Source: Flavobacterium terrisoli (lineage in GTDB: Bacteria; Bacteroidota; Bacteroidia; Flavobacteriales; Flavobacteriaceae). From it: a DNA stretch of 64,000 nt. The position numbers were made by a program, and so were the translations under genes. Below the pieces are notes generated by a model. The model made no database searches. It worked only from the letters and a program-made list of their open reading frames with translations, and had not been told where the DNA came from. Shown piece by piece: positions 1 through 64,000 of this stretch. The stretch is from assembly GCF_030167905.1 (NCBI RefSeq), contig NZ_JARGNA010000003.1:186001-250000 (forward strand), written 5' to 3'. Every line of letters starts with the position of its first letter. Positions within the stretch are counted from its first letter, which is position 1.

Positions 1-801
1 ACGGTAACGTTGAATATCAATGCGCCAACGGATACGCCTGCGGTTAATATTGGTGACTTGTTGACTTTTACAGGAACTATAAACCCAATGGATAATGATG
101 AAACTGTAAATGACAATACTTTCATATTTAATGAAACCGTAATCGGTTCTTTTGATCCGAATGATATTACCTGCCTTCAGGGTGGAATTGTTTCCCCTGT
201 AGAAATTGGAAACTATTTGCACTATGCCATTCGTTTTGAAAATACCGGGACAGCAGAAGCTGAAAATATCGTAGTGAAAACCGAAGTTGATCCGACCCAG
301 TTTGATATCAATTCACTTCAGTTATTGAATGCCTCACATGGTGTTGACGCCAGAATCAACGGGAATATAGTAGAATTCATTTTCCAGAATATCATGCTGG
401 AATCAGGTGGACACGGGAATGTATTGCTAAAAGTAAAATCGAAAGACACCTTGCAATCAGGAGATATGGTGAGCAAACAAGCCAATATTTATTTTGATTA
501 CAATTTCCCTGTCGAAACCAATGATGCGGAAACCATTTTCCAATCGCTTGGCCATCCTGATTTTGAGATTGATAATTCGATAAGCATTTACCCGAATCCT
601 TCAAACGGAATAGTCAATATCAGTGGAGATTTCAATATAAGGTCAACGCAGTTGTATGATGTACAGGGAAGATTGCTCCAAACCAATTTGGTTAATGAAA
701 GCAGTACAGTCATTGATCTTTCCGCACAATCGAACGGAATGTATTTTATAAAAGTGATTACCGACAAAGGAATTAAAGTAGAAAAAATTGTTAGAAAGTA
801 A
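1..801 (+). CDS. T9SS type A sorting domain surface protein, C-terminal part (5' end outside window)
   Basis: The reading frame is open from base 1, and the residues before the first possible start (T-V-T-L) match the interior of the next gene, so this is the 3' part of a longer gene. It encodes about 180 residues of the DUF11-like domain that NCBI calls DUF7619 (FDPNDITCLQGG, HYAIRFENTGTAEAENIVV, IYFDYNFPVETND). A type A T9SS sorting domain of about 80 residues follows, starting near ISIYPNPSNGIVNIS and ending VEKIVRK. By family knowledge such proteins cross the outer membrane through T9SS and are attached or released at the cell surface. The downstream gene is a close paralog, so this is a tandem duplication. 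The N-terminal functional domain is not visible. Confidence 0.9.
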   Translation, partial: TVTLNINAPTDTPAVNIGDLLTFTGTINPMDNDETVNDNTFIFNETVIGSFDPNDITCLQGGIVSPVEIGNYLHYAIRFENTGTAEAENIVVKTEVDPTQFDINSLQLLNASHGVDARINGNIVEFIFQNIMLESGGHGNVLLKVKSKDTLQSGDMVSKQANIYFDYNFPVETNDAETIFQSLGHPDFEIDNSISIYPNPSNGIVNISGDFNIRSTQLYDVQGRLLQTNLVNESSTVIDLSAQSNGMYFIKVITDKGIKVEKIVRK

Positions 802-823
802 GTTAATAGAAGTGTGGCCATAT

Positions 824-850
824 GCCTCTCTGTAATGGAGAGGCTTTGGT
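824..850 (+). terminator. weak Rho-independent terminator candidate
   Basis: A perfect 7-bp stem GCCTCTC/GAGAGGC (824-830 and 838-844) with a 7-nt loop is followed by an interrupted T-rich stretch (TTTGGTGTTTT). It lies between the two tandem paralogs. The broken T tract makes it a weak candidate. Confidence 0.5.
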
Positions 851-875
851 GTTTTGTGCCTTAAAAGAATAAATT

Positions 876-3200
876 ATGAAAAAACTATTTTGTCTTTTAG
901 TATTGATTTCGGGTATTTCCAATGCCCAAATTGTAAATATACCTGATGCCAATTTTAAGGCGGCGCTATTGAATGCAAGTACTTCAAATGCGACAGCTTC
1001 AAATGCCTATCCAACAACGGCAAGTAGTTTTGTTAGTATAGATTCAAATGATGATGGTGAAATTCAGGTTTCAGAAGCTTTGAATGTTTATTATTTGAAT
1101 GTATATAGTGATGGTATAAGTGATTTGACCGGTATTGAGTACTTTACCAATTTGAGATTTTTGAATTGTGGCATGAATGATATAGCAACTTTAAATTTAA
1201 GCGCATTAACTTACCTTCAAGAATTGAATTGTCAAAACAATAATTTAACGGTCTTGGATGTCAGTGAATTAACGAATCTTATTTATTTAAGTTGCGGGAT
1301 GAATAACTTAACCACTTTAGATATAAGTGCGTTGCCGCTTCTTCAGGATTTATATTGCTATAGCAATGATTTGACAACATTAATAGTAAGCCCAATAAAT
1401 AATCTGATGGGTTTGCAATGTAGTCAAAACAACTTCGCCACTTTAGATTTTAGCATGTTAACGCATCTTACCTTTTTGAATTGTTCTTATAATCAATTAA
1501 CAGCCATAGATGTAAGTATGCTGACTGATCTTACACAATTGTATTGCCATAATAACCAACTAACTTCCTTAGATGTAAGCGCATTGACCAATCTTGTTGA
1601 ACTCACATGTATTTACAATCAACTGACAGTTTTGGACGTAAGTGCATTGCCTAATCTTTTAGAGCTATATTGTTATAATAATAATTTAAGTACTTTAAAT
1701 CTAAAAAACGGAAGCAATGAGACGACCCTTCAATTTTCAGGCAATCCAAACCTGCTTTATATTTGTGCTGACGAAGATCAATTGGTTTCAGTTGAGGACA
1801 AAATACTTAATTATGGTTATGTAAATTGCCATGTCAATACCTATTGTTCCTTCACACCTGGCGGAAACTACAACACTATATCAGGGAATATCAGTTTTGA
1901 CAGTGATCAAAACGGTTGTGACGAAAATGATGAAACTTTTCCACACATCAGAGTAAACATTAACGACGGAACCAATCAGGAATATGGTTTTACCAGTGCT
2001 TCCGGGAATTATAACTTCTATACAGAAACCGGCATTTTTACGATTACACCGGCGATTGAAAATCCAACCTGGTTTAATTTTACCCCAACTAATGCTTCTG
2101 TGGCTTTTACAGATGACAATAATAATATTTCAGATAATGATTTCTGTGTTTCGGCCAATGGCGTTCATTCTGATGTAGAAGTGGTTATTGAACCGATAAT
2201 GCCGGCGCGACCTGGTTTTGATGCGGTTTATAAATTGGTTTATAAAAACAATGGAAACCAAACGGAAACAGTATTTGTTAACTTTAACTATGATGGTACC
2301 AGACTTCAATATGTTTCCAGTTCATCTGATCCGGTAAATGCTGCCACAGGAAGTTTGGCCTGGCAGTTTTCTAATGTGATGCCGTTTGAAAGCGGCAGTA
2401 TTTTGGTAACGCTTAATGTCAATGCACCAACCGATACGCCGGCTGTAAATATTGGAGATGTTTTAGCGTTTAGCGCATTTGTTGATATTACCACAGATGA
2501 AGACTGGGATGATAACGCATTTGACTATAATCAAACAGTGGTAGGTTCTTATGATCCAAATGACATCACGTGTCTTCAGGGCGGAATCGTTTCACCAGTA
2601 GAGATTGGAAATTATTTGCATTATGCCATTCGTTTTGAAAACACAGGAAATGCAGCAGCAGAGAATATAGTGGTGAGAACAACCGTTAATCCAACCGGTT
2701 TTGATGTCAATTCGTTACAGCTTTTAAACGCATCGCACACTGTTAACACAAGAATAAGCGGCAATATCGTAGAGTTCATTTTTCAGAATATCATGTTGGA
2801 ATCAGGTGGTCATGGCAACGTATTGCTGAAAGTAAAATCGAAAAGTAATTTGCATCAGGGCGATATGGTAAGCAAGCATGCCAGTATTTATTTTGATTAC
2901 AACCTTCCGGTGGAAACCAATGATTTTGAGACGGTTTTCCAATCGCTTAATAATCCTGATTTTGAGATTGACAATTCAATCAGTATTTATCCAAATCCAT
3001 CCAATGGAATAGTTAATATCAGTAGTAACTTCAATATCAAATCGATTGAGTTGTTTGATGTTCAGGGAAGACTTTTGCAGACTAACATAGTCAATAACAA
3101 TAATACAACCATAGATATCTCAACCCAGTCTATTGGTGTGTATTTCGTCAGAGTGGTATCTGATAAAGGATTAAAAGTAGAAAAATTTGTTAAGCAATAA
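876..3200 (+). CDS. leucine-rich-repeat T9SS surface protein
   Basis: 774 aa. Residues 1-17 are a signal peptide (MKKLFCLLVLISGISNA). After the DANFKAALL segment, roughly residues 75-292 hold about ten leucine-rich repeats of 21-22 residues with the pattern LTxLDVSxLTNLxxLxCxxNQ, and each repeat carries a Cys. Residues about 335-430 resemble an SdrD B-like domain (GNISFDSDQNGCDENDE). A DUF11-like/DUF7619 region follows (about 430-690), then a T9SS type A sorting domain from about 695 (SIYPNPSNGIVNIS) to the end. Likely an exported, surface-anchored binding or adhesion protein; the ligand cannot be told. The last 265 codons are paralogous to the upstream gene. The ATG at 876 starts a good signal peptide. 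Confidence 0.93.
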   Translation: MKKLFCLLVLISGISNAQIVNIPDANFKAALLNASTSNATASNAYPTTASSFVSIDSNDDGEIQVSEALNVYYLNVYSDGISDLTGIEYFTNLRFLNCGMNDIATLNLSALTYLQELNCQNNNLTVLDVSELTNLIYLSCGMNNLTTLDISALPLLQDLYCYSNDLTTLIVSPINNLMGLQCSQNNFATLDFSMLTHLTFLNCSYNQLTAIDVSMLTDLTQLYCHNNQLTSLDVSALTNLVELTCIYNQLTVLDVSALPNLLELYCYNNNLSTLNLKNGSNETTLQFSGNPNLLYICADEDQLVSVEDKILNYGYVNCHVNTYCSFTPGGNYNTISGNISFDSDQNGCDENDETFPHIRVNINDGTNQEYGFTSASGNYNFYTETGIFTITPAIENPTWFNFTPTNASVAFTDDNNNISDNDFCVSANGVHSDVEVVIEPIMPARPGFDAVYKLVYKNNGNQTETVFVNFNYDGTRLQYVSSSSDPVNAATGSLAWQFSNVMPFESGSILVTLNVNAPTDTPAVNIGDVLAFSAFVDITTDEDWDDNAFDYNQTVVGSYDPNDITCLQGGIVSPVEIGNYLHYAIRFENTGNAAAENIVVRTTVNPTGFDVNSLQLLNASHTVNTRISGNIVEFIFQNIMLESGGHGNVLLKVKSKSNLHQGDMVSKHASIYFDYNLPVETNDFETVFQSLNNPDFEIDNSISIYPNPSNGIVNISSNFNIKSIELFDVQGRLLQTNIVNNNNTTIDISTQSIGVYFVRVVSDKGLKVEKFVKQ
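2403..3200 (+). repeat. diverged tandem copy of bases 1-801 (DUF7619 plus sorting domain)
   Basis: Base 1 aligns with base 2403. Both segments encode the same DUF7619 and sorting-domain module with long identical peptide stretches such as GGIVSPVEIGNYLHYAIRF and FQNIMLESGGHGNVLLKVK. The DNA is clearly diverged in third positions. This indicates an old tandem gene duplication, not a recent one. Confidence 0.85.
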
Positions 3201-3227
3201 TTTTGGGTTAAAATTTATTGTGTGAAG

Positions 3228-3253
3228 AGGCGCGCCATAGGTGCGCCTTTTTT
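3228..3253 (+). terminator. Rho-independent terminator
   Basis: Nine-bp stem AGGCGCGCC/GGTGCGCCT (3228-3236, 3240-3248) with one G-T pair, a 3-nt loop and a T6 run. It closes the LRR gene. Confidence 0.85.
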
Positions 3254-3335
3254 GTTTACTGGTTGATTTCCAAAATTTATCAAATAATTAACGAAAACGT
3301 TGCCATAATTCTTTTTTATTTCATTTCGAATTCCC

Positions 3336-3343
3336 TAATTTTG
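3336..3343 (+). promoter_or_regulatory. -7 promoter element for gltA
   Basis: TAATTTTG matches the Bacteroidota -7 consensus TAnnTTTG, 41 nt before the gltA ATG. No TTG lies at the usual -33 distance. An AT-rich leader follows. Confidence 0.55.
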
Positions 3344-3384
3344 TTAAATTATTAATTTATCAAGATTTATTTCCAATTTATATC

Positions 3385-4668
3385 ATGTCTAAAACAGCTA
3401 TATTAGAACTTGATGGCGTAAAGTATGAGTTTCCTGTAATCGTAGGAAGTGAAAACGAAGCCGCCATCGACATTGAAAAACTTCGTGCATTAACCGGTGC
3501 TATAACACTTGATCCGGGCTATAAAAATTCAGGGTCGTGTAAAAGCGATATCACTTTTCTGGATGGAGAAGAAGGAATTCTTCGCTACCGTGGATATGCT
3601 ATTGAAGATTTGGCCGAGAAAGCCGATTTTCTTGAAGTTTCCTATTTAGTAATTTTTGGTGAACTGCCTACAAAAGCACAATTACAGCAGTTTGAAAATG
3701 ATATCAGAAAATATACATTGGTCAATGAAGAAATGAAAAACATCATCGATGGTTTTCCTAAAACAGCTCATCCAATGGGCGTTTTATCTTCCCTTACCAG
3801 TGCGCTTACCGCCTTTAACCCAAAAGTGGTAGATGTTGAAAATGAAAAGGAAATGTATGAAGCTGTTTGTAAAACCATGGGTAAATTCCTGGTGATTGCA
3901 ACCTGGACATACAGAAAAATGATGGGTTATCCTTTAAACTATTATGACAATACCATAGGTTATGTTGATAATTTTATGCAGTTGATGTTTAAATTGCCAA
4001 CCGGGCCATACAAAGCCAATCCTGTTGTAATTGATGCCTTAGATAAATTATTCATCCTGCATGCCGACCACGAACAAAACTGTTCAACTTCTACCGTTAG
4101 AATCGTTGGTTCTTCACACGCCGGTTTGTTTGCTTCAATCTCTGCTGGTGTTTCGGCACTTTGGGGCCCATTACATGGCGGTGCCAATCAGGCAGTTTTG
4201 GAAATGCTGGAAGCCATTCAAAAGGATGGAGGAGATGCAGATAAATATTTGGCAAAAGCAAAAGATAAAGATGATCCTTTCCGTTTGATGGGATTCGGAC
4301 ACAGAGTTTATAAAAACTTTGATCCAAGGGCCAAAATTATTAAAAAAGCAGCCGATGAGGTATTGAATACTTTAGGAGTTGATGATCCAATTTTGGATAT
4401 TGCCAAAAAATTAGAAGCTTCTGCTTTGGTTGATGATTATTTCGTATCCAGAAAATTATATCCAAACGTTGATTTCTATTCGGGAATCATTTATCGTGCC
4501 TTAGGAATTCCAACTGAAATGTTTACAGTAATGTTTGCTATAGGACGTTTACCGGGTTGGATTGCACAATGGAAAGAAATGCGTATCAACAAAGAACCAA
4601 TCGGAAGACCAAGACAGGTTTATACTGGTTATCCATTGAGAGATTTTCAACCGATGGACAAAAGATAA
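3385..4668 (+). CDS. gltA: citrate synthase
   Basis: 427 aa, the normal length for type II (hexameric) bacterial citrate synthase. It condenses acetyl-CoA and oxaloacetate to citrate in the TCA cycle, in the cytoplasm. The catalytic triad is visible: H264 in GPLHGGAN, H306 in FGHRVYK and D363 in NVDFYSG, matching E. coli H264/H305/D362. The N-terminal beta-domain (LELDGVKYEFPVIVGSENE) is also typical of the type II form. Single-gene transcription unit: promoter motif at 3336 and a strong terminator at 4691. An 11-base half of the palindrome found upstream of the first giant adhesin gene (23485-23500) occurs at 3291-3301, upstream of this gene. Confidence 0.98.
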   Translation: MSKTAILELDGVKYEFPVIVGSENEAAIDIEKLRALTGAITLDPGYKNSGSCKSDITFLDGEEGILRYRGYAIEDLAEKADFLEVSYLVIFGELPTKAQLQQFENDIRKYTLVNEEMKNIIDGFPKTAHPMGVLSSLTSALTAFNPKVVDVENEKEMYEAVCKTMGKFLVIATWTYRKMMGYPLNYYDNTIGYVDNFMQLMFKLPTGPYKANPVVIDALDKLFILHADHEQNCSTSTVRIVGSSHAGLFASISAGVSALWGPLHGGANQAVLEMLEAIQKDGGDADKYLAKAKDKDDPFRLMGFGHRVYKNFDPRAKIIKKAADEVLNTLGVDDPILDIAKKLEASALVDDYFVSRKLYPNVDFYSGIIYRALGIPTEMFTVMFAIGRLPGWIAQWKEMRINKEPIGRPRQVYTGYPLRDFQPMDKR

Positions 4669-4690
4669 AAACACGAAAAGTTTTTGATAC

Positions 4691-4720
4691 AAACTCCTTG
4701 CGAAAGCAAGGAGTTTTTTT
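4691..4720 (+). terminator. strong Rho-independent terminator of gltA
   Basis: Perfect 11-bp stem AAACTCCTTGC/GCAAGGAGTTT with a GAAA tetraloop and a run of T (to 4720). Confidence 0.95.
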
Positions 4721-5106
4721 GTTTTTATGCCAAAGAGAAAAGTGATGTTTCCCATCTTTTTCCGGTTGGGTTTTAGATTAAAATCGATCCTTTTTAGTCA
4801 TGCATTTTACTACTGTGATCTAAAAATTAACACAATGTAAAGAAAACAGTATAATGTAAGAATAGTTAATTAATATTTAATAAAAATATGTATTTCATCG
4901 ATAAAATGTGTATTTTGAAGATTTTTTGAAAACAATCATATAAATTTGGTTTAATAAAATATAAGCAATAAGAACTATTTTGAAGCAAAACCTACAGCCG
5001 CCGAGAGATAGTGAAGGAACAAAATAAAAATTTAAGCCACACCCAAAATGTAACCTGAAACAACGAGTTTTTAAATTATTTTTCTAATGCCCCAAATTTT
5101 TTAGTT
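4721..5106. other. intergenic region with promoter and about 150-nt leader
   Basis: 386 bases without a convincing ORF. It is very AT-rich and carries the promoter candidate at 4915-4948. The predicted transcript would have a leader of about 150 nt. Inside it a GC-richer patch (about 4989-5018, CCTACAGCCGCCGAGAGATAG) stands out against the AT background. I recognise no riboswitch class. Confidence 0.6.
4915..4948 (+). promoter_or_regulatory. promoter candidate for the adhesin operon
   Basis: TTG at 4915-4917 and TAAATTTG at 4941-4948, separated by 23 nt. This fits the Bacteroidota -33/-7 pattern at the long end of the spacing range. Confidence 0.5.
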
Positions 5107-7476
5107 ATGAAAAAAAACTACATTTTCTTTACAACGCTAGCTCTTTTATTGATTGCTTTTAAATCTAGCGCACAAACTGATAATACTTTCTCAGGAACAG
5201 GTGCTGGTGCGAATAGTACCGGAAATTTTAATACTGGATTTGGTGTAGATGCTTTAAAAGACAACGCCAGTCACAGTAATAATGCTTTTGGAGCCAGAGC
5301 GCTATCCGTAACTATCGGAGGTTTTAACAGTGCTTTTGGTAATGAGTCTTTAAGAAATAATACAACCGGTACATTAAATAGTGCTTTTGGTACCAGAAGT
5401 TTGTTTAGTAATGTGTCCGGTCAAAGTAATATTGCCTTTGGACACAGAGCAATGGAAGCTAATGTATCAGGAAGCGGTAATACGGCAATTGGTTATGGCG
5501 CAATGTTGAAAGCTATTGGAAATAACAATGTTGCCCTTGGAGTAAATACACCGAGAAATTTAGTTTCCGGAAACAACAACGTTTTTATTGGTGCTGAAAC
5601 CGGTAAAAACCTAATCAATGGAAGCAATAATCTTTTCTTAGGGAATGTCGCACTTGAGCCGGCGTTAACGTCAGCCAAATTAGCGGGAACTAATACCGAT
5701 GGAACTATAATCCTTGCCGATGGTTTAGGAAATCAAAGATTTTTTGTCAGCAAGTTTGGTAATGCCGGACTTGGTTTAGGAAATAACGTAATACCGGCCA
5801 ACAGACTTGATGTAAATGGAGGAGTTGTAATCGGGAAAAACTATGTGCCTTCTGCTGGTACTACAACTGCAACTACAACTTTGGCACCTACAAATGGATT
5901 GCTGGTTGAAGGAAAAGTTGGGATTGGCAACAGATTACCTAATAATAAAGTTGAAATCACTCATGGTGTAAATGGTAATTCAGGACTTAGATTTACAAAT
6001 TTGACCAGTCAATACACACCGCCGGTGGCTCAGACTTCTACCAAATTTTTAACGGTTAATGCCAATGGTGATGTAGTGTTGCAAAGAATGGCGGGCTTAA
6101 CCAATACTAATGTTATGTCGTCAAATGCGAATTTGATGACTACTAATGTTAATAGTGTTACTGCTTCGGCACCAATTGTAAATTCTATTTCGAACATCAT
6201 AAATTCAAGCAACCAATTGATTACTTCAGTAAATGGAGTAGCTAGTGCTCCCGTAAATCTACCACAATCTCTGGATAATAGCGTTACAAACGAATTGCAG
6301 ACACTTTCACAAGTTGGAAATACAATCACGCTTTCTAACGGCGGTGGTTCGGTAACCATTCTGCCTATAGAAGATACCGATACCGATCAACAGTCTTTGG
6401 GATTAACCGGAAACGTGCTTTCTATTTCAAATGGGAATAGTGTGACTTTACCAACAGTAACACCTCAAACACTTACACAATCAGGAAATACCATTACACT
6501 TTCAAATGGTGGTGGTTCAGTTGTGATTCCACCTTATATAGACACCAATACTGACCAACAATCTTTATTTTTATCTGGTCAGGTGCTTTCTATTTCCAAT
6601 GGGAACAGTGTAACATTACCTGCACAAACCCTTTCACAATCAGGAAATACTATATCACTTTCTAACGGTGGTGGTTCAGTTGTAATTCCGCCTTATGTAG
6701 ATACCAATACTGACGAACAAGTATTATCAATAACAGGAAATGTACTTTCTATCTCTAACGGAAATAGTGTAGTATTACCAAACCACGGTCCGCAATCAAT
6801 TACACAAAATGGTGCTATCGTAACCTTATCAAATGGTGGTGGTTCAATCACACTTCAATCTTCTATTGTAACAGCCGGTACCAATGTGAATGTCCTTGGA
6901 AACGGTACTGCCGGAACACCTTATGTGGTAAGCGCTACCGATACCAGTCTTTATGCTGACAATGGTGCTATCGATGCTACTACAACTATCAGTGGAAACA
7001 GAGTGGTTAATATGAATAACAGCAACATTTGGTTCAATACAGCAAATAGTAGCTCTAATGCTAAAATCTATTTAGGTTCAACTGCTTCCTATCCAAATAC
7101 AACGGGTAACTACAAATTGTTTGTTGAAGGCGGAATTTTGACAGAGAAAGTAAAAGTAGCTTTGAGAAGTTCAGCCAACTGGGCGGATTATGTTTTTGCC
7201 AAAGACTATAAATTAATGCCATTGAAAGAAGTAGAGAAATTTGTTACGGCTAACAAACATTTACCAGGGATTGACTCTGCTGAAGTATTGGCCAAAAATG
7301 GTCTTGACGTTGCTGAAATGCAGTCCAAACAAATGGAAAAAATTGAAGAGTTAACGCTTTACATTATTGACCAGGACAAAAAAATCGAAGCACAAGATAA
7401 AGCTATTGAAAAAAATAATAAAGAAATTGAAGAATTGAAAGCTTTGGTACAAGCGTTAATGGCAAAAACTAAATAA
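5107..7476 (+). CDS. YadA-head-like repeat surface protein with C-terminal coiled coil
   Basis: 789 aa. Signal peptide, residues 1-23 (ending SSAQ). Residues about 25-175 are 14-28-residue repeats of the YadA/trimeric-adhesin head type (GNNNVALG, SGSGNTAIGYGAM, NSAFGTRSL). A linker leads to a repeat block (about residues 396-585) in which a unit of about 55 residues recurs about four times (SQSGNTISLSNGGGSVVIP...LSISNGNSVVLP). The C-terminus has a module common in Bacteroidota (NYKLFVEGGILTEKVKVAL, DYVFAKDYKLMPLKEVE) and ends in a coiled coil (about 735-789). No T9SS sorting domain and no outer-membrane anchor are visible, so the export route is unclear. A trimeric fibre is inferred from head repeats plus coiled coil. 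It is followed after one base by a T9SS gene, which suggests an operon. Confidence 0.85.
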   Translation: MKKNYIFFTTLALLLIAFKSSAQTDNTFSGTGAGANSTGNFNTGFGVDALKDNASHSNNAFGARALSVTIGGFNSAFGNESLRNNTTGTLNSAFGTRSLFSNVSGQSNIAFGHRAMEANVSGSGNTAIGYGAMLKAIGNNNVALGVNTPRNLVSGNNNVFIGAETGKNLINGSNNLFLGNVALEPALTSAKLAGTNTDGTIILADGLGNQRFFVSKFGNAGLGLGNNVIPANRLDVNGGVVIGKNYVPSAGTTTATTTLAPTNGLLVEGKVGIGNRLPNNKVEITHGVNGNSGLRFTNLTSQYTPPVAQTSTKFLTVNANGDVVLQRMAGLTNTNVMSSNANLMTTNVNSVTASAPIVNSISNIINSSNQLITSVNGVASAPVNLPQSLDNSVTNELQTLSQVGNTITLSNGGGSVTILPIEDTDTDQQSLGLTGNVLSISNGNSVTLPTVTPQTLTQSGNTITLSNGGGSVVIPPYIDTNTDQQSLFLSGQVLSISNGNSVTLPAQTLSQSGNTISLSNGGGSVVIPPYVDTNTDEQVLSITGNVLSISNGNSVVLPNHGPQSITQNGAIVTLSNGGGSITLQSSIVTAGTNVNVLGNGTAGTPYVVSATDTSLYADNGAIDATTTISGNRVVNMNNSNIWFNTANSSSNAKIYLGSTASYPNTTGNYKLFVEGGILTEKVKVALRSSANWADYVFAKDYKLMPLKEVEKFVTANKHLPGIDSAEVLAKNGLDVAEMQSKQMEKIEELTLYIIDQDKKIEAQDKAIEKNNKEIEELKALVQALMAKTK
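6292..6860 (+). repeat. tandem coding repeats of about 165 bp
   Basis: Units begin near 6292, 6466, 6625 and 6790 (spacing about 174, 159 and 165 bp). They encode (T/S)LSQSGNTI-LSNGGGSVVIP followed by DTNTDQQ and LSISNGNSVVLP. The units are similar but not identical, the last one is partial, and the frame is kept throughout. Confidence 0.8.
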
Positions 7477-7477
7477 T

Positions 7478-9451
7478 ATGTATAAGATATTTAAAATAGT
7501 TTTACTAAGCTGTATTGCTTTCAATTCGGCTACTGTTTCGGCTCAGCTCGATCAGTATCTGGCGGAAGAAAGCAACAGGATTTCACTGTCCCAACAGACA
7601 GAGACTGAAATCATACGGTTTATCAATGATAATTTTAAAAATTATAAATTATCAAAAGAGGTAACGGAAGATGTTATAAAGCATCTCAGAGAGGAGGAAG
7701 TTTTTTCGGATGAAGAATTGCAAAAAGCTATAATCAATACCAAAATATACGAGCTTAGAAAGTTATTCTTTTATCAAAACCCGGATAAAAAAGAGCATTA
7801 TATAGCCAAACCGCTTCCACAAACAGTGATGCAATCTTGTGTTAATGGTGATTTTGAAAGCAATACAACCGGTTATTCCTTTTGGTCTGATGCCTATGCA
7901 CAACCGGCAACCGGCACTGGATGGTTTCAATCTTGTTCTATGCCGACTGCGCTAAATGCAACCAATATGGTAACGCCATCAACCAATAATTTCAATTCAA
8001 CGATAACATTGATTGACAGTGGAAGTCCGGGTTACCAACAGTATGATCCGACTTTAGCAGCATTAGGGGTAAACATCCCAACGATAAGTTCGAGTGGAGG
8101 AAACAAAAGTATCAAACTGAACAATGCCAATGGTTTTGGTTCTTCTGATGTAACCACTATGTCCAGATATTTTCCGGTGATTAATCAATCGACTATCGAT
8201 TTTAATTTCTCCCTAATCATGGACAACAAACCGGCTCATGGTCAACCGATTCAACCATTTTTCAGGGTTAGGGTTTATGACCAATTCAATAATATAGTGG
8301 ATGAAATTTGTATCATCGCCAATCCGGATAACTGTTTGTTTAATACTTTGGTCATTGGAACGAACAGAAGGGTTTTATACACCGACTGGATTTGTGCCCG
8401 ATTGAATGTGCAGGATATTTTAAACCAACCCGGAACAATTGAATTCACAGTAAGTGATTGTGAACCATCGGCTCACTTTGGGACCGTATATATTGATAAT
8501 ATTTGTGGGTCTGTTTGTGCTGTTCCTCAGCTTGGCGCTTTGAGTACCGATCCAACCAATTTCAATTGTCCGGATATGACAGGCAGTACGCCAATTCAGG
8601 TATGTGGTACTTATCAGCCACCGGTTAATGCAACAGTGAATTCGATTTCATTGAATATTGTTCAAAATAATGTGGTAATTGGAACTATGGCAGCGCCAAC
8701 GACTTTGACGCCAAGCACGTATTGCTTTAATGTGAATCCGAGTTTGTTTGGAGCCAATCCTGCAGGAGATTTTGAATTCCAGGTTACTGGTAGTTTCAAT
8801 GTCAACTGTCCGGCGGGAACCTTTGTTTATGAAATTACCGATAACTCGTCGAGCCTTGGTCCCGATGTAAGTTTTGATAACTGTTGTGAAGCCATATTGA
8901 CGTTAAGTTCTCCAGCGGACGATGTAAATAACCTGGCTGTTGCGACAACAAAGAAAAAAGAAAGATCCGATTGGATTAAAGCGACCAATATTGTTACTGT
9001 GGGTGATAATGTTACCGGTAACGGAGTAATCTATCACGCGGCCAATTATGTCGAGATGAATCCGGGATTCGAAGCGGTTTTTGGGGCACAATTTTCGGCC
9101 TATCCTGAAGGTTGTACGGCCAACTTTATCTACAAGGCACCAAGTGTAACCGAGCAGGAAGCAAGAAATGCGATGCAGGCTGAAGAACCTGTCGTTAACT
9201 TGGTTAAAATAGCCAATGGTTTTGCTATCATTCCAAATCCATCAAGCAGTTCTATTGAAATTGTGATGAAAGATGCCCAATTCAACAAAGTGAATATTAC
9301 ATCAATCGATGGCAAAACGGTTTTGGATCGCAATATTGAAATGACCGATAAAACACGATTGGATGTAAGCAGTTATGCTAATGGCGTCTATATTATCAAC
9401 ATTACTTCCGAAGATGGCCGAATCCATACCGAGAAATTGATTAAGAATTAA
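7478..9451 (+). CDS. T9SS secreted protein with 3-coathanger stack domain
   Basis: 657 aa. Signal peptide, residues 1-22 (ending VSAQ). Residues about 23-110 are a helical, charged segment. Residues about 120-345 look like a beta-rich jelly-roll domain (CVNGDFESNTTGYSFW ... VYIDNICG). Near residues 470-550 the pattern KATNIVTVGDNVTGNGVIYHAANYVEMNPGFEAVFGAQFSA matches the 3-coathanger stack domain. The last 75 residues are a T9SS type A sorting domain (IPNPSSSSIEIVM ... YIINITSEDGRIHTEKLIKN). The ATG lies one base after the stop of the repeat adhesin, so the two are probably co-transcribed and may act together at the surface. The specific role is unknown. Confidence 0.88.
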   Translation: MYKIFKIVLLSCIAFNSATVSAQLDQYLAEESNRISLSQQTETEIIRFINDNFKNYKLSKEVTEDVIKHLREEEVFSDEELQKAIINTKIYELRKLFFYQNPDKKEHYIAKPLPQTVMQSCVNGDFESNTTGYSFWSDAYAQPATGTGWFQSCSMPTALNATNMVTPSTNNFNSTITLIDSGSPGYQQYDPTLAALGVNIPTISSSGGNKSIKLNNANGFGSSDVTTMSRYFPVINQSTIDFNFSLIMDNKPAHGQPIQPFFRVRVYDQFNNIVDEICIIANPDNCLFNTLVIGTNRRVLYTDWICARLNVQDILNQPGTIEFTVSDCEPSAHFGTVYIDNICGSVCAVPQLGALSTDPTNFNCPDMTGSTPIQVCGTYQPPVNATVNSISLNIVQNNVVIGTMAAPTTLTPSTYCFNVNPSLFGANPAGDFEFQVTGSFNVNCPAGTFVYEITDNSSSLGPDVSFDNCCEAILTLSSPADDVNNLAVATTKKKERSDWIKATNIVTVGDNVTGNGVIYHAANYVEMNPGFEAVFGAQFSAYPEGCTANFIYKAPSVTEQEARNAMQAEEPVVNLVKIANGFAIIPNPSSSSIEIVMKDAQFNKVNITSIDGKTVLDRNIEMTDKTRLDVSSYANGVYIINITSEDGRIHTEKLIKN

Positions 9452-9475
9452 TTTTACTTCAAATACTTATAAACA

Positions 9476-9503
9476 AAGCTTCTCCTAACCGGGAAGCTTT
9501 TTT
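9476..9503 (+). terminator. Rho-independent terminator
   Basis: Stem AAGCTTC/GAAGCTT (9476-9482, 9493-9499) with a T6 run. It ends the adhesin operon. Its T tract runs into the -7 box of the next gene. Confidence 0.8.
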
Positions 9504-9510
9504 ATATTTG
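9503..9510 (+). promoter_or_regulatory. -7 promoter element for the pentein pair
   Basis: TATATTTG, a full TAnnTTTG match, 20 nt before the ATG at 9531. It directly follows the preceding terminator, which is compact spacing. Confidence 0.6.
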
Positions 9511-9530
9511 TCCATTACCAAAACAAATTT

Positions 9531-10445
9531 ATGTTACAATTAAATGTAAAAGACGAAACTTCAAGATTGAGAGCCGTTGTACTAGGTTCAGCCAAGAATA
9601 ACGGACCAACACCAAGTGCCGCTGAAGCGTATGACCCAAAATCATTAGAGCATATTCTCGCAGGAACTTATCCTGTAGAAGCAGATATGGTCAAAGAGAT
9701 GGAAGCGTTCAATCAGGTGTTTCAAAAATATAATGTTCAGGTTTTCCGCCCGAATATGATTGAAAACTACAATCAGATTTTTACCCGAGATATCGGGTTT
9801 GTAATCGACGATGTTTTTATCAAAGCCAATATTTTACCCGACAGAGAGCGTGAACTCGATGCAATTCAATATGTGATTGATCAAATCAATCCTGCCAAAG
9901 TGGTCCGTCCGCCGGAAGAAGTACATATCGAAGGCGGTGATGTGATGCTTTGGAATGATTATATTTTTATAGGCACTTATAAAGGTTCCGATTATAAAGA
10001 TTATATCACGGCACGTACCAATATGTTTGGTGTGAATTATATCAAAGAATTATTTCCGAACAAAAAAGTAAAGGAATTTGATTTGGTGAAATCTAAGTTG
10101 GAAGCTCGCGATAATGCACTACATTTAGACTGTTGTTTTCAACCGGTAGGAAAAGACAAAGGCATCATTTATAAAAGTGGCTTCCGCGAAGAATCAGACT
10201 ATGTTTTCTTAGTGGAATTATTTGGCAAAGACAACCTGTTCCACATCACGCGTGACGAAATGTACAATATGAATTCCAATGTTTTTTCCATCGATAATAA
10301 CGTAGTGGTTTCTGAAAAAAACTTTACAAGATTAAATAATTGGCTTCGCGATAACGGATTTATCGTTGAAGAAATACCATACGCAGAAATAGCCAAACAA
10401 GAAGGACTTTTGCGTTGCTCAACCTTACCCTTAATTAGAGACTAA
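9531..10445 (+). CDS. dimethylargininase / amidinotransferase-family hydrolase
   Basis: 304 aa, a full-length member of the pentein (guanidino-group-modifying) superfamily. Family motifs are visible: TRDIGF (85-90), IEGGD with E134 and D137, H198 in ALHLD, and the nucleophile C296 in LLRCSTLPL near the C-terminus. Members hydrolyse arginine-type guanidines, for example dimethylarginine to citrulline, or act as arginine deiminases or amidinotransferases. The sequence alone does not settle the substrate. It is followed by ctlX after one base, so the pair forms a two-gene operon that probably works in arginine/citrulline-type catabolism. Cytoplasmic: no signal peptide. Confidence 0.85.
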   Translation: MLQLNVKDETSRLRAVVLGSAKNNGPTPSAAEAYDPKSLEHILAGTYPVEADMVKEMEAFNQVFQKYNVQVFRPNMIENYNQIFTRDIGFVIDDVFIKANILPDRERELDAIQYVIDQINPAKVVRPPEEVHIEGGDVMLWNDYIFIGTYKGSDYKDYITARTNMFGVNYIKELFPNKKVKEFDLVKSKLEARDNALHLDCCFQPVGKDKGIIYKSGFREESDYVFLVELFGKDNLFHITRDEMYNMNSNVFSIDNNVVVSEKNFTRLNNWLRDNGFIVEEIPYAEIAKQEGLLRCSTLPLIRD

Positions 10446-10446
10446 A

Positions 10447-11385
10447 ATGAAACAAACTACCAACTCCATATTAATGATTCGTCCGGTAGCATTCCGCATG
10501 AACGAACAAACAGCGGTCAATAATTATTACCAAAAAGTACTTGATGGATTGTCGCCTGAAACGGTAAATGCCAAAGCACAGGCAGAGTTTGATGCTTTTG
10601 TAAACAAGCTGCGAAAAGTAGGTGTAAATGTGGTTGTGGTAGAAGATACTTTAGAACCGAACACTCCGGATAGCATTTTTCCAAACAACTGGATTTCGTT
10701 TCACGAAAACGGTGATGTGGTTTTGTACCCAATGTTTGCCGAAAACCGTCGCGCCGAAAGAAGAGAAGATATTCTAGATATCCTCGAAGATGACGGATTT
10801 GAAATCAACGAAATCATGGATTATACTTTGGCTGAAGAAGACAATGTTTTCCTGGAAGGTACCGGGAGTTTGCTTTTGGATCGTGAAAACGGAAAAGCCT
10901 ATTGTGCACTTTCGCCAAGAGCCGATGAAGAACTGATGATTGAATTCTGTGAGGATTTCGAATTCACTCCGGTGATTTTTGAAGCATTCCAAACCGTAAA
11001 CGGTGAGCGAAAACTGATTTACCATACCAATGTAATGATGACTTTAGGCGATACGTTTGCCGTAGTTTGTGCTGATTGTATCGATGATAAAAAAGAACGC
11101 AAAATGGTCTTGGACAGCCTGCGTGGTGATGATAAGGAAGTAATCCTGATTACCGAAGACCAGGTCAATAACTTTGCAGGAAACATGCTGGAAGTAAAAG
11201 GGAAAAACGACGAGCGATTCTTGGTGATGAGTGAGTCGGCCTATAAAAGTTTGACCAAAAAACAAATCGCCCAATTGGAAGCTCATGTTGAGATTATCCA
11301 TTCCAGTCTGGATACGATTGAAGCTTGTGGCGGCGGAAGTGCGCGTTGCATGATGGCCGAAATCTTTTTGCCAAGAGAAGAATAA
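10447..11385 (+). CDS. ctlX: citrulline utilization hydrolase CtlX-type protein
   Basis: 312 aa, a second pentein-fold hydrolase. Visible family signatures are FPNNW (78-82), EGTGS (137-141), H193 in YHTNVMM, and the catalytic Cys C301 in GGGSARCMMAEIF. This is the pattern of the CtlX family, named from a role in citrulline use in some Bacteroidota. It starts one base after the upstream pentein stop, which argues for co-transcription and consecutive or related substrates. The pair ends at a bidirectional terminator. Confidence 0.88.
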   Translation: MKQTTNSILMIRPVAFRMNEQTAVNNYYQKVLDGLSPETVNAKAQAEFDAFVNKLRKVGVNVVVVEDTLEPNTPDSIFPNNWISFHENGDVVLYPMFAENRRAERREDILDILEDDGFEINEIMDYTLAEEDNVFLEGTGSLLLDRENGKAYCALSPRADEELMIEFCEDFEFTPVIFEAFQTVNGERKLIYHTNVMMTLGDTFAVVCADCIDDKKERKMVLDSLRGDDKEVILITEDQVNNFAGNMLEVKGKNDERFLVMSESAYKSLTKKQIAQLEAHVEIIHSSLDTIEACGGGSARCMMAEIFLPREE

Positions 11386-11404
11386 CTATTCAAAATTCAA
11401 CTAT

Positions 11405-11440
11405 AAAAAAGCCTAAAATCAATTCGATTTTGGGCTTTTC
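11405..11440. terminator. bidirectional terminator between convergent genes
   Basis: Stem AAGCCTAAAATC/GATTTTGGGCTT (11409-11420, 11426-11437) has 12 bp with one wobble and a 5-nt loop. It has A-rich and T-rich flanks, so it can stop both ctlX (+) and marC (-) transcription. Confidence 0.85.
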
Positions 11441-11458
11441 ATATTTTGATGGATATTA

Positions 11459-12094
11459 TTAAATTCCCCTGATAATGGCCAAAACTGCACTGATGATATA
11501 CTGAATTCCAATAGCAACGGTTAAAAAACCAACGATTCTGGAAATGGCCACAATTCCGGAAGCACCAAGGTATTTGGCCAAATAATGAGCACTTCTCAAA
11601 ACCAAAAAAATCAATAACGACACTATAATAATGGAAATGACAGAGGATAAAATTTCCGGAGTTGAATGGTGGTCTTGGTTGAAAGCAATTAATAGCGAAA
11701 TAGAACCCGGTCCGGCAAGCATTGGCATCGCCAATGGCGTTAATGCAATGGAATTTCTGTTTAACGAATCTTCTTCTACTTCTTTGCTGATTCCTTTCCT
11801 TTTTTTCGGATTGGCATTAAGCAAACCAAATCCTGAACTGGCAATCAAAATACCACCGGCAATTCGGAGTGCGGAAATGGTAATGCCAAAAAAACTCAAA
11901 ACATATTCGCCAATAAAAAAAGAGATTAATAAAATAATGCAAACATTAATAGCAGTCAATAGCGATACCCGTGAGCGTTCTGATTTATTATAGTCTTGCG
12001 TTAAACCTACAAAGAAAGGAATGGCACCAATTGGGTTCAAAACCGAAAATAAAGCACCAAGCAGAACAAAAAAAGTATTCAAAAAGATTTCCAT
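11459..12094 (-). CDS. MarC family integral membrane protein
   Basis: 211 aa with about six hydrophobic segments. It shows MarC/UPF0056 hallmarks: LNPIGAIPFFVGLT near the N-terminus, RIAGGILIASSGFGLL in the middle, and LTPLAMPMLAGPGSISLLI. The molecular function of the family is not established; an early link to multiple antibiotic resistance has not held up. I chose the ATG at 12094 (MEIFLNTFF). The longer frame to 12121 would need a TTG start and would run into the promoter motif at 12119-12126. Divergent from the CoA-binding gene. Confidence 0.93.
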   Translation of the reverse strand: MEIFLNTFFVLLGALFSVLNPIGAIPFFVGLTQDYNKSERSRVSLLTAINVCIILLISFFIGEYVLSFFGITISALRIAGGILIASSGFGLLNANPKKRKGISKEVEEDSLNRNSIALTPLAMPMLAGPGSISLLIAFNQDHHSTPEILSSVISIIIVSLLIFLVLRSAHYLAKYLGASGIVAISRIVGFLTVAIGIQYIISAVLAIIRGI

Positions 12095-12118
12095 TTTTCT
12101 AATAATTCTAATCAGTAA

Positions 12119-12126
12119 CAAAGATA
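12119..12126 (-). promoter_or_regulatory. -7 promoter element for marC
   Basis: On the minus strand this reads TATCTTTG, a full TAnnTTTG match, 24 nt before the marC ATG. It excludes the longer TTG-initiated reading of the gene. Confidence 0.6.
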
Positions 12127-12169
12127 AGTAAAGAATAAAAGTAAGTGTTAATTTAAAAACATTATTAGT

Positions 12170-12177
12170 TAAATTTG
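12170..12177 (+). promoter_or_regulatory. -7 promoter element, leaderless arrangement
   Basis: TAAATTTG ends only four bases before the ATG at 12182. With usual Bacteroidota geometry transcription would start at or next to the A of the start codon. Confidence 0.6.
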
Positions 12178-12181
12178 TGCC

Positions 12182-12547
12182 ATGAAAAATAAGAAAACAT
12201 TGGTGCTTGGCGCTACGACAAAACCTGAAAAATATGCTTTTTTGGCCATTAATAAATTAGTAGAAAAAGGACATTCGGTATTGGCTATCGGGCAAAATAC
12301 AGGCGAAGTAGCCGGCGTTAAAATTTACACCAAACAAATTCCGCTTAAAGGGATAGATACGGTTACGCTGTATTTAAATCCAAAGCGACAAATAGAGTAT
12401 TACAACTACATTATCGAGACGAAGCCGAAACGCGTCATCTTCAATCCGGGAACGGAAAATCCTGAGTTTTACCAGTTATTGCAAGCCAATGGCATCAAAG
12501 CGGAAGTAGCTTGTACGTTGGTGATGCTGGCTACAAATCAGTATTAA
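12182..12547 (+). CDS. CoA-binding domain protein
   Basis: 121 aa, a single Rossmann-type CoA-binding domain. It starts KKTLVLGATTKPEKYAFLAINKL and keeps the family segments GHSVLAIG, TVTLYLNPKRQ and VIFNPGTENPEF. Related stand-alone proteins (YccU-like) bind CoA; no catalytic role is established. Its stop codon overlaps the stop of the convergent gene by four bases. The promoter box is four bases from the ATG, so the transcript is probably leaderless. Confidence 0.9.
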   Translation: MKNKKTLVLGATTKPEKYAFLAINKLVEKGHSVLAIGQNTGEVAGVKIYTKQIPLKGIDTVTLYLNPKRQIEYYNYIIETKPKRVIFNPGTENPEFYQLLQANGIKAEVACTLVMLATNQY

Positions 12548-12921
12548 AGTTTCTTCTTTACGGCAATTTCAAATTTTCCGGGATAGTACTTGCCGTCTTT
12601 TTTGTATCCAAAATGGAATAGGTATTTTTTGTTGAATTCTTTATCCATTAAATTAATTTTGAGCAATACTTCATTTTCCTTTGTTGATTTTTCTTCGGCA
12701 TGCAGTAAGCCAATTCCGGAAAAAGTCAATGACTGAACATCTATATTTTCTGTTGTAATCGAAATGATGTTGATTTGGTTTTTGAGCAAAAAATCATATT
12801 CGCTTACTATTTTCAGGACTATTTTGTCGCCATTATTTTCATAAACAAAAGCATTCTCAGCATTTTGGCCAATCGATTTTGAAGTGCAAAAAAGCAATAG
12901 TAGAAAAAAAAGGTTCTTCAT
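12544..12921 (-). CDS. small secreted protein of unknown function
   Basis: 125 aa. Residues 1-18 form a signal peptide (MKNLFFLLLLFCTSKSIG, then Q-N), and the mature part of about 105 residues is beta-rich and charged. There is no lipobox Cys at the cleavage site, so it is likely periplasmic. I recognise no domain. It starts three bases after the symporter stop on the same strand and is probably co-transcribed with it. Its 3' end overlaps the convergent CoA-binding gene by four bases. Confidence 0.75.
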   Translation of the reverse strand: MKNLFFLLLLFCTSKSIGQNAENAFVYENNGDKIVLKIVSEYDFLLKNQINIISITTENIDVQSLTFSGIGLLHAEEKSTKENEVLLKINLMDKEFNKKYLFHFGYKKDGKYYPGKFEIAVKKKL

Positions 12922-12924
12922 TTT

Positions 12925-14421
12925 TTAAAATTTAGTTTGACTTGTTGCAGGTTTACTAATCAATAACAATCCGATAAATGTGATGAAACCATTCACGATA
13001 ATCAATTCGTTATCCAAAACGTAATCGCCTAACAGCGCTGCGGAATATTTGCTGATAAAGAAGCAAATCGCCGGGGATATCACACAAACCAAAGGCACGA
13101 ATTTGTCATGGACAGTTTTGGATTTCATAAACAAACCAAAGGCATACAATCCCAAAAGCGGTCCGTAAGTATAAGACGCGATTTTGAAAATCATCTTCAC
13201 TACCGAAGCGTCGTTCACTGCATTAAACAATACAATCACCAAAAACATCAGGAATGAAAATCCGATGTGAACCATATGGCGTGTTCGTACAATGTTGGGT
13301 TTGTTTTGGTTTTCGACTCTGTCCATGCCTAAAAAGTCCACACAGAAAGAAGTTGTTAAAGCGGTTAAAGCCGAATCGGTTGTAGCAAAAGTAGCTGCTG
13401 TCAATCCCAATAGGAACACTACTGCCGGAACAATTGTCAGGTGATTAAACGCAATTTCGGGGAACAATAAATCGGTTCTGGCCACGCCATCAACTATCGG
13501 AACGGCGATGCCATTTTTCTCGGCATACAGATATAGCAAGGCGCCAACGCTCAAAAAGAAAATATTGATCAGGACAAAAATCCCGGTAAAAGTGAACATG
13601 TTTTTTTGGGCTTCGCCGATGTTTTTGCAACTCAGGTTCTTTTGCATTAAATCCTGGTCCAGTCCAACCATCGCAATGGTCACAAAGATGCCGCCAAGTA
13701 TTTGTTTCCAGAAGTAATTGCCTTTCAGGAAATCTTCAAAGAAAAACACTTTGGAATAATTGCTTTCTTTTACGGCTTCAAAAGCCTGAAAAGCGCCGAA
13801 ATCCAAACTGTCACAAATGAAATAAATCGTCAGGAATACCGAAGAAACCAGGAAGAATGTCTGTAAAGTATCAGTAATGATGATGGTTTTTAGTCCGCCG
13901 CGATACGTATAGGCAAAAATCAATCCGAGCGAAATCAAAACGGTCAGGGCAAACGGAACATTAAAGGCATCAAACACATAACGCTGCAATACAATCACCA
14001 CCAAATACAATCGGAACGCAGAACCAATCGTTCGGCTGATTAGGAAAATGGAAGCCGCAGTTTTGTAGCTAATCACGCCCAATCGTTGTTCGATATAACT
14101 GTAAATTGATGTCAGGTTCATGCGGTAGTACAACGGCAGCAAAACCTTGGCAATGATTAAAAAACCAATCGCATTTCCCAGGACAAACTGGAAATATTTA
14201 AACTGCAAATCGGGATTGCCTACTTCACCAGGAACGGAGATAAATGTAACGCCTGAAAGTGCGGTGCCTATCATTCCAAAGGCCACCAAATACCATTTTG
14301 AGTTTTTATTGGCTTTGAAAAAAGTATCGTTATCTGAGCTTTTTTTACTGACCAGATTGGAAATCAAAATCAGTAAGCCGAAATAAATAATGATGATAAT
14401 CAGGATGGTTGTTGGTGACAT
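12925..14421 (-). CDS. sodium:solute symporter family transporter
   Basis: 498 aa with about 13 transmembrane segments. Typical SSS-family features are GMIGTALSGVTFISVPGEVG in the first third and the conserved segment GLTAATFATTDSALTALTTSF with its Ser/Thr-rich sodium-site region. It imports a small solute with Na+ across the inner membrane. The substrate cannot be assigned; sugars, amino acids or sialic acids are possible for this family. I chose the ATG at 14421 (MSPTTILIII) because the upstream extension to 14445 would start at TTG. It leads a two-gene unit with the small secreted protein. Confidence 0.92.
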   Translation of the reverse strand: MSPTTILIIIIIYFGLLILISNLVSKKSSDNDTFFKANKNSKWYLVAFGMIGTALSGVTFISVPGEVGNPDLQFKYFQFVLGNAIGFLIIAKVLLPLYYRMNLTSIYSYIEQRLGVISYKTAASIFLISRTIGSAFRLYLVVIVLQRYVFDAFNVPFALTVLISLGLIFAYTYRGGLKTIIITDTLQTFFLVSSVFLTIYFICDSLDFGAFQAFEAVKESNYSKVFFFEDFLKGNYFWKQILGGIFVTIAMVGLDQDLMQKNLSCKNIGEAQKNMFTFTGIFVLINIFFLSVGALLYLYAEKNGIAVPIVDGVARTDLLFPEIAFNHLTIVPAVVFLLGLTAATFATTDSALTALTTSFCVDFLGMDRVENQNKPNIVRTRHMVHIGFSFLMFLVIVLFNAVNDASVVKMIFKIASYTYGPLLGLYAFGLFMKSKTVHDKFVPLVCVISPAICFFISKYSAALLGDYVLDNELIIVNGFITFIGLLLISKPATSQTKF

Positions 14422-14564
14422 ATTGCTGTTTTTATAGAAAGCCAAAATACTAAAAAATGTGGCTGCGTTGGTTTGGTTATTCGGTTATTTGTGAAGAATG
14501 GAATGTTAATAAAAAATATATTTCCGATAGGCCAAAAATCTAACAATCTGACAGGGTATTTTGT

Positions 14565-14572
14565 TACTTTTG
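14565..14572 (+). promoter_or_regulatory. -7 promoter element of recR, leaderless arrangement
   Basis: TACTTTTG ends four bases before the recR ATG, the same spacing as at 12170-12177. Confidence 0.55.
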
Positions 14573-14576
14573 CCTC

Positions 14577-15197
14577 ATGGAATTTTCTTCAAAACTTTTA
14601 GAAAAAGCAGTAAACGAAATGGCACAATTGCCTGGAATTGGAAAGCGAACCGCTTTGCGATTGGTGTTGCACCTGTTGAAACAACCGGCGGAGCAAACGC
14701 AATTTTTGTCTCAGGCGCTGACGACTATGCGCGAGGAAATTAAATTCTGTAAAAATTGTCATAACATTTCCGATGTAGAAGTTTGCGAAATCTGTAATAA
14801 TCCCGCCAGAAATCACAAAATTATTTGTGTGGTCGAAGAGGTACGCGATGTAATGGCTATTGAAAACACCAATCAGTTCAAAGGCATTTATCATGTCCTG
14901 GGTGGGAAAATTTCACCCATTGACGGCGTTGGCCCCAGCCAGCTGAACATCAGTTCTTTGGTTGAAAAAGTAAAATTAGGACAGACAGAAGAGTTGATTT
15001 TTGCGTTGAGCTCAACAATGGAAGGCGATACAACGAATTTTTATATCTTTAAACAAATCAAAGACTTCAATATAAAAACATCCACCATTGCCAGAGGAAT
15101 TGCGGTGGGAGACGAATTGGAATATGCCGATGAGGTCACTTTGGGTAGAAGTATTTTAAATCGCGTTCCCTTTGAAAATTCCCTGAAAAATTTATAA
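14577..15197 (+). CDS. recR: recombination mediator protein RecR
   Basis: 206 aa, standard length. An N-terminal helix-hairpin-helix ([13 protein letters not shown], 18-30) is followed by a four-Cys zinc finger C58-x2-C61...C70-x2-C73. A Toprim domain ([15 protein letters not shown]) and the C-terminal [20 protein letters not shown] come next. With RecF/RecO it loads RecA on single-stranded gaps during DNA repair. It stands alone: the symporter is divergent and the downstream polysaccharide operon has its own promoter motif. Confidence 0.98.
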
Positions 15198-15241
15198 CAA
15201 AATAATAGCGGGCTACATTTTTCTATTTAGATTTGAAAAAC

Positions 15242-15249
15242 TATCTTTG
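15242..15249 (+). promoter_or_regulatory. -7 promoter element of the first polysaccharide operon
   Basis: TATCTTTG, a full TAnnTTTG match, 25 nt before the ATG at 15275. It lies inside the TTG-initiated upstream extension of the reading frame, which argues against that extension. Confidence 0.6.
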
Positions 15250-15274
15250 TTTGCTAATTTTTTTAAAAAAACTA

Positions 15275-16063
15275 ATGAATAAACCCAATATATATTTATT
15301 TTTTCTATTTAGTCTTTTATTAACCTCTTGTGTTCCTACCAAGGATTTGATTTATCTGCAAAACAACAACGAAGGAACAACTGCTTCGGTAACTCCTTCA
15401 AATCAAAAGCCTTACCGACTTCAAACCAACGACTTGTTGAGTGTTACCATCAAAGCCATTGACTCAAAATTGGTGGAGATATTTAACCCAACCGGAGCGC
15501 AAAACATTGTTGGTGCACCCGAACAAGGTGGTTACCTGAATGGTTATTCGGTTGATGATCACGGAAACATTCGATTGCCAATCTTAGGCGAAATTAATGT
15601 CTTAGGTTTTACCACTGAAGAGGTTAGAGGCAAAATTGAAAAATTACTTTTGGAAAAATATTTTAAAAATGAAGCCGGAATTTTTGTGACGGTAAAGTTA
15701 ACCGGATTCAGATATACCATCAATGGTGAGGTCAACAATACAGGAACAAAAACAATCTATCAGGATAAAGTAAATATTTTGGAAGCCATCGCCAATGCTG
15801 GTGATATTACGATTACCGGTGACAGAAAAGATGTTAAGGTGATTCGAAGTTTTCCGCAAGGCAGTGAAACCTTTAGCATTGATTTAACCGATAGTAAAGC
15901 GATGAATTCGCCGTGTTATTATCTTCAGCCGAACGATTATATCTATGTAAAACCATTGAAACAAAAAACATGGGGAACAGGAAAAACAGGGATAGAATCT
16001 TTGACCACTATAGTAACTTTATTATCATTAGCAACCACTACTTTTTTGTTACTTAGAAATTAA
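15275..16063 (+). CDS. polysaccharide export outer-membrane lipoprotein (Wza/BexD type)
   Basis: 262 aa from the ATG at 15275. The signal peptide ends in a lipobox (LLLTSC), so the Cys would be lipidated. The polysaccharide export (Poly_export) domain follows (YRLQTNDLLSVTIKAIDSKLVEIFN ... GNIRLPILGEINVLGFT), then SLBB-like segments (FRYTINGEVNNTGTKTIY, ILEAIANAGDITITGDRKDVKVIRS). A hydrophobic C-terminal segment (TIVTLLSLATTTFLLL) could be the outer-membrane helix of the Wza pore. It works with the tyrosine autokinase 11 bases downstream. The frame extends upstream to a TTG at 15233, which I reject. Confidence 0.93.
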   Translation: MNKPNIYLFFLFSLLLTSCVPTKDLIYLQNNNEGTTASVTPSNQKPYRLQTNDLLSVTIKAIDSKLVEIFNPTGAQNIVGAPEQGGYLNGYSVDDHGNIRLPILGEINVLGFTTEEVRGKIEKLLLEKYFKNEAGIFVTVKLTGFRYTINGEVNNTGTKTIYQDKVNILEAIANAGDITITGDRKDVKVIRSFPQGSETFSIDLTDSKAMNSPCYYLQPNDYIYVKPLKQKTWGTGKTGIESLTTIVTLLSLATTTFLLLRN

Positions 16064-16074
16064 CACTCATTTCC

Positions 16075-18546
16075 ATGCTAGACGTAAAAGATTTTACTTT
16101 TTTTGATAAACAAAACAGCTTTGATTTTAAAGGATTTTTAATCAAGACCATCAGTTATTGGAAGTGGTTTGTGGTTGGTTTGATTATTGCTTTTTCCATT
16201 GCGCATCAGGTAAATGTTAGAAAGCAAAAGATTTATGGCATAGAAACTACCATTGCGGTTCAGGAAGAAAACAATTCTTTTTTTACTTCAAATACCAGTT
16301 TGGTCTTTAACTGGGGCGGAACTTCAGATAAGGTTCAGATGATTTCAACCACTTTAAAGTCGAGATCTCACAATGAAAAAGTTGTTGACAGATTAGAATT
16401 TTACATTGATTACCTGAAACAAACCAAATATTTCCTCCAGGATGTTTATGGTGAAGTTCCTTTTGAAGTGGTCTTGGATAAAGAGAAAAACCAATTGATG
16501 GATCAGTTTATCAAGGTAAAAATGGTTTCCAAAGATTCTTATCAGATCACGATTCCTTTTCAAAGCGGCACAGCTGATGTGATTCGTTATGCCGATAATA
16601 AGAAAACAACAATCAATGTACCGGCTAAAGAGTTTAAGCAGGTATTCAGGATTGGAGAAACTGTCAGACTTCCGTTTCTGAATTGGAAATTGAATTTATC
16701 CGCGGATTCCTGGAAAAATTTTGAAGAAGAGATTTTAGTTCGTTTTAATTCTTTTGACAATACCGTTTCGTCATTCAAGGGAATCAGAGTTGATTTGGAT
16801 GAAAAAGCAGGGTCAATCCTTAAGTTGGGCATGGAGGGGACCAACAAAGCAAGGATGGTAAAATACCTTAACACCACAGTAAAGGTTTTGATTGATGCCC
16901 AATTGGATAATAAAAATAAATTTGCGGAAAATACCATCAACTTCATCGATAAGACTCTGGTTGACATGGAAAATCAGTTAAAGAATTCAGGTAATGAATT
17001 AAAAGATTTCAGCAAATCCAATGATGTAATAGACATTGAAGAAGGTGGCTTGTCTTATAAAAATCAGTTGCTGGATCTAGATACCAAAAAAGACGAAGTT
17101 GAACGGAAGATAGCCTATCTGAATTCCTTAAAAACCTATCTGAAAAACAGCGTTGATTTTTCAAAATTGCCTGCGCCAACGGTTGCCGGGATTGAAGAAG
17201 CAAATATTACGACCAATGTCGGTAAATTAATTGCCTTGTCAATTCAAAGATCTGATTTGGGATATTCCATCAAAGGTGATATCTATTATGACAGGGTTGA
17301 TAATGAAATCGAATCAGTAAAAAAAGTACTCTTGGAAAATGCCAGTTCACTGCGAGTTGCATTGCAGTATGATTTGGATCTTGTGAACAGAAAAATCGCA
17401 AAGATTGAAGGCGAAATCACCAAACTTCCTGAGAATAAGCAAGAATGGTTAAAACTGTCGAGAAAATACAACTTAAGCGATAATATCTATAATACATTTT
17501 TGCAAAAAAGAAGTGAAGCTTCCATTGTAAAAGAATCTAACGTATCCGATATTCAGTTTATTGATCCGGCCAAAGATGTTGGCGGTGGATTATTAGGGCC
17601 AAAAACCAGTGTGAACTATGTTTTGGCATTTTTTGTTGGTTTACTGGTGCCGTTGGTTTTAGTATTCTTCATTTTCTTTATCAGCAATTCCATTCAGAAT
17701 ATAGAGGATATTTCTTCACTAACGCAATTGCCATTAATTGGGATTGTCGGGATAAAACATTCTGAAACCAATTTGTCTGTATTTGAAAGGCCAAAGTCGG
17801 CACTGTCAGAATCATTCAGGGCGATTCGTTCATCCTTACAGTTTTTATATAAAAAGCAAAGCATTGAAGGAACAAAAACCCTCATGCTGACTTCTTCGGT
17901 CAGCGGTGAAGGAAAAACATTCTGTTCCATCAACATTGCTACTGTTTTTGCCTTGAGTGAGAAAAAGACAATCATACTCGGACTCGATTTAAGAAAACCG
18001 AAAATCTTTGATGATTTTAATATTCAAAATGATATCGGTGCGGTCAACTACCTGATTGGACAAAAGAAACTGGAAGATGTTATCCAACATACACACATAC
18101 CATACCTGGACGTTATTACTTCCGGACCAATTCCGCCAAATCCATCTGAGTTAATCCTGGGTGATTCCATGAGAGAAATGATGGAACAACTGAAAAGGGA
18201 TTATGATTATATCATTTTGGATACGCCGCCGGTAGGTTTGGTTTCTGACGCGATGGAGTTGGCACAATATTGTGATGTTACCCTATATATCGTTCGCCAG
18301 AACTTTACCAAAAAAGAAATGTTGACGCTTTTGAACAACAGGACAAAACGCGGTGAGCTAAACAATGTGAGTATCATTTTCAATGGTTATGAAAATAAAG
18401 CCAAATATGGTGTTGGTTACGGTTACGGTTATGGATATGGTTATAGCTATGGTTATGGCTACGGAAGCGGTTACCATGAAGATGATGAACCATCAGGATT
18501 TTTTGCGAAATGGAAATTCAGAATCCTAAAAAAATTAAGGATATGA
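16075..18546 (+). CDS. polysaccharide co-polymerase / tyrosine autokinase (Wzc-like)
   Basis: 823 aa. An N-terminal Wzz domain has one membrane segment near residues 22-42. A long coiled-coil region (about 280-480) leads to the second membrane segment at about 515-537, followed by a cytoplasmic BY-kinase domain. Visible motifs are Walker A SSVSGEGKT (607-615), Walker A' ILGLDLRKP, and Walker B YIILDTPPVG. The C-terminus carries ten Tyr within 23 residues (778-800, mostly G-Y dipeptides), the autophosphorylation cluster. By family knowledge, phosphorylation cycling of this cluster controls polymer length and export together with the outer-membrane lipoprotein. The stop codon overlaps the next start (ATGA). 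Confidence 0.95.
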   Translation: MLDVKDFTFFDKQNSFDFKGFLIKTISYWKWFVVGLIIAFSIAHQVNVRKQKIYGIETTIAVQEENNSFFTSNTSLVFNWGGTSDKVQMISTTLKSRSHNEKVVDRLEFYIDYLKQTKYFLQDVYGEVPFEVVLDKEKNQLMDQFIKVKMVSKDSYQITIPFQSGTADVIRYADNKKTTINVPAKEFKQVFRIGETVRLPFLNWKLNLSADSWKNFEEEILVRFNSFDNTVSSFKGIRVDLDEKAGSILKLGMEGTNKARMVKYLNTTVKVLIDAQLDNKNKFAENTINFIDKTLVDMENQLKNSGNELKDFSKSNDVIDIEEGGLSYKNQLLDLDTKKDEVERKIAYLNSLKTYLKNSVDFSKLPAPTVAGIEEANITTNVGKLIALSIQRSDLGYSIKGDIYYDRVDNEIESVKKVLLENASSLRVALQYDLDLVNRKIAKIEGEITKLPENKQEWLKLSRKYNLSDNIYNTFLQKRSEASIVKESNVSDIQFIDPAKDVGGGLLGPKTSVNYVLAFFVGLLVPLVLVFFIFFISNSIQNIEDISSLTQLPLIGIVGIKHSETNLSVFERPKSALSESFRAIRSSLQFLYKKQSIEGTKTLMLTSSVSGEGKTFCSINIATVFALSEKKTIILGLDLRKPKIFDDFNIQNDIGAVNYLIGQKKLEDVIQHTHIPYLDVITSGPIPPNPSELILGDSMREMMEQLKRDYDYIILDTPPVGLVSDAMELAQYCDVTLYIVRQNFTKKEMLTLLNNRTKRGELNNVSIIFNGYENKAKYGVGYGYGYGYGYSYGYGYGSGYHEDDEPSGFFAKWKFRILKKLRI
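18406..18474 (+). repeat. hexanucleotide-like (GGTTAT/C)n coding repeat for the Tyr-Gly tail
   Basis: Ten Tyr codons lie within 69 bases, mostly GGT-TAT or GGT-TAC pairs. The in-frame 6-bp periodicity could gain or lose Gly-Tyr units by slippage without changing frame. Confidence 0.75.
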
Positions 18547-19529
18547 TGAATAATGAAAAAGCAATTCTGATTACCGGAGGTGCTGGATTTATTGGTTCAA
18601 ACCTCTGTGAGTATTTTTTAGACAAAGGATATTCAGTCACTTGCTTAGATAATTTTGCCACCGGTCACCGACACAATGTCGCTGAATTTTTAAACCATAA
18701 AAACTTCAGGCTGATTGAAGGCGATATCAGAAATATTGAGATTTGCCATGAAGCAGTAAAAAATATTGATTTTGTGTTGCACCAGGCAGCTTTAGGCTCA
18801 GTGCCGCGTTCTATCAATGATCCTGTAACCAGCAATGAAGTAAATGTTTCAGGATTTTTGAACATGCTTTTGGCTTCAAGGGATGCAGGTGTGAAGCGTT
18901 TTGTTTATGCTGCCAGTTCTTCAACTTATGGTGATTCGGAAAGTTTGCCAAAAGTTGAGGATAAAATTGGTAAGCCGCTTTCGCCTTATGCCATTACAAA
19001 GTATGTAAACGAATTATACGCTGATATTTTTAGCAAAACTTACGGATTGGAAACCATCGGTTTGCGCTATTTTAATGTTTACGGCAGAAGACAAGATCCA
19101 AACGGTGCTTATGCTGCGGTAATCCCAAAGTTTGTCATGCAATTGATGGCGCACGAAAGCCCGGTAATCAATGGTGATGGGAATTATTCAAGGGATTTCA
19201 CCTATATAGACAACGTGATTCAAATGAATGAATTGGCGATGTTGGTACAAAATCCGGAAGCTGTGAATACGGTTTATAATACAGCTTTTGGTGACAGGAC
19301 AACATTAAATGATATGGTCAGCTATCTCAAATTGTATTTATCAGAATTTGATGAGCAGATAGCCAATATTCCTGTCATACACGGTCCAAGCAGAGCAGGA
19401 GATATTCCTCATTCATTGGCCAGTATTGACAAGGCAAAACAATTATTGAACTATAGTCCAAAGTTCTCGTTTCAGCATGGGCTGAAAGAAGCAGTGGCTT
19501 GGTATTGGAAGAATTTAAAAAAAGATTAA
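18543..19529 (+). CDS. wbpP: UDP-N-acetylglucosamine 4-epimerase (WbpP/TviC type SDR)
   Basis: 328 aa from the ATG at 18543, whose ATGA overlaps the kinase stop and suggests translational coupling. Extended SDR fold: GGAGFIG (12-18) binds NAD, and Y149-x3-K153 (SPYAITK) is the catalytic pair. Long stretches such as LRYFNVYGRRQDPNGAYAA and INGDGNYSRDFTYIDN resemble Pseudomonas WbpP, which interconverts UDP-GlcNAc and UDP-GalNAc (and the uronic forms). With the TviB/WbpO-like dehydrogenase downstream it would supply UDP-GalNAcA, as in the Vi antigen route. The upstream start at 18510 lies inside the kinase frame and is not needed. Confidence 0.87.
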   Translation: MMNNEKAILITGGAGFIGSNLCEYFLDKGYSVTCLDNFATGHRHNVAEFLNHKNFRLIEGDIRNIEICHEAVKNIDFVLHQAALGSVPRSINDPVTSNEVNVSGFLNMLLASRDAGVKRFVYAASSSTYGDSESLPKVEDKIGKPLSPYAITKYVNELYADIFSKTYGLETIGLRYFNVYGRRQDPNGAYAAVIPKFVMQLMAHESPVINGDGNYSRDFTYIDNVIQMNELAMLVQNPEAVNTVYNTAFGDRTTLNDMVSYLKLYLSEFDEQIANIPVIHGPSRAGDIPHSLASIDKAKQLLNYSPKFSFQHGLKEAVAWYWKNLKKD

Positions 19530-19544
19530 AAATTACAATTGATA

Positions 19545-20936
19545 ATGAAAATAACTAATATTTGTTGTATCGGAGCAGGATATGTTGGTGGTCCAACCAT
19601 GGCAGTAATAGCCGAAAAATGTCCACACATAAAAGTAACTGTTGTCGATTTAAACGAGGCCAGAATTGCCGCATGGAATGATAAAGATGTAAACAATATT
19701 CCGATTTATGAACCGGGATTGAATGAAATTGTAGCCAATACAAGAGGTAAAAATCTATTCTTTTCTACTGCGGTTGATAAAGCCATAGACGAGGCAGAAT
19801 TGATTTTCATATCGGTAAATACCCCAACGAAAACTTATGGAACAGGAAAGGGAATGGCTGCCGATTTAAAACACATAGAGCTTTGTGCCCGCCAAATTGC
19901 CAAAGTGGCCAAAAACGACAAAATCATTGTAGAAAAATCTACTTTACCCGTAAGAACGGCTGAAGCTTTAAAAAGCATCTTGGACAATACCGGAAACGGA
20001 GTTCAGTTCCAAATATTGTCTAACCCTGAATTCCTTGCAGAAGGAACTGCGGTACAGGATTTATTGAGTCCGGACAGGGTTCTGATTGGTGGTGAAACCA
20101 CACCTGAAGGACAAAAAGCCATCGAATCTTTAGTTGATGTTTACGCCAATTGGGTACCGAGGGAACGCATTTTGAAAACCAATGTCTGGTCATCTGAATT
20201 ATCAAAATTGACCGCCAACGCATTCCTGGCGCAAAGAGTTTCGTCTATCAATGCGATGTCAGAATTGTGTGAGAAAACGGAAGCCAATGTAAATGAAGTG
20301 GCTAAGGCTATCGGAATGGACAGCCGAATTGGTTCTAAGTTCTTAAAAGCCTCTGTGGGCTTTGGAGGTTCTTGTTTTCAAAAAGACATCTTAAACTTGG
20401 TTTACATTTCAAAAGCTTTCGGATTAAATGAAGTAGCCGATTATTGGGAACAGGTGATTATTATGAATGATCATCAAAAAAGACGTTTCTCCAGAAATAT
20501 AGTGCAGACTTTATACAACACGGTTTCGGGTAAAAAAATAGCTTTCCTGGGTTGGGCGTTTAAAAAAGACACCAATGATACCAGAGAATCAGCCGCGATT
20601 TATGTAGCCGATGATTTGATCAATGAGCAGGCTAAAATTGCACTTTTTGATCCAAAAGTTGGCCACCAGCAAGTGTTGTCTGATTTGGATTATTTGAATA
20701 CCAGAAAACCTTCAGAAAACGAAAATCACATCAATACTTTTGACAATCCTTATAAAGCTTGTGAAAATGCTCATGCTGTGGCGATTCTAACAGAATGGGA
20801 CGAGTTTAAGGATTATGATTGGAAGAAAATTTATGACAGTATGTTAAAACCGGCATTTATTTTTGACGGTAGAAATCTTTTGGATGGAGACAAAATGAGA
20901 GCCCTTGGTTTTGTGTATCAATCTATTGGTTCTTAA
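19545..20936 (+). CDS. ugd: UDP-glucose 6-dehydrogenase
   Basis: 463 aa. Rossmann motif [10 protein letters not shown] near the N-terminus; conserved [15 protein letters not shown]; the catalytic Cys C277 in FGGSCFQKD; and the C-terminal segment [16 protein letters not shown]. The length and the [14 protein letters not shown]-like motif are those of the animal-type UGDH family, which some Bacteroidota share, not the shorter bacterial TuaD type. It oxidises UDP-glucose to UDP-glucuronate with two NAD+. I chose the ATG at 19545; a TTG at 19539 is the only alternative. It follows the epimerase by 15 bases in the same operon. Confidence 0.93.
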
Positions 20937-20953
20937 TTAAATAATTATATTTG
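20926..20953 (+). promoter_or_regulatory. internal promoter (-33 TTG and -7 TATATTTG)
   Basis: TTG at 20926-20928 and TATATTTG at 20946-20953, 17 nt apart, is one of the best full -33/-7 matches in the window. It would drive the TviB-like dehydrogenase and rfbB separately from the upstream genes. The TTG overlaps the end of ugd. Confidence 0.65.
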
Positions 20954-20987
20954 CCCGCTTGAATTAAATAAATTTTAAACAGTTTTT

Positions 20988-22265
20988 ATGAATATTAAAA
21001 TTGCAGTTATAGGATTAGGATATGTAGGTTTACCTCTTGCAAGACTTTTTGCTACGAAATATCCTGTCGTGGGTTTTGATATCAATCAGAATAGAATTCA
21101 GGAATTAAACTCTGGAGTTGATTCAACACTTGAAATTGACGAAGAGACACTGAATAAAGTATTGGTAACATCAAGCAATAACGCACAAGGATTATTTTGC
21201 AGTAGTTCCATTGAAGATATTGCCTCCTGTAATTATTATATAGTAACCGTTCCGACACCAGTTGATAAAAATAATCGTCCCGATTTAACACCTTTATACA
21301 AATCGAGTGAAACTGTTGGAAAAGTATTGAAAAAAGGAGATATCGTAATCTATGAATCTACAGTTTATCCCGGTGTTACCGAAGAAGAATGTATTCCGGT
21401 TCTGGAAAGAGTAAGCGGTTTAAAATTCAATATTGATTTCTTCGCAGGTTATTCTCCGGAAAGAATCAACCCGGGTGATAAAGAACATACTGTTGAAAAA
21501 ATCCTAAAAGTAACTTCGGGTTCAACTCCCGAAATCGGAGAAAAAGTAAACGATTTATACAAATCAGTGATTACTGCCGGTACGCATTTGGCACCATCAA
21601 TAAAAGTGGCAGAGGCGGCAAAAGTGATTGAGAATTCACAACGTGATATCAATATTGCTTTTGTCAATGAATTGGCAAAGATTTTCAATTTATTAGAAAT
21701 AGATACGCATGCAGTCTTAGAAGCCGCCGGAACCAAATGGAATTTTTTACCATTCAAACCGGGATTGGTTGGCGGACACTGCATAGGCGTTGACCCATAT
21801 TATTTGGCACAAAAAGCACAGGAAAAGGGTTATCATCCAGAAATTATTTTGGCCGGACGCCGACTCAATGACAGTATGGGCGAATATGTTGCTTCTCAGG
21901 TTGTCAAATTGATGATCAAAAAAGGCGTAACGATTAATGGTGCCAAATTGTTGATGTTGGGCATTACTTTCAAAGAAAATTGTCCTGATGTCCGCAATAC
22001 CAAAATTGTAGATGTAGTTCACGCTTTGGAAGATTATGGTATCGATGTTACCATTTTTGATCCTTGGGCAAAACCTTCGGAGGTAAAGCATGAATACCAA
22101 TTGACAACGACCAACGAATTACCTTCGGATACTTTTGATGCCATTGTTTTGGGTGTTGCCCATAAGGAATTTGTAAGCGTTGATTTGTCGAAATTGAAAA
22201 AAGCAAATGGCGTTTTATTTGATGTTAAAGGCGTTTTAAACGAAAAAGCTGACGGAAGATTATAA
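20988..22265 (+). CDS. tviB: nucleotide-sugar dehydrogenase, UDP-HexNAc 6-dehydrogenase (TviB/WbpO type)
   Basis: 425 aa. Rossmann GLGYVGLPLA at the N-terminus; VPTPVDKNNRPDL and ESTVYPGVTEEECIPVLE are typical of the WbpA/WbpO/TviB group; catalytic C265 lies in GGHCIGVDPYYLA; the C-terminal domain keeps LGITFKENCPDVRNTK. The enzyme oxidises C6 of UDP-GlcNAc or UDP-GalNAc. With the WbpP-type epimerase upstream, UDP-GalNAcA is the likely product. It has its own promoter motif 34 nt upstream of the ATG and is followed by rfbB after two bases. Confidence 0.9.
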   Translation: MNIKIAVIGLGYVGLPLARLFATKYPVVGFDINQNRIQELNSGVDSTLEIDEETLNKVLVTSSNNAQGLFCSSSIEDIASCNYYIVTVPTPVDKNNRPDLTPLYKSSETVGKVLKKGDIVIYESTVYPGVTEEECIPVLERVSGLKFNIDFFAGYSPERINPGDKEHTVEKILKVTSGSTPEIGEKVNDLYKSVITAGTHLAPSIKVAEAAKVIENSQRDINIAFVNELAKIFNLLEIDTHAVLEAAGTKWNFLPFKPGLVGGHCIGVDPYYLAQKAQEKGYHPEIILAGRRLNDSMGEYVASQVVKLMIKKGVTINGAKLLMLGITFKENCPDVRNTKIVDVVHALEDYGIDVTIFDPWAKPSEVKHEYQLTTTNELPSDTFDAIVLGVAHKEFVSVDLSKLKKANGVLFDVKGVLNEKADGRL

Positions 22266-22267
22266 AG

Positions 22268-23314
22268 ATGAAGAAGATTTTAATAACAGGTGGTGCAGGA
22301 TTTATAGGTTCGCATGTGCTTCGTCGTTTTGTGACCAAATATCCGGCCTATGAGATATATAATCTGGATGCGCTGACTTATGCCGGGAATCTGGAAAATA
22401 TTGCCGATATTGAGCATTCACCCAATTATACGTTTATAAAAGGAGATATCGTTGATGCCGATTTTATCAACGGTTTATTTCAAAAACACCAATTTGACGG
22501 TGTGATACATCTGGCCGCGGAATCCCATGTTGATCGTTCGATTACAGACCCACTGGCGTTTGTGAAAACCAATGTGATTGGTACGATGAATTTATTGAAT
22601 GCTTTCAAAACCATTTGGAAGGATAAATTTGAAGGCAAAAGATTTTACCATGTCAGTACCGATGAGGTTTACGGAAGTTTGGGAACTACAGGTTTGTTTA
22701 CAGAAACAACGCCTTATGATCCAAATTCACCTTATTCAGCATCGAAAGCAAGCTCAGATCATTTTGTTCGTGCTTACGGAGAAACTTTTGGTTTGCCTTA
22801 TGTGATTACCAATTGTTCGAATAATTACGGCCCGAATCATTTTCCTGAGAAACTGATTCCACTTTTCATCAATAATATCATTAATAACAAGTCATTGCCG
22901 GTTTATGGTGATGGAAATTATACCCGTGATTGGTTGTTTGTCATTGACCATGCGATTGCTATCGATTTGGTTTTCCACGAAGGAAGAAATCATGAGACTT
23001 ATAATATTGGTGGCTTTAATGAATGGAAGAACATTCAGTTGGTTAAATTGCTTTGTCAAAAAATGGATGCTAAATTAGGCAGGGTTTCGGGAGAATCTGA
23101 GAAGTTGATTACTTATGTAAAAGACAGACCGGGCCACGATTTAAGATATGCTATCGATGCTTCTAAAATTAATACCGAATTGGGTTGGGAACCTTCAGTT
23201 ACTTTTGAGGAAGGTTTGGAAAAAACAATCGATTGGTTTTTGGCCAATGAAGAATGGCTGAAGAATGTGACTTCTGGAGAGTACGCCAAATACTACGAAA
23301 AACAGTACCAATAA
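22268..23314 (+). CDS. rfbB: dTDP-glucose 4,6-dehydratase
   Basis: 348 aa, normal length. GGAGFIGSHVL near the N-terminus binds NAD. The catalytic T131-D132-E133 triad lies in VSTDEVYGSLG, and Y156-x3-K160 in SPYSASK. DAxTYAGN and NNYGPNHFPEKLIPL are family signatures. It converts dTDP-glucose to dTDP-4-keto-6-deoxyglucose, the precursor of rhamnose and other deoxysugars. No rfbA, rfbC or rfbD is next to it in the window, so later steps must be encoded elsewhere. It ends the first polysaccharide block at a strong terminator. Confidence 0.96.
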   Translation: MKKILITGGAGFIGSHVLRRFVTKYPAYEIYNLDALTYAGNLENIADIEHSPNYTFIKGDIVDADFINGLFQKHQFDGVIHLAAESHVDRSITDPLAFVKTNVIGTMNLLNAFKTIWKDKFEGKRFYHVSTDEVYGSLGTTGLFTETTPYDPNSPYSASKASSDHFVRAYGETFGLPYVITNCSNNYGPNHFPEKLIPLFINNIINNKSLPVYGDGNYTRDWLFVIDHAIAIDLVFHEGRNHETYNIGGFNEWKNIQLVKLLCQKMDAKLGRVSGESEKLITYVKDRPGHDLRYAIDASKINTELGWEPSVTFEEGLEKTIDWFLANEEWLKNVTSGEYAKYYEKQYQ

Positions 23315-23337
23315 GTTATTAAAAAAATACCTTATAC

Positions 23338-23362
23338 AAGCCATGTTTACATGGCTTTTTTT
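23338..23362 (+). terminator. Rho-independent terminator after rfbB
   Basis: Perfect 8-bp stem AAGCCATG/CATGGCTT with a TTTA loop and a T7 run. Confidence 0.92.
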
Positions 23363-23669
23363 ATTCCTCACTTTGTGGTTTTTAATTGCGTTTTAAGTAT
23401 TGTTGAATTTTCAATCTCGTAATTTTACTACCAAAAAATTGTACAGCTTCTATTATATTAACTAAAAATCAATAATTTATTAACACGAAAACGTTTTCGT
23501 TTGTGTAGTAAAATTTCGTTTTGTAATTTAGTTAACATAATTTTATAGTTTTATCGACCCACAATCTACATTTACGCTAAACTAATCATCAGCCTAACCT
23601 TATATGATGATTAAATTGGTTTCTTCCTGATTTAAGCAATGGTCTTAATTTTAACTAAAATAATCTATT
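23363..23669. other. intergenic region upstream of the first giant adhesin gene
   Basis: 307 AT-rich bases with no convincing ORF. It holds a 16-bp perfect palindrome (23485-23500). No exact TAnnTTTG box is seen, only near matches. The promoter of the adhesin gene must lie here, since a terminator closes the previous operon. Confidence 0.6.
23485..23500. promoter_or_regulatory. 16-bp perfect palindrome, operator candidate
   Basis: ACGAAAACGTTTTCGT is its own reverse complement and has a central CG, as many LacI-family operators do. It lies 170 bases before the ATG of the 1763-aa adhesin. Its first 11 bases recur at 3291-3301 upstream of gltA. Confidence 0.5.
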
Positions 23670-26600
23670 ATGGAAAAAAAATTACTTGTTCAATCTTCAA
23701 GCCAACTTTGCAAATTAAAATCGCCTGGTTTTTTTAAGGCGTGGTTATTAATGTTGGTCTTAATTACTTTTTCTTCTAAGAAAAGTTTTTCCCAAACAAT
23801 AGAACAATTTAATTATGCCGCCGGAACTGCTGCCCTGAATGCTAAGAATGGTGGATCAGGATGGTGTACTTCAGGTTCTACCAATTGGTTTAACACCAAT
23901 ACGGGGTTGGATATTTTTAACGGGACGATGGCTTATAGTAAAAACTCATTGGCTTTGAGTACTTTGGGTACCACTTTTCCATCCACAGGGACAGGAGGTC
24001 AAAATAACTTCAGAAAAATCACCTCTTATTTAGGTCAGGGTTGTGGAAATAATACCTACTACATTAGTTTTTTAGTTCGCCAAAAAGGCGGTTCCAATAT
24101 GAACGGATATGCTGGTGTTTCTTTGTTTAGTTCAAACTTGGCTGCCTGTGACGCAGGAACACAAGCCGGTACTGAGCAATTAATAATTGGAAAAAGAAAT
24201 GGTTCTGGGAATGTTAATTGGGGTTTTCAAATAGGAAACAATATTAATAACGGTAACAATACCGGTGTGGCAATTGATGGAACCACTCGTTTAATTGTGG
24301 TAAAGATTAGTGCAGGTTCGGGTTCGACATGGTCAATCAGAATGTGGGTTGATCCGGCTTTGAATAATACTCTTACTGATGGACAGATAGGTACGGCAGC
24401 GGGATATTGTGAGTATTTGAACGCAGGCTTGTCGGGGAGTACTTGTTTTGACAAATTTAGAATCGAAGGTGGCGGCGGATCAGGGATTGATTTAGATGAG
24501 TTCCGTTTTAGCTCAACTTATACAGACGTTATCCCGGTTCAAGCTCCGGGAATCAGCATCGGAATCACAAGCGGAGCCAATCCGGTTTGTTCAGGTACTT
24601 CAGTAACTTTCACAGCAACACCAACCAATGGTGGAACAACACCAACATACATTTGGAAGAAAAATGGCAATGCTATTTCGGGGGCAACAGGAGTAACGTA
24701 TACTGGAGTAGCAGGAACTGATTTTGTAAATACGGATCAAATAACCTGTCAGGTTACACAAGATGTCGGAACTTCAGGATTGACTGCACAAAGCACAACT
24801 TCAAGTGCAATCACAATGACTGTTAATACTGCTGTGGCTATTACGACTAATGTGACCAATGGCTCAGCTTGTCAGGGCAATAGTGCTGTTTTCTCTGTTG
24901 CTGCAACAGGTACAGGTTTAGGATATAAATGGCAGGTAAATACAGGGAGTGGCTTTGTTGATTGTACAGCTGCTGACGGATCAGGTTTTACGACCAATAC
25001 TTTTACTACAGTGGCAACAACTGGTGCTATGAATGGTTATGTTTACCAATGTTTGATTACCGGAACAGCACCTTGTAGCGGACTTACATCAGCTTCAGGG
25101 ACTTTAACCGTAGTTTCAAATCCAACCATCAGTGTTCCACCGACAACTAATGCCTGTACGGCACAAGGAACGGCATCGATAGTTTCATCACCGGCAGGAG
25201 TAAGTTCTTTTGCTTGGTACAGAGTAGGTTCACCGGATATATTGTTGACTAACACTACAATTAGTGGTGTTACTTACAGCGGCGCAACTACGGCAACTTT
25301 ATCAATGTCTGGACTAACAGTTGCAGATAATGGCGCTCAGTTTTATGTTATTGGCACTGGTTGTGGTGGTAATACAGCAACTTCAGGATTAAGCACATTG
25401 ACAATTAATACGACACCATCACAAACCATTACAGCGCCTGCAAGCACTTGTGCCAATTCAACAGGAAATCTTGCTTCTGTTCCGAATGCAGGTGTTGGTG
25501 CAACTTATGCATGGACGATAGGCGGTGGAACCATTACCAGTGCAGCCAATATTCAACAAATTACCTTTACTGCCGGTGCTTCAGGGTCAGTGACTTTGAA
25601 TTGTGTGGTAACGGCTAACGGATGCCCTAGTGCCGGAGGACAAAATACTTCGGTAACCATCAATGCGATTCCATCTCAAACTATCACGGCTCCAGGTTTT
25701 GTTTGTGGAAGTTCTACAGGAAATCTAGCGTCAGTTCCGGTTAGCGCCGGTGGCAGTTATGCTTGGTCAATTACCGGTGGAACGATAACAAGCGCAACCA
25801 ACATTCAGCAAATTACTTTCACGGCTAATGCAAGTGGATCAGTTGTTTTGAATTGTGTGGTGACTTCAGCTCAGAATTGTTCAAGTGCCGGAGGTCAAAA
25901 TACCAGCATTCCAATTACACCTGCAACAGCAGTTACGGGTAATCCTTCCAAAACACCTCAGTCTATTTGTCTTGGTGGGTCAGCAACAGCGCTTTCGGTT
26001 ACTGCTGTAGGATCAGCGCTTACATACCAATGGTATAGCAATCTAAATGACAGCAACTCTGGTGGTACATTAATTAGTGGTGCTGTTTCAGCCAGTTATA
26101 CTCCAACTTTTTCAGGAGGAGCAACGTTATATTACTATTGTGTAGTCGGAGGCGGTTGTGCACCAACTTCAGTACCAAGTGATACTTCGGGACCAATTAC
26201 TTTTGGAGGATTGCCAAGTGATACGGCAAATTATACAATAACCAACGGAGGAAATCAAGGTTTGGGCTTTGGTCCTTGGGCTTACTCAGTAAGTGGTAGC
26301 GGTGGTACTTTTAACGGAAGTTCTGACATAGGAACTGCTTGGGGGATTTATGCCAATAATGGAGGTTCTGTAACTGCCAGCAGACCATTTTTGGTGCCAT
26401 TGTCTTCAGGAAATACCGTAAGCTTTGCTTTTGATAATGGAGGCGTAGATAATGTAGGAAGTAAAGTTGGTGTTCGATTAAAAAATGCCAGTAATAATGT
26501 TTTGACAGAGTTCCGCTTTTTGCAGGGAGTAGCACAGTATTCCATTGCGGATTCAGCAACAAATGATACTGGAGTTAATTATACTTCTACCGGATTGAGC

Positions 26601-28961
26601 AATGTTACTTTTGCTTACACAGGATCAAATACCTATAGCATTTCAATCACCCGCTCGGGTGTTACCACTGTTTTGACAGGTAGAACTTTTGCAAGTGTTG
26701 CAGGAGGTTCAGTTCCTTCACAAATAGAATTCTTTAACAACAACGCCGGTGACGGAAGCACAAGAGATGTTTTCTTTAATAACTTAAATGTAAATTACCC
26801 TAAAATATTTGTGCAGCCTTCGACTGATACACAAACAGTTTGTCAGAATGCAGCAACTACAGCACTTTCAGTTACTGCCTATGGCGCTAATTTAGGATAT
26901 CAATGGTATAGTAACCCAGGGAATATTCTATTAGGAGGTGCAACATCATCTAGTTTTACACCACCAAGTGCTACTGCCGGAACCAATACCTATTATTGTG
27001 TAGTTAGTTATACAGGTTGTGGTACTGCACCAACACCTGCGACCAGTTCTTCTTCAGGAAACATAACTGTAAATCCTTCAGTGGGTACACCAAGTTTTAC
27101 GACGGGCTCAACTTCACTTTGTCAGGATGCACCTGATGAGACTTACACTGCAATAGCTTCAAATAGCACCGGTATTACTTATAGCGTTTCGCCGGTTGGA
27201 GCAGGAACAATTAATCCAACATCCGGTTTGATGAATTGGAATGCCAATTTTACAGGTCAGGCCACCATAACAGCCAGTGCAGCAGGTTGTAACGGACCAA
27301 CAACTTTTAATCGAATCGTTGACGTTTTACCTTCTGTTGGGACGCCTAGTTTTACTGCAGGTGCAACTGCGATATGTCAAAATGCTGCGAACGGGACTTA
27401 TACGGCTACTGCAACTAATGCTACAGGAGGAATCTTTTATGCTGTAGAACCGGAAGAAGCCGGAGTGATTAATGATGTAACCGGTGTAATGGATTGGGAT
27501 CCTGCTTTTACAGGGGAAGCCACGATAACAGCTTTTGCTTTTGGATGTAATGGTCCTACTACTGCTGATAGAGTAGTGACAGTTAGTACAAACCTAGCTT
27601 GGTATCGAGATTTTGATAACGATGGTTATGGTGATCTTAATAACAGCACGAGTAGTTGTACCCAACCTGTCGGTTATGTTGCCAATAGTACTGATTGTAA
27701 TGATTCAAATAATGCTATTCATCCAAATGCATTTGAGGTTTGTTTCAATGGTATCGATGATGACTGTGATGGATTTTTATCTGAAGGTTGTGCACCAGCC
27801 CTGACAAGTATCCTGCCAAGTTTCTGTGGCAATACTTTGTCAAAAGCCAAAGCAACCATCACGGCTTCGGCAGCCACCTATTCAGGTCCTTTTAGTGTGA
27901 CTTATTTATTCAGAATAACCAATTTGTCTACAAATACAACAGTTGATTTACCAAGAGCATTTAGAAATTTCAACTTGGGAATGACTAACATCATTGCTTA
28001 TGGAACTCAATATTCAGTAATAGTAGCTGCAGTTATCAATGGTGAGCAACAACCTTTCAGCGCACCTTGTTTAATCTCAACTCCCGGAGTGCCAACCACT
28101 AAATTGGTTCAGTGTGGTACAACCGCTACTTCAATGAGTTCTTCTATAGCTTGTAATTCTGTGAGTTATGCATTAGCTTATCAATTTGAGGTTTCCTTAG
28201 CCTCAAATCCTGGCGTTGTTAAGGAGTTTGAAAGACTTTACAATAACTTCTCAATGATAATGGCTGGTACTGCGCCAAATGCATTACCACTACTTTACGA
28301 TACTGATTATGTAGTTAGGGTAAGAGCAAAAGTATTGATTGACGGTGAAGAAGTTTGGGGAGCCTATGGTGATCCATGTACGGTAACCACGCCATTGGCG
28401 CCAGATGCTTTTATGGCTGCATGTGACGAAGACGGAATCACACCAGCAACTATGAGTACGATATTGTATGCCAATACAATCAACTATACCAGCATGTATC
28501 GTTTTACTTTAGTTAGTGAAGAGTTAGGATACAACCAATTTGTGGAGCATACGTTTAACAATTTCAGATTGAGTGATTTTGAAGCATTATCGCCTTTAAC
28601 TCCTGGCGCAACTTATTCCATCTTTGTTGATGTTCAGTTGTTTGGTAACTATTATCCTGGTAAAGATTGTCAGTTAATTGTTCCGTTCCCAGCCAAAACA
28701 AGAATGGTTGAAACAGAATTTGAAGTTAAAGCTTATCCAAACCCGTTTGCCAACAACTTCTTGATTGATGTGACGAGCGAAAGCGATTCACCGGTAAGCA
28801 TCAAAGTTTACGATATGGTTGGACGATTGGTTGATCAACAACAGTTTGGCGTTAACAACTTAGAGTCTTCGCCAATCGGAGACCAATACCCAAGCGGTGT
28901 TTACAATGTAGTAATCACACAAGACGAAACGGTAAAAACACTTCGTGTAGTGAAAAGATAA
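23670..28961 (+). CDS. giant T9SS surface protein with jelly-roll, Ig-like repeats and MopE-type motif
   Basis: 1763 aa. Signal peptide to about residue 42 (ending KKSFSQ). Residues about 43-290 look like a LamG-type jelly-roll. About 290-1310 hold Ig-like/PKD-like repeats of 80-100 residues, including two near-duplicate units (SQTITAP ... GGGTITSAANIQQITFTA). A second jelly-roll-like stretch lies near 850-1045. Residues about 1311-1375 are a MopE-type putative metal-binding motif ([33 protein letters not shown]). Three repeats of about 100 residues follow, starting at C1386, C1482 and C1585. A type A sorting domain begins near 1685 ([16 protein letters not shown]). Likely a large adhesin; the ligand is unknown. 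The last 1.36 kb is nearly identical to the third gene of this cassette. Confidence 0.9.
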   Translation: MEKKLLVQSSSQLCKLKSPGFFKAWLLMLVLITFSSKKSFSQTIEQFNYAAGTAALNAKNGGSGWCTSGSTNWFNTNTGLDIFNGTMAYSKNSLALSTLGTTFPSTGTGGQNNFRKITSYLGQGCGNNTYYISFLVRQKGGSNMNGYAGVSLFSSNLAACDAGTQAGTEQLIIGKRNGSGNVNWGFQIGNNINNGNNTGVAIDGTTRLIVVKISAGSGSTWSIRMWVDPALNNTLTDGQIGTAAGYCEYLNAGLSGSTCFDKFRIEGGGGSGIDLDEFRFSSTYTDVIPVQAPGISIGITSGANPVCSGTSVTFTATPTNGGTTPTYIWKKNGNAISGATGVTYTGVAGTDFVNTDQITCQVTQDVGTSGLTAQSTTSSAITMTVNTAVAITTNVTNGSACQGNSAVFSVAATGTGLGYKWQVNTGSGFVDCTAADGSGFTTNTFTTVATTGAMNGYVYQCLITGTAPCSGLTSASGTLTVVSNPTISVPPTTNACTAQGTASIVSSPAGVSSFAWYRVGSPDILLTNTTISGVTYSGATTATLSMSGLTVADNGAQFYVIGTGCGGNTATSGLSTLTINTTPSQTITAPASTCANSTGNLASVPNAGVGATYAWTIGGGTITSAANIQQITFTAGASGSVTLNCVVTANGCPSAGGQNTSVTINAIPSQTITAPGFVCGSSTGNLASVPVSAGGSYAWSITGGTITSATNIQQITFTANASGSVVLNCVVTSAQNCSSAGGQNTSIPITPATAVTGNPSKTPQSICLGGSATALSVTAVGSALTYQWYSNLNDSNSGGTLISGAVSASYTPTFSGGATLYYYCVVGGGCAPTSVPSDTSGPITFGGLPSDTANYTITNGGNQGLGFGPWAYSVSGSGGTFNGSSDIGTAWGIYANNGGSVTASRPFLVPLSSGNTVSFAFDNGGVDNVGSKVGVRLKNASNNVLTEFRFLQGVAQYSIADSATNDTGVNYTSTGLSNVTFAYTGSNTYSISITRSGVTTVLTGRTFASVAGGSVPSQIEFFNNNAGDGSTRDVFFNNLNVNYPKIFVQPSTDTQTVCQNAATTALSVTAYGANLGYQWYSNPGNILLGGATSSSFTPPSATAGTNTYYCVVSYTGCGTAPTPATSSSSGNITVNPSVGTPSFTTGSTSLCQDAPDETYTAIASNSTGITYSVSPVGAGTINPTSGLMNWNANFTGQATITASAAGCNGPTTFNRIVDVLPSVGTPSFTAGATAICQNAANGTYTATATNATGGIFYAVEPEEAGVINDVTGVMDWDPAFTGEATITAFAFGCNGPTTADRVVTVSTNLAWYRDFDNDGYGDLNNSTSSCTQPVGYVANSTDCNDSNNAIHPNAFEVCFNGIDDDCDGFLSEGCAPALTSILPSFCGNTLSKAKATITASAATYSGPFSVTYLFRITNLSTNTTVDLPRAFRNFNLGMTNIIAYGTQYSVIVAAVINGEQQPFSAPCLISTPGVPTTKLVQCGTTATSMSSSIACNSVSYALAYQFEVSLASNPGVVKEFERLYNNFSMIMAGTAPNALPLLYDTDYVVRVRAKVLIDGEEVWGAYGDPCTVTTPLAPDAFMAACDEDGITPATMSTILYANTINYTSMYRFTLVSEELGYNQFVEHTFNNFRLSDFEALSPLTPGATYSIFVDVQLFGNYYPGKDCQLIVPFPAKTRMVETEFEVKAYPNPFANNFLIDVTSESDSPVSIKVYDMVGRLVDQQQFGVNNLESSPIGDQYPSGVYNVVITQDETVKTLRVVKR
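27600..28961 (+). repeat. 1.36-kb direct repeat, copy A
   Basis: Aligns without gaps to 38601-39962 (offset 11001). I counted 18 mismatches up to about 28918 and then 11 in the last 42 bases, so near-identity ends abruptly just before the stop codon. It encodes the MopE motif, the three-repeat module and the sorting domain. Confidence 0.9.
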
Positions 28962-28980
28962 AAGTTCAGTTTTGAAAATT

Positions 28981-29011
28981 AAAATCCCGGCCATTTGGTC
29001 GGGATTTTTTT
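28981..29011 (+). terminator. Rho-independent terminator
   Basis: Eleven-bp stem AAATCCCGGCC/GGTCGGGATTT with one wobble, an ATTT loop and a T7 run. Confidence 0.92.
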
Positions 29012-29145
29012 GTTTTTGGATTGTTGAAAAGCAGAATGTACTACTCGTATTTGGAAAAAAATACAAAAAAAATCAACCATTTACCCTTTTTGACGATTTT
29101 TTTAGCTGATGCAAGGAGAAATTAGTTCTCAATAAAAGTTCTATA

Positions 29146-29153
29146 TATTTTTG
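29146..29153 (+). promoter_or_regulatory. -7 promoter element candidate of the second giant adhesin gene
   Basis: TATTTTTG, a TAnnTTTG match, 102 nt before the ATG at 29256. No -33 TTG is seen. Confidence 0.4.
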
Positions 29154-29255
29154 AATTGTAATTATTTATCAATAAGATATTTATAGTAATCTAGATTGAC
29201 ATTGATTTCAAGAATATTTTGCCCAAAAGAATATTAACGTTTAAAAATACCTACA

Positions 29256-32200
29256 ATGAGAACAATTTTACCCTTTTTGAAAATGTATAATAGAGTACTT
29301 ATAATTGCTTTATTATTTTTTAGCACTTCAGGCTTTGCAACTACTTTTTATCTGAAGAACGCTAATGTAGCTACAGCAAATGTGGTTACGAGTTGGAATA
29401 CCGATTCTAGTGGCGGAGGTGCAGGCTCAAATGCGGTCGCAGGTGACTTTGCAAATACGGCACATATTTGGGTTATTCTAAGTGGCCAAAATGCAATTTT
29501 TGCAAACAACACTACAACCACTATAGCCGGTACCCTACAGATTAACGGTACATTGCAAGTGGCAAATAATCCCTCAAACAATATTAGTACAACCTTAAAT
29601 GCTACCGGGACGGTAATATTTAGTGCTGTCAGTACCAGTCAGGTTACTTTGTCTAATGCCGGTGGTAATGGTTTAACTACGTTTGCTTTAGGTGCCTCCG
29701 GGACTTTACGAACGCCTAATATCAATGGTGTTTTTGGAACCTCATGTTCTTTCGCGCCTATTGGTACTAAATCTGCAGTTACTTTGCCTGCAACTGCTTC
29801 TTATGAATTTAATGGAACGGCTAATCAATCTACCACAGGCTTGCCGGCAACAGTAAATAATCTTATTATCAATAATACCGGAGGAACGAATACTACGAAT
29901 GTGGTTTCGTTGGCTCAGAGTACAGTTGTTACTACGACGCTGACTATGACTTTAGGAAATCTGAATATTGGTAATTTCAATGCAACTGTCGGTAATATTG
30001 CTATTTCATCAGCCTCGTCTTCCAAAATGGTTATTGCATCAGGAACAGGTGAATTGAGAAAACGATTTACAGCCAATGGTGCTTTTACCTTTCCCGTTGG
30101 AGACAATAATGGTACTACAGAATATTCTCCAATTACTTTAACAGTAACCGGCACTTCTTATACCAATGCTTATTTAGGAGTAAGAGTTACTAATGCCAAA
30201 CATCCAAGTAATAACAGCGTAACACATTTTTTAAATAGATATTGGAGTGTAACACAATCTGGTATAAATACGGGTGCAGCTTCTTCTTCTGCAACTTATG
30301 TCAATGCTGATGTTTCGGTTTCAGAAACAGATATTTCAGCGGCACGATTGCAAGGAACATTTAACCAAAGTACAAACCCTTGGGAAAAATATGGTGCATT
30401 AGGGAGTAATACCTTAACCACAACTAGTGAGACGGTTACGGCAGGACAGACTACAGCATTCACCGGGATTACAGCTGCAAATCCAACGGTAGCAATATTA
30501 GGAGGAAATGTTACTGTATGTCAAAATGCTAATACAATCTTAACCGCAGATACAACAGGAGATACACCTTTTGCCTATTCTTGGACTGGTTTAATTTCGG
30601 GAAGCAACACTATTGCTGCAGTAACCGCCAATACGGCTACGCCGGGTGGTCCTAATTCTTATAGTGTAACCGTTTTAGACGGGAATGGAATATCAGCAAC
30701 AAGTGCTTCTGTAGATGTAACTGTAACAGCAAATTCAACGCCAACAGTTTCTTTGGCAAGTGATGATGGAGATAATTCATTTTGTGAAGGCACTAATGTT
30801 ACGTTTACGGCTACAGCCGGAAACATCGCAGGCGGAACAGTAACATACGATTTTAAAGTGGATGGAAATAGTGTTCAATCGAGTGCTTCTAATATCTACG
30901 CAACAACAAGTTTGACAAACGGACAAGCAGTGACTGTTGATATTACGGTATCCGGTGGCACTTGTTTGACTACTAACTTGGCAAGCAGCAACAGCATCAG
31001 CAATTCAGTAATAGCCAATGTTACTTGGTATTTAGATTCCGATGGTGATGGTTATGGTAATCCGAATAGTACAACCAGTTATTGTACACAACCGTTTGGC
31101 TATGTCGCCGATAATACAGATTGTGATGATTCAAGTGATTCGGTCTATCCGGGAGCAGCAGAAATCTGTTTCAATGGGGTTGATGATGATTGTGATGGCT
31201 CTCTTTATAACGGTTGCTCACCGGCATTTACTAATATAATACCTAGTTTCAATGGCAGTACTTTATTAAAAGCAAGATCAACTATTACAGCTTCAATTGC
31301 ATCTTATTCAGGCCCGTTTGCAGTGACTTATTTATTCAGAATAACCAATTTATCTGCAACACCACAAGTTACAGTTGATTTGCCAAGAGCTTTCAGAAAC
31401 TTTAATTTAGGGATGACAAGTATTCTTGCTTATGATAGTCAGTACTCCGTGATGGTAGCCGCAGTTGTGAATGGTGAGCAACAACCTTTCAGCGCTCCAT
31501 GTATCATCTCAACACCAGGTGTTCCAACAACCAAACTAGTTCAATGTGGAATAACACCAACATCAATGACTTCAGCTATCCCGTGTAATTCTGTGCCTAA
31601 TGTTGTAGGGTATCAGTTTGAAGTAGCACTGGCGTCAAATCCTGGTGTTGTTAAAGAGTTTTTCAGACTCTATAATAACTTTTCAATGCAGTTGATTACG
31701 AATGCTCCATCTAATGTGCCATTGCTTTATAATACAAATTATATAGTTAGGGTAAAAGCAAAAGTATTGATTGATGGCGAAGAAGTTTTTGGAGCCTATG
31801 GTGATCCATGTACGGTTACCACTCCAAATGCACCGGAAGCATTCATGGTTGCCTGTGATGAAGACGGCATTGAGCCGGCGAGTTTGACTACAGTATTGTA
31901 TGCGGGTCATATTCCATATACAACGATGTATAGATTTACATTGTATAATGAAGCGCTTGATTACAATGAGTCTATTGAGCATTCGTTTAATACTTTCAGA
32001 TTGAGTGACTTTGATGCGATAACACCTTTGGTTCAGGGAGAAACCTATTCGATTACAGTAGACGCCATGATTTTTGGCAACTATTATCCAGGAAAGGATT
32101 GTCAAATAATAGTGCCGTTCTCTGCCAAAACAAGATGGCTTGACTCGCCATTTGAAGTTAAGGCTTATCCGAATCCATTTGCCAATACCTTCCTGATTAA

Positions 32201-32393
32201 TGTAGCGACTGAAAGTAATTCACCGGTCAGTATTAAAGTCTATGATATGATTGGCAGATTGGTTGACCAGCAAACGAATGAAGTGACAAATCTGGAGAAT
32301 TTACCAATAGGATCACAATACCCAAGTGGTGTTTACAATGTAATCATTACTCAGGATGAGCAGGTGAAGACACTTCGTGTGGTAAAAAGATAA
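29256..32393 (+). CDS. T9SS surface protein, second of the giant adhesin cassette
   Basis: 1045 aa. Signal peptide to about residue 28 (ending TSGFA); an internal Met at residue 10 is an alternative start. Residues about 30-400 are beta-rich and Asn/Thr-rich and look like a beta-helix passenger. Ig-like repeats follow to about 590. A MopE-type motif lies at about 591-655 ([33 protein letters not shown]). The same three-repeat Cys-containing module as in its neighbours follows, then a sorting domain from about 965 ([16 protein letters not shown]). Its C-terminal half is homologous to both neighbours but clearly diverged, so it did not share their recent exchange. The ligand is unknown. Confidence 0.9.
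31024..32393 (+). repeat. diverged copy of the C-terminal module, copy B
   Basis: Homologous to 27600-28961 and 38601-39962 over the whole module, but with many third-position and amino-acid differences and a few extra codons ([12 protein letters not shown] against [10 protein letters not shown]). Confidence 0.85.
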
Positions 32394-32416
32394 TGATTAT
32401 TTAACTTATGAAAATT

Positions 32417-32445
32417 AATCCCTGCCTAACGGTGGGGATTTTTTT
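32417..32445 (+). terminator. Rho-independent terminator
   Basis: Ten-bp stem AATCCCTGCC/GGTGGGGATT with two wobbles, a TAAC loop and a T run. Confidence 0.88.
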
Positions 32446-32626
32446 ATGGTTTTCCGTAGTGTTTTAAGCCTAATTTTAAAAAAAGGATAGCAAAATTTCC
32501 CAACTTCATTTTTGGAAGCATATTCTTACTTGTGGTTATTAACTCAATCGATGTAATGCCGATAAACTACAAAAAAAATCGACTAACGAACGGTTTGTAA
32601 TTGGTTAACAATTAGTTAATCTTTTT

Positions 32627-32659
32627 TTGTTTTCAAAACACTTTTATTGTTTAGATTTG
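32627..32659 (+). promoter_or_regulatory. promoter candidate of the third giant adhesin gene
   Basis: TTG at 32627-32629 and TAGATTTG at 32652-32659, 22 nt apart; the -7 box is 22 nt before the ATG. Confidence 0.55.
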
Positions 32660-32681
32660 TTACTGCTTTAAACTTTTTTAT

Positions 32682-35600
32682 ATGAAAAATATTTTACTTT
32701 TTAGAAAGCCATCGTTGCTTTCGTTTTTAAGTTTTGCTTTGTTAATGTTGCTTTTACCCGGACAAGGATTTGGGCAAACTACTCTTGTAGGTTGGGATGG
32801 ATCTAGTGCCACTGCAACAACTGGTATAGCAATTAATAATACAAGACAATTTACGGCGGTTGGAGGTCCAACTGTCACTGTGAATTCTGCAACTTGTACT
32901 AAAAGTTTTTCAGCTAGTGGTTGGGACGCTGGTAGTGGAACCAAATATTGGCAGGCTGCAAGTATAAATACCGTTGGTTATACAACCATTAAGTTGACAA
33001 ATACAACCCGTTCATCAGGGACCGGTCCTAGAGATTTCAAAGTTCAATATAATTTAGGAGCAGGATGGGTAGATGCATCTATAACTTATGCTATTACCAG
33101 TACTGCTTGTACGGTTTCAGTCAATAATGTTACTTTGCCGGCTGCCTGTGAAAATCAAACTTCAGTATCATTACGTTGGATTATGACTTCTAATACGCAA
33201 TCTGGTTCAGCTTCAGCTGTTGCTGCTGCTGGTACATCTCAAATAACAGCTATTAGTATAACAGGAGTTCCAAATCCAACTCCAACGACAACTTCAATTA
33301 CACCTAGTTCAGCTACAGCCGGAGGTGCCGGTTTTGCTTTAACGGTAAATGGGACTAATTTTATTAACGGTTTATCTACTGTTACTTGGAATGGTGCCAA
33401 TAGAACTACAACTTTTGTCAGTGCGACAGAATTAACTGCTACAATTCCGAATACGGATATTGCAAGTGCGGGAAGCGCTAGCATTGGCGTTACAACAACA
33501 GGCGCAGCGAGTGTTTCAAATACACAGACATTTACAATAAATTCAGCCGGCGTGCCTACTTTAGTTGTTACAGGAAATACAGCTCATGGGACAATTTGTC
33601 TTAACAGTTCAACACCCACTAAAACTTATACGATTACTAATAACGGATCATTAGCATCCAATGTAGTGGTTAGTTCAGATAATCCCGAGTTCGTCGTAAC
33701 TAATTTGTCTTCTAATACTATAAACGGATCTGGTGGCACTGCTACTTATGATGTTACTTTTACCCCTACTAATTTTGGGGCAAGAACTGCAACCATATCA
33801 GTTTATTATGATACAAGTACTTTAGGGACAACCAGTTCATTAACAGGCACAGGAGTTTCTCCGGTGGTACAGTCTGTGACATCAATCGGAGCTACAAGTG
33901 TTGTAAATACAACTGCTACATTAAATGGAGACGCTACTTTTGGCATTTGTCCTAATACAACGGCTAAAGGATTTGTTTACTCAAAAGATGGTGACGATAC
34001 TGATCCACAGGTTGGAGATGCCTTGGTTACTAATGTACCTGTAACTCCTTTAGGCTCAGGAGGAGCTTATTCAACTCCACTGACAGGATTAACACCAAAT
34101 ACTTTATATCATTTCAGAGCTTATGTTTATGATGGTTCAACTTATGCCTATAGTAGTTTACAATCTTTTACTACTTTACAGGTTGCTTCAAAATTGGCTT
34201 TTGGGGTAACCCCACCAACATCAGGTTCATCCTTAAATAATTTAGCTTCTTTTACTGTAGTAGCCCAAAGACCTGATAATTCTATCGATACAGAATATAC
34301 AGGAACGGTAACTTTAGTAAAAGGAACAGTAAGCGGTTCAGCCAATTTATCAGGAAATGTTATTGCAGCTGTGGGTGGTACAGCTACTTTCAGCGGTGTT
34401 CAGTTTGACGCACCCGGGACATTTACCCTTACGGCAACAGCATCAGGTTTGACATCTTCTGCAGCGAGTAGCAATATCACAATTACGCTGGCTAATGCCT
34501 CGGCAATTGTATGGAATGCTGCTTCATCAGGTACATGGTTGACTCCTGGGAATTGGAATCCAACAACTTTACCATCTTCAACCACTACCGCTCAATTTGC
34601 TGGTGTTGGGACCAATACCACAATTGGGATGAATATGAATGGTATTTCTTTAGCCAATAGAACCATTGGAGCAATTGAATTTGCAAGTAGTGCCACATTG
34701 GCCAAAACGATTACCAATAGTTCTACAGGAACATCAAATGACCTAATATTGAATGGAGTTGTGGTAAATGGTATGCCTAATGTTATTTTAAGAAACAACA
34801 GTTCAGTAGGGATGACAATAGCACAAACAACAACTCAAGCAATAGGAGTTGTATTGGGTAATACTACAAATAACAATATTAATATTGATGGTACAGGGAA
34901 TATAACCATAGGCTCACTAATTAGTGGGGGTGCTTCTAATCCTTTAACCAAAGGCGGTTCAGGTGCGGGAGTGTTAATTTTAACCAATCCGGGTAATACC
35001 TATACAGGAACTACAACAGTTACAGCAGGAGAATTAAGATTGAATCCTTCAAATACCACGGCTACTTTTGCTTCGCCGGTTGTCTTGAATGGAGGTACAC
35101 TTGGTACTACAAATATAGCTGCAAGCACAACGCTTACCAGCTCATCAACTTTAGGTTTAACAGAATCATCAACGATTGCATTAGGTGCTAATGCACACTC
35201 TTTGAGATTTGCGGCTAGTAATGGCGTTTCTTGGACACCATCAAAAACAATCACAATTACCGGTTGGACAGGAACAGCAGGAGCTTCAGGAACCGCAAGT
35301 AAAATATTTGTTGGTACTTCAGCAAGTGGTTTGACCGTTGCTCAACTAGATGCGATTACGTTCCAAGGCCATACCAGTGGTACTATGATATTAAGTACAG
35401 GTGAGATTGTACCAAAATTACCATCTTATACTGTAACTTATGATGCCAATGGCGGGACAGGTTCACAAACAGATCCAAGCAGTCCTTATGTTTCAGGGTC
35501 AACGGTAACGGTTTTAGGACTTGGTTCTATTACCAGAACAGGCTTTACATTTACAGGTTGGAATACAGCAGCCAATGGAAGCGGTACATCTTATGCTCCA

Positions 35601-38600
35601 AATGTCACTTTTACTATTTCAGGAAACACAACCTTATTTGCCCAATGGATTGTTACAACTTATACCGTAACTTATGATAATAATACAGGTACCGGTTCAC
35701 AATCTGACCCGAATAGCCCTTATGTAACGGGTTCAACGGTAACGGTGCTAGGTGCGGGTTCAATGGCAAAAACAGGTTATACCTTTGCAGGATGGAATAC
35801 AGTAGCTAATGGAAGCGGAACTTCTTATGCTCCTAATGACACTTTTACAATTCTTGCCAATACCACTTTGTTTGCACAATGGAATATCAATAGTTATTCC
35901 CTAACTTATGACAGCAATGGTGGAACAGGAACACAAACGGATCCTAATAGTCCATACAACTACAATACAAGCGCAACGGTACTTGGCATTGGTTCAGTAG
36001 TTAACCCAGGGTTCAGTTTCACTACCTGGAACACACAAGCTGATGGTTTAGGAACTGATTACAACCCGGGTTCAAGCATAACGATGACAGCAGATACAGT
36101 TTTGTATGCTCAGTGGATTTCGTTGGCGGCACCTAGTTGTCCGGATGCAACAAATATAACGCCGACAGCTGCTCAAATAGTATGTCAAGGAAATGCTTCT
36201 AATCAATTAACAGCCAACATTACATTGGCAGGAACAACAGGAACACCAACATTATCTTACCAATGGTATTATAATGCTACGAATTCTAATTTAGTTTCAA
36301 CAGCTACCTTAATTTCAGGAGCTACTAGTGCTACTTATACACCGTTGTCTACTTCAGCAGAAATAGGAACGCGTTATTATTTCTGTGTGGGATATGCTAC
36401 AGACAATAGTTGTGCTCAAACCAATGGGACACAAACGCTTGCTTCAAATGCAGTAAGTGTACACGTTGAGGGAACTCCGGCTACGCCAACCATTTCAGCA
36501 GGAAGTGCTACTACTTTTTGTGCTGGCGGAAGTGTTGTTTTAACCTCTAGTTCAGCAACCGGAAATACATGGTCAACCACAGAGACTACTCCAAGTATTA
36601 CAGTTTCCGCTTCAGGAAGTTATACGGTTACGGTAACTGTTAATGGTTGTCCAAGTGCAGCTTCATTGCCAACAACGGTAACTGTTAATCCATTACCGGC
36701 AGCACCAACAATTACGCCAAGTGGTTCAGTGACAGTATGTGCAGGAGAAAGTATTACTTTATCTTCGAGTTCAGCTACCGGAAATGTTTGGTCAACAACT
36801 GCAACTACACAAGATATTACTGTAAGTTCAACAGGAACTTACACGGTACACTTTGTTGATGGTAACGGATGTTCAAGCCCTGAATCAGCAGGAACTACGG
36901 TTACTGTAGCTTCATCGTTAGTGGTTGGAACAGTGGCTAATTTAGTTGTTCCAACACCTGGTCCACATGTAGTGATTAGTCAGGTTTATGGTGGAGGTGG
37001 AAATTCAGGTGCCACTCATAGAAATGATTTTGTTGAATTGTTTAATCCAACTACTTCTTCTGTAAATTTAGCAGGATATTCGATTCAATATGCCTCAGCA
37101 ACGAGCACTACTAACTTTGCAGTTGCTACTATAGCAAGTGGAACCATAGCACCAGGTAAATATTTTCTTGTTCAATTAGCTTCAGGGGGTGCAGTAGGTG
37201 CATTACTAACTGGTGTTGATGCAGACTTAAGTGCAAGTGGTGTTAATATGAGTGCTACAACTGGTAAAGTTGCCTTGGTAAGTAATAATACACCAATAAC
37301 CGGAGCTTGTCCATCAGTAGGAGCGATAGTTGATTACGTTGGATTCGGTACTACTGCAAACTGTGCTGAAGGTACCAGAACAGCTGCGCCATCTGCTACA
37401 TTATCAATTATTAGAACTAATCCATGTGTAGATAATAACACTAACAGTCTTGAATTTGCAACAGGAACTCCAAACCCTAGAAATAGTGGAACTGCAGCTT
37501 CACCATGTACTTCAAGTGCTCCAACAGAAAGTATTTGTAGTGGTGCAACACCAAGTGCTGTATCAGTTTCAAATGCGACTGGAAGTACTGGGACATATAC
37601 TTATCAATGGTACAGTTTCAACGGACTTACAACAGCACCAACAGGATCTACTATTCCTGTGGGATGGACTTTAGTAGGTTCTGGCCAATCTTTTAGCCCT
37701 TCAGCTTTGACTCAAAGTACTACTTTTGCGTGTTATATAACACCTACAACTTGCGCTACCGGAGCTTGGGCAAATAGCCAACGTCAGGTAACTGTTAATG
37801 CATTGCCAACAGCTGCCATTGCAGAAACTGATGCTTCAGGAGCGGCAAATGACAATAATATCTGTTCAGGCGGATCAGCTACTTTAACAGCAAGTGGTGG
37901 AACTTCTTACTCCTGGAATACTGTTCCTGTACAAACTACAGCTGCTATTGTAGTATCTCCAACAACAGATACAACTTATACCGTAACAGTAACCAATGCA
38001 GCCGGTTGTTCTTCAACTTCACAAGCTACGATTACAGTTTCTCCTTCGCCTACAGCAGCGATTACACCAAGCGGTCCAACTACATTTTATGCAGGTGGAA
38101 GCGTTACTTTAACAGCGAGTGGCAGTACTTCATATTCTTGGGATACAGCACCAGTACAAACGACTGCTGCGATTATCGTATCACCATCGACTACGACTAC
38201 TTATACTGTAACCGTAACGAATGCAAGTGGTTGCTCAGATACAGAACAAATCACAGTAACGGTTAATCCGTTGCCAACTTTCACAAGCATCGTTCAGTTC
38301 TATGATCCGATACCACCTTGTAGTGGTGTTGAAGATGCCTTTTTTGATGTAAACGGACTTTTACCGAACACATTCAATACGTTATATTATACGATTAATA
38401 ACGGTCCTGTGGCATCAATAAATTTAGATATGTCAAACCCAGGAGGATATGTTGGATTCACTTTACCGGTGACATCTGTTAACAACGGTCAAATTTTGAG
38501 AGTAACTTCTATTGAAATAACAGGTGCTCCAGAATCTAATGTTGTTATAGCTCCAAGTGGTAATAGCGCCATTGCCTTAGCTGTAACAACTATGGCTACC

Positions 38601-39962
38601 TGGTATCGAGATTTTGATAATGATGGTTATGGTGATCTTACTAACAGTACGAGTAGTTGTACCCAACCTGTCGGTTATGTTGCCAATAGTACTGATTGTA
38701 ATGATTCAAATAATGCTATTCATCCAAATGCATTTGAGGTTTGTTTCAATGGTATCGATGATGACTGTGATGGATTTTTATCTGAAGGTTGTGCACCAGC
38801 CCTGACAAGTATCCTGCCAAGTTTCTGTGGCAATACTTTGTCAAAAGCCAAAGCAACCATCACGGCTTCGGCAGCCACCTATTCAGGTCCTTTTAGTGTG
38901 ACTTATTTATTCAGAATAACCAATTTGTCTACAAATACAACAGTTGATTTACCAAGAGCATTTAGAAACTTCAACTTGGGAATGACTAACATCATTGCTT
39001 ATGGAACTCAATATTCAGTAATAGTAGCAGCAGTTATCAATGGTGAGCAACAACCTTTCAGCGCACCTTGTTTAATCTCAACTCCCGGAGTGCCAACCAC
39101 TAAATTGGTTCAGTGTGGTACAACCGCTACTTCAATGAGTTCTTCTATAGCTTGTAATTCTGTGAGTTATGCATTGGCTTATCAATTTGAGGTTGCCTTA
39201 GCCTCAAATCCTGGTGTTGTTAAAGAGTTTGAAAGACTTTACAATAACTTCTCAATGATAATGGCTGGTACTGCGCCAAATGCATTACCACTGCTTTACG
39301 ATACTGATTATGTAGTTAGGGTAAGAGCAAAAGTATTGATTGACGGTGAAGAAGTTTGGGGAGCCTATGGTGATCCATGTACGGTAACCACGCCATTGGC
39401 GCCAGATGCTTTTATGGCTGCATGTGACGAAGACGGAATCACACCAGCGACTATGAGTACGATATTGTATGCCAATACAATCAACTATACCAGCATGTAT
39501 CGTTTTACTTTAGTTAGTGAAGAGTTAGGATACAACCAATTTGTGGAGCATACGTTTAACAATTTCAGATTGAGTGATTTTGAAGCATTATCGCCTTTAA
39601 CTCCTGGCGCAACTTATTCCATCTTTGTTGATGTTCAGTTGTTCGGAAACTATTATCCTGGTAAGGATTGTCAGTTAATTGTTCCGTTCCCAGCCAAAAC
39701 AAGAATGGTTGAAACAGAATTTGAAGTTAAAGCTTATCCAAACCCGTTTGCCAACAACTTCTTGATTGATGTGACGAGCGAAAGCGATTCACCGGTAAGC
39801 ATCAAAGTTTACGATATGGTTGGACGATTGGTTGATCAACAACAGTTTGGCGTTAATAACTTAGAGTCTTCACCAATCGGAGACCAATACCCAAGCGGTG
39901 TTTACAATGTTGTGATCACACAAGGAGAAGAAGTGAAAACGCTTCGCGTCGTAAAACGATAA
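32682..39962 (+). CDS. giant multidomain T9SS surface protein, third of the cassette
   Basis: 2426 aa, the largest gene here. Signal peptide to residue 32 (ending GQGFGQ). In order: an IPT/TIG-like domain (about 197-287); an Ig-like domain (290-390); a fibronectin-like domain (395-500); another beta domain to 605; an autotransporter-associated beta-strand repeat (about 758-788, [21 protein letters not shown]); three InlB-type Listeria-Bacteroides repeats (about 916-1146, [13 protein letters not shown] ... [13 protein letters not shown]); Ig-like repeats; a lamin-tail domain (about 1429-1605, [24 protein letters not shown]); more Ig-like repeats; a MopE-type motif (about 1974-2040); the three-repeat module; and a sorting domain from about 2348. 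Predicted large surface adhesin with a mosaic history. The ligand is unknown. Confidence 0.92.
35424..36120 (+). repeat. three InlB-type (Listeria-Bacteroides) repeats of about 230 bp
   Basis: Units start near 35430, 35661 and 35898. Each encodes [19 protein letters not shown], then TVTVLGxGS, then FxxWNTxANGxGTSYxP and LFAQW. The first two are the most alike and the third is more diverged. Confidence 0.85.
38601..39962 (+). repeat. 1.36-kb direct repeat, copy C
   Basis: Partner of 27600-28961 at an offset of 11001 bases without indels. The proteins differ at only about four positions over some 450 residues (DLTN/DLNN, FEVA/FEVS, GEE/DET). Recombination between copies A and C would delete about 11 kb, including all of the 1045-aa gene. 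Confidence 0.9.
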
Positions 39963-39980
39963 ATCATATTATTAACAATA

Positions 39981-40016
39981 AAAAAAGACTTTTGAGCAAT
40001 CAAAGGTCTTTTTTTA
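39981..40016 (+). terminator. Rho-independent terminator closing the adhesin cassette
   Basis: Twelve-bp stem AAAGACTTTTGA/TCAAAGGTCTTT with one wobble, a GCAA tetraloop and a long T run. Confidence 0.93.
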
Positions 40017-40065
40017 TGAATAAACCGGCAGCCAACATTTGATTCGATTGCCATTTATAATTAGG

Positions 40066-40092
40066 TTGGTAATATTCAAATTAGTAATTTTG
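40066..40092 (+). promoter_or_regulatory. promoter candidate of the second polysaccharide block
   Basis: TTG at 40066-40068 and TAATTTTG at 40085-40092, 16 nt apart, close to the Bacteroidota pattern. Confidence 0.5.
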
Positions 40093-40149
40093 ATTTTTTC
40101 AAAAATTGAAGGTTTTTGATATCAATATTTTTAAATTATTTTAGCGATT

Positions 40150-40920
40150 GTGGTTAAAGAGAAAGTGATGTGTTTTATGCTTCAGGCAAGACTTGGTTCG
40201 ACTCGTCTGCCAAGGAAAATGATTCTCCCTTTTTTTAATGAGAAGAATATCCTTCAATTGATTATCGAAAAATTAAAAGCCTCTTTTCCTGAAATCCCTA
40301 TAGTATTAGCAACTTCAATTGAACCGTCCAATGATGAGTTGGAAACTTTGGCGTTGCAATTGGGTTGTCTGGTACACCGAGGCAGCGAAAAAGATGTATT
40401 GCATCGTTTTATTGAAGCCGGACAGCAATTTAATTTTAAGAATATAATTCGGGTTTGCGCGGACAATCCTTTTCTTGATGTAAAAGAAATGCAACATTTG
40501 GTTAAATTTACAAAGGAAAATGACCAATATGATTATGTGAGTTTCAAAGTGAATAATGAACCGAGCATCAGAACGCATTTTGGTTTTTGGACAGAATTTG
40601 TGACATTGGAAACCTTGGAAAGGGTAAATGCTAAAACAAAAGATGAATTTTATCACGAGCATGTGACCAATTTTATTTATCAAAATCCCGCAGCCTTTAA
40701 AATAAAATTCCTGGCAGTAAATCCGGTTTTGGAAGGCAGAAAAGATGTGAGGATGACCTTGGATACGTCAACCGATTTTGAAATGTTGTCTGAGATTTAC
40801 AAAAGATTATATTTGACCTATGGAAATCAGTTCGGGATTGATGAAATCGTAGCTTTTTTGGACACGCATCCCGATTATAAAGTCGCAATGACTGAACAAA
40901 TAAATATTAATTCAAAATAA
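40150..40920 (+). CDS. SpsF-like cytidylyltransferase
   Basis: 256 aa from a GTG start at 40150; an ATG at 40168 is a good alternative and would remove six residues. N-terminal nucleotide-binding loop LQARLGSTRLPRKM is the signature of the CMP-sugar cytidylyltransferase/SpsF group. A CADNPFLD segment carries the conserved Asp of the family. It is placed directly before a NeuB-like synthase, the same pairing as spsE/spsF, so it probably activates the product of that enzyme, or a related 2-keto sugar acid, with CTP. First gene of the second polysaccharide block. Confidence 0.8.
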   Translation: MVKEKVMCFMLQARLGSTRLPRKMILPFFNEKNILQLIIEKLKASFPEIPIVLATSIEPSNDELETLALQLGCLVHRGSEKDVLHRFIEAGQQFNFKNIIRVCADNPFLDVKEMQHLVKFTKENDQYDYVSFKVNNEPSIRTHFGFWTEFVTLETLERVNAKTKDEFYHEHVTNFIYQNPAAFKIKFLAVNPVLEGRKDVRMTLDTSTDFEMLSEIYKRLYLTYGNQFGIDEIVAFLDTHPDYKVAMTEQININSK

Positions 40921-40944
40921 GCCCCATTTTATATTGTATAAATT

Positions 40945-42003
40945 ATGAATGACATCACAAAAAACGGCACTTATATCATTGGAGAAATTGGACAAAACCA
41001 CAATGGATCGGTAGATATTGCCAAACTGATTGTTGAATTGGTTTCAAGACCTGTTTTTGAGGCCGATTTTGGGTTGGAATTAAAACCAATGAATGCCGTT
41101 AAACTCACCAAAAGGGATTTGAAGGAAGAATTGACCGATACCCAAATGAATCGTCCTTATGATTCACCACATTCTTTTGGGAAAACCTATGGCGAGCACC
41201 GCGAATTTTTGGAGCTCAACGATGAAGAACATTTTGAAGTATATAAATATGCCAAAAGCAGAGGACTTGATTTTGTAGAAACACTGTGTTCTGTTGGCTG
41301 CCTTTCTTTGTTGAAATTATTCACTCCGGATTGCCTGAAAGTGGCCAGTCGTGATTTGACCAACTTACCGTTATTGGCCGCCATGGCGGAAACCAAGATT
41401 CCGATTGTATTGTCAACTGGTATGGCCGGAAAAAAGGAATTGGATGATGCGTTGAATACGATTTCAAAATACCACAATAATATTTCAATCCTGCACTGCG
41501 TTTCACAATATCCAACGCATCCTGATAACCTGAATTTGAGAACGATTACTTATCTTCAGAAGAACTACGGGCAATATGTTATAGGGTTCTCCGATCATAC
41601 CATTGGTATTTCAGCTCCGGTTGTTGCGGTGGGAATGGGAGCAAAAATTATTGAAAAACACATTACCATCGACAGAAACATGAAAGGCACAGACCAAGCC
41701 GGTTCTTTAGGCCCGGATGGTGTTTTCAGAATGGTTAGAGATATCAGAATTGCTGAAAAATGGGCAGGTGTAGAGGATATTTATATCGAAAAAGACGTCC
41801 TTTCCGCCAAAGTAAAATTAGAGCGTTCCATTGCGACCAAGCGACAGTTGAATGTTGGCGATGTAATACAGGAAGAAGATTTACAGCTTCTAAGTCCCGG
41901 TGATGGCTATAAATGGAGCCAGAAAGCCGAAATTATAGGAAAACAGGTTCAAGTGACTGTTCCCAAAAATGAGTTGATTTATCCGGATATGATTAGGTTC
42001 TGA
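40945..42003 (+). CDS. neuB: N-acetylneuraminate synthase family protein (NeuB/SpsE-like)
   Basis: 352 aa. TIM-barrel NeuB domain: EIGQNHNGSVDIA at the N-terminus, KVASRDLTNLPLLAAMAETKIPIVLSTGMA, FSDHTIGI, and KHITIDRNMKGTDQAGSLGPD. The C-terminal SAF domain is present (LERSIATKRQLNVGDVI ... GKQVQVTVPKNELI). NeuB enzymes condense phosphoenolpyruvate with an N-acetylmannosamine-type sugar to make nonulosonic acids. Common active-site wording differs here: SRDLTN replaces the usual SGE/SFDLTN, and GTDQAGSL the usual GPDH-ASL, so the substrate may not be plain ManNAc. No NeuC-type 2-epimerase is in the window. A decayed copy of this gene's 3' end lies at 42857-42905. Confidence 0.85.
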   Translation: MNDITKNGTYIIGEIGQNHNGSVDIAKLIVELVSRPVFEADFGLELKPMNAVKLTKRDLKEELTDTQMNRPYDSPHSFGKTYGEHREFLELNDEEHFEVYKYAKSRGLDFVETLCSVGCLSLLKLFTPDCLKVASRDLTNLPLLAAMAETKIPIVLSTGMAGKKELDDALNTISKYHNNISILHCVSQYPTHPDNLNLRTITYLQKNYGQYVIGFSDHTIGISAPVVAVGMGAKIIEKHITIDRNMKGTDQAGSLGPDGVFRMVRDIRIAEKWAGVEDIYIEKDVLSAKVKLERSIATKRQLNVGDVIQEEDLQLLSPGDGYKWSQKAEIIGKQVQVTVPKNELIYPDMIRF

Positions 42004-42080
42004 TAAAAAACGCATAGTTTTTACAGGACTTATTTGTTTAAGGCTTTTTTACATTTAATAATTAATTAAACTATTGATAA

Positions 42081-42830
42081 ATGGGCATCGAAATAAAAAC
42101 TATTGCTTCAGCGACGGAACTTAACAAAAGAGAACAGTTTTTTGAATTATTTGAAAAATCACCTATTCCGAAAAATGAAAGGCTGACTAATTCAGGTTTG
42201 TTTGTAAAAAGGCAAGACCTAACAAAACAATTGTTTTTTAATGATTTGTATAATCAATTTTTAAATGTACATGGTGTCATTATGGAATTCGGAGTTCGCT
42301 GGGGACAAAATTTAGTGACACTTAACAACCTCAGAGGCATACACGAACCTTTTAACCACAGCCGGAAAATAATCGGGTTTGATACCTTTGAAGGTTTTGC
42401 CAACGTAGATAAAAAAGACGGGAATCATGAGATAATAAAAAAAGGTGCATTTTCAGTCACAGAAAATTATGAAGAATACCTACAACAAGTATTAGAATAC
42501 CACCACAGTGAATGCCCTTTGAATCACATTAATAAAAATTTGTTAATCAAAGGGAATGCCATAGTAACTTTGGAAAAATATTTAAAAGAACACCCGGAAA
42601 CAATAATTGCATTCGCCTATTTTGATTTTGATGTTTATGAACCGACAAAAAAATGCCTGGAATTGATAAAACCCTATTTAACTAAAGGTTCTATCATCGG
42701 TTTTGATGAATTAAATGACCCCCAATTTCCGGGAGAAACAGTAGCTGTAAGAGAAGCCTTTGGACTGCAAAATGTCAGGATACAAAGGAGTAAATATAGT
42801 GGAATCCAATCTTATGTCGTTATAGAATAA
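42081..42830 (+). CDS. TylF/macrocin-O-methyltransferase family SAM-dependent methyltransferase
   Basis: 249 aa. SAM-binding motif I-like segment VIMEFGVRWGQNL, then IIGFDTFEGFANVD, and the metal/SAM region FAYFDFDVYEPTKKCLELI with GSIIGFDELNDPQFPGETVAV. This is the pattern of the TylF (macrocin O-methyltransferase) family. It probably O-methylates a sugar of the surface glycan; the acceptor is unknown. It is flanked upstream by the real neuB end and downstream by a decayed neuB-like 3' end, which suggests the gene was inserted here together with a piece of a neuB homolog. It is 77 bases from each flanking gene, in a region where most genes are tightly packed. Confidence 0.83.
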   Translation: MGIEIKTIASATELNKREQFFELFEKSPIPKNERLTNSGLFVKRQDLTKQLFFNDLYNQFLNVHGVIMEFGVRWGQNLVTLNNLRGIHEPFNHSRKIIGFDTFEGFANVDKKDGNHEIIKKGAFSVTENYEEYLQQVLEYHHSECPLNHINKNLLIKGNAIVTLEKYLKEHPETIIAFAYFDFDVYEPTKKCLELIKPYLTKGSIIGFDELNDPQFPGETVAVREAFGLQNVRIQRSKYSGIQSYVVIE

Positions 42831-42856
42831 AATTGATTTCCGATGTTGAGAGGACT

Positions 42857-42905
42857 GTAACTGTTCTCAAAATGAATTGATTGTCCCAATATGATTAAAT
42901 TTTAG
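42857..42905 (+). pseudogene. decayed 3' end of a neuB-like gene
   Basis: The 49 bases align to neuB 41953-42003 with about three quarters of positions identical and two one-base gaps. Read with the frameshifts, they encode V-T-V-L-K, N-E-L-I and P-N-M-I-K-F-stop, against neuB V-T-V-P-K-N-E-L-I-Y-P-D-M-I-R-F-stop. The TAG at 42903-42905 sits two bases before the ATG at 42908. It is too short to be functional and is best read as the scar of a duplication or insertion. Confidence 0.75.
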
Positions 42906-42907
42906 TA

Positions 42908-43510
42908 ATGATAATTGATAGTTTGGTTTTAGGAAAAGAATTGAGATATCTATTTCAAAAATTCTATGTTTTGGAAAAGGTAGACATCAATTTTGAAGAT
43001 GATGCCATTTACGAAAAAGCGCTGGCTGTTTTCCAGTTTGATTATCAACGATATTTTCCTGAAGAAGTAATCCTAAAGGAGCATTTATTTTCGAGAATTG
43101 AATTGATCGGCATTTTATTATACCGAATTGCAAGGAATTATTATTTAGACGGTAAAGAAGAAATTGCTTTGCATTACAGCAACCTCGGAAGGATTATTTC
43201 CGGATCTGAAATATTTTACTCAGCCGATATCGGCAAAGGGATAAAAATTAACCACGGATTTGGAACTGTAATTGGCGCCCGATGTACAATAGGGGAAAAT
43301 GCATTAGTGCATCAGAACGCTACGCTTGGAGACCGAAATGGAGGAAGGCCAATTTTGCTTGATAATGTCACCGTGTATGCCGGAGCCAAAATTTTAGGAA
43401 ATATCATTTGTGGCAATAACTCGGTCATTGCAGCCAATTGTGTTTGTATGATTGATGTGCCCGATAATGGACTGATTGCCGGAGTTCCCGGAAAAATAAA
43501 GAAAATATGA
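42908..43510 (+). CDS. serine acetyltransferase-like hexapeptide acyltransferase
   Basis: 200 aa. An alpha-helical N-terminal half (1-95) is followed by a left-handed beta-helix with hexapeptide repeats. GIKINHGFGTVIGARCTIGENALVHQNATLGD, with the catalytic His of INHG, and IAGVPGKIKKI resemble CysE/serine acetyltransferase. In this locus it more likely acetylates a sugar or a sugar-linked amino acid than makes O-acetylserine for cysteine; this is inference from context. Its last four bases overlap the start of the phosphatase gene (ATGA). Confidence 0.8.
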   Translation: MIIDSLVLGKELRYLFQKFYVLEKVDINFEDDAIYEKALAVFQFDYQRYFPEEVILKEHLFSRIELIGILLYRIARNYYLDGKEEIALHYSNLGRIISGSEIFYSADIGKGIKINHGFGTVIGARCTIGENALVHQNATLGDRNGGRPILLDNVTVYAGAKILGNIICGNNSVIAANCVCMIDVPDNGLIAGVPGKIKKI

Positions 43511-44031
43511 AGAAACTGCCAAAACTGATAATAACTGACATTGATGGCGTTTGGACCGATGGCAGCATGTACTACGATCAAACCGGAAACGAACTGAAAA
43601 GATTTCATACTTATGACAGTGCCGGAGTATTGTTTGCAAGGCTGTTAAATATTCCGGTGGCGATTTTAACCGGAGAAACGACTGAAATTGTCAACAGAAG
43701 AGCTGCGAAACTCAATATCGAATACCTTTTTCAAGGCGTGAAAAATAAAGTCGAAACGACTCAGAAAATCTTAGACGAACTCAAAATTGGTTTTGAAGAT
43801 TGTGCTTTTATCGGCGATGACATCAATGATGTAAAGCTTTTAGGCAAAGTTGGATTTAGTGGTTCTCCTGCCAATGCCCCCGATTATATTAAAGCAAAAG
43901 TGCATTATGTAACGCAAAAAAAAGGTGGTGAAGGTGCTTTTCGTGAATTTGTAGAGCACATTTTGAGAGAACAGGGCGTTTTTGAAGAAGTTTTAGAAAA
44001 AGCAATTTCCAATCATGAAAAATCAAATTGA
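43507..44031 (+). CDS. KdsC-type HAD phosphatase
   Basis: 174 aa, the usual length of KdsC-like phosphatases without a cap domain. HAD motif I DIDGVWTDG (nucleophile and acid Asp), motif II ILTGE, and motif III FIGDDINDVKLL are all visible. The family hydrolyses Kdo-8-phosphate, and related members act on KDN-9-phosphate or lie fused to CMP-sialate synthetases. Together with the NeuB-like and cytidylyltransferase genes it may dephosphorylate a nine-carbon sugar acid phosphate made by the NeuB-like enzyme. It overlaps both neighbours (4 and 17 bases). Confidence 0.85.
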   Translation: MKKLPKLIITDIDGVWTDGSMYYDQTGNELKRFHTYDSAGVLFARLLNIPVAILTGETTEIVNRRAAKLNIEYLFQGVKNKVETTQKILDELKIGFEDCAFIGDDINDVKLLGKVGFSGSPANAPDYIKAKVHYVTQKKGGEGAFREFVEHILREQGVFEEVLEKAISNHEKSN

Positions 44032-45295
44032 GAATTATTTTGACAGGCTTTTTCCTTTAAACAGAAGTCTTACCGGGAATGGCGTCAGACAAACCTTTGA
44101 CATTTTAAAAGAATTGGTTGACTTTGAAATCACAGAAGTGCCATCCGGTACAACGGCTTTAGATTGGACAGTGCCCAAAGAGTGGAATGTCAACAATGCT
44201 TATATCATTACGCCGGAAGGAAAAAAAATAGCTGATTTTTCAGTGAATAATCTCCATTTGATGGGTTATTCCGTTCCGTTTTCGGGAAGCCTGACTTTTG
44301 AGGAATTGAAAAATCACATCATGACGCGTCCCGATTTTCCAGAGGCCATTCCTTATGTCACTTCCTATTATGTGGAAAGATGGGGTTTTTGCCTAAGCCA
44401 CAACGAATTTTTGAGTTTGCCAAAAGAAGGAAATTATGAGGTTGTAGTTGATACTACATTGAAAAATGGCGCAATGACGGTTGGCGAAGCGGTCATCAAA
44501 GGAACATCAGATAAAGAGATTCTTTTTACCTCTTATTGTTGTCATCCGAGTATGGCCAACAATGAACTTTCGGGAATGTTGGCGTTGGCGTTTTTGTACC
44601 AATTGGTTAAAGCCAAGAAAAATTTAAAATATACTTACCGATTTTATTTGGCACCCGAAACCATTGGCGCCATTTATTATTTGTCCCAAAAAGGATTGGA
44701 TTTCAAACAAAACCTTCTCGGCGGCGTTGTATTAACCTGTTGCGGAGATGCCGGCCCAATGACTTTGAAAAAATCGAGAAGCGATTCCTATTTCAACGAT
44801 GTGTTGAAAAACATTTTAACCCACAGTCACAAGAAAGCCTTTACTGAAATGGATTTCTTCCCGATGGGAAGTGATGAGCGCCAGTATTGTTCTCCGGGAT
44901 ATGATTTGCCGGTAGTATGCCTGACCCGAACGATGTATGGCAAATACAAAGAATACCATACTTCAAAAGACGATAAATCGATTATTGATTTTGGCGCTTT
45001 GGAAGAGTACATTTTGTTGTTGAACGAATTGGTGGACAGCATTGAATTGGATGGGAATTATACCAACAAAAGCCCTTACGGCGAACCACAATTGGGCAAA
45101 AGGGGTTTGTATCCAACCCTGATGGCGATTGAAGAACGGGGCGAAAGCTTGGCCCGATTGTTATACCTGCTGAATTACAGCGATGGGAAGCATTCTCTGT
45201 TAAATATCAGTAATATGATGCAACAACCGATGGTTTCGTTTCAAAATGAAATTAATCAGTTAGTGGAAAAAGGACTATTGGAAAAAGCAGAATGA
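44015..45295 (+). CDS. DUF4910 aminopeptidase-like protein
   Basis: 426 aa. M28-like zinc-peptidase fold of the DUF4910/DUF2172 group. The possible metal ligands are H in CCHPSMANNELSG, E in LAPETIGAIYY, D in CCGDAGP, and H in KEYHTSKDD. An N-terminal LFPLNRSLTGNGVRQT and a C-terminal winged-helix-like segment (LLYLLNYSDGKHSLLNI) complete the family architecture. Members occur often in surface-polysaccharide loci, but their substrate is unknown. It could hydrolyse an amide such as an N-acyl group on a sugar. The overlap with both neighbours places it firmly in the operon. Confidence 0.82.
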   Translation: MKNQIENYFDRLFPLNRSLTGNGVRQTFDILKELVDFEITEVPSGTTALDWTVPKEWNVNNAYIITPEGKKIADFSVNNLHLMGYSVPFSGSLTFEELKNHIMTRPDFPEAIPYVTSYYVERWGFCLSHNEFLSLPKEGNYEVVVDTTLKNGAMTVGEAVIKGTSDKEILFTSYCCHPSMANNELSGMLALAFLYQLVKAKKNLKYTYRFYLAPETIGAIYYLSQKGLDFKQNLLGGVVLTCCGDAGPMTLKKSRSDSYFNDVLKNILTHSHKKAFTEMDFFPMGSDERQYCSPGYDLPVVCLTRTMYGKYKEYHTSKDDKSIIDFGALEEYILLLNELVDSIELDGNYTNKSPYGEPQLGKRGLYPTLMAIEERGESLARLLYLLNYSDGKHSLLNISNMMQQPMVSFQNEINQLVEKGLLEKAE

Positions 45296-46575
45296 TGTTC
45301 AGAGACCGTAAAACACTTTTTTATTTCAATCAGTATTTTGTCATTAGACTTGGCGAGAAAATTTACAAATTCGATTCTAAAATTGAAAGCTTCCCGCTGA
45401 TAAGAAGCCTTTTTACTTTATTGTTTCATGCCGCCAAACTGTTGTTTAAAAGGCAAGACACTTCCATTAAAAAAAAATATCGGCATATCGTTTTTATTGA
45501 AACGATAAATCAGAAGAATGCCATTTTGGATGTTTTCAACTTTATGCAGAATGATAGGGAAGAAGTCTTGTTTATTGTCAACAATGGCATCACCATAGAT
45601 GGTTTTGATAACCTACAATTCAATAACAGAAAGGCCTTTTTACTCGGGTTGTTTTATTGGCCAAAAGCCTGTTGCGTTTCCCTAAGATACACCCAAAGAA
45701 ATAAAGGAATTATAAACCGGGTGCATGTTTTGGTGAACCTGTCCTTGTTCCTTTCCTCAGAGAAGATATTTAACCGATATATCGAAAAAACCGGTGCGCA
45801 GAAAATCATTTTAACCAACGATCACAATCTCCAACCTTTGGCATTACTACTTTCGGCTAAAAGAAAACAGGTTAAAAGTTATTACATTCAGCATGCTTCG
45901 GTGTCTTCGGCTTTTCCCAAATTATTACCCGATGTTTCGCTTTTGGAAGGGCAACAGGCTATTGATACTTATAACCAAATCGGCAATTATTCCAGAGAAA
46001 TCAAACTCGTCGGCATTGCCCGACTGGATGGCATTTTGGCTTATAAAAAAGAATACAGGACCAAAGACATTACCGTTGGTTTTTGTTTGAAACCTTATTA
46101 TTCCTTAGAGTTAATCAGGGAAATTATTGAAGCTATCAAAGCGTCAAATAACGTGGCCGAAGTCATTCTTCGACCGCATCCCGGCAATTCAGCTAAATTT
46201 TATAGGTCTTTGGAACAGTTTAATGTTTCGATATCCAATGCAAAAAAAGAAAGGCCACATGAATTCATCAAACGAATTGATGTGATGATCTCGGGTGAAT
46301 CCTCCATTATTTTGGAAGCATCGTTAATGAAAACAAAGACCATTTACATTGATGATAAGATTGCCCAACTGGATTTGTATGGATTTATTAAGAATAGAAT
46401 AACTACATTTGCCCAAAACTTAAGGGAAATTACCCAAATGCTCGACACGATGGATGCTTCGCAAATAGAAAGTCAGTATGCCAATTGCGGATATTATTGT
46501 AGTACAGTAAACACTCCATTCGAAAATAAATCACGGGAATTAATATTAAATAATCTCTTATATAATGATAAATAA
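45292..46575 (+). CDS. putative GT-B glycosyltransferase (polysialyl-/CDP-glycerol-transferase-like)
   Basis: 427 aa, cytoplasmic or peripheral. Suggestive segments are YIQHASVSSAFPKLLPD, KLVGIARLDG, VILRPHPGNSAKF and MISGESSIILEASLMKTKTIYI. This pattern (QH...P, RPHPG, S-x-S-S-x-x-x-E) recurs in GT-B enzymes that transfer polyol phosphates or sialic acids. It may transfer the nonulosonic-type sugar made by the genes just upstream; that is inference from position. It starts inside the stop of the DUF4910 gene (ATGA), with a second ATG at 45295. Confidence 0.6.
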   Translation: MMFRDRKTLFYFNQYFVIRLGEKIYKFDSKIESFPLIRSLFTLLFHAAKLLFKRQDTSIKKKYRHIVFIETINQKNAILDVFNFMQNDREEVLFIVNNGITIDGFDNLQFNNRKAFLLGLFYWPKACCVSLRYTQRNKGIINRVHVLVNLSLFLSSEKIFNRYIEKTGAQKIILTNDHNLQPLALLLSAKRKQVKSYYIQHASVSSAFPKLLPDVSLLEGQQAIDTYNQIGNYSREIKLVGIARLDGILAYKKEYRTKDITVGFCLKPYYSLELIREIIEAIKASNNVAEVILRPHPGNSAKFYRSLEQFNVSISNAKKERPHEFIKRIDVMISGESSIILEASLMKTKTIYIDDKIAQLDLYGFIKNRITTFAQNLREITQMLDTMDASQIESQYANCGYYCSTVNTPFENKSRELILNNLLYNDK

Positions 46576-47071
46576 AATTATTGGTATCATAAAGAGACTC
46601 AGAAAAAGTTATTACAAGCGTAATGTTCTGAAGACAGCACAGTCGGTTAAAGGTGAAGTAACGGTGAACGGACTTACCTATGTTAATTCGAAAACAGTGC
46701 TTGGCCATAATGTTCATTTTAATGGGTTAAAGGTTTTGGGAAGAGGAAAAGTGACCATCGGTGACAATTTTCATTCCGGGATGGAATGCGTATTGCTCAC
46801 GGAAATTCACAATTACAAAGGGACAAAATTACCTTATGATGAAACCAACATCCTGAAAGAAATTATCATTGAAGACAATGTTTGGTTAGGTCATGGCGTA
46901 ATCATCATCGGAAGCGTTACCATTGGTGAAGGAGCTATTGTTCAGGCTGGTGCTGTTGTGGTAAAAGACATTCCTAAATATGGCATAGCCGGAGGTAATC
47001 CTGCGGTTGTTTTTAAGTATCGTGATGAAGAACATTATACGTCTTTAAAGCAGGAAGGGAAATTCCATTAA
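46565..47071 (+). CDS. hexapeptide-repeat acyltransferase (sugar O-acetyltransferase-like)
   Basis: 168 aa. Left-handed beta-helix repeats (VLGHNVHFNGLKVLGRGKVTIGDNF, IEDNVWLGHGVIIIGSVTIGEGAIVQAGAVVVKD) and the family end IAGGNPAVVFKYR. This is the CatB/NodL-like transferase type, presumably transferring an acetyl group to a sugar of the repeat unit. It overlaps the glycosyltransferase stop by 11 bases and precedes the flippase gene by two. Confidence 0.88.
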   Translation: MINKIIGIIKRLRKSYYKRNVLKTAQSVKGEVTVNGLTYVNSKTVLGHNVHFNGLKVLGRGKVTIGDNFHSGMECVLLTEIHNYKGTKLPYDETNILKEIIIEDNVWLGHGVIIIGSVTIGEGAIVQAGAVVVKDIPKYGIAGGNPAVVFKYRDEEHYTSLKQEGKFH

Positions 47072-47073
47072 TT

Positions 47074-48486
47074 ATGATTAAAAAGCTTTTTTCTCACACC
47101 TTTATCTATGGTTTTGCCAATCAGATTCCCAAAATAGCAGGCGTTTTTTCTTTGCCTTTTATTACCAAGTATCTGACCGAACAGGACTATGGTATTTTTG
47201 GGGTGATAACCTCTTACATAGCCGCGATTGAAGTGTTAAGTTCGCTTGGGCTAAGGGTTATATTGGTAAATACCTTTTACAAACACCCTAATTGGTACAC
47301 CAAAATTTGGCGCGAGATTTATGGTTTTTTAATGATGTGGAACATCGTTTACCTGTTTTTCAAAGTACTCTTCTTATGGATAGTAATGCCCAAGGAAGTT
47401 GATAATGTGCCTTTAGTGATTTTTTTAAATGTTGGCGCAGGACTTTTTTTTGGTCCAACAGCAATGATAGGATCAACATTCTTCCAAATACAACAAAAAC
47501 CGCTTTCCATTGCTATGCGAACGGCGATATTCGGATCATTGACGGTTTTATTGAACATTCTCTTTATTGCTCATCTTAAATTAGGATACCTCGGTTGGTT
47601 TTACTCTATTTTTATAGTGTCTGTCATGGGGAATGCTTCCTATTTTTACCCGTTATTTTACAAGTATAAATTAAACCCGATATTTAAGGTTTCATACAAA
47701 AGAATCAGGACTTATTTAAGGGTTACACTGCCAACGATTCCACACTATTATTCCTCTTTTCTGTTGAATACTTCCGATAAAATCGTGATGAACCAATTGT
47801 CGGTTCCTATTAATGACATCGGAAAATACAATGCCGCCTATACGGTGGGTAATCTGTTTAATTCATTAGGTATGGTGAGTGGATTTGCCATAACGCCGCT
47901 GATGAATGAATGTTATAAAAACAAAGACGAAAAAGGGGCCAGGGAATTGGTGTTTGTATTACAGGCTGTCTTTTTTTTGGGATCGTTTATTGCCTGTTTA
48001 TGGCTTAAGGAAATTTTTCAGATTTTGATTAAAAATGAAGCTTTGGCAGCAACTTATCCTTTGGGAATCATACTGGTGATGGGTTACAATTACAGAGCGA
48101 TGTATTATGGTGCCATCAATAAATTATTTTATTTAGAGAAGACAAAAATTCTCTGGAAAATTACATTCGTTGCCGGAGTGACAAACATCATCATGAACTT
48201 TATCGCCATTCCGCTTTTTGGCTATAAAGCAGCTGCTGTTACTACTTTTATCAGCTTGATGTTTATGGGATATTCCGGTTATTTTCTGAAAGATTTTAAA
48301 CAAAATTCAACCGTTAATTATTACCCGATTCGTTGGATTCTCATAACGATTCTACTCACCATTGTTTGTTATTTACTGAGAGACATTACGTTGTTTTATA
48401 AAATAGGTCTTTCTGCAGTATTTCTGGTTGTTTTGGTTTATTTATCGTGGTCGGTTTTTGTAAAAAAGCGCCATTTAAAACTATAA
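47074..48486 (+). CDS. Wzx-type oligosaccharide flippase
   Basis: 470 aa, 12-14 hydrophobic segments. N-terminal FANQIPKIAGVFSLPFITKYLTEQDYGIFGVI is the typical start of polysaccharide-biosynthesis MOP-superfamily flippases, and TLPTIPHYYSSFLLNTSDKIVMNQ is another family segment. It would move undecaprenyl-diphosphate-linked repeat units across the inner membrane. The Wzy-like genes are about 7.4 kb downstream. Confidence 0.93.
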   Translation: MIKKLFSHTFIYGFANQIPKIAGVFSLPFITKYLTEQDYGIFGVITSYIAAIEVLSSLGLRVILVNTFYKHPNWYTKIWREIYGFLMMWNIVYLFFKVLFLWIVMPKEVDNVPLVIFLNVGAGLFFGPTAMIGSTFFQIQQKPLSIAMRTAIFGSLTVLLNILFIAHLKLGYLGWFYSIFIVSVMGNASYFYPLFYKYKLNPIFKVSYKRIRTYLRVTLPTIPHYYSSFLLNTSDKIVMNQLSVPINDIGKYNAAYTVGNLFNSLGMVSGFAITPLMNECYKNKDEKGARELVFVLQAVFFLGSFIACLWLKEIFQILIKNEALAATYPLGIILVMGYNYRAMYYGAINKLFYLEKTKILWKITFVAGVTNIIMNFIAIPLFGYKAAAVTTFISLMFMGYSGYFLKDFKQNSTVNYYPIRWILITILLTIVCYLLRDITLFYKIGLSAVFLVVLVYLSWSVFVKKRHLKL

Positions 48487-48490
48487 GCTG

Positions 48491-49555
48491 ATGAAAATAA
48501 TCAGACTTACAGCACTGCTTGATTTTGGAGGACAGGAACGAAAGTATATTTTGTTTTCTGAAAAGCCTTCGCTTTTAAAACATGACTATATTTTTTCCGC
48601 TATCGGGCATGGTGGCCACGCTGAAAAGCTGATAAAGGAAAGAGGATTTGAGGTTAAAATATTCAATCAAAATCCGGCCATTTCCAATATCCGAAATATA
48701 TGGATGTTGTATAAATGGTTCAAAAAAGAAAAACCTGATATAGTACACACTGCCGCAGCGGAAGCCAATTTTCACGGCGTCATTGCCGCTAAACTGGCCG
48801 GAGTTCCCTATGTCATTGCGGAGGAAATAGGCTTTCCAAATCATTCGGGTAAAGCAAAGATTGTTTTTAAATATGTTTACCGATTGGTTTCTAAAGTGGT
48901 TTGTGTTTCCAAAGCGGTGAAGGAATTTTTAATACAAATAGGAGAAATCAAGGAACCAAAAGGAATCGTAATTTACAACCCGGTTGGTGATGTAGCCATA
49001 AAACAAAGACAACTTACCGATGTATTTACCATAGTTTGTGTGGGCCGATTGGAGAAAGTCAAAAACCAGCAATTACTGGTTCGCGCCTTTTCTGAAATGA
49101 CAAATAAGAAGAGCAAGTTGATTATAGTGGGTGATGGCAGAGAACGGGAGAATTTAGAACAACTCATCAAGGAGTTAGGATTGCAGGACAGGATTGAAAT
49201 AACCGGTTTTACACCAAATCCGGAACAGTATTTACAAAAAGCCAATTTGTTTGTGTTGCCTTCGCTTTCAGAAGGTTTTGGCATTGCAGTAGTCGAAGCC
49301 ATGTTGCAAAAAGTACCTTGTCTGTGTTCAAAAGTTGGCGGAATTCCGGAGTTTATCGAGGAAGGCAAAACAGGATGGTTATTTGACCCATTGCAGGAAT
49401 CAGAATTGGTAACAAAGCTCAATCAATGCGCCAATATGGATCATGAAGCCATGGAAATGATAGGTGAAAATGGATATCACAGTATTGAAAACGCATTCAC
49501 CGTTGAAAATTATGTGCAGCAGTTAGAATCTTTATATGAGGCTAAAAAACAATAG
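48491..49555 (+). CDS. GT4 family glycosyltransferase
   Basis: 354 aa, GT-B fold. VGRLEKVKNQQLLVRAF opens the C-terminal Rossmann domain. SLSEGFGIAVVEAM carries the E-x7-E motif of retaining GT4 enzymes, followed by CSKVGGIPEFI. It transfers a sugar from a nucleotide donor to the lipid-linked repeat unit; donor and acceptor are unknown. Last plus-strand gene before the inverted two-gene segment, 12 bases from its convergent neighbour. Confidence 0.9.
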   Translation: MKIIRLTALLDFGGQERKYILFSEKPSLLKHDYIFSAIGHGGHAEKLIKERGFEVKIFNQNPAISNIRNIWMLYKWFKKEKPDIVHTAAAEANFHGVIAAKLAGVPYVIAEEIGFPNHSGKAKIVFKYVYRLVSKVVCVSKAVKEFLIQIGEIKEPKGIVIYNPVGDVAIKQRQLTDVFTIVCVGRLEKVKNQQLLVRAFSEMTNKKSKLIIVGDGRERENLEQLIKELGLQDRIEITGFTPNPEQYLQKANLFVLPSLSEGFGIAVVEAMLQKVPCLCSKVGGIPEFIEEGKTGWLFDPLQESELVTKLNQCANMDHEAMEMIGENGYHSIENAFTVENYVQQLESLYEAKKQ

Positions 49556-49567
49556 AACTATCATAGC

Positions 49568-50338
49568 TTATTTTATCCCTTTAAAAATTAGCTTACCGAG
49601 GTAATACCATAGTGTTGGATGGTAATACAAATTACTCGACATGCTTTTTTCCTTTTGCACAACCAAAGTGTTATTAAAAAAATCAGCTATTGCTTTATTG
49701 AGTAGTTCTAATCCTTTCGACAACTGTACAAGCGGATAAGTTGTAAAATTGTCCGACGATGACATCGCCACTTTTTCCTGGGCTATAACGGTTCCGGTAT
49801 CTATTCCTTCGTCAACAAAGTGAACGGTAACGCCACAATTTTCGATGTCATTGTTGGCCATTGCCCAATAAGCACCGTGTACACCGCGATATTTAGGTGT
49901 GATTCCGGCATGGGTATTTATAAAACGACATTCCACAGCAGAAATTACCTTTTTTGAAATGATTCGGGTGCCGTTTACGATGATTAAATCGGGATTAATT
50001 TCCTGTAACAATGCTATGGTTTCCGGAGCGTTAACGGAAGAAACCTTTTTTATCTTATCAGCAGGGATTTCGGAAAAATCCAATTGGCTTTGCTCGATAA
50101 TTTGCTTTCTTCTTTTTTTAGAAAAGACGCTTAACGCTTTTGGGACAACCAATTGGAAACTAATTTGCCCCAAAACGGTTAGTAAACCCAAGCGTTTAAT
50201 CCTTCTTTTTATGAATACTTTGCTGTTTTCCTTTTCCTCAATGATGGTCAAAGTGATGCCGTGTTCCTTATCAACTGAGTTATAAACCGCAGTTGTTGAG
50301 ATTCCTTTACCTCCTAATAAAACTATTTTTTTAGACAT
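49568..50338 (-). CDS. formyltransferase family protein (sugar N-formyltransferase-like)
   Basis: 256 aa. The C-terminal half has the formyltransferase core: FINTHAGITPKYRG, with the catalytic Asn and His, and FVDEGIDTGTVIAQE with the catalytic Asp. N-terminal KIVLLGGKGISTTAVY is a Rossmann start. By context it is more likely to formylate an amino sugar of the glycan than Met-tRNA: it lacks the methionyl-tRNA formyltransferase C-terminal domain. It is on the minus strand, opposite to all its glycan neighbours, and overlaps the deacetylase by eight bases. Confidence 0.82.
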   Translation of the reverse strand: MSKKIVLLGGKGISTTAVYNSVDKEHGITLTIIEEKENSKVFIKRRIKRLGLLTVLGQISFQLVVPKALSVFSKKRRKQIIEQSQLDFSEIPADKIKKVSSVNAPETIALLQEINPDLIIVNGTRIISKKVISAVECRFINTHAGITPKYRGVHGAYWAMANNDIENCGVTVHFVDEGIDTGTVIAQEKVAMSSSDNFTTYPLVQLSKGLELLNKAIADFFNNTLVVQKEKSMSSNLYYHPTLWYYLGKLIFKGIK

Positions 50339-51314
50339 CCTGTATGATTCTTTTAGCCAGATTTGTCATCGTGATGCTCTCAAAATTATAGGTAGCATTC
50401 AAATGCTGATAGTATTTCAAAATCTTTTCAAGAAACGCAAAGTTCTCCTCCTGGTTGATGCCAAAATTATGTGGATGCCACCATAAATGATAGGTCAGGT
50501 TGTTTTTAGCGGCATAAGTCATACCTGATTTTATGCGTCGGAGTTTTAATGCGTCAAGAAAAGCTGTTTTTTTGGAATAAGCCCTTAGCAATCTGGTGGA
50601 CGGAATGTCAACCGGAATTTTTCCTTTCATGGAGGCTTCGCTATAACAGTTATTTCCCGAAAGATTGATATAAACATCAATAAGCCTGAAAGCTCTTCTG
50701 AACAAACTTTCTTTTTTGCTGTTTTTGGCAGCATAAAGCCACGAACGTTCATTGCCTCTGTAACATATAATGCCCAAATCTTTACAAACATTTAAATAAT
50801 CATTGTTGAACTGATTTCTCGGAAAAATTAAAGAGGTCGTGTCAATGCCTTCCTTTTGGGCTACCCAAATGGCTTTTTCAATATCACTTCTAAAATCATC
50901 AACCGTTTGTCCTTCTTCCAGACAATAATAATGGGAATAGGTGTGAGTGCCGATTTCCTGTTCGGGATGATCTTTTATTAATTTGATTAGCGATGGTGCA
51001 AAATGATATGGGTCAACTTCATGATTGTGGCCTACTTTTTCAAAATGACCATTATAGGGTGATAAGTTTTTATCCTGATAATTGGGAACATTCTTTGGAA
51101 CGTTATGGATGAGTTGCTCTTTGGTTTCAAAGAATAAAAAACCAACGGTTGAAAAGGTGGCCTTAATTTTATATTGATCAAAAAGGCTTAAAAGTTTTGG
51201 GATAACCTGATGAACTCCTTTGATGTTTTCGCCATAGCTTTCAATGGTCTTTTTGTCCCTGACACCCCATAATAGCTCGAAATCAAGCGATATAACAAAC
51301 TTTCCGTTCTCCAT
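50331..51314 (-). CDS. polysaccharide deacetylase (NodB-type) family protein
   Basis: 327 aa. NodB motifs: SLDFELLWG with the catalytic/metal Asp near the N-terminus, EIGTHTYSHYY with the H-x3-H metal pair, and LIFPRNQFNND. A C-terminal LTYHLWWHPHNFG adds a His-rich segment. It likely removes an N-acetyl group from a sugar. The co-directional formyltransferase (overlap of eight bases) could then formylate the freed amine, so deacetylation followed by formylation is a plausible two-step modification; this is inference. No signal peptide, so it would act in the cytoplasm on a precursor. Confidence 0.83.
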   Translation of the reverse strand: MENGKFVISLDFELLWGVRDKKTIESYGENIKGVHQVIPKLLSLFDQYKIKATFSTVGFLFFETKEQLIHNVPKNVPNYQDKNLSPYNGHFEKVGHNHEVDPYHFAPSLIKLIKDHPEQEIGTHTYSHYYCLEEGQTVDDFRSDIEKAIWVAQKEGIDTTSLIFPRNQFNNDYLNVCKDLGIICYRGNERSWLYAAKNSKKESLFRRAFRLIDVYINLSGNNCYSEASMKGKIPVDIPSTRLLRAYSKKTAFLDALKLRRIKSGMTYAAKNNLTYHLWWHPHNFGINQEENFAFLEKILKYYQHLNATYNFESITMTNLAKRIIQDV

Positions 51315-51423
51315 TTTTGAATGCTAAAAAATAATAATCTAATTAAAAAATACTCCTGTTTTTTGGAAGAAGTAAAAGTACTGCTTTTAAGAATTAAAAT
51401 AAACCTACTAACTAAAATAAAAT

Positions 51424-51431
51424 TATCTTTG
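51424..51431 (+). promoter_or_regulatory. -7 promoter element restarting plus-strand transcription
   Basis: TATCTTTG, a full TAnnTTTG match, 20 nt before the ATG at 51452. It fits because the preceding genes are on the minus strand. Confidence 0.6.
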
Positions 51432-51451
51432 GAGCAATAAAATAAAGCTTG

Positions 51452-52402
51452 ATGTTTTCAGTTGTTATATCTTATTATAAAAAAATAAAATATATTGAAA
51501 GGTGTCTGGATTCGGTCATGAATCAGTCTTTTCAAAATTTTGAAGTGATTCTGGTTGATGATGGTTCGAATGATAATGTGAAGGAACTTTTGGATCAAAA
51601 ATATCCCAAGGTTAAATTGATCACTAAAAAAAATGAAGGTGTTTCTATCGCCAGAAATACCGGTATAGCTGCGGCAAGTTTTGACTATATAGCACTGCTG
51701 GATGCCGATGATGATTGGCATTTTCAATATTTGGAGTTCATGAATGCCGTTATCCGGGAACATCCCGATGCCAAAATTATCGGAACCCATTATTCGGTCA
51801 ACAGGGATGACATTCCAAAAGGCAGCACAACACTTCGGTATAGAAAATTAGAGCATTATTTTAAGATTGCGATTGTCAATACACTCTTTACCAGTTCTTC
51901 ATCGGTTATCCGCAAAAGTTTTTTTGAATCCAATCAGGGGTTTAATCCGGCATTGCGTTCGGGTCAGGATGTAGATGTTTGGTTTAGAACAGTTTTAAGC
52001 GGTGGTGGCGTTTATTTTATTGATAATACTTTAATGTTTTATTGCCAGGAAGATACTCAGGGTGTAACCAAGCTAAAACTGAATCAAACCATTGAGTTAA
52101 AGGATATTTTTTTGGGCAACATCCCGAAAAATTATTATCCGCTATATGACACGATTGATAATGAGGAATTCAAGGTTTTTATTTCAAAATACATTTACTT
52201 TAACCTTTACAGATACTATTATTCTGAACGATTCCACGATTTAGCCGTAGAAATTTTAAAGTCTAAAAAGCACAGCTACTTTTTATTGGATCTGGTTTAT
52301 AAAATTCCTTTGTTTGTTGGTTATAAACTGATTAGGAAGCCAAAATTCAGTTTGTTGCTAAGGAATTATATGAAGTTTGTGTTCAGGAGAATATTAAAAT
52401 AA
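51452..52402 (+). CDS. GT2 family glycosyltransferase
   Basis: 316 aa. GT-A fold: FSVVISYYKKIKYIERCLDSVMNQSFQNFEVILVDDGSND is the classical GT2 start. KKNEGVSIARNTGI and LLDADDDWHF carry the DxD metal/nucleotide site. The C-terminal part is specific and of unknown acceptor. I chose the ATG at 51452; a TTG at 51449 would add one residue. Confidence 0.92.
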   Translation: MFSVVISYYKKIKYIERCLDSVMNQSFQNFEVILVDDGSNDNVKELLDQKYPKVKLITKKNEGVSIARNTGIAAASFDYIALLDADDDWHFQYLEFMNAVIREHPDAKIIGTHYSVNRDDIPKGSTTLRYRKLEHYFKIAIVNTLFTSSSSVIRKSFFESNQGFNPALRSGQDVDVWFRTVLSGGGVYFIDNTLMFYCQEDTQGVTKLKLNQTIELKDIFLGNIPKNYYPLYDTIDNEEFKVFISKYIYFNLYRYYYSERFHDLAVEILKSKKHSYFLLDLVYKIPLFVGYKLIRKPKFSLLLRNYMKFVFRRILK

Positions 52403-52415
52403 CAAGATTGATAGA

Positions 52416-53543
52416 TTGATACGCGTATTACATATTCAGGAAACCATTCGCTCCGGAGGTGTTGAAAGACGTAGGCTTTCAATGGCCAAACTATTGGATA
52501 AACAACAGTTTGAGATGAAACTTGTCTGCCAGCATAAAGGTGGCACTATTGGCGAGGAAATCGAAGCGGAAGGTGTTGAAGTGATATGCCTGAATAGGTC
52601 ACTTACCGGACTTTTTGATAGAAAGCAGCATAAAAGCATCCAAAAGATCATAGAAGATTTCAAGCCTCATATCATCCATGGCGCCGTTTTCGAGGGCGTT
52701 ACCATGGCCGCGATTAATGGTTATTTGAAAAAAGTACCCATCATCATAATCGAAGAAACCTCTGATCCGCAAAACAGATCATGGAAAGGAAATTTGTTAA
52801 TGAGATTTTTTGCCTTTTTCTCCGATAGAGTGATTGGCGTATCAAAAGCAGCCACAGATTACCTCGTTAAAATTGGCATTCCTAAATCTAAAGTTGTTTT
52901 GATCAATAATGGTGTGTCCATTCCGAGAGTTGTTTCTGCTGCTGAGGTTTTGGAATGCAAAAAAAAGTTTGGTATTCAGGAGACCGATTTTGTTATCGGT
53001 TCGGTCGGACGGATGCAGGATGACAATCACAAACGTTTTTCCGACCTTATTAAGTCATTTGCTTTGTTTGCCAAAGAAAAATCCAATGTTAAACTGTTGC
53101 TTGTGGGCGATGGAAAACAAAAAGAAACTTATATCAAACTGGCAGCCGAACTTGGGATTGGCGATAAAGTGATATTTGCCGGAAGTCAGTATGATGTGAC
53201 ATTGTTTTACAATATGATGAACATTTTTGCGCTTTTTTCAGCGTATGAAGCGTTTGGATTGGTATTGGCAGAAGCCATGATGAATAAGTTACCCGTCGTA
53301 GCAACAAGAGTTGGCGGCATGCAGTATATAGTGGCGGACAATGAAACCGGATTTTTGGTTGAAAAGTTTGAGACAGCCCAAATGACAGAGAAGTTCGAGA
53401 TTTTATACAGCAATGATGAATTGCGGATTTCCTTTGGCCAAAAAGGCTTGCAGAGAGCTACAGCTGAGTTCTCGGAAAAAAGATATGTAGCCGAAATCAA
53501 AGATCTTTATTTGCGAATGTGTGCACAAAAAAATATAATTTAA
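52416..53543 (+). CDS. GT4 family glycosyltransferase with TTG start
   Basis: 375 aa. IRVLHIQETIRSGGVERRRLSMAKLL is the typical N-terminal donor-domain start of GT4 enzymes, and SAYEAFGLVLAEAMMNKLPVVATRVGG holds the E-x7-E motif. No ATG is in frame upstream of this start: the stop at 52395-52397 closes the frame, and the first in-frame Met is at residue 23, inside the conserved region. TTG at 52416 is therefore the likely start. Acceptor and donor unknown. Confidence 0.88.
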   Translation: MIRVLHIQETIRSGGVERRRLSMAKLLDKQQFEMKLVCQHKGGTIGEEIEAEGVEVICLNRSLTGLFDRKQHKSIQKIIEDFKPHIIHGAVFEGVTMAAINGYLKKVPIIIIEETSDPQNRSWKGNLLMRFFAFFSDRVIGVSKAATDYLVKIGIPKSKVVLINNGVSIPRVVSAAEVLECKKKFGIQETDFVIGSVGRMQDDNHKRFSDLIKSFALFAKEKSNVKLLLVGDGKQKETYIKLAAELGIGDKVIFAGSQYDVTLFYNMMNIFALFSAYEAFGLVLAEAMMNKLPVVATRVGGMQYIVADNETGFLVEKFETAQMTEKFEILYSNDELRISFGQKGLQRATAEFSEKRYVAEIKDLYLRMCAQKNII

Positions 53544-53568
53544 TTTTCTGTTTAATAGCTAAATTTTA

Positions 53569-54771
53569 ATGTCAGTAGCCAATAAAAGAGTGCTTTTTAT
53601 TACTTGGGATGGACCACAAACCAGTTATATGGAAGGATTGTTTATGCCCATACTGAGCGAAGTGCAAAAAAATGCCGGATATGCTGTTCATGTGATTCAA
53701 TTTACATGGGGAACCAAAGAAAGAATTGCCATAACCCAAAAGAAAGCGGAAGAGTTAAACATCAATTACACAGCCAAAACCATTTTAAGAAAACCCATTG
53801 CGGCTTTAGGAAGTTTACTAACGTTATACAGCAGCATAAATTACTTAAAAAATTACATAAGGAAGCATAAGATTGATATTGTAATGCCAAGAAGCACTAT
53901 GCCTTCCATAATGGTCAACCGATTGAAGAAAACCAATTTCCAAATCCTCTTTGATGCCGATGGATTGCCATTGGAAGAACGTGTTGATTTTTCGGGGTTG
54001 AAGAAAACAAGCAGGCAATACCGCTTTTTAAAGCAGGAAGAAAATAAAATGCTATCCCATGCCGATGGTGTTATTACGCGTTCCAATAAATCGATTGCCA
54101 TTCATTTAAAAACGTTGAAAGGCGCTAATCCGGAGAAATTTTCCCTGGTTTACAATGGAAGGAATATTGAGGATTTCAAACCAAACGATACGCTGAGAGA
54201 AGCCGTAAGAACCGGACTCCATGTCGAGAATGGAGCCCGACTTTTTGTTTACTGTGGTTCTCTCGGACCTCAATATGGCTGGGACCAAATGCTGGCTATT
54301 TTTCAACGATTTCAACAAAATCACCCGAATGCCAAATTCTTAATCCTGACCGGAAATATCGAATTTGCACAAGAAAGGATTCCGGAGGAAATGAAAGAAA
54401 GCATCCTGCTCAAAAAAGTTCCTTTTGGACAAGTGCCCAAATATCTTTCTGCAGGTGACATTGCTTTTGCCATCAGAGAACCAAAATTCAGCATGCAGGG
54501 CGTGGCTCCGATAAAATTAGGGGAATACTTTTTAATGGGAATTCCAACCATTGCGTCTGCAGGAATAGGCGATACCGAAGAATTGATAAAAGAGGCACCC
54601 GATTCGTTTTTATTCCATCATGATGATGATAAAAATATAGCCAATGCGGTGGCCTTTGCCGAAAGTCTTTCAAGCGTGAATCATGATAAAATCCGTGAAT
54701 TCGGTATTCAATTTTTCTCGGTTGAAAAAAGCGCCGAAAGTTATATTAAAGCCCTAGAAAAGCTATCATGA
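53569..54771 (+). CDS. glycosyltransferase (GT4-like)
   Basis: 400 aa. GT-B type: VIQFTWGTKERIAITQKKAE in the N-domain, NGRNIEDFKPND (the linker before the C-domain), and GVAPIKLGEYFLMGIPTIAS in place of a typical E-x7-E segment. It is related to the GT4 group by fold and by KLGEY-MGIP. It overlaps the next glycosyltransferase start by four bases (ATGA), so the pair is probably translationally coupled. Confidence 0.83.
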   Translation: MSVANKRVLFITWDGPQTSYMEGLFMPILSEVQKNAGYAVHVIQFTWGTKERIAITQKKAEELNINYTAKTILRKPIAALGSLLTLYSSINYLKNYIRKHKIDIVMPRSTMPSIMVNRLKKTNFQILFDADGLPLEERVDFSGLKKTSRQYRFLKQEENKMLSHADGVITRSNKSIAIHLKTLKGANPEKFSLVYNGRNIEDFKPNDTLREAVRTGLHVENGARLFVYCGSLGPQYGWDQMLAIFQRFQQNHPNAKFLILTGNIEFAQERIPEEMKESILLKKVPFGQVPKYLSAGDIAFAIREPKFSMQGVAPIKLGEYFLMGIPTIASAGIGDTEELIKEAPDSFLFHHDDDKNIANAVAFAESLSSVNHDKIREFGIQFFSVEKSAESYIKALEKLS

Positions 54772-55820
54772 AAGTACTCTATCTCACCAAATATACCCGA
54801 AAAGGTGCCAGTTCGCGCATGCGAAGCTATCAGTTTTTTCCAAATTTAGAGCAACACGGTATGCAGATTACTGTTCGTCCGCTCTTTAATGATGAGTACC
54901 TGACGCAATTATACAATGAAGAAAAAATATCAAAAGGCAATCTTTTGAAATGCTATCTCAAGCGTTTCTTTGTGTTGTTTTCCGTATTGAAGTATGATAA
55001 AATTGTAGTCGAAAAAGAACTTTTTCCTTATTTGCCGGCCTGGCCAGAAATCATATTGAGTAAAATCAAAGGTTATATTGCCGATTATGATGATGCCATT
55101 TTTCACAATTATGATTTAAGTACCAATCGCGTCATCCGTTTTTTTCTGAAAAGGAAGATCGATGTCGTGATGAAAAACAGCCAATTGGTTGTTGCCGGAA
55201 ATGAATATTTGGCCGACAGGGCAAAATCGGCCGGAGCCCAAAACATCATCAGGATACCAACCGTGATTGATTTGGACCGTTATAGCGTGAAAAATGATTA
55301 CAGCTCCGATCAAATCAAAATCGGGTGGATTGGTTCGCCATCCACTTTATGGCATTTAAAACCTTTTACCGATTTGTTCAATGAATTGGTAGCACTGCAC
55401 AATGTAAAAATCATCATTATCGGTGCGACTGAAAAATTCGGAGTTACACACAATATTGAATATATAAACTGGTCCGAAGAAAGTGAGGTTGCCGAAATGC
55501 TGAAATTCGATATTGGCATAATGCCGCTCACCGAAACACCTTGGGTCATGGGAAAATGCTCTTTCAAACTGATACAGTATATGGGTTGCGCTCTTCCGGT
55601 TGTGGCATCACCGGTGAGCATGAACAATGAAGTAGTGGATGTTGGTGTTAATGGCTTTTTGGCTACAACTCCGGAAGAATGGAAGGTTGCCCTGGAAAAA
55701 TTAATTTTTGATGAAAGCCTGAGAAAAAGGTTTGGTCAGGCAGGCAGAAAAAAAGTAGAGGAAATATACAATCTGGAAACCAACTCAGGGAAAATTATAA
55801 AAATTTTGGCTTCGGATTAA
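54768..55820 (+). CDS. glycosyltransferase (GT-B type)
   Basis: 350 aa. KVLYLTKYTRKGASSRMRSYQFFPNLEQHG starts the N-domain. KIGWIGSPSTLWHLKPF opens the C-domain, and IGIMPLTETPWVMGKCSFKLIQYMGCALPVVASPVSMN is the usual GT-B donor segment. Specificity unknown. Start ATG overlaps the stop of the previous gene (ATGA). Confidence 0.85.
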   Translation: MKVLYLTKYTRKGASSRMRSYQFFPNLEQHGMQITVRPLFNDEYLTQLYNEEKISKGNLLKCYLKRFFVLFSVLKYDKIVVEKELFPYLPAWPEIILSKIKGYIADYDDAIFHNYDLSTNRVIRFFLKRKIDVVMKNSQLVVAGNEYLADRAKSAGAQNIIRIPTVIDLDRYSVKNDYSSDQIKIGWIGSPSTLWHLKPFTDLFNELVALHNVKIIIIGATEKFGVTHNIEYINWSEESEVAEMLKFDIGIMPLTETPWVMGKCSFKLIQYMGCALPVVASPVSMNNEVVDVGVNGFLATTPEEWKVALEKLIFDESLRKRFGQAGRKKVEEIYNLETNSGKIIKILASD

Positions 55821-55888
55821 TTCAACAGTAAAGTTTATATTTACAACCTGATTCAATCAATGCTAAAAGTTCAACTTTTGAAATAACT

Positions 55889-57049
55889 ATGGATTTTTTC
55901 TTCATTCCTTTATTTATAGGCTTAGGTTTTCTATTTATCAATAGTTTCAAAAGTTCTTTGTCAAAGTATGATATTACTACTTTGCAAAGATTGTTTGTTT
56001 ACCATTTGATATTTGGGACCTATTATTGCTTTTTTGTTGCGGGCGATGCTGCCGGTTATTGGAATGCTTCTAAATCAATGAGTTTCGAAGATTCCATTTA
56101 TAATCTCACCCAGGAACAGGGAACTTTCTTTATTTGTGCCCTCAACTATTTCCCATCCAATTCTTTAGGGCTGTCGTATTTTACCGGAACCATGTTGTAC
56201 AGTTTGTTGGGTTTTATCGGCCTGACTTATTTTTATATTCTGGCCAAAGACTTGGTGCCCTACAATTCAAAGTTTAGAGGATATTACTTATTCCCATTTT
56301 TGTTTTATCTGCCCAACCTTCATTTTTGGAGTTGTGCAGTTGGAAAAGATACTTTACTTTTTCTTTGCATTGCCTTTTTTATGTATGGAATAATGAAACC
56401 ATTCAAGCGCATCCCAATGCTGGCTTTAGCACTATTATTATCCTATTTCATCCGACCACATATCACCTTTTTCCTTTTGGTTTCTTTTAGTTTGGTGTAT
56501 GTCAATAGTACCAAAGCATCCGTTTTTCAACGGATTGTGTTTTTAGGTTTGATGATTGGTTTGAGTGTTACCATTTTGCCTTCAGTAATGGAGTTTGCCA
56601 AAATTGAAGAAACTACCATAGACAGTTTTGAACAGTTTTCTGAAACCAAATCATCAGTATTGAGCAGAGCCAATGTGGGTTCAGCCATTGATATCTCTTC
56701 CTATCCTTTTCCTTTAAAGGTTTTTACTTTTTTATATCGTCCGCTTTTCTTTGATATCAATGGTATTCCAGCGGTATTGGCATCCTTTGAAAATTTACTC
56801 TTATTGGTTTTGTCGATTAAAGTACTGCGAAACAAACCTTTGCTGACCTTCAGAAAAGCACCTTTTGTCATACAGGGAATGATTTTCTTCTTAATCATCG
56901 GAACCTTAGCCTTCTCACAATCGTTAGGGAATTTAGGGATTATGATTCGTATGCGTAATATGTTTTTACCGGGATTGTTGATTTTTATTCTTTGGTCTTT
57001 TTCCTATCAGTACCAATTATCACAGGAGGAAAAGAGAAAAATGAGCTGA
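55889..57049 (+). CDS. Wzy-like polytopic membrane protein, copy 1
   Basis: 386 aa with about ten hydrophobic segments. It has the look of an O-antigen/capsule polymerase of the EpsG/Wzy kind: a large periplasmic-size loop near residues 235-265 and the segments YLPNLHFWSCAVGKDTLLF, FIRPHITFF and FRPLFFDING. Its downstream neighbour carries the same signature segments, so the two are tandem paralogs. One of them is the best candidate for the polymerase, since no other Wzy-like gene is in the window. Assignment rests on topology, motif pairing and context, because Wzy sequences are poorly conserved. Confidence 0.65.
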   Translation: MDFFFIPLFIGLGFLFINSFKSSLSKYDITTLQRLFVYHLIFGTYYCFFVAGDAAGYWNASKSMSFEDSIYNLTQEQGTFFICALNYFPSNSLGLSYFTGTMLYSLLGFIGLTYFYILAKDLVPYNSKFRGYYLFPFLFYLPNLHFWSCAVGKDTLLFLCIAFFMYGIMKPFKRIPMLALALLLSYFIRPHITFFLLVSFSLVYVNSTKASVFQRIVFLGLMIGLSVTILPSVMEFAKIEETTIDSFEQFSETKSSVLSRANVGSAIDISSYPFPLKVFTFLYRPLFFDINGIPAVLASFENLLLLVLSIKVLRNKPLLTFRKAPFVIQGMIFFLIIGTLAFSQSLGNLGIMIRMRNMFLPGLLIFILWSFSYQYQLSQEEKRKMS

Positions 57050-57050
57050 T

Positions 57051-58127
57051 ATGCTAAAAAATAGATTGTACATATTACTCTTTTTTTACCATCTGCTATT
57101 TATTGTTTTTTCCTATTTCCTGGCACAATCTATTGGTGGTGATTCTCTTTTGTATTGGGCAAAAACATTCGACATAGCCCAATACAATTGGTTCCATTTT
57201 GCCAGTTATGGCGCTAAATCAATAGTGTTTTTAAATTACCCGTTAATCAAGATAGGCCTGCCTTTTTGGTTTGGATTTTTGCTCTATGGAATTATCGGTT
57301 TTTTTGGTATTTTAAAATGGGTGCAATGGGCCGAATTGGTCACAAAAGACCATTTCAATTATAAAGGATTCAACTTTTTATACTTATTGTTTTTTCTTCC
57401 TAATCTTCATGTCTGGACTGCAACTTTAGGTAAGGAAGCTTTTATTTTCTGGGGCATTGCGGCTGTCATTTATGCCTTTACCACCCAAAATTTCAAAACG
57501 TTCAGTTTTATCGCCGGAAGTTTGACAGTTTTAATTATTCGACCACATGTCGCTTTAATGTTGCTGAGTGCGATTGCGATAGTTTTTTTGTTTCATAAAG
57601 GGTTTTCACTTAAAAAAAGAATAACAGTCGCAGCAGTTTCTTTTACCGGAGTGTTGGCATTGCTGTATGCCGTTTTTCAAACCACGAATATCAACTACTG
57701 GGATTGGGAAAGGATTAAATACTTTAATGAATATTCTGTTTTGTCTTTCAGGCATTCGGGTTCCTATGTTCCTATGCTCGAGTATAATTATTTCTACAAA
57801 TGGTTTTCGTTTCAATTTCGACCGCTTTTTTTTGATGCCCATTCCATTTTTTCCTTTTTAGCGAGTATTGAAAATGCATTTTCATTGGCGATTTTTATAG
57901 TGGCTTTGTTTTTTGCCCTTCGATTTTACCATAAAATAAACTTCACTCCGGAAATGAAACTCATATTTTTATTTACTTTTATCGCTGGTTTATTGTATGT
58001 TGAAAGATATGCCAATCTGGGTATTTTTATGCGAACCAAAATAATGTTTCAACCCTTTTTGACAGTTTCCCTGCTAATGATAATTCATCAGGGTTTTAGA
58101 TTAATGAAAGACAAAAAAAATGAATAA
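57051..58127 (+). CDS. Wzy-like polytopic membrane protein, copy 2
   Basis: 358 aa with about ten hydrophobic segments. It shares with the upstream gene LPNLHVWTATLGKEAFIF, LIIRPHVALM, FRPLFFDAHSIFSFLASIENAF and ANLGIFMRTKIMFQP, while the rest has diverged. It starts one base after the upstream stop. Possible roles: a second polymerase, a ligase-type enzyme, or a partner of copy 1. The conserved G-K and R-P-H motifs may be functional residues. Confidence 0.62.
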   Translation: MLKNRLYILLFFYHLLFIVFSYFLAQSIGGDSLLYWAKTFDIAQYNWFHFASYGAKSIVFLNYPLIKIGLPFWFGFLLYGIIGFFGILKWVQWAELVTKDHFNYKGFNFLYLLFFLPNLHVWTATLGKEAFIFWGIAAVIYAFTTQNFKTFSFIAGSLTVLIIRPHVALMLLSAIAIVFLFHKGFSLKKRITVAAVSFTGVLALLYAVFQTTNINYWDWERIKYFNEYSVLSFRHSGSYVPMLEYNYFYKWFSFQFRPLFFDAHSIFSFLASIENAFSLAIFIVALFFALRFYHKINFTPEMKLIFLFTFIAGLLYVERYANLGIFMRTKIMFQPFLTVSLLMIIHQGFRLMKDKKNE

Positions 58128-59277
58128 ACCCAAATTGATTCGTATTACCACTGTGCCATTATCATTGGACAAACTTCTGGAAGGCCAGCTTCATTTTATG
58201 AATTCCTTTTATGACGTGGTTGCCGTTTCATCTGAGAAAGAATACTTGGAAAAAGTGGGTGACAAAGAAAAGGTAAAAACCTTTCACCTCGAGTTGACCC
58301 GAAAAATCACACCGGTCAAAGATTTGATTGCAGTGATCAAACTCTTTGTGTTTTTAAGAAGGGAAAGACCACTCATTGTTCATACACATACCCCAAAAGC
58401 AGGAATTATCGGGATGCTCGCAGCAGTTTTGGCCGGAGTTCCCAATCGTTTGCACACCGTAGCCGGAATGCCATTGATGGAAAGTACCGGTTTTAAAAGA
58501 AAAATGTTGGATTTTGTAGAAAAGCTGACTTACAGTTGTGCCACCAAAGTCTATCCCAATTCCTATGGTTTGGCCGATATCATTGTGAAAAACAACTATT
58601 GTGAGCTGAACAAATTAAAAGTGCTGGCCAATGGCAGCTCTAACGGAATTGATACTGCACATTTTAATCCGGAATTGTTTAGTGAAGAACAAAAAGCGGC
58701 TTTAAGAAAAGAATTGGATATCGCTGCAGATGATTTTGTGTTTGTTTTTGTGGGCAGAATTGTAAAAGACAAAGGCATCAACGAATTGGTTGAGGCTTTT
58801 GGGCAGTTGTCAAAAGAGAATACAAACACAAAATTACTTTTGGTAGGCGATTATGAATCCGATTTGGATCCGTTAACACCGGAAACCTTAAGCCTGATCA
58901 ATCACAATAAATCCATTGTGTCTGTTGGCTTTCAAAGAGATGTTAGGCCTTATTTGGCAGTTTCTGATGCTTTGGCTTTTCCAAGTTACCGGGAAGGATT
59001 TCCAAACGTCGTAATGCAGGCTGGCGCTATGGGTTTGCCGAGTATTGTTTCAAATATCAATGGCTGTAACGAAATCATAGCAGAAGGTGAAAACGGACTA
59101 ATCATACCGGTAAAAAATGCGGATGCGTTGTTTGAAGCCATGAATAAAATACTGAACCAGACTAGAATTAAAGAAGGTTTAAAAAGAAAAGCCAGAGCGA
59201 TGATTGTCAATCGATACGAGCAAAAATTGGTTTGGCAGGCGATATTAGCCGAATATCAAAAATTCGATAAGAATTAA
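58120..59277 (+). CDS. GT4 family glycosyltransferase (PglA/TuaC-like)
   Basis: 385 aa. IVHTHTPKAGIIGMLAAVLAGVPNRLHTVAG in the N-domain and FVGRIVKDKGINELVEAF in the C-domain are typical. PSYREGFPNVVMQAGAMGLPSIVSNINGCNEII replaces the classic E-x7-E with E-G-F-P-N-V-x-x-Q, a known variant. It lies next to pglC, so it may add the second sugar to the lipid-linked diNAcBac, as PglA does in Campylobacter. It overlaps the upstream gene by eight bases. Confidence 0.85.
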   Translation: MNKPKLIRITTVPLSLDKLLEGQLHFMNSFYDVVAVSSEKEYLEKVGDKEKVKTFHLELTRKITPVKDLIAVIKLFVFLRRERPLIVHTHTPKAGIIGMLAAVLAGVPNRLHTVAGMPLMESTGFKRKMLDFVEKLTYSCATKVYPNSYGLADIIVKNNYCELNKLKVLANGSSNGIDTAHFNPELFSEEQKAALRKELDIAADDFVFVFVGRIVKDKGINELVEAFGQLSKENTNTKLLLVGDYESDLDPLTPETLSLINHNKSIVSVGFQRDVRPYLAVSDALAFPSYREGFPNVVMQAGAMGLPSIVSNINGCNEIIAEGENGLIIPVKNADALFEAMNKILNQTRIKEGLKRKARAMIVNRYEQKLVWQAILAEYQKFDKN

Positions 59278-59306
59278 AAAACAAGCGCTACTATTCAATA
59301 ATTAGT

Positions 59307-59314
59307 TATTTTTG
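59307..59314 (+). promoter_or_regulatory. -7 promoter element of the pgl set
   Basis: TATTTTTG matches TAnnTTTG, 21 nt before the ATG at 59336. No -33 TTG is obvious. Confidence 0.45.
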
Positions 59315-59335
59315 CGCGTTAGCCGAATTTTAAAA

Positions 59336-59938
59336 ATGTATAAAAACTTCCTCAAAAGAATATTAGATTTTATTGCCGCTTTTATTGGGATTTTAATTCT
59401 GAGTCCTGTTTTTTTGGTAGTAACGGTGTTTTTATATTTTGCCAATTCAGGTAAACCTTTTTTTACACAACAGCGTCCCGGAATGCATGGTCAGATATTC
59501 AGGATTATCAAGTTCAAAACCATGAACGATAAAAAAGATGAAAACGGTCAATTGCTTCCTGATGCCAAAAGACTAACCGGTATTGGTAAGTTTGTCCGAA
59601 GAACTTCTTTGGATGAAATTCCTCAATTGCTAAATGTAATCAAAGGAGATATGAGCATCATCGGACCGAGACCGCTTTTGACGCATTACCTGCATTTGTA
59701 TTCTGATTTTCAAAACCGACGCCATGAAGTCAAGCCCGGTATCACCGGTTGGGCACAAGTCAACGGAAGGAATGCAATTTCTTGGGATAAAAAATTTGAA
59801 TTGGATGTATGGTATGTTGATCATATTTCTTTTATTCTGGACATGAAAATACTTTTTAAAACAGTATTAAAAGTGATAAAAAGTGATGGTATAAACGCTG
59901 CTGATGCAGCCACAATAGAACCGTTTAATGGAAACTAG
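59336..59938 (+). CDS. pglC: initiating sugar-phosphate transferase (PglC type)
   Basis: 200 aa, the small single-membrane-segment class. N-terminal KRILDFIAAFIGILILSPVFLVV is the re-entrant membrane helix. QQRPGMHGQIFRIIKFKTM, then RRTSLDEIPQLLNVIKGDMSIIGPRPLL with the catalytic Asp-Glu pair, then KPGITGWAQVNGRNAISWDKK are all conserved. It transfers a phospho-sugar, here probably diacetylbacillosamine phosphate, to undecaprenyl phosphate. I chose the ATG at 59336; a TTG at 59312 would lie in the promoter box. It overlaps pglD by 11 bases. Confidence 0.93.
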   Translation: MYKNFLKRILDFIAAFIGILILSPVFLVVTVFLYFANSGKPFFTQQRPGMHGQIFRIIKFKTMNDKKDENGQLLPDAKRLTGIGKFVRRTSLDEIPQLLNVIKGDMSIIGPRPLLTHYLHLYSDFQNRRHEVKPGITGWAQVNGRNAISWDKKFELDVWYVDHISFILDMKILFKTVLKVIKSDGINAADAATIEPFNGN

Positions 59939-60548
59939 TGTAACACTTTATGGTGCCAGTGGTCACAGCAAAGTCATAATCGATATTTTAAACTGCAGCT
60001 CAGTGGGCATTGACAACATTATTGACGACAATCCTAAAACGGATACCATTTTAGGGCTGCCAATATTAAGAAGCACAGATGCTGATTTTTCAGCGATTAA
60101 AAGCATGATTATTTCCATCGGAAACAACAAAGTCAGACAAAGGATTTCGGATAAAATCAAAGTGAATTATGTCAATGCGATCCATCCGACAGCCATTCTT
60201 TCCCCGACAGTCAGCCTTGGAAAAGGAACGGTAATCATGGCCGGAGCCATTATCAATCCGGATGCAGTTATCGGGGATCATTGCATTGTAAATACCGGAG
60301 CTGTCATAGAACACGATTGTCATATCGCCGATTTTGTTCATGTTTCTCCGAGCGTTTCACTGGCCGGAAATGTCGCCATTGGAGAAGGAAGCCATATTGG
60401 CATTGGTGCCAAAGTCATTCAGGGAATTAAAATAGGGAAGTGGGCCACCATTGGTGCCGGAGCAGTTATTATTAAAGACATTCCGGATTATGCCGTAGTG
60501 GTTGGAAATCCCGGAAAAATTATAAAATACAATCAGGAAAATGAGTAA
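59928..60548 (+). CDS. pglD: UDP-amino-sugar N-acetyltransferase (PglD type)
   Basis: 206 aa. N-terminal Rossmann-like YGASGHSKVIIDIL, then a left-handed beta-helix (VSLGKGTVIMAGAIINPDAVIGDHCIVNTGAVIEHDCHIAD) with the catalytic His in IEHDCHI, and the C-terminal VVGNPGKIIKYN. It acetylates the 4-amino group of UDP-2-acetamido-4-amino-trideoxyglucose with acetyl-CoA. It overlaps pglC and pglE (11 and 8 bases), as usual for this module. Confidence 0.92.
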   Translation: METSVTLYGASGHSKVIIDILNCSSVGIDNIIDDNPKTDTILGLPILRSTDADFSAIKSMIISIGNNKVRQRISDKIKVNYVNAIHPTAILSPTVSLGKGTVIMAGAIINPDAVIGDHCIVNTGAVIEHDCHIADFVHVSPSVSLAGNVAIGEGSHIGIGAKVIQGIKIGKWATIGAGAVIIKDIPDYAVVVGNPGKIIKYNQENE

Positions 60549-61680
60549 TTCAAAAATATGGTTATCGTCACCTCATATGGGTGGCAATGAGCAAAAATTT
60601 GTTCAGGAAGCATTTGATACCAATTGGGTAGCACCTTTAGGGCCAAATGTAACCGGCTTTGAACAAGACTTAGAAAAGTATTTAGAAGAAGAAATACATG
60701 TCGGCGCTTTGAGTTCAGGAACGGCTGCACTTCATTTGGCACTGATTTTATTAGGCATAAAAAGCGGCGATGAGGTCATTTGTCAAAGCATGACTTTTTC
60801 TGCTTCAGCGAATCCGATTGTGTATTTAGGAGCAACGCCAATTTTTATCGACAGCGAACCTGAAACCTGGAATATTTGCCCGGTTTCATTGGAGAAAGCC
60901 ATACAGGACCGAATTGCAGCAGGTAAAAAGCCAAAAGCTATTGTTGGTGTTCATTTATACGGAATGTCATTCAAAGTGGATGAAATCACTGCGATTGCGG
61001 ATAAATACGAAATTCCGTTAGTGGAAGACAGTGCCGAAGCATTGGGCAGCACTTACAAAGGCAGGAAGTGTGGTACTTTTGGCGATATCTCTATTTTGTC
61101 TTTTAACGGGAATAAGATCATCACTACTTCGGGCGGTGGCGCCATTGTGACTAAAACTTTGGAACAAAAAAACAAAGCGGTTTTTCTTTCCACACAGGCC
61201 AGAGACAATGCACCACATTATCAGCATAGTGAAATTGGATACAATTACAGAATGAGCAATATCTGTGCGGGAATCGGAAGAGGACAAATGGAAATACTGG
61301 ATAAGCATATTGGATTGAGAAGGGCAATGCACGATTTTTATGTCAATCTGTTTGAAAATATCCCCGGAGTTACTGTGTTTTCGGAACCCAACAGCGATTA
61401 TTTTTCCAATCATTGGCTGACTTGTATTAGCATTGATGCCAATAAAACCAACGGAATTACAAGCGAGAAACTAAGATTGGCACTCGAAAAAGAAGAGATA
61501 GAATGTCGTCCACTTTGGAAACCAATGCATTTGCAGCCTGTATTTAGCGATTGCCTGTATTTTGGTGGTAATGTAGCTGAAAACCTATTTGCTAACGGGT
61601 TGTGTTTGCCTTCCGGTTCCAATTTAACCGAAAATGATAGAAATAGAATAACGAATGCCGTTGAAGCCGTATTTCGTTAA
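60541..61680 (+). CDS. pglE: DegT/DnrJ/EryC1/StrS aminotransferase (PglE type)
   Basis: 379 aa. PLP enzyme: SSGTAALHLALILLGIKSGDEVI binds cofactor phosphate; VEDSAEALGSTYKGRKCGTFGDISILSFNGNKIITTSGGG holds the PLP Lys at K192. It converts the 4-keto sugar made by the PglF-type dehydratase into a 4-amino sugar using glutamate. In order with pglC, pglD and the dehydratase it completes UDP-N,N'-diacetylbacillosamine synthesis. No operon break is visible on either side, although the next gene is 45 bases away. Confidence 0.93.
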   Translation: MSNSKIWLSSPHMGGNEQKFVQEAFDTNWVAPLGPNVTGFEQDLEKYLEEEIHVGALSSGTAALHLALILLGIKSGDEVICQSMTFSASANPIVYLGATPIFIDSEPETWNICPVSLEKAIQDRIAAGKKPKAIVGVHLYGMSFKVDEITAIADKYEIPLVEDSAEALGSTYKGRKCGTFGDISILSFNGNKIITTSGGGAIVTKTLEQKNKAVFLSTQARDNAPHYQHSEIGYNYRMSNICAGIGRGQMEILDKHIGLRRAMHDFYVNLFENIPGVTVFSEPNSDYFSNHWLTCISIDANKTNGITSEKLRLALEKEEIECRPLWKPMHLQPVFSDCLYFGGNVAENLFANGLCLPSGSNLTENDRNRITNAVEAVFR

Positions 61681-61725
61681 TTTTTTTAATACTTTTACTG
61701 TCCAATAATAATTTTTGAATAAGCG

Positions 61726-63702
61726 TTGAGTAACAATAAAGAAAAAAGATATTTATCAGATTTAAGAAACTATTTTTCCGAACTTCAATTTGGATTTAAG
61801 TTAGAGAATTTAAGTTATCTGCCCAGATGGATGGTATTGCTTTTGGATATCACCATGATATTTTTAGGCGGATTCATGACTTATTTCATTTTTGACGGGA
61901 TAAAGCTGAAGTACATCAGATATGAAAATCTTTCCATTTCAACACCGCTCTACTTTTTTGTCAATATTTTTTTCTTTTGGATTTTCAGAACCTATTCAGG
62001 AGTCATAAGACACTCATCACAAGTTGATGCCTTAAAATTATTTTTCTCGCAGTTTTTCTCTATTGCGGTTTTAATATCAATCAATTATTCCGCGTTTATT
62101 TATTGGAATAATAAGTTTTTCCTAACCACCGGATTGGTGATAAACGGAATAATATCCTTTTGTTTCTTATTCTTTTACAGAATAGTGGTGAAGTATACTT
62201 TTGAACATTATTTTAATAATAAAAATACAGACAACCTCACCAAAGCCTTGATCTTCGGGTCTGATGTGAATGCGATTGCTTTGGCCAACTCGCTGCAGTC
62301 AGAATCTCCAAAACGATTTAAAGTGATTGGGTTCATGGATAAGTCTGCCCAAAACACAACGAAGAGGATTCATAATTTACCGATTTTTACCGGGAATGTA
62401 ATCACAGTTTTGAGAACAATGGATGCCGATGCCCTGATATTTGCCGATAAATCCATTTCAAAAGATGAGCGTTCCCAAATCATTGAAGATTGTTTGGAAT
62501 ACAATTTTAAGGTATTTACCATTCCGCTTTTAAATGATTTAGAAGACCAAAAAGAAATCTCCAAAAAGATTAAAAACTTCGAAATTCTTGATTTGTTGGA
62601 GCGTAAACCAATCGTTTTAGACAACAATTCAATCTCGAAGCAGTTGCATAACAAAACCATTTTAGTGACCGGTGCTGCCGGTTCCATCGGAAGTGAAATT
62701 GTGCGCCAGGTGATTTTGTTTAAGCCTAAAAAGATTATTGTTTTAGATCAGGCTGAAACTCCATTGCACAATCTTAGCCTGGAAATTTCCAGTTTGGATC
62801 CGGACGTGGAAACCATCAATATCATTTCCGATATTAAGAATATTGACGAAGTAGAACAGGTTTTCATAAAGCACAAGCCGGAAGTGGTTTACCATGCTGC
62901 CGCTTATAAGCATGTACCATTGATGGAAGAGAATCCGGCACAGGCGATTTTGAATAATGTTATGGGAACCCGAAATTTAGCCGATTTGTCTGCAAAGTAT
63001 AATGTCAAAAACTTTGTAATGGTTTCTACGGACAAAGCGGTAAATCCGAGTAATGTTATGGGTGCCAGCAAGCGAATTGCCGAAAAATATGTACAGTCAC
63101 TGGATTATAAATTAAAGAATGAAAACCCTAAAAACTGTACCAAGTTCATCACCACCAGATTCGGAAATGTACTTGGCTCCAACGGTTCTGTAGTTCCTTT
63201 GTTCACCAGGCAAATTCAGGCCGGTGGTCCCATTACCATTACACATCCTGAAATCATCCGATATTTTATGACTATTCCGGAAGCGTGCCAGTTGGTTTTG
63301 GAAGCCGGAGCAATGGGTCAGGGCGGAGAAATTTATATTTTTGATATGGGTCAGCCGGTTAAAATTATTGATTTGGCTAAGAAAATGATTCGTTTAGCTG
63401 GATTTACGCCCGATAATGAAATCAAAATCAAGATTATCGGACTCAGACCCGGTGAAAAATTATATGAAGAATTACTCAATGATACTTCAAAAACTTTACC
63501 GACACACAACACCAAAATTATGATTTCGCAAGACGAGTTTCATCACCATGATGATTTAAACAGTTCAATAAATTTACTGATTGAAACTGCTAAAGTCAAA
63601 CCGAATCACACGATTGTGTCCAAAATGAAAAAAATAGTTCCCGAATACAAGAGCCTGAATTCTGTTTATGAAGCATTGGATAATGTCAATGTGAAAAATT
63701 AG
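61726..63702 (+). CDS. pglF: membrane UDP-GlcNAc 4,6-dehydratase (PglF/WbpM/FlaA1 long form)
   Basis: 658 aa, the length of the membrane-bound dehydratases. Four hydrophobic segments lie in the N-terminal 150 residues. A first Rossmann-like domain has ALIFGSDVNAIALAN, and the catalytic SDR domain has TGAAGSIGSEIV, YHAAAYKHVPLMEENP, STDKAVNPSNVMGASKR and FGNVLGSNGSVVPLF. The family has Met in place of the SDR Tyr (MGASK), as here. No in-frame ATG is available before the membrane segments, so TTG at 61726 is the likely start; the stop at 61720 closes the frame upstream. It makes the 4-keto-6-deoxy sugar used by PglE. Confidence 0.93.
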   Translation: MSNNKEKRYLSDLRNYFSELQFGFKLENLSYLPRWMVLLLDITMIFLGGFMTYFIFDGIKLKYIRYENLSISTPLYFFVNIFFFWIFRTYSGVIRHSSQVDALKLFFSQFFSIAVLISINYSAFIYWNNKFFLTTGLVINGIISFCFLFFYRIVVKYTFEHYFNNKNTDNLTKALIFGSDVNAIALANSLQSESPKRFKVIGFMDKSAQNTTKRIHNLPIFTGNVITVLRTMDADALIFADKSISKDERSQIIEDCLEYNFKVFTIPLLNDLEDQKEISKKIKNFEILDLLERKPIVLDNNSISKQLHNKTILVTGAAGSIGSEIVRQVILFKPKKIIVLDQAETPLHNLSLEISSLDPDVETINIISDIKNIDEVEQVFIKHKPEVVYHAAAYKHVPLMEENPAQAILNNVMGTRNLADLSAKYNVKNFVMVSTDKAVNPSNVMGASKRIAEKYVQSLDYKLKNENPKNCTKFITTRFGNVLGSNGSVVPLFTRQIQAGGPITITHPEIIRYFMTIPEACQLVLEAGAMGQGGEIYIFDMGQPVKIIDLAKKMIRLAGFTPDNEIKIKIIGLRPGEKLYEELLNDTSKTLPTHNTKIMISQDEFHHHDDLNSSINLLIETAKVKPNHTIVSKMKKIVPEYKSLNSVYEALDNVNVKN

Positions 63703-63745
63703 TTCTTGCAGCTTCTTTACACAAACTACTAATAAATCTTTATAT

Positions 63746-63774
63746 TACAATATGATTTATAAAATCATATTGTA
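63746..63774. promoter_or_regulatory. 13-bp inverted repeat abutting the promoter, operator candidate
   Basis: TACAATATGATTT and its exact reverse complement AAATCATATTGTA are separated by ATA. The right arm overlaps the first two bases of the TAGATTTG box at 63773-63780. There is no T run, so it is not a typical terminator; regulation of the downstream gene is more likely. Confidence 0.55.
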
Positions 63775-63780
63775 GATTTG
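63773..63780 (+). promoter_or_regulatory. -7 promoter element of the second export lipoprotein gene
   Basis: TAGATTTG, a full TAnnTTTG match, 50 nt before the ATG at 63831. Confidence 0.55.
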
Positions 63781-63830
63781 CAATCTTAAAATATTAGTTG
63801 ATTTAATAATAACTCACAAATTTCTATAAA

Positions 63831-64000
63831 ATGATTAAAAAGTTATTGCTCTTTATAATAGTGTCAATTCTTTTGGTTTCCTGCGCCAACAAAAAAGATA
63901 TTTTATATTATCAAGACATACAAAATAATTCCCAAGACCAAATTAGCTATTTATCCAGTAATGTTCAGATTAATGACATATTGTATATTAAGGTTTCGGC
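63831..64000 (+). CDS. polysaccharide export lipoprotein, N-terminal part (3' end outside window)
   Basis: An ATG at 63831 starts an open frame that runs off the window after 56 codons. It encodes a lipoprotein signal peptide (KKLLLFIIVSILLVSC with a lipobox Cys), then ANKKDILYYQDIQNNS and VQINDILYIKVSA, which matches the start of the Wza-type Poly_export domain (compare CVPTKDLIYLQNNN and LQTNDLLSVTIKA in the gene at 15275). It is therefore a second export lipoprotein, probably followed by a second tyrosine autokinase outside the window. Confidence 0.85.
   Translation, partial: MIKKLLLFIIVSILLVSCANKKDILYYQDIQNNSQDQISYLSSNVQINDILYIKVS

Follow-up and report, generated by a model that had tools for sequence, protein, structure and literature searches.

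The window, a 64,000-nucleotide stretch of the Flavobacterium terrisoli genome, contains a plus-strand operon in which a cytidylyltransferase gene, a neuB-family synthase gene, a methyltransferase gene (MT), a short neuB remnant, an acetyltransferase gene (AT) and a HAD phosphatase gene follow one another in this order. The cytidylyltransferase (40150..40920), which probably activates a nonulosonic acid, matches Pfam CTP_transf_3 at 82.5 bits (cut-off 22.6) and no NCBIfam model above its cut-off. The product of the intact neuB gene (40945..42003) was identified as a NeuB-family nonulosonic acid synthase by its NeuB and SAF domains, both above the Pfam cut-offs, and scored below the cut-offs of the models for N-acetylneuraminate synthase (TIGR03569, NeuB_NnaB; 231.7 against 399.65) and pseudaminic acid synthase (TIGR03586, PseI; 194.1 against 340.25). 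The phosphatase (43507..44031), whose nearest solved chain is 3e81 (E 4.3e-55), reached 256.8 bits with the KDN-9-phosphate phosphatase model NF058599, for which the cut-off is 180. Since the phosphatase exceeds the KDN cut-off and the synthase falls below those of the Neu5Ac and Pse synthases, we read the operon as one that probably makes KDN. Given this operon partner, the gene called neuB more probably encodes a KDN-9-phosphate synthase, the enzyme that converts mannose-6-phosphate to KDN-9-phosphate in the KDN pathway. A second, distant neuB-family gene (28% identical) lies about 6.7 kb beyond the window end (genome G000, contig C10, 256655-257614), and the strain may therefore make two nonulosonic acids.

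Between neuB and the phosphatase lie two genes for sugar-modifying enzymes. MT (42081..42830), which has one match in its own genome, resembles sugar O-methyltransferases; it matches CalS11, a TDP-rhamnose 3'-O-methyltransferase (PDB 4gf5/3tos; phmmer E 4.2e-62), and its match to Pfam Methyltransf_24 is below cut-off. AT (42908..43510) encodes a left-handed beta-helix protein of the serine acetyltransferase type of hexapeptide enzymes, with Pfam Hexapep above cut-off and matches to PDB serine acetyltransferases at E values from 5.2e-16. By these likenesses, MT is predicted to O-methylate the product sugar, probably KDN, and AT to acetylate it. The neuB-MT spacer (42004..42080) measures 77 nt, which is unusually long for this junction by comparison with the MT start offsets of other MT loci. 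It is not repeated in the genome, where it finds, besides itself, short matches at E 0.126 or worse. The stretch 41990-42090 around it folds better than most shuffled sequences (z -2.27; 5 of 200 at least as good), and the spacer could be an intergenic hairpin. RNA folding of 42831-42940, a stretch that covers the gap behind MT, is unremarkable (z -0.12).

This gap contains a decayed neuB 3' end, stop codon included (42857..42905). Pairwise alignment to the last 51 bases of the intact neuB (41953..42003) gave 37 identical bases in 49 aligned columns, an identity of 75.5%, and needed two one-base gaps, in agreement with the preliminary description, in which the gap was aligned to the same bases at about three quarters identity and with as many one-base gaps. 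The P-x-M-I-x-F-stop ending pointed out there is also retained: the remnant closes with CCC-AAT-ATG-ATT-AAA-TTT-TAG (P-N-M-I-K-F-stop) where neuB reads P-D-M-I-R-F-stop, and its M-I-K-F-stop reading frame (42891..42905) ends 2 nt before the AT start. A comparison with shuffled sequences of the same composition, suggested at the same time, revealed that the local score of 25 was reached by none of 20,000 dinucleotide shuffles (shuffle maximum 21); with a second gap setting, none of 10,000 shuffles was as high (maximum 24.5). When 132 intergenic gaps were compared with the 3' ends of upstream genes, the remnant ranked second among 336 comparisons (99th percentile 18.3), behind the scar of the Prevotella locus L058 described below. 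Its 3' half was recovered independently by an ungapped repeat search, which paired 41979-42006 with 42881-42908 at 71%. The remnant matches the neuB end of L030, the nearest relative of the window, in 41 of 49 columns, and this alignment scored 32, with 0/10,000 shuffles as good; the same gap scored 22.5 against the neuB end of locus L032 (4/10,000) and 15 against that of Flavobacterium cauense (761/10,000). Both the remnant and the window neuB end are like the neuB ends of loci with AT and unlike those of genomes of the MT type. The 26 nt between the MT stop and the remnant (42831..42856) have no detectable homology to any of the three neuB ends with which they were compared (p 0.40 to 0.89), so the remnant starts at about 42857.

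Gene order in relatives was examined in a genus sample of 299 genomes, the window's own included each time, with thresholds of E 1e-60 or better for neuB and 1e-20 for MT and AT. These searches found neuB in 8 genomes, MT in 5 and AT in 6; in a larger genus sample of 398 genomes, neuB was present at 1e-120 in 10. A sample of 150 genomes around that of L030, which appears largely to repeat the earlier one, yielded L030 itself and one neuB at 68%. In three relatives that lack MT at this position, G237 (whose contig is L032), Flavobacterium cauense (G173, L031) and G362 (L112), AT stands immediately behind neuB, and the phosphatase comes next. The distance from neuB stop to AT start is +2 nt in L032 and L031 and +1 nt in L112; in the window, AT starts at +2 nt from the remnant stop, exactly as in L031 and L032. 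These gene orders and the shared 2-nt spacing bear out the proposal of the preliminary description that neuB once directly preceded the gene at 42908. The gap is short and A+T-rich, which would favour a fortuitous likeness, but the shuffles and the conservation of the AT junction in relatives refute chance resemblance, to which we assign a negligible probability. An assembly artefact is unlikely, given that the two copies disagree in a quarter of their positions. The remnant is what is left of a neuB-AT junction.

The order neuB, MT, phosphatase was found in G225, G096, UBA2787 (L107) and L104, where MT starts at -7, +1, +1 and +3 nt from the neuB stop. Thus, the MT start lies between -7 and +3 nt in 4/6 MT loci, the exceptions being the window (+77) and L030 (+42), and in 9/11 AT-type loci an in-frame ATG falls between -8 and +6 relative to the neuB stop (the script found none in L042 and L046). 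Such close junctions in most loci, set against the offsets of +77 and +42, argue that MT, and not AT, is the loosely attached gene. The spacers of these two exceptions have no detectable likeness to each other (919/5000 shuffles as good). L030 has neuB, MT, a second methyltransferase and the phosphatase in this order, and the second methyltransferase (Methyltransf_11; 4006-4881) occupies the slot behind MT. AT has no match in the L030 genome at E 1e-15; within the L030 interval between MT and the phosphatase, neither the remnant (gap score matched by 1792/3000 shuffles) nor AT (score 34.5, under the shuffle mean of 41.9) was detected.

The interval between neuB and the phosphatase is an exchange slot. 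We classified 87 loci, namely the window itself, 80 found with its neuB and six that came from searching the genus; this sample was selected by likeness to the window neuB and contains two contigs of one assembly (L059, L070). In 58 of the 87 loci, neuB and the phosphatase lie within 120 nt of each other and the slot is empty or nearly empty; in three, no phosphatase was found. The filled slots hold an AT relative in 11 loci, MT in six (including L030 and the window, which also has AT) and other sequence in nine. Seven of these nine start with a similar glycosyltransferase sequence (of three tested, two scored above the Pfam cut-off and one just below), another contains an Acyl_transf_3 enzyme, and in L083 the gap is longer, with the phosphatase as the sole ORF found. 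Among the 87 loci, MT and AT occur together in the slot in the window only; L030 apart, the other filled slots hold about one gene's length.

Identities and trees indicate that MT and neuB have different histories, in keeping with the insertion of MT proposed in the preliminary description. The neuB genes of the window and L030 fall with AT-type genomes (100/99), whereas UBA2787, G225 and G096, the genomes of the MT type, group elsewhere together with G108 (100/98). In MT, the window and UBA2787 share 79.9% identity, more than UBA2787 and G225 do (75.1%); for neuB this order is reversed, with 72.6% between the window and UBA2787 and 81.0% between UBA2787 and G225. The near-identical genomes G362 and UBA2787 (rpoB 99.4%, gyrB 99.8%) carry an AT and an MT locus, respectively, and the locus itself has therefore been exchanged. 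Flavobacterium cauense and G225 were not used as a further pair, being joined by rpoB (99.5%) but not by gyrB (93.2%).

The reading that we prefer, with a probability of about 0.55, is that MT entered over a neuB-AT arrangement by homology-anchored displacement and left the old 3' end of neuB behind. Incoming DNA, with the 3' region of a neuB gene ahead of MT, would have paired on its left side with the resident neuB; on its right side, it would have been joined by illegitimate recombination at a point roughly 50 bases short of the stop of the resident neuB. MT would then stand between an intact neuB and the old neuB tail, which would have kept its link to AT. The process would be homology-facilitated illegitimate recombination (HFIR), or an equivalent single-crossover integration, and its outcome would be a slot with two modification genes instead of one. 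Entry of MT is favoured on two grounds: it saves one event, where the replacement of the tail and AT by the second methyltransferase in L030 is taken as one event, and the loosely joined gene is MT rather than AT. Against it stands L030, the sister of the window by rpoB (97.3%), gyrB (97.5% over a 315-aa piece) and neuB, which has MT without AT or a detectable remnant, so that a later loss is required. The same gene content suits the converse history, in which the ancestor of the window and L030 had neuB, MT and the phosphatase, and a fragment with a neuB tail and AT was added behind MT from an AT-type locus; we regard this as a possible though less probable course of events, and propose equally tentatively that homology in the phosphatase gene would have anchored such a fragment, with an illegitimate join at its left end. 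On the left of the scar, trees firmly pair the window with L030 (neuB 98/98; cytidylyltransferase, the CMP transferase gene, 100/99), whereas the phosphatase tree to the right gives no such support: at the DNA level no grouping of the window, L030 and L032 is favoured (p 0.43), and the protein tree places L030 with L032 at 89/79. However, the converse history costs one event more, and DUF4910, farther right, again joins the window with L030 as sisters (83/81). Moreover, the nucleotide identities between the window and L032 are alike for neuB (76.5%), AT (78.2%) and the phosphatase (79.1%), with third positions near saturation, and AT thus gives no sign of having been shared with L032 at a later date than the adjoining genes. 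Of the insertion history first proposed, the former adjacency of neuB and AT and the separate history of MT stand, but MT as the incoming piece is no more than the more probable reading, since a tail with AT placed behind neuB-MT, as L030 suggests, also fits.

The remnant itself gives little direction. Its best tree (51 columns) joins it to the window neuB end at 58/73, placements with the L032 end (p 0.18) or the L030 end (p 0.20) are not rejected, and by plain identity L030 is closest. Windows of 90 nt along neuB revealed no clear switch between donor and recipient, the 4-fold sites are unresolved or saturated and give no direction, and none of the loci examined contained a donor with these exact junctions. 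Two further histories would account for the repeat itself in other ways. A further neuB gene, for instance a complete tandem duplicate, might once have lain between MT and AT and decayed to its last 49 bases, and the two one-base deletions in the remnant are what such decay would give; yet just 26 nt separate the MT stop from the remnant, these bases hold no trace of neuB, and a second neuB in the slot was seen in 0/87 classified loci, as judged by spacing, which makes a decayed whole gene improbable. A transposon-like element could have brought in MT, leaving the direct repeat that flanks the gene on both sides as its target-site duplication. We consider this more improbable still: apart from MT, the region 42004-42907 has no plus-strand ORF of at least 80 aa and none is listed on the minus strand, a repeat search at the two insert ends found no inverted repeats bracketing MT, and 49-51 bases exceeds the target duplications known from transposons.

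Similar scars were found elsewhere. In Prevotella HJM029 (L058), which gave the top rank among the 336 comparisons, a UDP-sugar dehydrogenase gene (2988-4307) has a DUF6169 gene (4595-5098) behind it, and directly after the latter lies a 94-base copy (5099-5192) of the dehydrogenase 3' end (4220-4313) with 91/94 bases identical; the cytidylyltransferase gene and then neuB come next. In Segatella maculosa (L051, 3932-5238), which is 90.2% identical to L058 over a region starting near the scar, the dehydrogenase gene is followed 52 nt later by the cytidylyltransferase gene with nothing between. The L058 scar is a similar, independent case of 3'-end duplication behind an added gene, here that for DUF6169. 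In L053, the end of a gene for a 649-aa polysaccharide protein (2037-2198) recurs around 2986-3148, after a NusG-like gene and just before the cytidylyltransferase gene. In L084 (4967 and 4983-5027), the final 45 bases of a UDP-sugar dehydrogenase gene score as repeated just behind that gene (score 29). Scanning the loci for such repeats, we found one downstream of 9/929 gene 3' ends, six of them intergenic, of which those in L040 and L056 look like doubtful ORFs or dispersed repeats; of 903 gene 5' ends, four had a repeat, none of them intergenic and upstream. A control with other loci matched 10/929 3' ends, a figure that includes orthologous genes and so provides no clean null. Within the window, 3' ends of neighbouring genes are also alike in coding sequence at 28961 and 32334-32393 and at 801 and 3141-3200; the gene at 32393 encodes a long secreted-type protein, and its likeness presumably stems from shared C-terminal sorting domains. 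It is conceivable, though we think it doubtful, that Bacteroidota glycan operons recurrently stack genes by duplicating the 3' end of an upstream gene that itself stays intact, with the newcomer placed behind the whole synthase and the old tail kept as a translation-coupling leader of the displaced gene (here M-I-K-F-stop 2 nt before AT). The numbers from the scan, L058 and L053 are too small for a general claim. If this route is true, the window would have gained its doubly equipped KDN operon, with methyl- and acetyl-modifying genes, in this way.

Gain and loss of modification genes shape surface-sugar operons, and the individual steps are seldom visible. Here, a scar of 49 bases dates one step of operon building relative to its neighbours, shows the exchange slot between synthase and phosphatase, and accounts for the presence of two modification genes in one operon. 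It leads to the prediction of a sugar with both methyl and acetyl modification.

The KDN operon of Bacteroides thetaiotaomicron consists of synthase, phosphatase and cytidylyltransferase genes. The window operon resembles it in that its phosphatase matches the KDN-9-phosphate phosphatase model and neuB and the cytidylyltransferase gene are adjacent, and differs from it in having MT and AT between synthase and phosphatase. The Bacteroides operon was reportedly described by Wang in 2008, a study cited in PMC7845648. The titles and abstract beginnings of the literature consulted mention no such scar in a neuB or KDN operon. As defined in excerpts from two reports, HFIR joins added DNA through one homologous border and one border without homology, and has been described in naturally transformed bacteria and in E. 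coli conjugation (PMC3240628, PMC2884548). The window likewise has one homologous border, in neuB, and one non-homologous border, the 26 nt with no detectable match, with the added DNA between them; the difference is that in those bacteria the process itself was described, whereas in the window it is deduced from the product alone. C-terminal displacement of rhs genes is said to have been described by Jackson in 2009. In the excerpts of a study on Vibrio type VI secretion clusters, effector displacement follows the same logic for effector modules (Kirchberger 2017, PMC5361080). In these systems and, on the favoured reading, in the window, a new module stands beside a conserved gene part, and the old 3' part and its neighbour have been shifted downstream and kept. 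The genes involved there are toxin and immunity genes, whereas the window has a sugar synthase and sugar-modifying enzymes; furthermore, the window synthase is intact and a scrap of the old end alone remains. The window combines a non-random leftover, an ancestral junction, uninterrupted relatives and a separate history of the added gene, as in a 3'-end displacement scar. The recombination outcome is a known one, of which this sugar operon provides an instructive new case.
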